Shown here: one piece after another, positions 1 through 32,402 of the stretch
Layout: each line of letters begins with the position of its first letter
Numbering within the stretch: the first letter of the stretch is position 1
DNA from: a virus
Length of the DNA: 32,402 nucleotides
Direction: 5' to 3' (one strand)
IMG/VR virus record: IMGVR_UViG_3300037560_000147
Coordinates: 1-32,402 of that record
Notes under the pieces: generated by a model
Databases searched by the model: none
The model's input: only the letters and a program-made list of their open reading frames with translations
Told to the model about the DNA's origin: nothing
Program-made: the position numbers and the translations under genes

Positions 1-918
1 ATAAATAATATCCACATCAGAAAAAAAGCTATCACCTTCATCAATATATGTTTTTAATGGCCTCTGAAAGTATTCATCAAAAAAAACGCCATCTAAGCGC
101 TGCATATCTATCGGTTTATCAAAAGCGAACTTCCAACCCCATTCAGACTCTAAAGAAGGGTTTTCTTCAATTTTTGCAGATGTAATAGCCCAGTTCCATG
201 CGATATCTTCAAACAAAAACTCTACCAATTCACCATCCATCGCAGTATCTAAAACTGATCGTCTATGAGAATCATCGTCATTATCTGTTATTTTGGTTAA
301 CCCCATAATTAATAGAGAATCATTATAGATATGCCTAAGAGTGGTTGATAGTGTTGATGTTGATGCTTTAGAGCGCTCAGCAGGCTCCTTACGCGACTCA
401 ACATTAATACCAGCCTCAACACGCTCATCAAAGAGATCGTTTAATTCTTCAGTTTCATCGGGCGCTAAACGTGTAGAAATTTCTCTTGCAAGGTAAGATG
501 TAACAACCCTGGCAAATGCAGGCGACCATTTAGAGTATGTTTCAGCGTTAGTATTTGAGGTATACCGGACAAATATTGTATCGAACTCACACGCTATAGT
601 CCTATCTTCATTGATATAACGGGCAACAGGCTGATCTAATCGTGAATCACTGTAAACATCTACGGTAGAAATCCAGTCAGAAGGAAGCGTAAAAACGTTA
701 TCTAAATCATGGTTAGCACTTGCAGTAGAAGAGGTTAATTTGATTGTTGTTCTTGCAAAGACCGGCTCTATTATTTCAAGACAATAGTCAATAGCGCCTA
801 AATTAAAAGCGCTATCAAGTAAATGTCTAGGAAGGCGATCTTCTGTAAGGCTGGTTAGTTTACGCTCACCTATTAATAATAGCGCGTCGTTATAGACGCC
901 TAATTTATCGATCGCCAT
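1..918 (-). CDS. Podovirus-type tail tubular/head-tail adaptor protein, internally duplicated, partial
   Basis: The reading frame is open from an ATG at 918 to the window edge (306 codons, C-terminus missing). AAGGTG sits just upstream of the ATG. The protein starts MAIDKLGVYNDALLLIGERK, a pattern I associate with T7 gp11-like tail tubular A/adaptor proteins that join portal to tail. The same domain occurs twice in tandem: residues about 6-160 and again from about 207. In both copies a YNDxLL..G segment is followed by a helix with R(R/H).(L/V)LD(S/T)A and then a beta-rich part with P(V/L).(R/T)YI.E. Position after the capsid and decoration genes fits a connector or tail role. The family call is from memory of the pattern; the duplication is directly visible. 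Confidence 0.7.
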   Translation of the reverse strand, partial: MAIDKLGVYNDALLLIGERKLTSLTEDRLPRHLLDSAFNLGAIDYCLEIIEPVFARTTIKLTSSTASANHDLDNVFTLPSDWISTVDVYSDSRLDQPVARYINEDRTIACEFDTIFVRYTSNTNAETYSKWSPAFARVVTSYLAREISTRLAPDETEELNDLFDERVEAGINVESRKEPAERSKASTSTLSTTLRHIYNDSLLIMGLTKITDNDDDSHRRSVLDTAMDGELVEFLFEDIAWNWAITSAKIEENPSLESEWGWKFAFDKPIDMQRLDGVFFDEYFQRPLKTYIDEGDSFFSDVDIIY

Positions 919-928
919 ATCTTACACC

Positions 929-1399
929 TTATGAACGTAATGCTCTTTCGTGATCGTCAATCCACTTAACAGCCTCTATCTTTGTAGGGATATGAGCTTT
1001 TAGCTCTTCGCCGGTTTTAATATTATAAACAATGTATTTTTTAGTACCTGCAAGTTTATAGTCAAACTTCCCTTTAGGTCTTTCTAATTCTTTTTTATCA
1101 CCCAAATCACAATAGCTTATCGTTTTAAGCCGAGCATCTGAACCATAACTAAATAAAACAATCATGTGAGCGACGAAACTATGATCTTCTGCGATCACTC
1201 TAACTTCATCAAAAGAAGTTCCTTTATTTAACTGAGGTGCAACATGAACCCATAATTCAGGGTTTTCTAAGTCTTTCTCTGTCAAACCGGAAGGGACTAC
1301 ACAGTCAAATGATCTATACCTATGACTTGTTAATTGAAAGTTTGCAGGTTTAACTGGTTCAAGCCTTAGTTGTACGACTTTTTTTTCTGTATTACTCAT
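929..1399 (-). CDS. Conserved phage structural-region protein, unknown function
   Basis: 156 residues, ATG start, mixed alpha/beta composition with no signal peptide or membrane segment. It contains a segment reading ELWVHVAPQLNKG and a hydrophobic strand pair FVAHMIVLFSYG that look like a folded core, then a basic C-terminal half. It lies between the decoration-like protein, from which it is separated by an intrinsic terminator, and the tail adaptor gene whose ATG is 10 bases past its stop. The location suggests a minor virion or assembly protein, but I do not recognise a family. Confidence 0.75.
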   Translation of the reverse strand: MSNTEKKVVQLRLEPVKPANFQLTSHRYRSFDCVVPSGLTEKDLENPELWVHVAPQLNKGTSFDEVRVIAEDHSFVAHMIVLFSYGSDARLKTISYCDLGDKKELERPKGKFDYKLAGTKKYIVYNIKTGEELKAHIPTKIEAVKWIDDHERALRS

Positions 1400-1410
1400 C
1401 GGTATTCTCC

Positions 1411-1435
1411 AAAAAGGGGCGACATCCAGTCACCC
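1411..1435 (-). terminator. Intrinsic terminator after the capsid/decoration genes
   Basis: Read on the minus strand: stem GGGTGAC, loop TGGAT, stem GTCGCCC (7 pairs, one G-T), then CTTTTT. Plus-strand coordinates of the arms are 1417-1423 and 1429-1435, with the T-run complement at 1411-1415. It lies in the 86-base gap between the decoration gene and the 156-residue gene, so it would end much of the abundant capsid message before the tail genes. Confidence 0.8.
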
Positions 1436-1445
1436 AAGGTAATAA

Positions 1446-1486
1446 GCGCCCCTCCAAAAAGAAGGGCGCAGACCGAAACTTTCGGT
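1446..1486 (-). other. Two further hairpins stacked before the terminator
   Basis: GCGCCC (1446-1451) pairs with GGGCGC (1464-1469) around a 12-base loop, and ACCGA (1472-1476) pairs with TCGGT (1482-1486), the latter touching the stop codon of the decoration gene. The 1446-1451 arm could instead extend pairing with 1415-1421 (aggggcg with cgcccct), so the hairpins can compete. They may protect the 3' end of the message or tune termination. Confidence 0.5.
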
Positions 1487-2391
1487 TAGGTTGTGTACGG
1501 TGGAGCTGGTGTTGCAGTACAGCTTTGCGTACCTTCAATCTTACATAAAGTAGAAGAGAGGCCACTAACCGTCATGCTACCACCAATCAAACCACCGGTA
1601 GTCGTCTTATTCATGGATACGCCAACGTGAGTCGTACCGTTAGCAAAGTGAACTTCACCAGTTGCAGCGCCTTCAACTGCACCTTCAATACTTCCAACAA
1701 GGAAAGCACCGTCAGTAACAAAGGCGTAAGCTGCTGCTGTTAAATCCACTGTCACTAAGAAAGTGAACTCCATTCCAGGGAATGTTGCAGGTAATGTAAA
1801 CACCTGACCAGCGGCACTATCCATTAAAACAGTAGAGCCTGACTCTGCTTTGGTTAAAGTACGAGTAGCCCCTGAACCAGAAATTACTTTAGCACCTGAA
1901 AGACCTTCCGATAGATTAAGAACATCAGATTTTATAGTGAATCTAGTACCAACCGCAGTAGCTTTCACTAATGCAGGCGTAATTACCAATGTACCACCAT
2001 CTGAAATATCGGTATCTCCAGTTGTAATACGGTAGTCAGTCGGGTCACCCAAAAAGTTCCCGATGTCACCAATAAGAATGGTACCAGTACCAGCGCTTTG
2101 CAACGCGATAGAGGTTTCTCCAATTGGTTCGATTGCGCTACATAAAGCACCGCTAGCAGTTCCAGTAGTTGCACCTGTTACTGCCGTTAAATCGTTTGTC
2201 GTACCGTTTGCTGAATCAATGTGGATAATCCTGTCACCCGCAATCATTCCCAGATCTGTAGCATTAGTAACGTAGTTAATACCCGTTACAGTTGCTAAAG
2301 AGTCGCCATCCTTATAAATAAAGATAGCCCCACCGTCTGCGCCTACACGTTGTGCGGCTAGTGCTGGTGGATTAGCTGTGTCGTAAGCCAT
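1486..2391 (-). CDS. Decoration/minor capsid-like protein
   Basis: 301 residues, strongly enriched in Gly, Ala, Thr, Ser and Val with alternating beta-strand patterns, no charged linkers and only three Cys, two of them near the C-terminus (CKIEGTQSCT). This composition is usual for phage head-decoration or fibre proteins exposed on the virion. It directly follows the major capsid gene (13-base gap) and is followed by an intrinsic terminator, so capsid and this protein probably share one message and similar high expression. I cannot match it to a named decoration family from sequence alone. Confidence 0.7.
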   Translation of the reverse strand: MAYDTANPPALAAQRVGADGGAIFIYKDGDSLATVTGINYVTNATDLGMIAGDRIIHIDSANGTTNDLTAVTGATTGTASGALCSAIEPIGETSIALQSAGTGTILIGDIGNFLGDPTDYRITTGDTDISDGGTLVITPALVKATAVGTRFTIKSDVLNLSEGLSGAKVISGSGATRTLTKAESGSTVLMDSAAGQVFTLPATFPGMEFTFLVTVDLTAAAYAFVTDGAFLVGSIEGAVEGAATGEVHFANGTTHVGVSMNKTTTGGLIGGSMTVSGLSSTLCKIEGTQSCTATPAPPYTT

Positions 2392-2404
2392 TATAAATCT
2401 CCTA

Positions 2405-3235
2405 TTAGCTTAATGGTGAATCATCATGCAGCATTTCGATAATACCACTATTCTGAAGCAACTTAGAGCCCATGTAAGTAGAGCAACGAGCCCAAGATTT
2501 ATCATTCTTGTCATCGTAACCCACGTAAGTTTGCAAACGGTTTGTATCCATCGCATGACCCATCGCATTTTGTGAGTACATCCAGCAACTCGCGCTAGCT
2601 GTTCCCGCACCCGGTAAAGCACCATCAACAATCCAGTTAACACCATACCAAGAGAATGCGCGGTCTTTACCGACGCCTTCAAAAGGCTTCATGCTAATAT
2701 AGTCAACGGAAACAAACTGATCCAATGCCATTAATTGCCCGTAAAATGCAGGAGTAATTACTGCAAACACTGGCGCATCATTAATAGCGAAGTTGTTGCC
2801 AAGCTTAGTTTTTGCTTTCGAGACTAAGGCTACAGTCGCTACGGCGGCAACACCCCAATTATTGGTTGCATTACCAAGGGCGTCATAGATATCATCATCA
2901 ATCTTACGATTAATAACAGACATGCAAGTATGCTGCATGATTCTACGGCCATCACCTTGCGATGCGAAGATATTGAAATTCGTTCTTTCTGGGACATCAT
3001 GCCACTCTTGTAAAGTAGCAGTGAATTGATTTAAGTTATCTGGTCGTGTCGGGATATCCCCATTTACACCACGAGTAACTGCAGTCGCACCGCCAGAGTC
3101 AGCAACTAAAAACACAGCTTCATTGCCGCGCACTTCAGTTTCAGTGATAACCGTATGTCTTACGAGGGATTGGCGCTTCTCGAAACCGGCTATGAACTCT
3201 TGACGATACTGGCGTTGAAACGCTGTATCAGCCAT
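2405..3235 (-). CDS. Major capsid protein
   Basis: 276 residues, ATG start with AGGAG-like site (GGAGAATTATT) upstream. Helical N-terminus (FQRQYRQEFIAGFEKRQSLV), then strands around VRGNEAVFLVADSGG, a segment with AFYGQLMALDQF typical of the A-domain of phage capsid proteins, and a C-terminal CSTYMGSKLLQNSGI. Size, position directly after scaffold and small basic genes, and a dedicated promoter all fit an HK97-fold capsid protein of the podovirus type. The assignment rests on pattern and context; fold was not computed. Confidence 0.85.
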   Translation of the reverse strand: MADTAFQRQYRQEFIAGFEKRQSLVRHTVITETEVRGNEAVFLVADSGGATAVTRGVNGDIPTRPDNLNQFTATLQEWHDVPERTNFNIFASQGDGRRIMQHTCMSVINRKIDDDIYDALGNATNNWGVAAVATVALVSKAKTKLGNNFAINDAPVFAVITPAFYGQLMALDQFVSVDYISMKPFEGVGKDRAFSWYGVNWIVDGALPGAGTASASCWMYSQNAMGHAMDTNRLQTYVGYDDKNDKSWARCSTYMGSKLLQNSGIIEMLHDDSPLS

Positions 3236-3379
3236 AATAATTCTCCAAATGAATTAATAATTAATTAAAAATTACCAGTCAGTTGGAGTTAGCCTTTATA
3301 AGCTTTTGCAGGTTAACCTGTTCACCAGGGGCTACACCACTTAATTAGGGGTCTTTCTTGTCGGTACCTAACAGTCTTA

Positions 3380-3409
3380 ATTTTAAGTTAAATTAGGGTA
3401 ATTAGTCAA
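3380..3409 (-). promoter_or_regulatory. Putative sigma70-type promoter of the capsid gene
   Basis: On the minus strand TTGACT (3404-3409) is followed after 18 bases by TAAAAT (3380-3385), five of six matches at each box. Transcription would start near 3373, giving a leader of about 138 bases before the capsid ATG. The leader contains a 12-base palindrome CAGGTTAACCTG. A separate promoter would explain extra capsid output relative to the portal and terminase. Confidence 0.5.
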
Positions 3410-3434
3410 GTAAACACTATATTAACTAATTACC
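3397..3434. repeat. 10-bp perfect inverted repeat
   Basis: GGTAATTAGT at 3397-3406 is complementary to ACTAATTACC at 3425-3434, with an 18-base spacer. It spans the stop codon of the 43-residue gene and overlaps the -35 box of the putative capsid promoter, so it could be an operator or an RNA hairpin. It lacks a T-run and is not a standard terminator. Confidence 0.55.
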
Positions 3435-3553
3435 GTTGTTAGTTTCTGCTTTTTCTTGCCTGGTCTTCTCGGATTATAATACATATTTTTTCGAGTATTA
3501 GTTTTACGAGTTGATCGGCCTTCAGTGTTACTTGTATGGATAAAATCAGGCAT
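3422..3553 (-). CDS. Small basic protein, paralogue of the gene before it
   Basis: 43 residues, ATG at 3553, one base after the stop of the upstream gene, so the two are translationally coupled. Sequence runs MPDFIHTSNTEGRST, then a Lys/Arg-rich stretch, and ends KKKQKLTTVIS. The upstream gene contains the matching KKKKRKLSTVIS, so the pair look like related or duplicated basic tails. Location between scaffold and capsid suggests a role in head assembly or in binding DNA or scaffold, but this is inference. Confidence 0.65.
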   Translation of the reverse strand: MPDFIHTSNTEGRSTRKTNTRKNMYYNPRRPGKKKQKLTTVIS

Positions 3554-3554
3554 T

Positions 3555-3716
3555 TTAATAACCTGCACCACTACTGTCACTGATCACAGTAGAAAGTTTG
3601 CGCTTCTTCTTTTTCTCATTAGAATTAGCCATTTTAGCATTACGATCGCGAGCCATCTTAAATCCGTAATTGCCACCCGCTTCCATACCTTTACCGTACT
3701 CACCTTTATGAGCCAT
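3555..3716 (-). CDS. Small basic glycine-rich protein between scaffold and capsid
   Basis: 53 residues: MAHKGEYGKGMEAGGNYGFK, a helical part with MARDRNAKMANS, and the basic block KKKKRKLSTVIS. Start ATG at 3716 with GGAGAAG upstream (AACTGGAGAAGAATTATG). Its C-terminal basic block is repeated in the next gene. Absence of hydrophobic core suggests a short peptide-like virion or assembly factor. No family recognised. Confidence 0.65.
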   Translation of the reverse strand: MAHKGEYGKGMEAGGNYGFKMARDRNAKMANSNEKKKKRKLSTVISDSSGAGY

Positions 3717-3756
3717 AATTCTTCTCCAGTTTAATCAATAATTATGACTCATAAAA

Positions 3757-4719
3757 TTATTGAGCCATTCGATCTTGTGCTTCAAGTAAATCTCTATATC
3801 TTTTCTGTGCCGGTTCATCCTTAAACCACTCATCAGTTCCCATTCTATCCTCTAATGCCTTTAATTCTTCAGTAATAGCTAGAGTTGGATTGTTTGAGTT
3901 TGGTACTACTGTACCTGACGGGTTCATTGTTCTAGCAACATCAGCAAAGAATACTAATGCTTCAGGAGAGTTAAATAACGCTGTGCCATCTGCTAGACGT
4001 GCATTGGCAAAATCATCTCTAACTGATTCTGGTAATGTGTTAACTAATCCTTGTACCATATTGACATTAGTTTGATAATCAGCGCCCCAGGTTTCTTTTA
4101 CCATACTGGTTGATGTTTGCTTGTCTACACCATCCTGCTGAATTATCAAGTCTTGTTCCGCCTGTCTACCCACTAACATTGCATTAGTTAAATCATTCAT
4201 TGCATCGTTAGAAAGGTTGTTTTTATGAGCAACTTCGTAAACTGAGCCCATAATGCGCTCGTCAGCTTCATTTAAAACCAAACCTTCATCAAGAGATGCT
4301 GAGTATTCTTCTGCTGTTCCAGGGATATCATTTGCCTCTCGATACGCGGACAACTGCTCATCGGTTGGATTTTCTGGCAAACCTTTGTCAATTTGACCTG
4401 ATCTAATCTTGTCCTGAGCTGAGAAGTAATTCTTAGTAAAAGTCTTAAAATCTGGTACTCGCCCAAGCTGAGTTGATAATTTATCTTTATCGGCTCCATC
4501 TTCTAAACCCATCAATCCAACTACTTCATCACGCCAAGTTTCAGGCAATGCTTCATAAAACGCTTTCGGCGGGTCTGCAGGAGGATCGCCAACCGGAGGA
4601 TCGCCTACAGGTGGGTCTCCGACCGGAGGATCGCCTGCATCAGGATCACCACCGCCACCACCTTCACCAGGCTCAGGACTCATATAAATAGCGTTAAATA
4701 ACCTCTCAAGTCTGTTCAT
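3757..4719 (-). CDS. Scaffolding-like head assembly protein with GDPPV repeats
   Basis: 320 residues, acidic, Gln/Asn/Asp-rich and mostly helical, ending in a charged helix (ELKALEDRMGTDEWFKDEP...). This is the usual make-up of phage scaffolding proteins, and the gene sits between portal and capsid as expected. Residues 29-48 are four 5-residue repeats (GDPPV three times, GDPPA once), encoded by four 15-base units at 4576-4635 and preceded by a glycine run; this forms an extended linker ahead of the conserved ALPETWRDE segment. Its start overlaps the end of the upstream gene by 14 bases. Confidence 0.75.
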   Translation of the reverse strand: MNRLERLFNAIYMSPEPGEGGGGGDPDAGDPPVGDPPVGDPPVGDPPADPPKAFYEALPETWRDEVVGLMGLEDGADKDKLSTQLGRVPDFKTFTKNYFSAQDKIRSGQIDKGLPENPTDEQLSAYREANDIPGTAEEYSASLDEGLVLNEADERIMGSVYEVAHKNNLSNDAMNDLTNAMLVGRQAEQDLIIQQDGVDKQTSTSMVKETWGADYQTNVNMVQGLVNTLPESVRDDFANARLADGTALFNSPEALVFFADVARTMNPSGTVVPNSNNPTLAITEELKALEDRMGTDEWFKDEPAQKRYRDLLEAQDRMAQ

Positions 4720-5002
4720 CGTTTTCGGCCTTCTCGTTTATTAGTTTGCCTATTGGCAAGTTTATAATTTTGAGTATCTTTTGACCAACAAAAGCCCTTC
4801 CGTTAAGGAAAGCTGTTTCGTCGAAAGTACCCGGTATGTATAAGCCATCCTGGCTTCTAGAAAATTTGTTGCAAATAGTTGATAGAGCTAATCTTTGTTG
4901 ATGTTCTGTGGCTTCACCTTTATTTAAGGCTTTTATCGCTTCAATTTCTAATTTGCCTATTTGTGGAGTCTGAAAGCATACGCTTAGTTTTTTATTGGCC
5001 AT
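4706..5002 (-). CDS. Small protein after portal, Bbp19-like
   Basis: 98 residues from the ATG at 5002; a GTG at 5011 is also in frame but AAGGTG lies at the right distance from the ATG. The C-terminal half (FDETAFLNGRAFVGQKILKIIN) resembles the conserved GxR.V...I pattern of Bbp19-type proteins found right after portal genes in BPP-1/epsilon15-like phages. It overlaps the portal stop by 11 bases and the scaffold start by 14, so it is coupled to both. The family call is tentative. Confidence 0.65.
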   Translation of the reverse strand: MANKKLSVCFQTPQIGKLEIEAIKALNKGEATEHQQRLALSTICNKFSRSQDGLYIPGTFDETAFLNGRAFVGQKILKIINLPIGKLINEKAENDEQT

Positions 5003-6575
5003 CAGCCGCACCTTGCATCTCTTGAGCGGCTGTTATTGCATCTTGAGCTAATTGAACCTTTCTATCTTCAACAACTTGCTCAACTGGCACCAACCACGTA
5101 GAAGGAGCGCCAGTGCCCGCAATCGCATCTCTAAGAGCAACATCAAAATCAACATTATCAGCGCTTGAGGGGTCTAGCGCTTCGGCGTCTGCTAGCATCT
5201 GACTAACTTTAGCAAATTGATTTGTTTTGGTCTCTTCTTCTGAGGCAGATAATGGAGACTTGAATTTAAATACAACATCTCTATCTCGTAATGAGTTAGG
5301 AATGTCTTGAGGTGACCCAAGTAAACCAGCAGCCATTGCAATCTCGAAAGCTATTTCACATAATTGGCCATTATATTCAGCTTCGATAGGTGCAAACAAA
5401 GGAAGGTTTTCACGCCTGAATTGTTTCATTCTCTCAGAAACTTCATAAGCGGTCATTTCTCTACCCATATCAGGCAGTGTAATTTTATTAAGGTAAAACG
5501 CGCTATTTAAAACCTGAACAATATCATTGCGCATTTCTAAACCAATAGGGAAACCGCCGCGATCTTGAGAGATTGGCCTTAAAGCATCACCTAATCTTTC
5601 ATCATACTCATCATCAACCCAGGTTACGCCATCAGGAGATAAATCTACATCACTACGAATTACCTTTTGTGTGGCAATCATAGGGGGTCTTGCGTATCTT
5701 TCACCCGCTTCGAGCAAGGTATGAGTCATGGCCTGCAATGAGCGCGCATCAGGTAAAGCAATAATAGTTGCAGGAGAATAAGCGTAAGGACTACCTGAAA
5801 CTGTTTGGAATCTAGGGACAATATAATACTTATGGTTAATGCCAACCGCTTCAATTACGTGTTTATTGGCCACATCCAGGTAAATCGATACATAAGGGTT
5901 TTTAATTTTCTCATCACCATACATATCTGAAGTAATGACTAAATGTCTGATATCTGCCTCTTTAAAAGGCTCATCTTTAAGTTTGTCTATAATTGATGGG
6001 TGAACTTTCTTTTTGCCAAAATATCTAACTAACTGGTCATAAGTAGGCTTCCACTTTCTTGAAACGCCTGAAACTGAACCTGTTTCATCTTCATACCACG
6101 CGCAATCTCTTAAGTGCCATGACCTAAATAATAACCCATTTGCATGTTTATTTAACTCGCAACTAATAACACATTGGCCAAATGTAATGTAATCGTGATC
6201 GCCTTCTTTGGTTGCTCTGATGAAATTAGCAGACCTGTCATCAAATAAGCTCTTTAATCTGCCTGAAGCCCATTGAAGCCAAGCATCACCAACATGATCA
6301 GACTCACCTTGAACGCCAACTTTAAACCAATCACCATCGCGCAACATAGCGGATAATGAGTTAGCTAAATCTCTACGAACCAATACCGGATAAGAGCTAA
6401 CCAATAAATCAGCTAATTCATTACCAATATTTCTGGTTACCGTGAAATCTGCTCTTTCTGGATAGAAATGATCGGATAAGGTTTGATAGAGGGAAAGCAT
6501 TGGATATTGCTTGGTAAACAAGTGATCAGAATGCCTTACTAGTTCTTGTTCGGATAATTTAACCAAGTGTATCAC
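4992..6575 (-). CDS. Portal (head-to-tail connecting) protein
   Basis: 527 residues, typical length for this family. It begins with a helical region (LYQTLSDHFYPERADF) followed by LANSLSAML, and has the hallmark SPYAYSPATIIALPDARSLQ and LLEAGERYARPPM segments of the T7/epsilon15 head-tail connector family, which form the dodecameric ring through which DNA is pumped and to which the tail attaches. The C-terminus is Gln/Ala-rich and helical. Its start overlaps the 69-residue gene by 17 bases. It lies immediately downstream of the large terminase, the usual order. Confidence 0.93.
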   Translation of the reverse strand: MIHLVKLSEQELVRHSDHLFTKQYPMLSLYQTLSDHFYPERADFTVTRNIGNELADLLVSSYPVLVRRDLANSLSAMLRDGDWFKVGVQGESDHVGDAWLQWASGRLKSLFDDRSANFIRATKEGDHDYITFGQCVISCELNKHANGLLFRSWHLRDCAWYEDETGSVSGVSRKWKPTYDQLVRYFGKKKVHPSIIDKLKDEPFKEADIRHLVITSDMYGDEKIKNPYVSIYLDVANKHVIEAVGINHKYYIVPRFQTVSGSPYAYSPATIIALPDARSLQAMTHTLLEAGERYARPPMIATQKVIRSDVDLSPDGVTWVDDEYDERLGDALRPISQDRGGFPIGLEMRNDIVQVLNSAFYLNKITLPDMGREMTAYEVSERMKQFRRENLPLFAPIEAEYNGQLCEIAFEIAMAAGLLGSPQDIPNSLRDRDVVFKFKSPLSASEEETKTNQFAKVSQMLADAEALDPSSADNVDFDVALRDAIAGTGAPSTWLVPVEQVVEDRKVQLAQDAITAAQEMQGAADGQ

Positions 6576-6768
6576 TCAATACGGTTTCAGCTCGACCAGA
6601 AGCTCTACGCCGTTTAGCATCTCTTTGTGCTTTACGCTTTGCAATTAAGCTATCAGGGTCGCCAGCATCAACAGGTTTTGGTAGTCCTGGCGCGCCTTTA
6701 GTTGCTTGGTGTACCGTGCTACCTGCACTAAGAATAGACACAATCTCCATTATTGAAGCTTCAGCCAT
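6559..6768 (-). CDS. Small conserved protein between terminase and portal
   Basis: 69 residues: a helical N-terminus (MAEASIMEIVSILSAG), a Pro/Gly linker (KGAPGLPKPVDAGDPD) and a highly basic helix with KAQRDAKRRRASGR. Start ATG has AGGAAGTAT upstream. Overlap with the portal start by 17 bases implies coupled translation. Such short basic proteins are common at this position in podoviruses, but I know no function. Confidence 0.7.
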   Translation of the reverse strand: MAEASIMEIVSILSAGSTVHQATKGAPGLPKPVDAGDPDSLIAKRKAQRDAKRRRASGRAETVLSDTLG

Positions 6769-6797
6769 AATATACTTCCTGCAATAAAACTATGATT

Positions 6798-8441
6798 TTA
6801 CCATTTGCGTTTTATTTTATCAAATCTTGACGCAGAACGCGATGCTGTTTTTACAGGTCGTTGAGCGCCGCCTTTATTATAGCCTTCCCAACCACCTCTG
6901 AAATTGTCTTGTTTAGGTCCTCGGCTCCATGCCATAACTACCGCATCAGCCTCATCTGGCGATACACCAGTACGCTCCACAAGCTTCTTCTTTGCCTCAA
7001 GAGTAATGGTTTTCAAGTCGTCTTCCTTTAACCTGATAGAGCACAGTTGAGCAAACAACATAGGGTCTGGTGGTAATGCTATTTTTGAGCCGCCTGGTTG
7101 ACTAGGATTCAATGCCTCTTTAAATCGATAATAAACTTCAGCTCTTTTATTGGCAAAACCTAGACCACCCGTTGCTGTTTTTTGCGCACTTCCACCAGCT
7201 CCTAAATGCTTATAGACCAACTCAGAATTAATATTTAACGATAACTGAGTATAAGTATCACCACCATAACCGCCGCCCATATCAATAATAATAGCGCTAT
7301 TATCACGGCGATATTTTATAACGTGACCAGCAACAACCAGCCCGTCTTTAGTTGTTTTCCCAGGGTATTTAATTAGTTTGTCATACCAGCCGTCATATCT
7401 TGGCGCTAATATAGTCTGATCTTTGCCGCCTTGGGCAATATCAACACCGATAGCGCATTGAGGCGCTTTATTGTGTGGTTGTGGTCGCCACCTGTCCATC
7501 GCGGCTTGTATATGTTCTGAATCAATCAGTTGTAATTCATGATCTTCTCGTGCCGCATTAAAGTTACCATCACGAATAGCATCACGTAAGTGAGGGGGTA
7601 AAGCGTCTTGCTGTGCTTTGTATTGCTTATCCCGCATAAGGTATGGGTTATCTTTTAATCGTGCTGGGATAAATGTCCTTGATAGGGATGTGAGCGTGTT
7701 TGTATCTTCATCTTCAACTTCTGATAGTGTGGCTTTGATTACTCTTTCGTCTAAAACAATATACTCGCCATCACCGGGAACCTCGTAATCAAACCCGGCA
7801 TCAGTTACATACCATCGGAGCTCGCCGGGTTTGGCAGGGTTCGGATGTGTGTTATCTAACCATGCAGCAAACATTTTAACAAGCCAAGCACCCTCATCAG
7901 ATAGAGGGGGGTTTGAACCTAATACAACTCGGCATCTTTGACCAGGAGTGACAGAGCGAACCCACCCCATTAAAAATCTTACTTGTGACTCTGCAAATTG
8001 AGCTGCCTCATCAATAGCAAGCAAGTCATGAGCTCGACCTTGAAAAGACTGTTCGTCACCGACACGATTAGCGGCACCAAACTCTATCAACCTTCCGTCA
8101 CTCGTTCTTAATTTAGGCGGGGGAGAACCATTAAACCCATCATTCGTGCCATTTATTTCAATAGCTCTATCAGTTATTCCTGATAAATCAGTGTACTTTC
8201 GACGCATGATTAATGTGCGCTCATGCTCATTAAACGCTAAACCCAATGCGTTATCAGTCTTCCCGCCACCACCAGCGCCGCCATAATAAGTTAAATCAGC
8301 CTTAGAGAGATAAGCTTCAGTCTGTGGTCCAACATTCGGAACCCACTTCATATCGCCTGTAGATTTATTAACTTCATCGATTAGAGCCTGCTTTTCATCA
8401 TCAGGCATTTTGGTTAGACGTTCTAGGATTTCTTTTAGCAA
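6798..8441 (-). CDS. Terminase large subunit (packaging ATPase/nuclease)
   Basis: 547 residues. ATPase domain: Walker A GGAGGGGKT at residues 54-62, Walker B DLLAIDEAAQ at 139-148, coupling motif GSNPP at 175-179. Nuclease domain: GVDIAQGGKDQT from 332 with D334, IIIDMGGGYGG with D387, and DEADA near 508, giving the three acidic metal ligands. It drives DNA into the head through the portal and cuts it. The start is taken as TTG at 8441, immediately after the stop of the upstream gene; an ATG 12 codons in is a possible alternative but has no better ribosome site. Confidence 0.95.
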   Translation of the reverse strand: MLKEILERLTKMPDDEKQALIDEVNKSTGDMKWVPNVGPQTEAYLSKADLTYYGGAGGGGKTDNALGLAFNEHERTLIMRRKYTDLSGITDRAIEINGTNDGFNGSPPPKLRTSDGRLIEFGAANRVGDEQSFQGRAHDLLAIDEAAQFAESQVRFLMGWVRSVTPGQRCRVVLGSNPPLSDEGAWLVKMFAAWLDNTHPNPAKPGELRWYVTDAGFDYEVPGDGEYIVLDERVIKATLSEVEDEDTNTLTSLSRTFIPARLKDNPYLMRDKQYKAQQDALPPHLRDAIRDGNFNAAREDHELQLIDSEHIQAAMDRWRPQPHNKAPQCAIGVDIAQGGKDQTILAPRYDGWYDKLIKYPGKTTKDGLVVAGHVIKYRRDNSAIIIDMGGGYGGDTYTQLSLNINSELVYKHLGAGGSAQKTATGGLGFANKRAEVYYRFKEALNPSQPGGSKIALPPDPMLFAQLCSIRLKEDDLKTITLEAKKKLVERTGVSPDEADAVVMAWSRGPKQDNFRGGWEGYNKGGAQRPVKTASRSASRFDKIKRKW

Positions 8442-8612
8442 TTACTTATGTCTCATCTTTGCCGTGGTCATTGATGACCTGACTCCCATCATTTCCCAGT
8501 ACCACGGCTCATTTTGACTACCGGAAGAGTCTTTAATTATCTCATCTATCTCTTTTATTGCTTGAGTTATTGTGTTGATGAAGTCTTTCTTGCCTTTTAC
8601 TTTAACGAACAT
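8442..8612 (-). CDS. Small unknown protein coupled to terminase
   Basis: 56 residues, ATG at 8612 with AGGTAGAGTAATT upstream. Sequence begins MFVKVKGKKDFINTITQAIK, an amphipathic helix, and contains EPWYWEMMG. The TAA stop is directly followed by the TTG start of the large terminase, which probably depends on ribosomes arriving from here. No family recognised. Confidence 0.65.
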   Translation of the reverse strand: MFVKVKGKKDFINTITQAIKEIDEIIKDSSGSQNEPWYWEMMGVRSSMTTAKMRHK

Positions 8613-8614
8613 AA

Positions 8615-8995
8615 TTACTCTACCTTTAATCTGTGTTCTTGAGATAAATAAATAGTTAACCCAAATATCCTGCCTATTCCGTGGGTGTTAAAATTATACG
8701 GTACAGTTGTCGAAAGTATAGCAAAAGAAGATAAAAGACTTGTGTGGACTTCTTTTGACATCAAGACACACTGCGGCTTTTTGTTATTATGCTCAAGCTC
8801 CATCTTATAATCTAATATTTCCTTAGCATCTTGATTGATGTTTGATATCTCGACAATAGCATTCAACTTCTCAGACATCTCTTTATTGGCTTTATCTGCA
8901 TAAAAGAAACGCTCTTCAGATAGTTTAAGCTCTTCTTCCAGCTTAATACATTTATCTAGCTGCTCATAAGCTCTTTTCTTCCATTGCCAAAACAT
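8615..8995 (-). CDS. Coiled-coil accessory protein
   Basis: 126 residues. Residues about 1-70 are charged and heptad-like (EQLDKCIKLEEELKLSEERF), the C-terminal part is hydrophobic/beta (SLLSSFAILSTTV). Start ATG overlaps the TAA of the upstream gene (TAATG). It belongs to a chain of overlapping accessory genes between the two terminase subunits; function unknown. Confidence 0.65.
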   Translation of the reverse strand: MFWQWKKRAYEQLDKCIKLEEELKLSEERFFYADKANKEMSEKLNAIVEISNINQDAKEILDYKMELEHNNKKPQCVLMSKEVHTSLLSSFAILSTTVPYNFNTHGIGRIFGLTIYLSQEHRLKVE

Positions 8996-9261
8996 TACAC
9001 CTTCTCCGCAAATTCTTTGTCAGATAACTTATACCACTCGACTTTCTTCTTCAATTCAACTATCTCCTTATTCTTAGCCGCAATCTCATCATCCTGCTTC
9101 TTGAGTAAATCCATGGCCAAATTCTTATTGTTCTCGCTCATACGGTCATTCTCAGCCATCTCATTATTATAAGTTGAGGTTTCAATGTACTTGCCTTGAG
9201 CGCTACGGTTTAATTCCATACCTCTTAAGCCGAGGTCGTATGTGTTTGGGACTTTATTCAT
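8995..9261 (-). CDS. Small coiled-coil protein
   Basis: 88 residues with a central and C-terminal helical heptad region (MDLLKKQDDEIAAKNKEIVE). Start overlaps the previous stop by ATGA and its own stop overlaps the next start (TAATG), so it is a middle member of a coupled chain. Similar coiled-coil character to the next gene suggests they could pair, which is only inference. Confidence 0.65.
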   Translation of the reverse strand: MNKVPNTYDLGLRGMELNRSAQGKYIETSTYNNEMAENDRMSENNKNLAMDLLKKQDDEIAAKNKEIVELKKKVEWYKLSDKEFAEKV

Positions 9262-9467
9262 CTTTTTGACCCATCCGCTGTTGTGTTTAATCCGCTTTCT
9301 TCTGCAAAATCACGCATATTAGTATACGAATCCAACATAGATTCATAAGCATCACAGGCATCTAATTGGGCTTGTTTGATTTCCTCTTTGGTAAACCCAT
9401 AAGGATTTCTTAATATGCCTAAAAATTTTGTATTGGTATAAGTAGTTAAATTTGTTTGATTACTCAT
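9258..9467 (-). CDS. Small unknown protein
   Basis: 69 residues, Asn/Thr-rich N-terminus then a helical part (YGFTKEEIKQAQLDACDAYE). Overlaps the upstream gene by 8 bases and the downstream one by ATGA. Its EEIKQAQLDACDAYESML segment looks like an isolated helix hairpin. Not recognised. Confidence 0.65.
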   Translation of the reverse strand: MSNQTNLTTYTNTKFLGILRNPYGFTKEEIKQAQLDACDAYESMLDSYTNMRDFAEESGLNTTADGSKR

Positions 9468-10026
9468 TATTCACCAGCCTAGAAACATCAAATCGGTCAG
9501 CTAAGTAATCGCTATCTTGGTGACTGAATGCTGAACAAGATTCGTGAACGGTTATGTCTGGGTTTTCTGGTTCTGGAGAGATATTCCAATCAGATTGAGA
9601 GACTTCAAAGTTCATTAGTGGTGGGTTAATAATAAACATTGGGTTGGCAGCTTTGAGTAGCTCATCTCTGCGCGCTTTAACTTCCTTGCATGAATATAAC
9701 CATTCGTTATTTCTATCGTTTATTTCTGTTGCAGTCATTGGCTTCAATGGACGACCTGTGTTCATATCAACACCAGCTGATTTAGCCGCTTCCTTCATCC
9801 TATTAAATAATTCATAAGTATTTAAATCACGCGTCTCATCACCTTTAATATCTGCAATCATTTCTTTAGGTAGCACATCTAATGGATCAATTCTCGTCTT
9901 ATTACCATTTTTATCTACTATATAAAAGCTATTGCCGTAAACAAGGACGTCTAAAGATAATTGATACTCTAACGCAAATGCCTTACGTAATTTTTTTTCT
10001 ACAAAGTTACTCATCTCATTCTCCAT
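9460..10026 (-). CDS. Unknown phage protein, 188 residues
   Basis: Soluble protein with an N-terminal helix, then a beta hairpin (YGNSFYIVDKNGNKTRIDPL), a helical centre and a C-terminal acidic tail. ATG at 10026; a second ATG four codons later (MSNFVEKKLRK) could also serve. Located in the accessory run between terminase subunits. No catalytic motif or known family seen. Confidence 0.65.
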   Translation of the reverse strand: MENEMSNFVEKKLRKAFALEYQLSLDVLVYGNSFYIVDKNGNKTRIDPLDVLPKEMIADIKGDETRDLNTYELFNRMKEAAKSAGVDMNTGRPLKPMTATEINDRNNEWLYSCKEVKARRDELLKAANPMFIINPPLMNFEVSQSDWNISPEPENPDITVHESCSAFSHQDSDYLADRFDVSRLVNNE

Positions 10027-10029
10027 TGT

Positions 10030-10299
10030 TTAAAATTTCGGATGGACTACTGGTACATCGTGTGGATACGGCACACCAGAAAATCCTCGCCTTGTTAGAA
10101 CGGTTTCAACTTGAGTCTTTCTATCTTCTGTTGTCCAATACGCATTATTACCTTGCCACCACACAATATCACCAACTCTTACCTTTTCTGAGTTTACATC
10201 TCTCTCAACGTAAATAGCGCACTTACTGCCATCATCTGTATCAATATAAACCTTTTCGTTAAATATTTTATGGTCTATTACTTTTCCGCCTACGCTCAT
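10030..10299 (-). CDS. Small beta-barrel-like protein
   Basis: 89 residues with repeated strand patterns and a VRVGDIVWWQGNNAYWT segment that looks like an SH3/KOW-type small barrel. Its ATG overlaps the stop of the upstream gene by ATGA, so translation is coupled. The C-terminus is Pro/His rich (VPYPHDVPVVHPKF). Function unknown. Confidence 0.65.
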   Translation of the reverse strand: MSVGGKVIDHKIFNEKVYIDTDDGSKCAIYVERDVNSEKVRVGDIVWWQGNNAYWTTEDRKTQVETVLTRRGFSGVPYPHDVPVVHPKF

Positions 10300-10475
10300 T
10301 TCTCATCCAACCCTTTAATCATTAATGTTAATCGGAGTATCGACTTCTCTTCACCTAACTTGCATTGACGGTGATACCAGTCATAAGAGCGTCCGATATA
10401 AAGAAGAAACTCAGATACTTGCCAGCCTTTTGATTTGATTTGGCCGGTATATTTGGTTGTGTATTGGTTACTCAT
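10296..10475 (-). CDS. Small unknown protein, possible DNA-binding
   Basis: 59 residues, ATG at 10475 with GAGGT just upstream (GTGAGGTATTATG) and a TGA that overlaps the next ATG. Sequence GQIKSKGWQVSEFLLYIGRS followed by YDWYHRQCKLG has two amphipathic helices with a basic surface, reminiscent of a short helix-turn-helix protein. That reading is tentative; the gene itself is supported by ribosome site and overlap. Confidence 0.6.
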   Translation of the reverse strand: MSNQYTTKYTGQIKSKGWQVSEFLLYIGRSYDWYHRQCKLGEEKSILRLTLMIKGLDEK

Positions 10476-10481
10476 AATACC

Positions 10482-11045
10482 TCACGCAGCATGAATTAAC
10501 TCCAAAGAATTAACTGGACGCTCGTTTCGACTAGCGTTTAATAAAATTCTTTGTCGTATCTCACCCTGTTTGTCTGCTTGCTTATCTTTAATTGCTTGAA
10601 GGTGATCGAGTACAGATAAATCAGCTTGCTCAATAAATACTTGCTCTTGCTGCTTAATACCAAATAAAGACTGCAAGTTACCATCCCAGTGTTCGTTATT
10701 ATACATTCTTTCAGCCATAGCTTTAGGGCTCGCATCAATATCAAAAGATCTGCATTCAACAAAGCTGGAAGGTATATTTACGTTAAGATGCTTTATAGAA
10801 GCAATCCAATTAACATGTATGGGTGCTTGATCTGGCCTAGAATAATCGTAACGAAACATATCAGACACAGCTACCAACTCTAAAACTTCATGCCTTAATC
10901 TAAAATGACACTCTGCCCGACAATGATCTTGATTCATTGATACAACCCAACCACAGTGCTGCAGGTCGAATAGCGTTGTTCGCCATCCAGCCCACCGCAC
11001 TTCAAAGTTACTGTCGATACGCATACCATCCGTACCTGACATCAT
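10482..11045 (-). CDS. Unknown phage protein, 187 residues
   Basis: Mixed alpha/beta protein with several Trp, Cys and His in the first half (FEVRWAGWRTTLFDLQHCGW, DHCRAECHFR) and a helical C-terminus. It begins at one of two adjacent ATGs (11045 or 11042) overlapping the previous TAA. The Cys/His cluster might bind metal but no standard spacing is seen. Family not recognised. Confidence 0.65.
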   Translation of the reverse strand: MMSGTDGMRIDSNFEVRWAGWRTTLFDLQHCGWVVSMNQDHCRAECHFRLRHEVLELVAVSDMFRYDYSRPDQAPIHVNWIASIKHLNVNIPSSFVECRSFDIDASPKAMAERMYNNEHWDGNLQSLFGIKQQEQVFIEQADLSVLDHLQAIKDKQADKQGEIRQRILLNASRNERPVNSLELIHAA

Positions 11046-11239
11046 TAGAAATTACCTTGCTCAATTTTTAATTCAAGGTCGGCAATCTCACGATCGATAT
11101 TATCTAACACAGTTTTCGCTGCATTACGTTCTTTTAGTTTCGCTTTGTATAAGCTAACTGCTCGCTTAACCTCTTCTTTTGCAATCTCTGCTTTAGCCTG
11201 GTCAAGGATTGAATTTTCAACTTGCTTTAATTCGGTCAT
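11045..11239 (-). CDS. Short coiled-coil protein
   Basis: 64 residues, almost entirely one charged amphipathic helix (KAKLKERNAAKTVLDNIDRE), with a TAATG overlap into the next gene. ATG is 1 base after the stop of the 54-residue gene upstream. Short coiled coils of this type are common next to terminase genes, with no proven function that I can assign. Confidence 0.65.
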   Translation of the reverse strand: MTELKQVENSILDQAKAEIAKEEVKRAVSLYKAKLKERNAAKTVLDNIDREIADLELKIEQGNF

Positions 11240-11240
11240 T

Positions 11241-11405
11241 TTATATTCTCACTATTTTGATTTTAAAGGGGAAGAGTTTCTTCCAGATAGATCGGTTTCT
11301 TTTATCGATGATTCGCTTCTTTTCTGCATCTACAGCAGTTCGAAAATCATCATCGTTAACCTCTTTCTTAGCGGCTGCAATTATATCAGCTGCAGAGTTT
11401 TTCAT
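11241..11405 (-). CDS. Small basic amphipathic protein
   Basis: 54 residues: MKNSAADIIAAAKKEVNDDD, a helix rich in Lys/Arg (AEKKRIIDKRNRSIWKKLFP) and a C-terminal hydrophobic-basic end (FKIKIVRI). Ribosome site GAGGTG precedes the ATG (GAGGTGTATCATG). Unrecognised; composition resembles a membrane-surface or nucleic-acid-binding peptide. Confidence 0.65.
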   Translation of the reverse strand: MKNSAADIIAAAKKEVNDDDFRTAVDAEKKRIIDKRNRSIWKKLFPFKIKIVRI

Positions 11406-11467
11406 GATACACCTCATAAGTTATGTTTACGAGAAGAATCTTATCATTTAGCAGTAGAAACTGATAG

Positions 11468-11968
11468 TTATTTATCGCCTTTAGTGAGCAAAAAGGCTAA
11501 TTTACGGGCTAAATCTTCATTTGAGAGGGATTTTGTTTCAATTGCACCACCATCTTTACCGGTGTGCTCGTGTTTTTGGGCGGCTTCCCAACCTTCCATT
11601 GTTGATATTTGTTTGATTGCAGAGAGCTTTGGTTGGACTTTATATTTAAATTCATCTTCATCGTCAATATCAATGCGACCTATATCAGAAAGGATTTCAA
11701 GAGCTTCATCCCTTACCATTATTGAGTTACCGGCCATTTTTTCCACTAAACTATCAGAAAAAGCCTTAACCCTATCAGTACCTAACATCCTAGAAACATT
11801 AGCATCGGCTGACTTATGACTCTTAGACCTCCCTCCAGCCTCATAGTAAGCCGCTCTTTGACTCATACTACCTTGGATGTGATTTATTACAGTAAGGCGT
11901 TCAAGCTTAGTACAGGCGTTATACAGCTCTTTTTGTTTATCAGTGAATTTGAATTCTTTTTTAGGCAT
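11468..11968 (-). CDS. Terminase small subunit
   Basis: 166 residues. N-terminal helix-turn-helix region with MSQRAAYYEAGGRSKSHKSA followed by ANVSRMLGTDRVKAF matches the small-terminase pattern of a kQ..a...AGy...sA...g..ll.n..v...; the C-terminal part has KQISTMEGWEAAQKHEH and TGKDGG, also typical. It would recognise phage DNA and deliver it to the large subunit. Unusually, about 3 kb and ten small genes separate it from the large subunit at 6798-8441. Confidence 0.8.
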   Translation of the reverse strand: MPKKEFKFTDKQKELYNACTKLERLTVINHIQGSMSQRAAYYEAGGRSKSHKSADANVSRMLGTDRVKAFSDSLVEKMAGNSIMVRDEALEILSDIGRIDIDDEDEFKYKVQPKLSAIKQISTMEGWEAAQKHEHTGKDGGAIETKSLSNEDLARKLAFLLTKGDK

Positions 11969-12284
11969 GATAAAACGCTGAACGTATATTTTTCATAGTG
12001 ATACAAATTTCATTAACGATTTGTTGTTTTGAAGTTATTGCTTTTTTGTATGAATAATGAAAGTCCTTTGCTCCCCATTTATTCATCATTTGTTTTATTA
12101 TGGAAGGTGGTACTTGATGCGTTGAATTACCTGGTTCTGGTAACTCCTCTCTCTCACTACATAGGAAGGCGCTAGTTATGAGTACTTTTGGAATAATATC
12201 AGTGGAGTTATCGACCCATACATAATAAATCGTCTGCCCTTGCCTGATATTACTAGTGTTTGGCTTTATGTTAGATTTGTTCAT
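11961..12284 (-). CDS. Unknown protein upstream of small terminase
   Basis: 107 residues. N-terminal beta pattern (GQTIYYVWVDNSTDIIPKV) and a C-terminal basic helical part with two Tyr-Lys runs. ATGA overlap with the upstream gene and 8-base overlap with the terminase start place it in the same coupled chain. No family seen. Confidence 0.65.
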   Translation of the reverse strand: MNKSNIKPNTSNIRQGQTIYYVWVDNSTDIIPKVLITSAFLCSEREELPEPGNSTHQVPPSIIKQMMNKWGAKDFHYSYKKAITSKQQIVNEICITMKNIRSAFYHA

Positions 12285-12508
12285 AACAATTTAAAGCTTT
12301 GTTCAAGCGCTGCTATACGAATTATTGTGATATTTACAAGGGAGGCTTTAAAGTCTTTAAAAATAGACTCTAGTGGAAAGTCATTATCTTCAAGAGGTAG
12401 TATAAATAAATGGTTTATAGTCATTGGATCGAGTCGAACTAAGAACTGTTTATTTTGCTCAATTTCTGTCTGTATTTTTTTGGCTTTAATTAAAGTTTCA
12501 TTATTCAT
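12281..12508 (-). CDS. Small unknown protein, probably first gene of the terminase chain
   Basis: 75 residues from the ATG at 12508, chosen because GAGAG precedes it (CGAGAGAAATATTATG). An in-frame start at 12568 would add 20 residues reading through a GC-rich hairpin and is unlikely. Helical N-terminus then a hydrophobic segment (MTINHLFILPLED) and a C-terminal hydrophobic helix. No upstream gene overlaps it, so a transcript start or processed end probably lies just before it. Confidence 0.65.
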   Translation of the reverse strand: MNNETLIKAKKIQTEIEQNKQFLVRLDPMTINHLFILPLEDNDFPLESIFKDFKASLVNITIIRIAALEQSFKLL

Positions 12509-12712
12509 AATATTTCTCTCGTTTAGAGTCCATCCGTGAACTAAGTCTAAGTTAGGTTTTCTCCCCATTTCGCCAACTGGCGGGGATCTTCCAGCAAATA
12601 AGGATTTTAAACCCTGGCTACTATGTTATTCATCTGCTTATGCGTTACTACAAGGCTGTAAGGACTACCTTAACTAACATTACAAACATTGGGACACAGT
12701 GACCCATGGCAA
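12509..12712 (-). other. Intergenic region with hairpins separating two gene blocks
   Basis: About 200 bases without a convincing gene. It holds a GC-rich hairpin at 12565-12587 (CCCC and GGGG outer arms around CGCC-AACT-GGCG) and a near-palindrome GGGACACAGTGACCC at 12691-12705. Neither has a T-run, so they are not classical terminators. A TTGTAG box on the minus strand has no good -10 partner. Likely a transcription or processing boundary between the fibre-like and terminase blocks. Confidence 0.4.
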
Positions 12713-12982
12713 TTAGACTGCGGTTACTGATACACCTATTGCTGTGGCGTCTGTACCGCCTGAAATTGTTGCTGTTACGACATCGTTATTGACGGTGCCT
12801 AAACGAATACCTCCTGGCTTAAAAAAAGTTTTGGCAATAGCGTTTCCCAGTGAATCTCCGTCCACTTCTATTATTACGCTAGCTGAGTCTCGAAAATTGC
12901 CAGATACATTAATTCTCACTTCACCGGTTACAGTAACTGATTGTTTTTCACCCTTTGCGCCTGCTGTAATTAATGCCGCCAC
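12713..12982 (-). CDS. Small beta-rich virion-like protein
   Basis: 89 residues starting with GTG at 12982, overlapping the preceding TAG (TAGTG). Ala/Gly/Val/Thr-rich with regular strands (SVTVTGEVRINVSGNF, VTATISGGTDATAIGVSVTAV), the style of phage surface or cement proteins. It is the last gene of the fibre-like block. No specific family. Confidence 0.65.
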   Translation of the reverse strand: MAALITAGAKGEKQSVTVTGEVRINVSGNFRDSASVIIEVDGDSLGNAIAKTFFKPGGIRLGTVNNDVVTATISGGTDATAIGVSVTAV

Positions 12983-13209
12983 TATTCTATCTCCGTCACT
13001 ATATCTTTTACAAAATCAATCGCTATATCTGTTACAAATCTAACTTTAAAAAATGTTGCGGCTGATACGATTAATCCTGCTAGTATACCACCATAAACAC
13101 TTAAAAGAGTCTGCCTGTCTGCTTGAGCTATCGTGCCGTCAGGAATAGGCAAAAGCCCTGTACTAACAGCTAGTGCAGAGTTTCTTTTTGCTAAGGTATT
13201 AATTGCCAT
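12982..13209 (-). CDS. Small protein with one membrane-like segment
   Basis: 75 residues. Hydrophobic stretch YGGILAGLIVSAATFF (about 39-54) flanked by a polar N-terminus and an acidic amphipathic C-terminus (DIAIDFVKDIVTEIE). ATG overlaps the previous TAA (TAATG). One membrane span and small size would fit a holin-like or membrane-anchored accessory protein; I cannot choose between them. Confidence 0.6.
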   Translation of the reverse strand: MAINTLAKRNSALAVSTGLLPIPDGTIAQADRQTLLSVYGGILAGLIVSAATFFKVRFVTDIAIDFVKDIVTEIE

Positions 13210-13403
13210 TAAAAGTGCTCTTCTGAATTATCGCCTGGAGTCTTTTTAACTAAGTACTTATATTTAAACTCACCATCACCAAAATTAAACTCAAACGTTT
13301 GCCCATTCTCCATGCTTGCCGGTAGTGTCACAATACAATCTTGGTTAAGAGGTATCCTTAAAGAGCTGAGCTCTGCGGGTGTTCCTATTATTGATTTAAG
13401 CAT
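13209..13403 (-). CDS. Small beta protein
   Basis: 64 residues with strand pattern CIVTLPASMENGQTFEFNFG then EFKYKYLVKK; resembles a compact phage beta-sandwich. Coupled both sides: 8-base overlap upstream, TAATG downstream. Unknown role. Confidence 0.6.
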   Translation of the reverse strand: MLKSIIGTPAELSSLRIPLNQDCIVTLPASMENGQTFEFNFGDGEFKYKYLVKKTPGDNSEEHF

Positions 13404-13809
13404 TAATTATCTTCTCTGCCGTTATAATTGCCTGAGTGATGTTTTTATCTATTACCTCGACGCCTAGTTGCCTGGCCTTAACAACCCTCTCAAGGATACA
13501 TTGATTGTATTGTCCGTCCCGCACTTCATCGGGTTCAGACATCTCTAACTGATTGGCAATATGTTGAGCTTGAAGTAAGTGAACTAATGCTGTTTTTGCG
13601 TGTCTTACTTTACTTTTTTCTTTCTTGGATGTTTGCTGCTCTCTTGCTACAGCTAAACTTTGCCTTAACTTATCCTTTTCCAACTCATGAAACTTATTTT
13701 CAGTCTCTTTATCCTTTAAGGTTTCTTCCAATAACTCAAGTAGGCGAGCCGCATCCTGAGTTTGCTTAGGAGCTGGACCTCTTGTTATGTTAAATCCTAA
13801 AAATCTCAT
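13396..13809 (-). CDS. Coiled-coil protein
   Basis: 137 residues from the ATG at 13809. GGGGAGAG lies 6-7 bases upstream and the ATG overlaps the preceding TGA (ATGA), which favours it over the in-frame GTG two codons earlier. Long charged helix around LLELLEETLKDKETENKFHE and KLRQSLAVAREQQ. Follows the large fibre-like gene, so could be a chaperone or oligomerisation factor for it; that is inference. Confidence 0.65.
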   Translation of the reverse strand: MRFLGFNITRGPAPKQTQDAARLLELLEETLKDKETENKFHELEKDKLRQSLAVAREQQTSKKEKSKVRHAKTALVHLLQAQHIANQLEMSEPDEVRDGQYNQCILERVVKARQLGVEVIDKNITQAIITAEKIINA

Positions 13810-16394
13810 ATCCACTCTCCCCTAACAAATGTGACAGTATCGTCTGATACCGTTGATGTGCCTATTGTACCAGAATCGGCGTCATTTCTCAGTAAGCCGG
13901 TTGTTGCTGTCTGGGTCATCTTGTTGCGGGCTATTGTAAAGTTAAACCCTAACTTATCTTTTATTGATGATGTGGCTGCAGGTACGCTGCTTGGCTCTGC
14001 AAATAAGTCTACAGTCATAACGTCAAGCATTTCTAAATTAACCTCTGCCTGAGTTGGTAGTGCAGCAATTAGAGTCGGTATATCGTCGGCTTGTAGTTCG
14101 TTAGTATCAGCTTCAATAGCGTCAATACTTGCTTGAGTTGCTGTAGATAAATTAACAGGACTTGATGGTAACATAACGTAACCAGAGGTTGAATCAGGGT
14201 TGACGCCCCATGTTCCGTCTACTGTTGCAATCTTAGTGCTTCCATCGTAAGAGAGTACAAGCTTTGCTTGATCTTCACCTGTACCAGATCGAATAAAAAC
14301 AATTTGACCAGGATAAGAATTATTATCTGAGCTTGCTAGTGTATTGAGAGTAATTGTTGAAGCGCCGCCTGCTTGAGCCAAACCTTCGTTAACATGTTCT
14401 CGCCCTGCATCGCTTAAAAGGATGAATTCGGTAGTAGCGTCAGGGTTAACCTTCCAATTTCTGTCCACTGTTGCAGTTTTAGTGGCTCCATCATATTGCA
14501 AAATATTTCTAGATTGTCCTGGACCGGTTCCGCCAGGTCCGGTAAGCACTCTTGACGGATCATAAGCGCCATCAACTGCCGATGCACCTGTATCGAGCTG
14601 TATTTGGTTGTTGCCAGTTCCAGGCCCTTGAGCCGTATTTTCTCTAATAATAAACGAACCTGCGCCACGGAGAACCTTACCAGCAGAGCCGGATATATCG
14701 TGATTGGCTTTTGAAATAATTCTATCCCAAATAGCTTTGGCAATCTCTACCATGCCGGTAGCAGTGGAAACGATAGCGTCTAACCCTGTTGCTGCTAGTG
14801 AATAACCTGTTTTATCTGCTATTCCAGTTGTATTATCATCAGTTGTAATAGTTACGCCGCCTGTATTAGTTACCTTCCAGTCTCCGCGTTGATTAACTGT
14901 ACCACTAGAGGACGCAGCATAAATAATTTGACCTTTTCCAGATATGCTAAATAAATCAGTGCCAAGTGTGTTTAGGTTTCTAATTTCAATACCTTGATCA
15001 TAATCTGGCATTGTTAAGTTAACGTTGGCAACAGTTGCACCTGTATCGAGAATTGGAGTTGATGAACCTGCGACAGATGAGTGACTATTGGCTATTTCAT
15101 AATCGCCAGCGGCTGAAAAAGTTATTGTTCCATTTAATCCACAAGCGTTGGCAACAAAAGGAACGAGAGTACAAGTGCCTAACTCACTTCTTGCAAATTC
15201 TGGTCTAGTTGCGCCTGTACCAGTTCCGCTAACTATGGCACCCTCAAAATGTGCGCTTGCAATTGATTGCCCATTTAAATCTAGCGTCCAGTTATCGCCA
15301 AATAATGAGTAGTTATCACTATTAGCTGATAATTGAATTGTTGACCCATTTATAATATGGAAATCTGTTATCCCAAGTAAGCCAGATAAAGTTAAAGCGG
15401 CCGCCCATGTTGATACTTTATTGTCTCCCACTCCATCCACAAACGGCTCTGTATTGGTGTTAGATGCATTGGTATCAACCCAAATTGAACCATTTGCATA
15501 ACCGACTGACCTTGAGGTAGATGATTTAGATACGAATACTTGATCTGTGTCGAAGCTAGAACTTGTTAATCCGGTGTTGTTTACGCGAATTTGAACTTGA
15601 CCAGTAATATCAGATACAACCATATTAGAAAACATAGTGAATGTGTGGACAACATCACCGGATGAATTGGTTCCTTCTAACGTTCCTATCTGCACCCAAA
15701 CAGGGGAGGCGTCCGATCCTGTATTTCCAGAAATTATAAAATCATCATTACCGCTATTATATATGCCTGTAAATGTGACGCTGACCGGGGCTGCATCACC
15801 CCCTATATCAAACTTATAAATAGCATCCAGCGTACCAGCCGCATCGCTTAGCTCGTGCCTAGTACCGTCCAAAGGTATTGTAACATCTTCATCATTAACC
15901 TCTGAACCGGTTGTCAATGTAAAGCCATTAGGTGCCGCAATAACTGACACATTAATGGCCGCACCAATATTTGCAATCTGACTAAGACTGTCATTAAGTG
16001 CTGAGTTACCAAATACTGAATCGTTGACAATAGCGTAACCATCACCTGTCTGTGCGACACTTGCCGTGTCTAAATCAAATGCATGTTCAGCAGACGCATT
16101 ACCATAAGTTTCTATTTCAACATCTGCATCTAACCAGACCTTAGTGGCTGTTTGATCAATGAAAATTAAAGAAATCCTAGCGGCCTGCATCTCTGTAGCT
16201 GAGACGGCAATAGAATATTTTGAGCCTTCATCAACGAAACCGGTTGTTATATTAGCTTCTGCGCCTTCGTCCTTAGTAATCTTTACATCACCAGAGGCAT
16301 AAACAGCATCAACTCGAAAATCAATACCATCAATTTCAAACAAGCTGAATGGAATTGTCGTTGCAACACCGTATTTCCTTAGAATAGCAGTCAT
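13806..16394 (-). CDS. Large beta-rich tail fibre/receptor-type virion protein
   Basis: 862 residues, the largest protein in the window. Ser/Thr/Gly/Asp-rich with continuous beta-strand pattern, no signal peptide. Start KYGVATTIPFSLFEIDGIDF resembles N-termini of phage surface proteins. A short helical motif AIWDRIISKANHDISGSAGK (near 565-585) is common in phage fibre-like proteins. Two related modules follow, about 595-662 and 678-741, each with YDG(A/S)TK.ATVD..W.VNPD. The C-terminus is helical then TTGLLRNDADSGTI. Probably virion surface or host contact; no enzyme motif seen. Confidence 0.65.
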   Translation of the reverse strand: MTAILRKYGVATTIPFSLFEIDGIDFRVDAVYASGDVKITKDEGAEANITTGFVDEGSKYSIAVSATEMQAARISLIFIDQTATKVWLDADVEIETYGNASAEHAFDLDTASVAQTGDGYAIVNDSVFGNSALNDSLSQIANIGAAINVSVIAAPNGFTLTTGSEVNDEDVTIPLDGTRHELSDAAGTLDAIYKFDIGGDAAPVSVTFTGIYNSGNDDFIISGNTGSDASPVWVQIGTLEGTNSSGDVVHTFTMFSNMVVSDITGQVQIRVNNTGLTSSSFDTDQVFVSKSSTSRSVGYANGSIWVDTNASNTNTEPFVDGVGDNKVSTWAAALTLSGLLGITDFHIINGSTIQLSANSDNYSLFGDNWTLDLNGQSIASAHFEGAIVSGTGTGATRPEFARSELGTCTLVPFVANACGLNGTITFSAAGDYEIANSHSSVAGSSTPILDTGATVANVNLTMPDYDQGIEIRNLNTLGTDLFSISGKGQIIYAASSSGTVNQRGDWKVTNTGGVTITTDDNTTGIADKTGYSLAATGLDAIVSTATGMVEIAKAIWDRIISKANHDISGSAGKVLRGAGSFIIRENTAQGPGTGNNQIQLDTGASAVDGAYDPSRVLTGPGGTGPGQSRNILQYDGATKTATVDRNWKVNPDATTEFILLSDAGREHVNEGLAQAGGASTITLNTLASSDNNSYPGQIVFIRSGTGEDQAKLVLSYDGSTKIATVDGTWGVNPDSTSGYVMLPSSPVNLSTATQASIDAIEADTNELQADDIPTLIAALPTQAEVNLEMLDVMTVDLFAEPSSVPAATSSIKDKLGFNFTIARNKMTQTATTGLLRNDADSGTIGTSTVSDDTVTFVRGEWI

Positions 16395-16395
16395 G

Positions 16396-16608
16396 CTACA
16401 CCCCTAATGTGGCCTGTAAAGCCGCAACAAATGCATTACGTTGGGCTATAATTTCGTCTTTATCTTCTTGCGTAGGTGAATCTGTATGTAATGATGTCGC
16501 TTTATCAACCCAATTGGCTACCTGAACTTGAAGCGATTCTTTTTGTCGCTTAAGGTTTTGATACTCTTCATCACGTAATTTTTGTTGATCTCTAGCTTCA
16601 TAACTCAT
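16396..16608 (-). CDS. Small charged helical protein
   Basis: 70 residues, helical with heptad pattern (QQKLRDEEYQNLKRQKESLQ) then EIIAQRNAFVAALQATLGV. Sits one base ahead of the large fibre-like gene, between two beta-rich virion proteins. May be an oligomerisation or assembly factor. Not recognised. Confidence 0.65.
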   Translation of the reverse strand: MSYEARDQQKLRDEEYQNLKRQKESLQVQVANWVDKATSLHTDSPTQEDKDEIIAQRNAFVAALQATLGV

Positions 16609-16611
16609 TTT

Positions 16612-17199
16612 TTAACCCTCAATTCTTCGTCTGAAAATTGGTATTCCACCACCAGCTACATTCTCTGTTATTTCTATTGCATTAAAATAGGCAAATCCTG
16701 TATCATTTTTAACCCGCCAATCTACAATAATATCACCAGACGCGGGTGACACATTTGTAAATAACGCTATTATCGTTGAGTTGACTTTACAGTCAATCTC
16801 TTGAACCGTCGAAAAACCATCAGCAGAATATTCGCCAGTTCTAGTAGATGTTGAGGAATCCCTAGATCCAAATGCTTTAATAGTATACGTTTTTGCGTTA
16901 TCTAAACCACTTATTGTATATTGTCCTTCGTTTGTAGCTACAGATAACCAATGATAATTATCTGATACCTTAGCTTCATCTACCCAAGCTGCATCTCCTG
17001 TTCCTACTGCGTTAACCCCGTCAACACCAGAGACCATTTCAGTACTTGTTACAGTAATATCCCAACCTGTATCTGCGCCGGTTACAAAATCTAATATATT
17101 AGCTGTCGTTGTATTAGCAGCAGAACTTAAATTTGTCCAAAAACCAAACGTATCGTCTGCTTGCTGACCACTGTCGCTAAGGTTTATTTTAGATACCAC
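16612..17199 (-). CDS. Beta-sandwich surface protein
   Basis: 195 residues. Contains GQYTISGLDNAKTYTIKAFG followed by SRDSSTSTRTGEY, the look of a carbohydrate-binding or fibronectin-like sandwich with a Y-x-I-x-A-F-G strand, and ends with a basic tail IPIFRRRIEG. Comparable domains are found in adhesins and phage tail proteins. Located next to other beta-rich virion genes. Binding partner unknown. Confidence 0.6.
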   Translation of the reverse strand: MVSKINLSDSGQQADDTFGFWTNLSSAANTTTANILDFVTGADTGWDITVTSTEMVSGVDGVNAVGTGDAAWVDEAKVSDNYHWLSVATNEGQYTISGLDNAKTYTIKAFGSRDSSTSTRTGEYSADGFSTVQEIDCKVNSTIIALFTNVSPASGDIIVDWRVKNDTGFAYFNAIEITENVAGGGIPIFRRRIEG

Positions 17200-17209
17200 T
17201 TAACATCCT

Positions 17210-17659
17210 TCACTCTCTCACTGTATTTGACGCGCTTGATTCTATATTATTTACTACCGCTGTCACATAAAAACTATGGTTTCCAGCAGGTAGATTGACC
17301 GAGTATGTTGACTTATCGCCGCTTACGGACACAGGATCATCATTAATATAAATCCTGAACTCATCTATTTTATTTATTTTTGTGTTGTCTGTAAATTCTG
17401 TAGGCGCAGTCCATGATATAACCGTTTCGTCGTTTTCTTGTATGGAGGTTACAGTAATAGTTATATCAGGACGTTTCAATGTATAAACCCCATCAGGTAG
17501 CTCGCTTGCCTTTTCCATCGCTTTTGGAATTGAGGTGCTATTGGTTGCGACTTGTTCTCCATTCTCATCAAGCAAGATTAATAATGGTTGGTTGACCTTA
17601 ACCCCTGCAACGACTGGAAAGCATACGACCGTTAGAATTATAATGAATAGTAATCTCAT
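17210..17659 (-). CDS. Exported fibronectin-type-III-like protein
   Basis: 149 residues with a clear signal peptide: MRLLFIIILTVVCFPVVAGV, likely cleaved after VVA. The mature part has a segment from about 66 with TVTSIQENDETVISWTAPTE and IDEFRIYIND, then SVNLPAGNHSFYVTAVVNN, the strand order of an Fn3 domain. An exported phage protein is uncommon among virion genes; it would act in the periplasm or on the cell surface. An alternative is a moron-type gene that modifies the lysogen or infected cell. Confidence 0.65.
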   Translation of the reverse strand: MRLLFIIILTVVCFPVVAGVKVNQPLLILLDENGEQVATNSTSIPKAMEKASELPDGVYTLKRPDITITVTSIQENDETVISWTAPTEFTDNTKINKIDEFRIYINDDPVSVSGDKSTYSVNLPAGNHSFYVTAVVNNIESSASNTVRE

Positions 17660-17747
17660 AGTATGCCTTTTGAGTTTCTTTATTGTGCTTTAAATAGCGA
17701 TTACGCCTGATTTCTCTTACTTCGTCTAAATCAGTCTTGTTCTTCAC
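17598..17747 (-). CDS. Possible overlapping small ORF
   Basis: 49 codons from GTG at 17747, overlapping the end of the lipoprotein gene and the signal-peptide region of the Fn3-like gene in other frames. It fills the otherwise empty 70-base gap with coding-like sequence (DLDEVREIRRNRYLKHNKET). There is no good ribosome site, so it may be chance. Confidence 0.25.
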   Translation of the reverse strand: MKNKTDLDEVREIRRNRYLKHNKETQKAYYEITIHYNSNGRMLSSRCRG

Positions 17748-17940
17748 AAACTGGTTTATAGTCCTTATCAATCAACCTAATTGCGGTTAAGAACGCTTTC
17801 CGGTCAAGTTCATTATCTTCAGCACAATACTTTGTAATTAGCTTTGATATATCGCCGATTTCGTAGTTTTCAATAGCTTTTTCAACAGCCGCGCAACCGA
17901 TGGTCATTATTAGTAAAACTGTGATAATAATATACTTCAT
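17731..17940 (-). CDS. Small lipoprotein of the lysis region (possible outer-membrane spanin)
   Basis: 69 residues. Hydrophobic N-terminus with a lipobox (LIMTIGC, Cys16), so the mature form is a 54-residue lipoprotein starting CAAVEK. It contains LITKYCAEDNELDRKAFLTA and two further Cys. ATGA overlap with the zinc-ribbon gene upstream. Lipoproteins next to a phage endolysin and a membrane coiled-coil protein often form the two-component spanin; this is the best local candidate but the pairing is inferred. Confidence 0.6.
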   Translation of the reverse strand: MKYIIITVLLIMTIGCAAVEKAIENYEIGDISKLITKYCAEDNELDRKAFLTAIRLIDKDYKPVCEEQD

Positions 17941-18086
17941 GATTTTTTCCTCTCATGTTTAATTAAACTACATTTAGCTGAACAATAAACTTCACTCATA
18001 TCTTGAAGGTAATATTTTGATTTAGGTTTGCCATTGATGTCTCTACCAACAATATCGCCGCATTCAGCGCAATTCCAAATACCCAT
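17937..18086 (-). CDS. Mini zinc-ribbon protein
   Basis: 49 residues: MGIWNCAECGDIVG gives C6-x2-C9, and VYCSAKCSLIKHER gives C35-x3-C39, a four-cysteine zinc site. Start ATG at 18086, stop overlaps the lipoprotein ATG (ATGA). Similar mini zinc proteins occur in many phages; role unknown, probably nucleic-acid or protein binding. Confidence 0.65.
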   Translation of the reverse strand: MGIWNCAECGDIVGRDINGKPKSKYYLQDMSEVYCSAKCSLIKHERKKS

Positions 18087-18087
18087 A

Positions 18088-18465
18088 TTAATATACCCAC
18101 ATTACAAGCTTTTGATCTTCTCTATAACCAAGATGGACAAATGTTTTAGCTATTCCAATTGCATTAAATCCGCATCTTAACCCAACTTCCACCAATTCAC
18201 CTCGTTCTATACCGCCGACAACAGCAATATCAATACCGTCACCCTTTTGATGGTCGGCTGGGGTTGTACGGTTTATTTCGTTTGGATGGTTAGGACAACG
18301 ACCACCACTGGTAACAGTTAATGAGCGAATAACAACATTTCTCACCTTTTGAGCCATGTTTAACGTATTTTGGTTAACGCTTCGCTTATCACAAGCAGGA
18401 GAACCACAAGTACACAAAAGCTTTTTATCTATTTCAGGGTTAAAGTTGTGTGTACTTATTCGCAT
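18088..18465 (-). CDS. Endolysin-like M15 family peptidase
   Basis: 125 residues from the ATG at 18465, chosen for AAGGAC 7 bases upstream; an in-frame start at 18504 would read through the ribosome site. SGGRCPNHPNE followed by H72-x6-D79 (HQKGDGID) and H111 (FVHLGYR) is the zinc-ligand set of the M15/VanY-type peptidases used by phages to cut peptidoglycan cross-links. A Cys pair near the N-terminus (LLCTCGSPAC) is common in this phage subgroup. No signal peptide, so release would need a holin. Its neighbours are membrane and lipoprotein genes. Confidence 0.85.
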   Translation of the reverse strand: MRISTHNFNPEIDKKLLCTCGSPACDKRSVNQNTLNMAQKVRNVVIRSLTVTSGGRCPNHPNEINRTTPADHQKGDGIDIAVVGGIERGELVEVGLRCGFNAIGIAKTFVHLGYREDQKLVMWVY

Positions 18466-18466
18466 T

Positions 18467-18742
18467 TTAATTGTCCTTTTTCGGTGTTCGCTGCAAAAGC
18501 TCAATCACCATCTTTTCAATTTTTACGATATCGTCTGACATTGTTTGTATTTTATATTGTTGAGCTTCTAGTCTTAGGATTAATTCTGATTGTACTACAT
18601 GGGTTTTGCTTATCGATTCTAATGAGGTGAGTGTTTTTTGACTCTGTGCGTATGTATATACTTGAGTCATTAAGAGAATAATGAAGGTTAATAGAGCACC
18701 CATTGTTATGGTTTTGCTTAGATGTAAGCGCTCTGTAGCCAT
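18467..18742 (-). CDS. Membrane-anchored coiled-coil protein (i-spanin or holin-like)
   Basis: 91 residues: one N-terminal transmembrane helix (about 13-32, TMGALLTFIILLMTQVYTYA) and a periplasmic-type coiled coil (SELILRLEAQQYKIQTMSDD). This topology is that of the inner-membrane spanin subunit (Rz-like), and small phage holins are an alternative. Its stop is one base before the endolysin ATG. The lipoprotein downstream could be the partner. Confidence 0.6.
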   Translation of the reverse strand: MATERLHLSKTITMGALLTFIILLMTQVYTYAQSQKTLTSLESISKTHVVQSELILRLEAQQYKIQTMSDDIVKIEKMVIELLQRTPKKDN

Positions 18743-18900
18743 TATGCAGCCTCTTTTAAATCAATACCATACAAAGCAAGATTGTTAGATTTGGCGCATT
18801 CTAACGCTATATCAGCGCCGCCAGACCCAGAAAACCAGAGCTTTCCAAATCCGACGATCCACCATAAGCCTTTATTTTGATTTTGAATGATGTGAAACAT
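18742..18900 (-). CDS. Small unknown protein of the lysis cluster
   Basis: 52 residues, ATG at 18900 with TAACAATG context and a TAATG overlap with the membrane coiled-coil gene. Sequence has LWWIVGFGKLWFSGSGGADI, an aromatic-glycine core, then a helical end (LECAKSNNLALYGIDLKEAA). Coupling to the lysis genes supports it as real. Not recognised. Confidence 0.55.
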   Translation of the reverse strand: MFHIIQNQNKGLWWIVGFGKLWFSGSGGADIALECAKSNNLALYGIDLKEAA

Positions 18901-18935
18901 TGTTATATTTTAACTTAATGTCCCACAATATTCAA

Positions 18936-19148
18936 TCAAGGCCGGAAACCTTGGAAATTCATAATAATAACGTTACAATCAAGCTCCAAATAAGACTTTT
19001 CTTTAATGTCTTTAACTCTGTTTACATGGCCTGATGCGCAAAACTTATCATAATCAAATAGCGTAGGGTTATTATCACCGAATAAAGTAGTACACCCACT
19101 AAGAGTTAGGGTTAGGGTTAATAATATGATTAAATGTTTGGTTTTCAT
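18936..19148 (-). CDS. Small lipoprotein
   Basis: 70 residues with a signal peptide and lipobox (LTLTLTLSGC, Cys19). The mature part contains FDYDKFCASGHVNRVKDIKE and a second Cys, similar in size and Cys placement to the lipoprotein at 17731. It overlaps the upstream gene by 50 bases in another frame. An outer-membrane spanin or surface-exclusion lipoprotein are possible. Confidence 0.6.
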   Translation of the reverse strand: MKTKHLIILLTLTLTLSGCTTLFGDNNPTLFDYDKFCASGHVNRVKDIKEKSYLELDCNVIIMNFQGFRP

Positions 19149-19470
19149 GATATAATTTCTCTATTATGTTAATAACATTGTTTAGCCGTTTAGCTCCAAA
19201 CTCTGCACCAGTAGAAGTCTCCCACCAACCACAATCACAGTCAGTCTCTTGGGCGCTTATACCTTGAAGCTCCTGTTTAACATCTCTTATAACCTCCTCA
19301 ATTTCATCAATCTTTATATCATTAATATACCCAAAAGTATAATTTGGTTGCGTTCTGTTATTTCGTGGAAATTTAAGTTTGCTTTCTATAATGATTTTAC
19401 ATTGCACATCTTTATCACTAACGCTTGATGGGATTCCGGTTGTGTATTCAATTCTTATTTCTCTAGTCAT
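19099..19470 (-). CDS. Unknown protein, 123 residues
   Basis: ATG at 19470 with the cluster leader ATAGGAAAATTTGAC in front. Beta-alpha composition; ends in an Asn-rich tail. Contains ETDCDCGWWETSTGAEFGAK with a CxC and paired Trp. Its 3' end overlaps the lipoprotein gene, including its signal sequence. Not recognised. Confidence 0.55.
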   Translation of the reverse strand: MTREIRIEYTTGIPSSVSDKDVQCKIIIESKLKFPRNNRTQPNYTFGYINDIKIDEIEEVIRDVKQELQGISAQETDCDCGWWETSTGAEFGAKRLNNVINIIEKLYHENQTFNHIINPNPNS

Positions 19471-19507
19471 GTCAAATTTTCCTATGATTAACCTACTGGC
19501 TCAAACT

Positions 19508-19726
19508 CTACTTTTTTATTTTACAAGTTTCTCCATACTTAATTTTTCTGAAATTCGCATACCCCTCATGTGGTATCCATTCCCACATTATAAATCCGTC
19601 CTTAATATAAACTGAACTTGATAAAGGGGTCTTAAAACCGGTATCGCACTCAACAATATAGCTATACCTAGATTCTACGCAGGAGCTTGTTAAAATGATC
19701 ACTAAAACTACAAATATATATTTCAT
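19508..19726 (-). CDS. Small lipoprotein
   Basis: 72 residues, signal peptide MKYIFVVLVIILTSSCVES with lipobox TSSC (Cys16). The mature part is beta-rich (SYIVECDTGFKTPLSSSVYI) with an aromatic patch WEWIPHEGY. Leader ATAGGAAATTTTT ahead of the ATG. Third small lipoprotein within 2 kb. Role unknown; envelope location is the only firm inference. Confidence 0.6.
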   Translation of the reverse strand: MKYIFVVLVIILTSSCVESRYSYIVECDTGFKTPLSSSVYIKDGFIMWEWIPHEGYANFRKIKYGETCKIKK

Positions 19727-19749
19727 AAAAATTTCCTATTTTGCGTTGG

Positions 19750-19926
19750 TTACCTTAAAATATCTTTAAATTTCATGTTTTTTACATCAGTTATATCAAC
19801 ACCTAAGTCTTTTAGGATTTGTTCGTAATACCCAATTTTATAGGCGTCAACTCCAGAATCTCTAATGTCTTTTATAAAATAAAAAACGAATAAAATAATT
19901 AATATAATGATAAATATAGTATCCAT
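19750..19926 (-). CDS. Small single-span membrane protein
   Basis: 58 residues from the ATG at 19926, chosen because GGGAAC precedes it and the upstream gene ends at 19940. Hydrophobic span DTIFIIILIILFVFYF at the N-terminus, then a charged cytoplasmic-type tail ending NMKFKDILR. Small membrane proteins of this kind are frequent in early phage regions. No family. Confidence 0.6.
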   Translation of the reverse strand: MDTIFIIILIILFVFYFIKDIRDSGVDAYKIGYYEQILKDLGVDITDVKNMKFKDILR

Positions 19927-19939
19927 AAAAGTTCCCGCA

Positions 19940-20131
19940 TTAGTTGGTTGATACCCATTGATGTCCATTACTACAGGTGTAATTTGTAGTTGTTTTGTTT
20001 CTATCTGGATTTAGATTATTTCCATTCCTATCGTAAGTCGGAGGAAAATAAACCGCTGTTCTTGCTGAAAACCCCGGTTGAATTGTATAATCTAAACAAT
20101 TATTTCCTTCACATTCTTCACATCTAATCAT
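19940..20131 (-). CDS. Mini zinc-ribbon protein
   Basis: 63 residues: C4-x2-C7 (MIRCEEC) at the N-terminus and C53..H57 (YTCSNGHQW) at the C-terminus make a likely zinc ribbon, with an extended loop between. This pattern resembles zinc-ribbon proteins of the cold-shock or transcription-factor type and phage host-takeover peptides, but no specific match is claimed. Confidence 0.6.
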   Translation of the reverse strand: MIRCEECEGNNCLDYTIQPGFSARTAVYFPPTYDRNGNNLNPDRNKTTTNYTCSNGHQWVSTN

Positions 20132-20149
20132 AATTTGTTTTCTCTGTAA

Positions 20150-20470
20150 TTATTCTTCATCAATAAACTGGCAGTCATGTGTCCGCAAAACATCCGTATT
20201 TGTGCAACTAATAAACTTACATTTAAGAAATAAATCATCTTTATCAAGCTTAACGTAGGTTGACATATCTCTGTTTTCATACGTCCTTTCATAGACGACT
20301 ATTGAAGTATCAAACCCCTCATCTTTTCGAATATCAAAGAGGTCAAAGCTTGCCGTCCCTCCATAAATTAACAAAAGCTTAGGCATAGGATCTGCACACT
20401 CTTCGCACTTACCTAATAGATCTAATGCGCCTAATTTGAAGTATTTATTGCAAATATTATTATTATCCAT
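20150..20470 (-). CDS. Unknown protein, 106 residues
   Basis: Start ATG at 20470 preceded by GGGGAAAGTTAAA; an in-frame ATG at 20485 would lie before that ribosome site. Cys-rich N-terminus (ICNKYFKLGALDLLGKCEEC) and C-terminus (LKCKFISCTNTD) could form a metal site; centre is beta-rich. No recognised family. Confidence 0.55.
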   Translation of the reverse strand: MDNNNICNKYFKLGALDLLGKCEECADPMPKLLLIYGGTASFDLFDIRKDEGFDTSIVVYERTYENRDMSTYVKLDKDDLFLKCKFISCTNTDVLRTHDCQFIDEE

Positions 20471-20485
20471 TTTAACTTTCCCCAT

Positions 20486-20602
20486 TTACGCCGGTTGTCG
20501 GTTGGCTTTCTCTTTTTCTCTGAGACTTCGCATAAGAACGTTAACTTTATATGCGAGATTCCAGTCTTTTTGCTGTTGCTTTATTAAGTCAGATGTTTTC
20601 AT
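20486..20602 (-). CDS. Very small basic helical protein
   Basis: 38 residues, MKTSDLIKQQQKDWNLAYKV then NVLMRSLREKEK, one amphipathic helix. Supported by the cluster leader ATAGGAAAGTTTTC directly before the ATG at 20602. Function unknown. Confidence 0.55.
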   Translation of the reverse strand: MKTSDLIKQQQKDWNLAYKVNVLMRSLREKEKANRQPA

Positions 20603-20612
20603 GAAAACTTTC

Positions 20613-20834
20613 CTATGATTGGTTTAGTCTCTCAACTGTATATTTTGTGTTGTCGTATCTCTGTGACGGATGACCCATATTATTACTGATAAATCGCTTG
20701 AACTTATATTCATATCTATCTTTTTTACGAATTGACATTGCCAGAGTTTTTGTCACTCTTGTTATTGGATAGCGGTATTTAGATAAGCATGTTTCAGTAA
20801 TTATGATGTCTCCTACTTCTATTAAATTATTCAT
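20613..20834 (-). CDS. Small beta-barrel-like protein
   Basis: 73 residues beginning MNNLIEVGDIIITETCLSKY, the VGDxI start usual for small SH3/KOW-like phage proteins, followed by basic strands (RYEYKFKRFISNN). Leader ATAGGAAAGTTTCG. Likely binds nucleic acid or protein; not further assignable. Confidence 0.6.
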   Translation of the reverse strand: MNNLIEVGDIIITETCLSKYRYPITRVTKTLAMSIRKKDRYEYKFKRFISNNMGHPSQRYDNTKYTVERLNQS

Positions 20835-20849
20835 CGAAACTTTCCTATG

Positions 20850-21050
20850 TTAGCAGCCAAGATCATTACTAATGTTAATTTGTTTTAACTTTAATAATTC
20901 AATAGCCTTCAATATCTCTGTTAAATCAGAATCGTGATCGATATCTAAAGCCTCGCAAATTACACCAAAATAACCATTATCCTTATCTAACTGCCTTAAC
21001 AACACGTTAATTTTTTTAGTTATGAACTCAATACCTGAACAATCACCCAT
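20850..21050 (-). CDS. Small acidic protein, paralogue of the gene at 22496
   Basis: 66 residues. The segment DNGYFGVICEALDIDHDSDL followed by ILKAIELLK closely matches DEGYFGEICAALNIDPNSDF ... IVKAIESL at the end of the protein encoded at 22496-22882, so the two share a helical domain through duplication. Leader ATAGGAGAATTTT. Function unknown. Confidence 0.6.
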   Translation of the reverse strand: MGDCSGIEFITKKINVLLRQLDKDNGYFGVICEALDIDHDSDLTEILKAIELLKLKQINISNDLGC

Positions 21051-21160
21051 AAAATTCTCCTATAATTAGTTAAATAAATAGCTTCCTTGTTTTACTATGC
21101 TTCCTGCACTTAGTAACTCGCTACCTATTAGTATTTGGTTGTTATTAAAAGTTTAACTCT

Positions 21161-21340
21161 TTACCCAATTAATCGATTGCTGCGACAATAACAGCATTCG
21201 CACTGAGGGTGATTTGGTTTGTTAAACAGCTCTGATGATTTCTTAAGAGTATCATCAAGAGCCTTCTTGCCCTCTGGTGATTTCACCCAGATCGCTATTT
21301 TTCTCAGTATTTCTTCTTTCTCTTCAGGTGTAACTATCAT
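21161..21340 (-). CDS. Small protein with C-terminal Cys cluster
   Basis: 59 residues from ATG 21340 (a TTG six bases earlier would use the same leader, but spacing matches other copies with ATG). Helical, KEEILRKIAIWVKSPEGKKA, then HPQCECCYCR with four Cys, possibly metal-binding. About 110 bases downstream to the next gene hold nothing recognisable. Confidence 0.55.
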   Translation of the reverse strand: MIVTPEEKEEILRKIAIWVKSPEGKKALDDTLKKSSELFNKPNHPQCECCYCRSNRLIG

Positions 21341-21360
21341 GGTCAAAAATTTCCTTGTAA

Positions 21361-21516
21361 CTATTTAATAAGATATTTGTCCGGATTTTTAAGAACTCTA
21401 TCTCGAATTCTCTTTGCTAATCCAGCATTCAAAGGGTTAAAAAACATTGGTTTATCAGCCGCTAATTTCGATACCATTAGCAATTCAAACTTTAGCTTTT
21501 TAATGTCTTCACTCAT
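21361..21516 (-). CDS. Small basic helical protein
   Basis: 51 residues, MSEDIKKLKFELLMVSKLAA then NAGLAKRIRDRVLKNPDKYL; ATG at 21516 preceded by CAGGAAGCTTCC. Two short basic helices. Not recognised. Confidence 0.55.
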   Translation of the reverse strand: MSEDIKKLKFELLMVSKLAADKPMFFNPLNAGLAKRIRDRVLKNPDKYLIK

Positions 21517-21533
21517 GGAAGCTTCCTGTTAAG

Positions 21534-21845
21534 TTAAAAATTTATATTTAGGTTGGGTTCTTGATGGCAAACACTATGCTGAACCACCTTCTTTTTTCTT
21601 TTTACTGGCCTCATACTTTGATCTAAATAATCACCAAATTCTCTTATCATATTAGATTTAGCTAGGTTAGAGCTTGTATCCACACACTTAGTTAAGATAT
21701 TCCAGCTGGTTCCTATAGTCATACCTTTATTGACAGAGCTTACGCGCTCCCAATCAACTATATTTTCCTTTGCATTTCTAAACATATTCTTTAATTGCTC
21801 TGTGGTAATTGTTTCAGCAATCTTTCTAGCGTCTGACTTATTCAT
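21534..21845 (-). CDS. Small basic protein, 103 residues
   Basis: Helical, basic at the C-terminus (SMRPVKRKKKVVQHSVCHQE). Leader CATAAGAAAATTTTT before the ATG. No known family; positive charge suggests nucleic-acid contact. Confidence 0.55.
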   Translation of the reverse strand: MNKSDARKIAETITTEQLKNMFRNAKENIVDWERVSSVNKGMTIGTSWNILTKCVDTSSNLAKSNMIREFGDYLDQSMRPVKRKKKVVQHSVCHQEPNLNINF

Positions 21846-21855
21846 AAAAATTTTC

Positions 21856-22062
21856 TTATGTTTGTTTGGATGTTAATTTTGTGTACTGGATAACCATCCG
21901 CTTTTTAAGCCCTAACTTCTCACACGTTATATTAGAAGGATTATCTTTAGTTCCTTCTCTTAGATGATGGAGATAACCAACATCAATATTAGTGACAAAA
22001 GATACCGCTCTCATGCTTTCATGTTTTTCAACTAACTCGTCTATTCTTTGCCTTAAATTCAT
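21856..22062 (-). CDS. Small helix-turn-helix (XRE/Cro-like) protein
   Basis: 68 residues from ATG 22062; the in-frame TTG at 22068 falls inside the conserved leader. MRAVSFVTNIDVGYLHHLRE aligns with helices 2-3 of XRE-type DNA-binding domains (A.S..TGV...YL..L..G) and KDNPSNITCEKLGLKKRMV with the following KLGL..R pattern seen in phage Cro-like proteins. Probably a DNA-binding regulator within the mini-gene cluster. Confidence 0.55.
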   Translation of the reverse strand: MNLRQRIDELVEKHESMRAVSFVTNIDVGYLHHLREGTKDNPSNITCEKLGLKKRMVIQYTKLTSKQT

Positions 22063-22083
22063 GATCAAACTTTCCTATGATTG

Positions 22084-22272
22084 TTAGTTCCAGCTTTTCC
22101 AGCCGTCTATTATTGAGCCCTTAGTAAACTCGACTATTTCAGTATAAAAATGGATAGCTGCAACTTTTAATGCATCAAGCAGCGCATAAAATAAAACAAA
22201 AGGTATGACGAAAGTGAATATTAAGCACCCTAAAAACCTCGCAGTATATTTGTTTTTGCCTTTATATTTCAT
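22084..22272 (-). CDS. Small membrane protein
   Basis: 62 residues. Basic N-terminus then hydrophobic span LGCLIFTFVIPFVLFYALLD and an amphipathic C-terminus. One likely transmembrane helix. Leader AAGGGATTTTTTTA. Unknown role in the infected cell envelope. Confidence 0.6.
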   Translation of the reverse strand: MKYKGKNKYTARFLGCLIFTFVIPFVLFYALLDALKVAAIHFYTEIVEFTKGSIIDGWKSWN

Positions 22273-22284
22273 TAAAAAAATCCC

Positions 22285-22479
22285 TTATTTGTTGAGATCA
22301 TCTAATGTCTCAGCTATTGCTCTCAATTCGTCTGAGTTCATTGTTTGAGGAAAATCATCCGTTTTATATACAAAAACTCCATCATTAGAACGGTTGGTTA
22401 TTTCTCCATCTAGATCTTTTTCACCAACTTTTAAATCGAAAGTTCGTATGTTTTCAGATTCTTGTAAGTCAATTTTCAT
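22285..22479 (-). CDS. Small acidic protein
   Basis: 64 residues, strongly acidic; beta pattern (IRTFDLKVGEKDLDGEI, DGVFVYKT) and a C-terminal helix SDELRAIAETLDDLNK. Acidic small phage proteins often bind host enzymes by DNA mimicry, but nothing here proves that. Leader CCGGAAGCTTTGAC. Confidence 0.55.
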   Translation of the reverse strand: MKIDLQESENIRTFDLKVGEKDLDGEITNRSNDGVFVYKTDDFPQTMNSDELRAIAETLDDLNK

Positions 22480-22495
22480 GTCAAAGCTTCCGGTG

Positions 22496-22882
22496 TTAAT
22501 TGGTTAATGATTCGATAGCTTTAACTATCCCTGAAAAATCAGAATTTGGATCAATATTTAAAGCTGCGCAAATTTCACCGAAATAACCCTCATCTATGGC
22601 TATTTGTTTAGCAAGAGGATCAGGCCAATTGCAATTACACGGGGCCGGTATCTCTGCAGGCGCATCACTAGTATGACAGTCGTTGCCATGAAGTCGCCTG
22701 CCGCTTAAGATTCTTTGCTCAGTGGCAATGACCTCATTATTAATACTTCGAGTTTCGCATAATAAAGCTATAATGCTCTCAAGCACTATGTAGCTTTCAG
22801 GATCAAGGCTTTCCGCCCCCATATTCCAGATCGTTGCTATTACTTTTGCTTCGGTTAATTTACTGATTGGTAATTTACTCAT
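22496..22882 (-). CDS. Protein sharing a domain with the gene at 20850
   Basis: 128 residues from ATG 22882 (GGAGATAGAA directly upstream; an in-frame TTG at 22894 overlaps the ribosome site). N-terminal helical part (KLPISKLTEAKVIATIWNMG), a central Cys/His/Pro linker (GNDCHTSDAPAEIPAPCNCN) and the C-terminal duplicate domain DEGYFGEICAALNIDPNSDF. Unknown function. Confidence 0.6.
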   Translation of the reverse strand: MSKLPISKLTEAKVIATIWNMGAESLDPESYIVLESIIALLCETRSINNEVIATEQRILSGRRLHGNDCHTSDAPAEIPAPCNCNWPDPLAKQIAIDEGYFGEICAALNIDPNSDFSGIVKAIESLTN

Positions 22883-22917
22883 TTCTATCTCCAATTGGTT
22901 TAAAAAACTTTCCCCAT

Positions 22918-23121
22918 TTAGTCTAATGCTTCGATATGCATGTAAATTTCTCTGATAGATTCTTTTACGTACCAGCCGTTTTCGGTATCTTCACCCTCTG
23001 CGCCGGTAGCAATATATGACTTGCAATCTTTAACATTGCTAGCCTCTACAAATCCAGTGATTTTATCCAAAGGAATATAAACTTTGGCGTTATTTATTGA
23101 TGTTAATAGAATCATTTTCAT
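22918..23121 (-). CDS. Small FlbD-like protein
   Basis: 67 residues: MKMILLTSINNAKVYIPLDK followed by ITGFVEA, then NGWYVKESIREIYMHIEAL. The order of strand, N.a.I..ie and VKESv.Ev resembles the small FlbD-like fold found in several phage genomes. Leader CGGGAAATTCAC. Function unknown. Confidence 0.55.
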   Translation of the reverse strand: MKMILLTSINNAKVYIPLDKITGFVEASNVKDCKSYIATGAEGEDTENGWYVKESIREIYMHIEALD

Positions 23122-23136
23122 GTGAATTTCCCGAGG

Positions 23137-23316
23137 TTAGTTGGTTTCTAAAAACTGATCGGCTATTTTGTAAGCCTTATCAATATTTTTCTGGGTTGCT
23201 TCAGAGTTCGATAACTCGCAATTTTCGACCTTTTCAGCAATATATTTATATCGCTCAGGGTTTGATAATAGAGAGCAGAGTATTTTTAAAGCTGTTTCGT
23301 GCCTTGATAAACTCAT
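23137..23316 (-). CDS. Small helical protein
   Basis: 59 residues, helical throughout (MSLSRHETALKILCSLLSNP, TQKNIDKAYKIADQFLETN). ATG at 23316 has the leader AAGGAAAGTTTT. Not recognised. Confidence 0.55.
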   Translation of the reverse strand: MSLSRHETALKILCSLLSNPERYKYIAEKVENCELSNSEATQKNIDKAYKIADQFLETN

Positions 23317-23338
23317 AAAACTTTCCTTGGTTAACTAA

Positions 23339-23611
23339 CTAAAAACCTACATAGGTTTTCTTGTAACAAATTAATGGAAAATCGAACTCCACACAACCAC
23401 AATTTTTCCCACAAGGTTTATCCACTTCAGTAGGCTTTAATAATTCTAAGAACACAGCTAAATCTTGGATATCACCACCATCAAAACTCACTGCTTCAAA
23501 GGCTCCTTGAGTTATTATTGTGTCTGAGAATAGCTTGAATCTTGCTAATTCTTCTTTTAAACCATCTATGGTTCCACACAATAGCTCAACATCTTTTTCT
23601 GAATATTGCAT
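23339..23611 (-). CDS. Small protein with C-terminal Cys motif
   Basis: 90 residues. Helical first half (VELLCGTIDGLKEELARFK) and a C-terminal PCGKNCGCVEFDFPLICYKK with four Cys. Leader GTAGGAATTTTTT. The Cys cluster may bind metal. No family. Confidence 0.55.
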   Translation of the reverse strand: MQYSEKDVELLCGTIDGLKEELARFKLFSDTIITQGAFEAVSFDGGDIQDLAVFLELLKPTEVDKPCGKNCGCVEFDFPLICYKKTYVGF

Positions 23612-23620
23612 AAAAAATTC

Positions 23621-23917
23621 CTACGGTTGCTTAGCTAGTGCTTTCAATAAACATTCAGCTAGTGCGCGTTTTAAACAGGCCGATACCGCGTTAAACCAGT
23701 CTCCATTAACAACAAGCTCAACTTCGTTACCTTGATGGGTGATATTTACATGAATATCAGGATCAAGCTTATCTATTTCAGCCATTAAGTCATTCCAGTT
23801 ACTGCAATAACTAGGTAGATCAAAGTAAGAACTATTTTCATCTATGCATCTGCCTTGACCAACGTATTTAAGACCTAACAACTTAGCAATCGCCCTGTTT
23901 AATTTACGTTTATTCAT
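23621..23917 (-). CDS. Phage ABA-sandwich-like protein
   Basis: 98 residues. FDLPSYCSNWNDLMAEIDKL, a beta segment VELVVNGDWFNAV and the end CLKRALAECLLKAL match the general pattern (P.YS.dW...., then A...AlckAAL.al) of the widespread small 'phage ABA sandwich' proteins of unknown function. ATG at 23917 is preceded by GGAGATAGAA, the second leader type. Confidence 0.55.
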   Translation of the reverse strand: MNKRKLNRAIAKLLGLKYVGQGRCIDENSSYFDLPSYCSNWNDLMAEIDKLDPDIHVNITHQGNEVELVVNGDWFNAVSACLKRALAECLLKALAKQP

Positions 23918-23929
23918 TTCTATCTCCAG

Positions 23930-24529
23930 TTAATAAGCGTTAATTGATACTTCACCCATGGTTAACGGGTCGCTATTTATTAATCGCTTGGTTGTTTTGA
24001 GCATCTTATTGCCTAGTAACCAATGTATTGTGGATATATGCTCACCCTTTCTATGGGCTGCTGTGGCAAACGTCCTACGCCCTGATTCTGAGCTTGGATT
24101 CTCTATGCCAGACTCACGCAAAAGATCTAATATATGTCGTGTTAGTGAGTTAGGTTTTTGATTACCTTTAATGGTTGTTATTGCGAAAGACTCACCTTTT
24201 AAAGTCCTAAATAAGAACTCGTTATTAAATAAATTAGGTATTGACTCAAGATACGTCCTTAAAAATTTAGCGATATTTTCTTTAATATACATCTCTCTAT
24301 AATCACCATTAAATGCCTTATCACCCCTGATAATAAAACTTTTATTAATCTTGTCTGTACTACTTAATACATCAGAAATAGTGATTTTATTTAGCTCTAA
24401 TATCTTGCAGGGCGAACCAATAAAAAAAGCTAACAAACATAAATCACGCTCAGGCCATTTGCTATAACTTTTGGTTAGTTTAAATAACCATTCTTGCTCT
24501 GATTTAGTAATTAAGTGTGGTAAAGCCAT
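23930..24529 (-). CDS. Tyrosine-recombinase-fold protein without catalytic residues
   Basis: 199 residues covering only a recombinase catalytic domain. The alignable blocks are LLAFFIGSPCKILELNKITI (Arg-I box), SSESGRRTFATAAHRKG (His-x-x-Arg box) and IHWLLGNKMLKTTKRLINSD (second His and Tyr box). Usual residues are R, H-x-x-R, H and Y; here the positions read C41/K42, E148 with R151 kept, N174 and L183. So the nucleophile and most of the active site are gone while the fold appears kept. No frameshift or stop interrupts it. It may bind DNA or act as a regulator of another recombinase. The family call is from motif pattern only. Confidence 0.65.
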   Translation of the reverse strand: MALPHLITKSEQEWLFKLTKSYSKWPERDLCLLAFFIGSPCKILELNKITISDVLSSTDKINKSFIIRGDKAFNGDYREMYIKENIAKFLRTYLESIPNLFNNEFLFRTLKGESFAITTIKGNQKPNSLTRHILDLLRESGIENPSSESGRRTFATAAHRKGEHISTIHWLLGNKMLKTTKRLINSDPLTMGEVSINAY

Positions 24530-24549
24530 GTGTATAAAAACCTTGTTTT

Positions 24550-24608
24550 AGTGACTATTGACTACATGGATTAAGCTTAAACCCATTAAAACATATAGTC
24601 AAGCACTG
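24550..24608. promoter_or_regulatory. Possible promoter/operator of the recombinase-like gene
   Basis: Upstream of the gene starting at 24529 are a minus-strand TTGACT (24597-24602), a central palindrome TTAAGCTTAA (24571-24580), and an imperfect inverted repeat AGTGACTATTGACTA / TAGTCAAGCACT. No strong -10 box is present (best TAAGCT). The symmetry suggests an operator. Confidence 0.3.
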
Positions 24609-24639
24609 ATGGTTATTGAGTTATGGTGAAAGCCGTTAA

Positions 24640-24702
24640 TCAAGCTAGATGCTCACCAGCCCAACAAAGAAATTTATAAAAATCTCTATCGTCTTTGTTC
24701 AT
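24640..24702 (-). CDS. Possible 20-residue peptide gene
   Basis: MNKDDRDFYKFLCWAGEHLA from ATG 24702. It directly follows GGAAAAGACTAAAA, where the upstream gene's last codons and stop double as ribosome site, as for the other genes nearby. Very short, so uncertain. Confidence 0.3.
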   Translation of the reverse strand: MNKDDRDFYKFLCWAGEHLA

Positions 24703-24704
24703 TT

Positions 24705-24872
24705 TTAGTCTTTTCCATTATTTGATTTATCGGTTAAAACCCTGCCTGTCTCAGCGTCTACGGTTCTATAATTAAAGTCACAACCACCTAAAGCTACCCA
24801 CGCAGTATGTTCGTCGTGAAAATGGCCACAGCTAACCCATTTGTTAGTTACAAAATATTCTAATTTAACCAT
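24705..24872 (-). CDS. Small unknown protein
   Basis: 55 residues from ATG 24872, two bases after the upstream stop. An in-frame start at 24905 would overlap the end of the upstream gene. Beta-rich start MVKLEYFVTNKWVSCGHFHD with several His/Cys/Trp, ending SNNGKD. Not recognised. Confidence 0.5.
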   Translation of the reverse strand: MVKLEYFVTNKWVSCGHFHDEHTAWVALGGCDFNYRTVDAETGRVLTDKSNNGKD

Positions 24873-24874
24873 TA

Positions 24875-25054
24875 TTAGTCGTTTTTTTTGGTTGGCAAAG
24901 GGCATTTAGACAACATTATATCTTGTGGTACAGAATTCGATATAGTCATCATAACTCTTTGTTTTTTAGTTAAGGCAGTCCACGCCATACACCGGCCATT
25001 AAAAGGGCAGGTATAGCAACTTGTAACCTCTATTATTTTTATTGGATTTGTCAC
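24875..25054 (-). CDS. Small zinc-binding-type protein
   Basis: 59 residues from GTG 25054: VTSCYTCPFNGRCMAWTALT gives C13-x2-C16-x5-C22, with a fourth Cys at 51 (LSKCPLP). The spacing resembles small phage metal-binding proteins. The previous gene ends GGAATTGACTAA just before this start and supplies the ribosome site. Unknown function. Confidence 0.55.
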   Translation of the reverse strand: MTNPIKIIEVTSCYTCPFNGRCMAWTALTKKQRVMMTISNSVPQDIMLSKCPLPTKKND

Positions 25055-25056
25055 TT

Positions 25057-25299
25057 TTAGTCAATTCCTTCTAAACTTTTCAGTTGATTAATTAGCCACT
25101 CTTTAGCTGCTTGTGTAGCCTCTTCTTTATTATCCAATTTCTCAGTAATAGAGAAGGTTTTTCGACCCTTCCACTCAGCTGGTGGATTGCCACCACGTTG
25201 AATATCTTCAAAGACGTCACAACCATCAATGCGGACAAACCAACCGTTACCGCATTTGCCAATATTTAAATCACTTATCCAGTTTTTAAAATTACTCAT
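25057..25299 (-). CDS. Small unknown protein
   Basis: 80 residues with an N-terminal strand region (GKCGNGWFVRIDGCDVFEDI) and a C-terminal helix (KEEATQAAKEWLINQLKSLE). The leader is AGGTGACAT, also seen in the next gene upstream as AGGTGATTT. No family. Confidence 0.6.
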   Translation of the reverse strand: MSNFKNWISDLNIGKCGNGWFVRIDGCDVFEDIQRGGNPPAEWKGRKTFSITEKLDNKEEATQAAKEWLINQLKSLEGID

Positions 25300-25310
25300 A
25301 TGTCACCTAT

Positions 25311-25502
25311 TTAGTCTTTTCCTTCTAACTTCCATACGTAGGTAGGATCTGGCACAAAGCAAGTTGATATTCTCCAATCCCATCCTTCACCGCCTACTGA
25401 GACACCATTATCAAGGTGGTATACTGATGAACTAGTCTCTACTATCCAACCACCAAAAACCCTGGTTCGCCTATTCCAACCGTCTATCTGTTCCCATTCC
25501 AT
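25311..25502 (-). CDS. Small Trp-rich protein
   Basis: 63 residues, six Trp, beta-rich (RTRVFGGWIVETSSSVYHLD). ATG at 25502 has AACAGGTGATTT upstream. Ends in KLEGKD encoded by a GGAAAAGACTAA sequence that is repeated at the end of the gene at 24705. Unknown role. Confidence 0.6.
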   Translation of the reverse strand: MEWEQIDGWNRRTRVFGGWIVETSSSVYHLDNGVSVGGEGWDWRISTCFVPDPTYVWKLEGKD

Positions 25503-25577
25503 AAATCACCTGTTTAGTATTTTCTATTGTTATTTATCTTGTGAGCGGCCATCCTTCGAAGACCACAGGAAAAACAA

Positions 25578-26789
25578 CTAATTACCAGTAAAAGTATTAA
25601 GATCGGTTTTAATACGGTTTAAAGCGTCGCTAACAAACCTTACGTCTCCTGACATTAAAAGATACCCGAAATCATTTAAACCTTTAGTTCTGGTGATTTG
25701 CCATTCTAAAAACCTTTTAATAACATCGTTGTTTACTGATTTCAGAGTTTGAGGCTCTTCTTCATAAGTACCACACAGCATGCCGGTTGACTCTTCGGGC
25801 TTAAGGTCTTCCTGCATAATATCTTTAGGTTCGGGCACCAATTCTTCTGGTTGAGGCTTTTGTTCAAGAGATGTGATTACAACTTGAATTTCTTCAACTT
25901 CATCAGCCTCTTTTTTCTCTGCTTCGAGCTTTTCAGTTTCAGCCAATTCAACCGCTTCAATTTTTAGCTGGTTTTCAAGCATTTGGTTCAAAGTATCGAT
26001 AACATTGATTTTTGTGGTTATGGCTTCTTCTACTTTTTCACCAAAAACAGACTCGGTAATCTCATAAGATTCAAAGGCTTTTGCTTTTTCTTGTATTTCT
26101 TTACTCGGCTTATTGAAAAAATTAGAAGGCACCATTTTTAGGTCAGAAATTTTCTGATCAATAAAACGCTTTTTCTCTTCCTTGACCCTTAACTCTTCAG
26201 CTTCGGCTTGCTGCTTTCTCAATACTTCCCGTTCTGCTTCAACTTTTTCACGAGAAATTGTGTCGCTCAATAATTGAGCCAGATCGTGCAATGTCGATTT
26301 CTTTGCTTCAATCGCTTCATGGATAACGTCTTTGTCGAAAACGTCAGTTTCAATTAAATCAACCGCTTCGATAATACCCTGGATATGTTCAGAGTCTTTG
26401 CCGCGGCAATCATCAACAAACTCATAGATAGCTTTAATTTTCTTAATTTCACTATCAATTAACTCTTGATGCTTCCTGGCTTCTTCTGCCGCTTTTTCCT
26501 TTCTGGCCTTATCTTCTTTTTCAAAAGGCAAAACAACAACGCTATAAATACGGTTGATTTCAGCGGTCACTTCGTCGGCGTATTCTTTCAGCTCACCAGT
26601 AATATCAAGACGGCGGCGTTTAATTGCTTCAACCATTTTATTGCATTCCGTTCTGGTTTTTCGCGCATCCTTGAAAACGGCATCATTAGACATTTCAAGT
26701 TTTAAGCCTACCGGATATTTTTCTTGAAGATGGGTTAGACCTTGTTGAGTGATTTCACCGTCAAATATTTTTTCTATTAGTTGGTTCAT
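25578..26789 (-). CDS. Coiled-coil protein of the recombination module (DUF1351-like)
   Basis: 403 residues, strongly charged and mostly coiled coil. First part EKYPVGLKLEMSNDAVFKDA then RKTRTECNKMVEAIKRRRLD resembles the N-terminal helical region of DUF1351-type phage proteins; a long Glu/Lys helix follows, an acidic Pro-Glu linker near 315-345 and a C-terminal helical end. It is immediately downstream of the Rad52-like gene (15 bases), a frequent pairing in phage recombination modules, so it probably assists single-strand annealing or nuclease function. The exact role is unknown. Confidence 0.6.
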   Translation of the reverse strand: MNQLIEKIFDGEITQQGLTHLQEKYPVGLKLEMSNDAVFKDARKTRTECNKMVEAIKRRRLDITGELKEYADEVTAEINRIYSVVVLPFEKEDKARKEKAAEEARKHQELIDSEIKKIKAIYEFVDDCRGKDSEHIQGIIEAVDLIETDVFDKDVIHEAIEAKKSTLHDLAQLLSDTISREKVEAEREVLRKQQAEAEELRVKEEKKRFIDQKISDLKMVPSNFFNKPSKEIQEKAKAFESYEITESVFGEKVEEAITTKINVIDTLNQMLENQLKIEAVELAETEKLEAEKKEADEVEEIQVVITSLEQKPQPEELVPEPKDIMQEDLKPEESTGMLCGTYEEEPQTLKSVNNDVIKRFLEWQITRTKGLNDFGYLLMSGDVRFVSDALNRIKTDLNTFTGN

Positions 26790-26804
26790 GGTATGTCCTT
26801 TGTT

Positions 26805-27755
26805 TTATGGTTTTAGTTTGTTTAAGTGATTTTGATAATGATTTTCTAATACTTGAAGTAAATCCATAACATCAACGCCAGCCTCTAAGCATTTTTCGCC
26901 CAACTCTTTAGCTAATCTCTGCTTATTTAATTTCAATACAGATTCATTCTGAGCGCCAAATATTTGGTCATTGCAAGCTCTTTCAAGCCAAACCCTTAAA
27001 TCTTGCTCAGCTTGCGTGTTTTCTTGCTTTGATTCAGTTTCTAGCTTTAATTTTTGCTCGTCCTTTGCTTTTACGGCTTCTTTTATTTGATCACCACGAC
27101 CAAACGAACTAGCATATTTATAAGCGGTGATATATGCCCCTTGCATCACAATCATGCTTTTTGCACTTTTGACTTTTTCAAGCAGGGAATCAAACTCTAC
27201 TGAAGGTAAAGCCCATGCTTCAAGTGGTGGTGGGAACCATTCGGCATGAAGATCCTGGCCTTGCTGTTTTATCTTCATATACGTTCCACTATCAGAAACA
27301 TCTCTTCGTTTTCCAATAATCTGGCAAGTTGCAAATGCCGTTTCTAAACTATATAAATAAAGACCTACACTAAATTTAACGGCGGCTCTTTTTTCTGAAT
27401 TAGAAAGAACAGTTTTAATAGGGTCAATTGTTTGTTTTTTGCCTTTCTTGATTTCTTCGGCGGTTAATTCTTTTGGGGTTTCCGCACCATCCCATTTAGT
27501 AACACTTCGACCATTAAAATGAACAGTAATACCACAAAGCATACCGCGCGGCGTTTCTCGATAAGTATCTTCCCAACCCATAATGCCAAATACGTCATTA
27601 AACCTTTGAATAATAGCTCTATTAGTGACGTAAGGGATAACCATAGCCCATGGATTAGCAGCCATTCCGCTTTGTTGTACGCGCCACTCAATATCATTTT
27701 CAGGGAACGGGTCGCTTAATAGCTTTAATATTTCTTCTGCTGTTTTTTCTATCAT
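26805..27755 (-). CDS. Rad52/22-like single-strand annealing protein
   Basis: 316 residues. IEWRVQQSG, PYVTNRAIIQRFNDVFGIMGWEDTY (split here: PYVTNRAII, FNDVFGIMGWED), ITVHFNGRSVTKWDGAE and the pair SNSEKRAAVKFSVGLYLY match the conserved core of Rad52-family annealing proteins, in which an oligomeric ring binds single-stranded DNA and anneals complementary strands. The C-terminal third is helical and variable, as usual. It supports phage recombination and probably recombination-dependent replication. The start at 27755 follows the upstream stop by two bases. Confidence 0.85.
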   Translation of the reverse strand: MIEKTAEEILKLLSDPFPENDIEWRVQQSGMAANPWAMVIPYVTNRAIIQRFNDVFGIMGWEDTYRETPRGMLCGITVHFNGRSVTKWDGAETPKELTAEEIKKGKKQTIDPIKTVLSNSEKRAAVKFSVGLYLYSLETAFATCQIIGKRRDVSDSGTYMKIKQQGQDLHAEWFPPPLEAWALPSVEFDSLLEKVKSAKSMIVMQGAYITAYKYASSFGRGDQIKEAVKAKDEQKLKLETESKQENTQAEQDLRVWLERACNDQIFGAQNESVLKLNKQRLAKELGEKCLEAGVDVMDLLQVLENHYQNHLNKLKP

Positions 27756-27757
27756 GA

Positions 27758-28096
27758 CTAATGCCTTTGAGTGGCTTCAATACTAAGTAGTACAGCGCTC
27801 ACAAACTTTAAATCACTGTTTTTATCAAACATCCCGACAAAATACCTATTTTCTTTGGTGGCAAGCTTCCTTGTTCCAATAGTATCGCCAAAAACAGCAA
27901 CTAAACCAGCTACGTAACGATGGTTAAAAACCGCTATTGGTGATTCAGGCTCAGCTGTTTTAATACGGAGCATGATTTCATTGATTGAAGAGATAACGCT
28001 TAAAGGCTGCTTGATTGGGTAGCCTGGAGAGCTTCTTTTTTTGAATTGACGCTTTTGTCTTTCTACTTGGAGACATTGTCCTGTTTCGCCGCTCAT
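27758..28096 (-). CDS. Unknown protein upstream of the annealing gene
   Basis: 112 residues from ATG 28096, where AGAGGAA is correctly spaced (the ATG at 28102 is too close to it). Very basic N-terminus (QVERQKRQFKKRSSPGYPIK) then an alpha/beta part with KENRYFVGMFDKNSDLKFVS. Basic tail suggests nucleic-acid binding, in keeping with its recombination neighbours. No family. Confidence 0.6.
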   Translation of the reverse strand: MSGETGQCLQVERQKRQFKKRSSPGYPIKQPLSVISSINEIMLRIKTAEPESPIAVFNHRYVAGLVAVFGDTIGTRKLATKENRYFVGMFDKNSDLKFVSAVLLSIEATQRH

Positions 28097-28123
28097 CTTC
28101 ATTCCTCTTTTAGTTAATTGAAA

Positions 28124-28290
28124 TATTTATATGTTGGTGGAGCTAAGACCAAGGCCGTTACCGCCTTGCGCCAATCTTTCAAGGCCGCTAAACCTTATCA
28201 AAACCAGAATCACATTTTAGTTTCATCTCCTACCTTTGCTCCTAGGGCTAATAAGTAAGCTGAACTCTGTAACTCCACCACATATAAATA
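28124..28290 (-). ncRNA. Probable structured RNA with an 18-bp basal stem
   Basis: The gap between genes (28103-28399) holds a striking inverted repeat: TATTTATATGT (28124-28134) pairs fully with ACATATAAATA (28280-28290) and GGTGGAG (28136-28142) with CTCCACC (28273-28279), giving 18 pairs with one bulge. Inside the 130-base loop is a 6-pair hairpin (28150-28155/28163-28168, CAAGGC...GCCTTG), a second related one AAGG...CCTT (about 28181-28196), and CTAAA/TTTAG pairing. Only very short overlapping reading frames exist here. It lies within the leftward transcript, so minus-strand RNA is assumed. Family unknown. Confidence 0.5.
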
Positions 28291-28399
28291 CTCGATTTAA
28301 GAGGCATCGCACCTCGAAGGCCATCATTTAAAGCTACCGTCTCTAGAAACGTGTTGATCCATCGCTAAAAGCTAGTTTGCATGACTACATACAGATTCT
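28291..28399 (-). other. Gap upstream of the structured RNA
   Basis: No convincing gene. Contains a small hairpin GAGG (28301-28304)/CCTC (28312-28315) and a chain of mini reading frames with ATGA junctions (12-34 codons) that enter the structured element; these lack support as proteins except an SD-like AGGTAGGAG before one 12-codon frame. Confidence 0.3.
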
Positions 28400-28609
28400 T
28401 TAAAATTTTGCCTTAAAATTCCCTGACTTCATTTGTAAGCGGCGGTTTTGCTTGAAGCTTGAGCGCGCCTTCTTTTGGCGTGAAGAACCAGCATTTTGGG
28501 TTGTGCGCGGCAAATGAACTGGTCTTATTAATGGTGATACGCTGTTTACAGTTGTTAATGGAGCAGATAATACCCGCATGATTGCCATTGCTAAATTTGA
28601 TTGTCTCAT
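28400..28609 (-). CDS. Gene with two competing reading frames (possible -1 frameshift)
   Basis: ATG at 28609 with strong ACGGAG ribosome site. The zero frame gives 69 residues, basic and proline-rich, without clear fold. The -1 frame, open from a stop at about 28626 to a TAA at 28413, reads as a more protein-like sequence (HAGIICSINNCKQRITINKT, HNPKCWFFTPKEGALKLQ) with two to three Cys but has no usable start codon. A canonical slippery heptamer A-AAT-TTA at 28592-28598 (codons 5-6) would join them into a 65-residue product ending at 28413. Third-position GC slightly favours the zero frame, so the choice is open. Confidence 0.5.
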   Translation of the reverse strand: MRQSNLAMAIMRVLSAPLTTVNSVSPLIRPVHLPRTTQNAGSSRQKKARSSFKQNRRLQMKSGNFKAKF

Positions 28610-28639
28610 TTTGTTCTCCGTTGATTAATTAACTCATGC

Positions 28640-28660
28640 GTACCCACCTTTAATGGGTAC
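28640..28660. other. Perfect 7-bp hairpin
   Basis: GTACCCA (28640-28646) and TGGGTAC (28654-28660) around a 7-base loop, in the 58-base gap between two leftward genes. No T-run follows, so it may affect message stability or processing rather than termination. Confidence 0.5.
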
Positions 28661-28667
28661 TGGTGAA

Positions 28668-29120
28668 TTAACTCTTTTCGTTAAGCAGCATTTTAACAAC
28701 GTCATTTTTCAACAAACCTTGCTCTTTCATATTCATAACTACTTTAGTAGCAAATGCAGCGTCAAATTGAAGTTTCATTTCTGATGAGAACTGTTTAGAA
28801 TACGACCTTATTTTATCATCAACACTTTGCCAGCCTCGATCGTTCATAAATAAATTCTTAATATGCTCTGCGATTGGTATTTCTTTACTGTTTTTAATTA
28901 TGACATTAGACTCAATTAAGTTGCCTAGATGAACATCTATCAGCACTTCAAGTTTTGCGTTAATCGTTTCAGTAACTTTTTTAGCTATCTGGGTTTCGAC
29001 TTTATCTTTAATGCTTGCGGATATCTGACTCACAACATCTCTTTTTACGTGAGCTTCGAGAGCCTCGGTTAACTCTTCTTCATCTAGCCAAAAATCATCT
29101 ACCTCAATAGTGAACTTCAT
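28668..29120 (-). CDS. Unknown protein, first gene of the leftward block
   Basis: 150 residues, starting MKFTIEVDDFWLDEEELTEA, largely helical with alternating charges (KDKVETQIAKKVTETINAKL) and a C-terminal MNMKEQGLLKNDVVKMLLNE. GAGGAAAGGAA precedes the ATG. As the promoter-proximal gene it is likely expressed early. Similar helical proteins occur near recombination genes in other phages, but function is unknown. Confidence 0.65.
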   Translation of the reverse strand: MKFTIEVDDFWLDEEELTEALEAHVKRDVVSQISASIKDKVETQIAKKVTETINAKLEVLIDVHLGNLIESNVIIKNSKEIPIAEHIKNLFMNDRGWQSVDDKIRSYSKQFSSEMKLQFDAAFATKVVMNMKEQGLLKNDVVKMLLNEKS

Positions 29121-29159
29121 TTCCTTTCCTCTTTCAGTAAGTTTTGTTTCGAGGATTTA

Positions 29160-29188
29160 AATTTACTCTCATTTAAAATATATGTAAA
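29160..29188 (-). promoter_or_regulatory. Promoter of the leftward block
   Basis: Minus strand TTTACA (29183-29188), 17-base spacer, TAAATT (29160-29165): five and four of six consensus matches. Start near 29152, about 30 bases before the first leftward ATG. No other good promoter is seen for the following genes, so this could drive much of the block. Confidence 0.55.
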
Positions 29189-29212
29189 GCTTTATTTGGG
29201 TTATTTTTGGGC

Positions 29213-29246
29213 TTGCATTGTACCCGCTCAAATGTTAAGGTAGATG
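29213..29246 (+). promoter_or_regulatory. Weak rightward promoter candidates
   Basis: TTGCAT (29213-29218) with TAAGGT after 17 bases, or TTGTAC (29218-29223) with TAGATG after 17 bases. Both -10 boxes are poor; a phage or host activator may be needed. A nearby direct repeat TTTGGG (about 29195-29211) could be a regulator site for the adjacent ribbon-helix-helix protein. Confidence 0.3.
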
Positions 29247-29272
29247 CATATTAATTAAAGCAAGGTGTTAAA

Positions 29273-29440
29273 ATGAAGGTAGCAGGCAGAGTAAGACTTA
29301 ACCCAACGGCTAATGACCAGTTAGGAAAACTATCACTTAAACGCAGTGAGGAAGGTCATCCGATAGCATCAAGAACGGCGATAATGGCTGATTTAATAGG
29401 AAAGCTCGCTAAAAGGGAGTTAGATAATAATGAGTTATGA
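29273..29440 (+). CDS. Ribbon-helix-helix (Arc/MetJ-type) regulator
   Basis: 55 residues: strand AGRVRLNPTANDQLGKLSLK followed by SRTAIMADLIGKLAKRE has the ribbon (R-V-R-L), turn and two helices of RHH DNA-binding proteins, which bind operators as dimers. It is the first gene of the rightward block next to the divergent control region, so it is a likely regulator of one or both promoters there. Overlaps the next gene by 11 bases. AAGGTG precedes the ATG. Confidence 0.65.
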   Translation: MKVAGRVRLNPTANDQLGKLSLKRSEEGHPIASRTAIMADLIGKLAKRELDNNEL

Positions 29441-29798
29441 ATTAAAAACAGGTAAATTTGGCGTTTATTTCTTTGATAACGATAGTGAGAACGATTTAAC
29501 GTTAGAGGTAGTATTAGCACTCCTCAACACTTCACACAGCTATTTATCTTCAGCAAACAAAGAAATAAACGACCTTAAAACTCAACTAGCGGCTAAAGAC
29601 GGCAAGTACGATGCTATTTACATAACGTGTCTAGAGCTTGAGGATCAACTTGCTAACTCAATACCTAAAGAGCGTGTAGAGGCTTTGATTAACGATGATA
29701 GTAAGCAGTTTGATATTGGTGGGTGGATAGCTCGAAGGGTGGTTTTTGTCGATGATTTGAGAGAGCTTCTATCCAACCAATCTAAAGGGGGTGAGTGA
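29430..29798 (+). CDS. Unknown protein with coiled coil
   Basis: 122 residues. N-terminal beta part (KTGKFGVYFFDNDSENDL), a coiled-coil helix (NKEINDLKTQLAAKD) and a C-terminal helical part. AAAAGGGAG precedes the start inside the upstream gene. The TGA overlaps the next ATG. Not recognised. Confidence 0.6.
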   Translation: MSYELKTGKFGVYFFDNDSENDLTLEVVLALLNTSHSYLSSANKEINDLKTQLAAKDGKYDAIYITCLELEDQLANSIPKERVEALINDDSKQFDIGGWIARRVVFVDDLRELLSNQSKGGE

Positions 29799-30109
29799 TG
29801 TTACCAATTGAAGAAGGATGTTTGGCTGTAATCATAAATAGTAAGGTTGGAAATAATGGAAAAGAAGTTATTGTGGGTAAATATATAGGTATATTGAAAG
29901 GTTATTTTGATAAAGGTTTTTATTTGAACCCTCCTAAAAAAGACTATTGGAATATCGATAGACTTATTAATTGTGTAACTAGTCGTGGGCAGCGTTTATC
30001 TGATACGTCCCATATATCAGAGTCCAGATTGTTTCGCATCGATGGCGGCGAATTCAAGGAAGAAGAACAAGCTGAAGAATTAGTTCTTGTTAACCAAGGA
30101 GATAGATAG
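29798..30109 (+). CDS. Small beta-barrel-like protein
   Basis: 103 residues from ATG 29798 (GGGGGTGAG upstream; the GTG at 29795 is less likely). MLPIEEGCLAVIINSKVGNN and the following IVGKYIGIL pattern look like an SH3/KOW-type barrel, then a helical acidic tail. Translationally coupled on both sides. Unknown function. Confidence 0.6.
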   Translation: MLPIEEGCLAVIINSKVGNNGKEVIVGKYIGILKGYFDKGFYLNPPKKDYWNIDRLINCVTSRGQRLSDTSHISESRLFRIDGGEFKEEEQAEELVLVNQGDR

Positions 30110-30336
30110 TGTTGATTTTTACAATGTGTTTCTTATCTGTACTGGTGTTTTTTATGCTAATACCAGTTATGTGTAAGGGTTTAGATTTTATTGCGGATAC
30201 ATATGGAATTTATGCTGTAATAATACCTGTAGCGCTTGTTGTAGCGTTTCTTTTATATCTTTTAATTAGTTTCGGTTATGATTGTGGCGGTGAAGCTTGT
30301 AGTATTTTTGAGTATATGGAGATAGATAGTGAGTAA
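30109..30336 (+). CDS. Two-span membrane protein
   Basis: 75 residues from GTG 30109, overlapping the TAG of the previous gene. Two hydrophobic helices: FTMCFLSVLVFFMLIPVM and YAVIIPVALVVAFLLYLLIS, then a Cys/acidic tail. Ribosome site AAGGAGATAGATAGTG. Could be a holin or superinfection-exclusion-type protein; neither is shown. Confidence 0.6.
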   Translation: MLIFTMCFLSVLVFFMLIPVMCKGLDFIADTYGIYAVIIPVALVVAFLLYLLISFGYDCGGEACSIFEYMEIDSE

Positions 30337-30829
30337 TATCAACCTACAAAATAAGTGGGATAAATGGCTTATAAAGGGTTGGTATGGGTTTAAAAAGATG
30401 GTTTGGTGTTATAAGTGTTTTGCTGAAGAATGCTGCGAGGAATTAATAAAAGAAAATGGCTGGCTTAATATTGATGCTTTCTTTGATTTTATGAGTGTAA
30501 ATAAAATAAAGCGTTATTATTCATTAAACCGTGATGGATATCATAGATCTGCAAATTTTAAAGTTGAAGTTAGAGGGTTTATTGCAGATAACAGCCCAAA
30601 ATTATCAAGCGCCCTTTTGTCAGATCATGTGAACCGTTTAGAGATATTGGTTAATATTGACCGCTATAAGTGGGTAATGCTCAAGCAGAGTAAAGAGTAT
30701 AGAGATAAATGGCGAGACAAGCAACACGTCGATATATTGCTTACAGGGGCTATGCTTGACGGTTCTAGCGATTGGGGCAAAACGAAAGGTGGCGGCAACA
30801 GTAACGCCCACAAAGGAATAAGGCATTAA
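30329..30829 (+). CDS. Unknown protein, 166 residues
   Basis: GTG start in a copy of the same leader (TGGAGATAGATAGTG). Trp- and Tyr-rich N-terminus (KWDKWLIKGWYGFKKMVWCY, CFAEECCEELI), helical centre, Gly-rich basic C-terminus. Clustered Cys (CYKCFAEECC) may bind metal. No family. Confidence 0.6.
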   Translation: MSNINLQNKWDKWLIKGWYGFKKMVWCYKCFAEECCEELIKENGWLNIDAFFDFMSVNKIKRYYSLNRDGYHRSANFKVEVRGFIADNSPKLSSALLSDHVNRLEILVNIDRYKWVMLKQSKEYRDKWRDKQHVDILLTGAMLDGSSDWGKTKGGGNSNAHKGIRH

Positions 30830-30837
30830 TAATAAAC

Positions 30838-30866
30838 TTTACAATTTAAAGGAGGTGATATAAGAT
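30838..30866 (+). promoter_or_regulatory. Promoter of the RNA gene at 30873
   Basis: TTTACA (30838-30843), 17-base spacer, TAAGAT (30861-30866); predicted start about 30873. Same -35 box and spacing as the leftward promoter at 29160. An AAAGGAGGTGA sequence in the spacer has no start codon after it. Confidence 0.55.
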
Positions 30867-30872
30867 CTAAGG

Positions 30873-31003
30873 GCTGTGTGGAAGCAGTTTTAAGGAAAAG
30901 ATAATCAAGGTTTATTGTTAAAGTCTGGGCATTCGTGGGTAATCACTTCCACTTATGTCTTTTCCGCCCTGATTGTCGAGGCTTTAACAATGAGCCTTTT
31001 TTT
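30873..31003 (+). ncRNA. Candidate non-coding RNA with pseudoknot potential
   Basis: About 130 bases between a promoter and an intrinsic terminator with no reading frame of note. ATTGTTAAAG (30914-30923) is fully complementary to CTTTAACAAT (30982-30991). Inside, GGGC (30927-30930)/GCCC (30966-30969) and GTGG (30935-30938)/CCAC (30949-30952) can nest. GGAAAAGA (30894-30901) pairs perfectly with TCTTTTCC (30958-30965), crossing the first helix as a pseudoknot; GTGGAAG (30878-30884)/CTTCCAC (30946-30952) is an alternative. The long helix shares bases with the terminator stem, so it could also work as a switch. Confidence 0.5.
30979..31003 (+). terminator. Intrinsic terminator
   Basis: AGGCT (30979-30983), 9-base loop, AGCCT (30993-30997) and a run of seven T (30997-31003). 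The stem is short, and its 5' arm and loop are part of the 30982-30991 segment that can pair upstream. Confidence 0.6.
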
Positions 31004-31093
31004 ATGTCTGGTAAGTTCGTAACGCTTGGTGTGTAGTTTGTAGAATCACCTATCAGACGCCTTCAAATTCCTTTCACAGATAGATGATATAAG

Positions 31094-31169
31094 CGCGGCA
31101 TAGTGTAGTAGGTTAGCACAGGATCCTTTGAAGTTCCTAGGTTGGGTTCAAATCCCGATGCCGCTGCCA
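31094..31169 (+). tRNA. tRNA-Gln (anticodon UUG)
   Basis: Cloverleaf: acceptor 31094-31100/31159-31165 with a C-T mismatch at the first pair and six good pairs, D-arm GTGT...GCAC with GG in the loop, anticodon stem GGATC/GTTCC with one T-T mismatch, loop CTTTGAA (anticodon TTG at 31128-31130), T-arm TTGGG/CCCGA with loop TTCAAAT, discriminator G and encoded CCA at 31167-31169. An unpaired first position and G73 are bacterial tRNA-Gln identity features, supporting the call. Phage tRNAs often supply codons used more by the phage than the host. Confidence 0.85.
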
Positions 31170-31448
31170 TCATCTAGAGTCAGTATAGATTTAATGCTTG
31201 GTCTAGCACGATGCTGCCGCCCGATAGACGTATCGGTTTACGAATGGCGAATGTGGTTGAATTCCACGCCCGGCTCCAAATCTATACTGATTAAAGTCTT
31301 ATCTACAGACCAGCTCGCATTAAGACAAGATATGTCTCCCTTAGTCAACACGCCGCTTAAGGTAGTTTTGGGAACTCTCACCGACTTAATGTTAAAAGCG
31401 TATGAAGAATGTCTAGCGCTGGCTGAGTCCGAAAGATACAACAGTTGA
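31158..31448 (+). CDS. Possible protein gene beginning inside the tRNA 3' end
   Basis: 96 codons from ATG 31158 (or 83 from ATG 31194; the frame is open from 31128). The translation looks like a real protein, e.g. VYEWRMWLNSTPGSKSILIK and PLKVVLGTLTDLMLKAYEE. Codon third positions are more GC-rich than neighbours, suggesting separate origin. No good ribosome site precedes either ATG, and the frame contains a long inverted repeat, so an RNA role is the alternative. No family recognised. Confidence 0.4.
   Translation: MPLPSSRVSIDLMLGLARCCRPIDVSVYEWRMWLNSTPGSKSILIKVLSTDQLALRQDMSPLVNTPLKVVLGTLTDLMLKAYEECLALAESERYNS
31180..31290 (+). repeat. 13-bp perfect inverted repeat with inner hairpins
   Basis: TCAGTATAGATTT (31180-31192) is complementary to AAATCTATACTGA (31278-31290). 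Between them are CCGATA-GACG-TATCGG (31221-31236) and TGTGG-TTGAATT-CCACG (31252-31268), the latter like a tRNA T-arm, followed by CGGCTCCA. The folded RNA would be about 110 bases with two or more inner hairpins. Confidence 0.55.
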
Positions 31449-31630
31449 CAGGCTCTACATTAGAGTAATGGTATTGAATCAATCTAATAAATGTTAATGA
31501 TTGATTATCATATGACTATACAGTGATTCGTATAAGCATGATGGTAAATGGTTCCTTAAATCGATTAATTTGGGTTAGGGATCCTTTTATCTAAAACTAC
31601 CAGTTCAAACGTTAAGCATAAGGGTTTTAA

Positions 31631-32143
31631 ATGAATAATAAGTTTAATGTAAAGGAATATCAAAGTGATAAGGTTAAAGTAATTAAATATATAGGTGGTA
31701 AAGCAGTAGAGTCAGAAATTGATTATATGCCAAATAAACCAAAGTTTGTTAAAGGTGATGTAATTAAAAAATTAACCAAGAAGCAGCAAAGAAGACTTAA
31801 CAAAGCTAAGCGAAAAGGGGTTAAAAAGAAAAATACTCCTAAAACTAAATCGTTCTATAAAAGTGAACAATGGTATCAATTAAGATATCAGGTATTAAGA
31901 AAATACGAGGCTAAATGTATGTGTTGCGGTAGAAGCCCTAAAGAACACGGTATTGTCATTCATGTTGACCATATCAAACCAAGGTCTAAATATCCTAAAT
32001 TGGCTCTGTCTTTTGATAACATGCAATTATTATGCGCAGCCTGTAATTATGGTAAAAGCAATATAGATAATACTGACTGGCGGCCATTAGCATTACCAAG
32101 TAACGATATTGAATTAATTAAACAATCTCAGAAGATGGGATAA
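31631..32143 (+). CDS. HNH endonuclease
   Basis: 170 residues. Basic N-terminal half (KKLTKKQQRRLNKAKRKGVKKK), then a zinc-bound HNH domain: C96-x2-C99, D113-H114 in HVDHIKPRSK, N130 in SFDNMQLLC, C135-x2-C138 with N139 as the last core position. The His-Asn-Asn variant with two Cys pairs is common in phage HNH nucleases. It could be a packaging-associated or mobile (homing) nuclease; here it is far from the terminase and next to a tRNA and RNA elements, which favours a free-standing mobile enzyme. AAGGG precedes the ATG. Confidence 0.85.
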   Translation: MNNKFNVKEYQSDKVKVIKYIGGKAVESEIDYMPNKPKFVKGDVIKKLTKKQQRRLNKAKRKGVKKKNTPKTKSFYKSEQWYQLRYQVLRKYEAKCMCCGRSPKEHGIVIHVDHIKPRSKYPKLALSFDNMQLLCAACNYGKSNIDNTDWRPLALPSNDIELIKQSQKMG

Positions 32144-32187
32144 CACAAGGTCTAGTGACCGTTATATTTAAAATAAGGATGGGTAGT

Positions 32188-32402
32188 ATGGACAACAAAG
32201 AAATACAAGACTACATCTTAAATCTTGATAATGATGCGTCGATTAAGCAGCTAAAAAAATTGATTGGTAAGGGGTTTTCGATAATTAAAGAGTCACTTAG
32301 CTGGGGTAAAATGGAAATAGATTATGATTTCTTAAGGATAACCAATATTAAGGCTGATATAGATATTGAGAGCGGCAAGTTAAGTGGAGTTATGATTTAT
32401 AG
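32188..32402 (+). CDS. Unknown protein, C-terminus cut by the window
   Basis: 71 codons visible from ATG 32188 with AAGGATGG upstream: MDNKEIQDYILNLDNDASIK, then KLIGKGFSIIKESLSWGKME and a beta-rich part. Open to the window end. Follows the HNH gene by 44 bases. Not recognised. Confidence 0.6.
   Translation, partial: MDNKEIQDYILNLDNDASIKQLKKLIGKGFSIIKESLSWGKMEIDYDFLRITNIKADIDIESGKLSGVMIY

Follow-up and report, generated by a model that had tools for sequence, protein, structure and literature searches.

A putative modular RNA family of marine phages whose pseudoknotted 5' domain adjoins tRNAs and tRNA-like hairpins

The IMG/VR virus record IMGVR_UViG_3300037560_000147, whose 32,402 bases are referred to here as the window, contains a non-coding segment at positions 30838-31003 that raises a simple question: does it specify a small RNA that is complete in itself, or the beginning of something longer? 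The window codes for phage structural and replication genes, including a portal-type head-tail adaptor, a major head protein and an Erf-like protein, and the segment is flanked by a 166-amino acid gene with no assigned family on one side and by a tRNA-Gln on the other, with an HNH endonuclease gene further on. An original prediction from the sequence described a stand-alone RNA gene and a complete small transcription unit, with a promoter, crossing long-range helices and a terminator, and offered as possible roles a small regulatory RNA, a cis-acting switch controlling the tRNA/HNH region, and an antitermination or antitoxin RNA. The promoter, the helices and the terminator-like end are all located where that prediction placed them; what they are part of is the subject of the analysis reported here.

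A blastn search with the segment returned a single weak match (71% identity over 131 bases, E = 0.01) in unannotated DNA of Pseudoalteromonas phage H105/1, and alignment of the two sequences reveals double compensatory changes in two helices, denoted P2 (GGAAAAGA/UCUUUUCC versus GUAGAUAUAG/CUAUAUCUAC) and T. Gapped patterns derived from this pair recovered six more virus contigs and a Colwellia metagenome-assembled genome; the remaining matches to these patterns, including L008, L010 and L031-L038, are attributable to chance, and a pattern search of genome contigs yielded one true member (L016) as against 18 chance matches. A covariance model, R1, was built from nine sequences and used for all later searching, and blastn searches with members found by pattern reached the named phages BS5, HS2, HS5 and Pq0 and Vibrio phages 1.131.O, 1.085.O, 1.054.O and NF. 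Several rounds of DNA searching thus gave 34 relatives of the segment, in Pseudoalteromonas and Vibrio phages, a Colwellia genome and virus contigs, and the working set comprises 35 sequences (the window plus these 34), with hosts assigned from the named phages and the Colwellia genome only. An exact search with a 23-mer from the window matched no contig, relatives were absent from the plasmids searched, and blastn with member L057 as query matched no named phage. Antisense covariance-model matches inside members were discarded as palindromic echoes of T. A covariance-model search of 397 genomes of the family to which the Colwellia genome (L016) belongs found only the genome already known, which argues that this is not a host RNA.

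The promoter is of sigma70 type and lies on the plus strand at 30838-30866; as read from the sequence with a script listing, it has a -35 box TTTACA (30838-30843), a 17-base spacer and a -10 box TAAGAT (30861-30866). The consensus match alone is unremarkable (9/12, with three such sites observed versus 3.6 expected in shuffled sequences), and a sigma70-like promoter is present upstream in 19 of the first 20 homologues, with the first stem usually starting 6-14 bases past the -10 box. The spacer also holds a perfect extended Shine-Dalgarno sequence, AAAGGAGGTGAT (30848-30859), with no suitably spaced start codon.

Downstream of the promoter is M1, which is, as judged from sequence comparison, a knotted 5' domain of about 130 nt, all of its elements being on the plus strand. 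The fold of the 30838-31003 segment is far more stable than those of dinucleotide shuffles (z = -5.6 and -4.5, 0/200). Its first element, P1, is a 4-bp hairpin, GCUG-UGUGGAAG-CAGU (30873-30888), at or just past the predicted transcription start; among 30 members it is paired at 111 of 120 positions, with GCGG, GCAG and GCUG each accompanied by a matching 3' arm. The P1 loop holds the 5' strand of a pseudoknot helix, PK1 (GUGGAAG, 30878-30884), whose 3' strand (CUUCCAC, 30946-30952) is inside the T loop. The 35 members have 15 distinct versions of this loop between them, and nearly all find a complementary partner in the T loop (for example UGUGGAAG/CUUCCAC, UGUGAGAG/CUCUCAC, UUUAGUAG/CUACUAAA and UUUGGUAG/CUACCAA), although the pairing is bulged in L041, L042 and L048. 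This 7-base match (GTGGAAG/CTTCCAC in the DNA) had been set aside in the original prediction as one that could be chance, and it proves to be one of the most strongly supported pairings that the family has.

Two further helices, P2 and P3, both pair the leader with the T loop. P2 (30894-30901, GGAAAAGA, with 30958-30965, UCUUUUCC) is an exact 8-bp helix that varies in concert on its two sides, being GUAGAUAUAG/CUAUAUCUAC in H105/1, GGUAUAG/CUAUACC in L005 and GAAAUUGGUAGA/UCUACUGAUUUC in L048. P3 is an extra crossing helix that was missed initially; its 5' strand (30900-30910, GAUAAUCAAGG; DNA GATAATCAAGG) has GA in common with P2 and AAGG in common with T, and it pairs with 30967-30977 (CCCUGAUUGUC; DNA CCCTGATTGTC) with one A-C mismatch. 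T itself is a continuous stem of 20 pairs in the window (30907-30926, AAGGUUUAUUGUUAAAGUCU, with 30979-30998, AGGCUUUAACAAUGAGCCUU) and ranges from 18 to 28 bp across the family; the exact 10-base helix predicted at 30914-30923/30982-30991, and noted as overlapping the terminator stem, is the middle of T. It is followed by a U7 run (30997-31003), which has counterparts of 5-8 U in 34 of the 35 members and is absent in phage HS5.

Support for these helices was assessed by comparing two scores: that of the best pairing between the 5' and 3' parts of one and the same sequence, and that obtained once the 3' parts had been permuted among the sequences. The comparison (n = 35) ignores relatedness among members. 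With that reservation, no permutation in 5000 equalled the observed score for PK1 (17.6 own versus 12.5 permuted), P2 (17.1 versus 11.0), P3 (13.2 versus 9.0) or T (30.0 versus 13.8, the strand boundaries of T being drawn by eye). Covariation in 35 sequences excludes chance as the source of the helices, and the compensatory changes extend to both predicted helices and to the 7-base match; the earlier judgment that the 10-base match was unlikely by chance stands, as does the view that the segment belongs to a genuine RNA gene, transcribed from a promoter of its own and containing crossing long-range helices.

Members fall into two topologies. In group A, to which the window belongs, the 3' strands follow one another as PK1, P2, P3 and T; group B places P2 ahead of the others and has overlapping PK1 and P3 strands, and P3 taken in this group by itself gives a weak signal unless a mismatch is allowed. 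One contig of a Colwellia metagenome-assembled genome (G001:C100) holds two different members, at 5859-5982 (L048) and 21280-21413 (L046), one from each group and 15 kb apart. P3 and T have 2-4 bases in common in most members and both covary, and because of these shared bases and of linkers of zero length it is unlikely on geometric grounds that P2, P3 and T are all fully formed at once; part of M1 may thus act as a switch and have no single static fold. In Pseudoalteromonas phage HS5 (L069:1883-2000), P1, PK1, P2 and T are kept and both the U-run and the stem that follows it are lost; retention of T without the U-run argues for a structural function of T in itself.

The segment does not end the conserved sequence. 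Comparison of members identifies conserved blocks downstream of the U-run, and patterns made from these blocks retrieve M1: a 31-base pattern recovered six new contigs, in all of which R1 found the 5' domain upstream (E from 1.6e-14 to 8e-5), and an 18-letter pattern from another block recovered ten more, again with the 5' domain present in every case (E from 4e-21 to 5e-6). Neither pattern holds any 5'-domain sequence, so the presence of M1 upstream in 16/16 newly recovered loci argues independently for treating the 5' domain and these blocks as a single unit. A covarying stem, M2 (16.5 own versus 14.0 permuted, 0/5000 in the same comparison uncorrected for relatedness), starts directly 3' of the U-run, is of the 7-bp GUGUCUG/CAGACAC type in most members, and is followed by AACCCUUUCAAAGC-like sequence. 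The window version is the hairpin UGUCUGGUA...UAUCAGACG at 31005-31059, a putative slot for a tRNA or tRNA-like element, with a tail, CCUUCAAAUUCCUUUCA (31060-31076), corresponding to the conserved (AA)CCCUUUCAAAGC. Beyond it, the tRNA-Gln(UUG) at 31094-31169 sits on a short rod helix, UAGAUGAU/AUCAUCUA (31081-31176), and a further rod, M3 (31180-31290), is formed by a perfect 13-bp helix, UCAGUAUAGAUUU/AAAUCUAUACUGA; its homology is by inspection, the base of the window M3 resembling the AGUCUGUAUA/UAUACAGAUU rod of other members. All of these lie on the plus strand. A covarying stem immediately past the U-run and further conserved modules beyond it indicate that the segment is very probably the 5' domain of a larger modular RNA, of about 400-700 nt, with embedded tRNAs or tRNA remnants, and the descriptions "stand-alone" and "complete small transcription unit" accordingly had to be given up.

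The relationship with tRNAs is most evident in Vibrio phage 1.085.O (MG592460.1; L064:1998-2268), in which the 5' domain is followed by a tRNA-Trp, with no spacer after the U-run, and then by a tRNA-Arg; no other member shows so clearly a working tRNA occupying the M2 slot. The same blastn match, with an annotated tRNA-Trp, is given by four more phages of Vibrio breoganii. ARAGORN recognises tRNAs in just two family members, the window and 1.085.O, and the surrounding RNA is conserved even in the majority where it recognises none; tRNA T-arm motifs occur at 11 sites in 9 of the 35 members, versus 0.04 expected. Further 3', a module common to 12 of the first 20 members (nhmmer E from 3e-54 to 5e-32) was not found when searched for in the window, and other members carry different 3' domains. 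The common module lies about 100-500 bases past the 5' domain in L003, L016, L039-L042, L044 and L048-L052, and appears pseudoknotted; its helices cross and covary, and its core resembles GGUGUGGACUACCAACAAGGAU. Window modules beyond 31297 match no other member, and the downstream region of the window, folded by itself, is not notably stable (z = -1.6 and -1.4), two points that weigh against the reading as a longer RNA.

The genes near the RNA are far less constant. The first protein gene 3' of the RNA in the window codes for an HNH endonuclease (31631-32143, plus strand) and is a neighbour outside the RNA; proteins of homing-endonuclease type, from the unrelated HNH, AP2-containing and T5orf172/GIY-YIG families, are the first downstream product in 8 of the first 30 members (the window, L009, L011, L016, L055, L057, L059 and L061). 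The suggested link to the tRNA and to homing-endonuclease genes is supported. A DNA methylase adjoins the RNA in several other members, and the gene that follows varies from member to member. In L005 the genes past the RNA are on the opposite strand for about 2.6 kb with no co-directional gene among them, which argues against the RNA serving there simply as the leader of a gene further on. No protein gene recurs beside the RNA in most members, the commonest being a small protein found in 8 of 20. This protein (MTRKTKISCDVTREADNLLKAF...) is of one family, lies 0.8-1.7 kb from the RNA in L040, L042, L043, L044, L049, L016, L006 and L011, and is encoded on the strand opposite to the RNA in each of these except L006. 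A search for related loci with the upstream 166-amino acid protein gave no match, indicating that neighbouring genes do not track the RNA. Homing-endonuclease genes downstream may spread, recombine and reshuffle the RNA locus, which would fit the mosaic nature of the 3' domains.

Since promoter, helices and modules are all conserved, an RNA product is the simplest reading of the locus. The explanation that we favour, and regard as probable, is that M1 is the 5' domain of a new modular phage RNA family, a fold or scaffold that would act in trans and yield two products. Transcription is predicted to start at P1, whose loop would pair with the loop of the long T helix; past the U-run would come the M2 slot with either a tRNA or a tRNA-like hairpin, then the rod-like M3, often capped by tRNA remnants, and then one of several 3' domains. 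During synthesis P1, PK1 and P2 would fold before P3, and T would then displace P3. That P3 would occupy the G's that T needs beside the U-run suggests either such an ordered co-transcriptional fold or a read-through switch. Two products might arise at the T/U-run boundary: the complete 400-700-nt transcript, and a form of about 130 nt consisting of M1, released either because termination there is partial or because RNase P cleaves where the tRNA-like stem begins, a processing step that we put forward tentatively. T with its U-run resembles an intrinsic terminator in 34/35 members, and this was counted against the reading as a longer RNA.

That resemblance bears on one alternative, in which an intrinsic terminator ends a small RNA some 130 nt long and the downstream modules are separate elements. 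A promoter of its own in 19 of the first 20 members, a compact fold and a run of U5-8 in 34/35 do look like a whole sRNA gene, and either termination or RNase P cleavage would release an RNA of that size. However, the next covarying stem begins within a base or two of the U-run, which leaves no room for a second promoter, and the downstream modules predict M1 in 16/16 loci, so that this alternative seems improbable. Another alternative treats M1 as a cis-acting attenuator or antiterminator leader, in which P3, when held by a protein, an RNA or RNA polymerase itself, would leave T open and permit read-through into the tRNA-like region and homing-endonuclease or early genes, and closure of T would stop transcription at the U-run. 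P3 and T are alternative helices with shared bases, both conserved and covarying, and their use of the same G's keeps a switch or attenuator role in play; in group B the overlap of the PK1 and P3 partners would also set the P1 loop and P3 in competition for one strand, and M1 sits right after the promoter and ahead of tRNA and accessory genes. Mutually exclusive helices next to a U-run are likewise a property of transcription-attenuation riboswitches, but no known ligand-binding family is recognised here. Phage HK022 putRNA, a nascent RNA near an early promoter that is about 70 nt long, has two stem-loops and acts on RNA polymerase, provides a phage precedent (PMC9378689), although M1 is about 130 nt, has at least five helices, including T with its U-run and crossing helices, and has a terminator-like stem of its own. 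We nevertheless consider attenuation rather unlikely: what is conserved downstream is a structural RNA, with no constant regulated gene, and members vary in the gene that comes next; in L005 about 2.6 kb pass without a co-directional gene, and HS5 kept T and lost the U-run. T would moreover be much more stable than P3, which would then form only transiently unless helped.

A mobile intron is usually recognised by a conserved RNA that occurs together with endonucleases from unrelated families. The endonuclease genes that come first in 8 of the first 30 members, together with unrelated insertion contexts, bring to mind such an element, either a self-splicing intron or another ribozyme that homing endonucleases have spread. 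Against this, cmscan of the window and eight homologous loci (gathering threshold) and of the window region, L040 and L050 (E<=10) found no Rfam group I or II intron, and the RNA begins at a promoter rather than within a gene; no flanking exons were found, and an RNA starting outside genes has no exons to join, so that we think an intron very unlikely. The same cmscan searches matched no Rfam family of any kind, weak matches to hsp17, permuted tmRNA and plant miRNAs being at chance level. Type III antitoxins can be pseudoknotted RNAs, which is the only point in favour of an RNA antitoxin; no toxin-like neighbour recurs among genes within 6 kb of 20 members, and the antitoxin role suggested originally found no support. 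A small regulatory RNA antisense to a host target is no easier to reconcile with a P1 loop that varies freely provided that its internal partner varies along with it, since such a loop is an unlikely antisense seed, and we regard an antitoxin or antisense RNA as scarcely credible.

Large structured phage RNAs are few, and GOLLD and ROOL are the best studied. Both are large, pseudoknotted and located near tRNAs, and they can form RNA-only cages (PMC12286853). GOLLD, like the modular RNA proposed here, is a phage or prophage RNA of several hundred nt that is pseudoknotted and near tRNAs, sometimes with tRNAs in its linker, and it has one conserved and one variable half (PMC12286853); in GOLLD it is the 3' region that is conserved, whereas the new family is constant at its 5' domain and variable 3'. 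ROOL (Rumen-Originating, Ornate, Large) is likewise a phage RNA near tRNA islands with multiple pseudoknots (PMC12286853), but the new family has an internal U-run and modular swapping of 3' domains. The new family is akin to both in being phage-encoded and beside or containing tRNAs, and yet is unrelated to them by sequence, with no covariance-model match (cmscan, gathering threshold or E<=10). It also resembles phage tRNA arrays and tRNA-like structures in having real tRNAs in the same slots (tRNA-Gln in the window, tRNA-Trp and tRNA-Arg in 1.085.O) and T-arm motifs elsewhere, but differs in that most members have no ARAGORN-recognised tRNA and yet conserve the surrounding RNA. No earlier description was found in the open-access literature searched, and this family of long, shape-conserved, non-coding RNAs in phages of marine Gammaproteobacteria appears to be new.

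By analogy with GOLLD and ROOL, the RNA may act in trans as a folded RNA or scaffold, although we hold this with less than even confidence. A more speculative proposal, and a doubtful one, is that it is a cassette-like large phage RNA in which the pseudoknotted 5' domain stays constant, the 3' domains can be exchanged and the tRNAs in their slots decay into structural hairpins, and that it would assemble during infection into an RNA-only particle as GOLLD and ROOL do, with M1 switching between P3 and T to give the short or the long form. The family is distinct and is present in small cultivable phages (H105/1, HS2, BS5, Pq0 and Vibrio phages 1.085.O, 1.054.O and NF), and it shows intermediates between a working tRNA and a tRNA-like hairpin; these make a link between ornate RNAs and phage tRNA loci directly testable. 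More generally, where a phage genome shows a unit composed of a promoter, a hairpin and a U-run, a far longer RNA can be starting there. About 190 Vibrio phage records match a query from L048, the one examined being without the 5' domain, and in Vibrio phage K172 (OZ195673.1; L068:2001-2045) a 45-base element from the L048 M2 hairpin lies directly after an array of four tRNAs.
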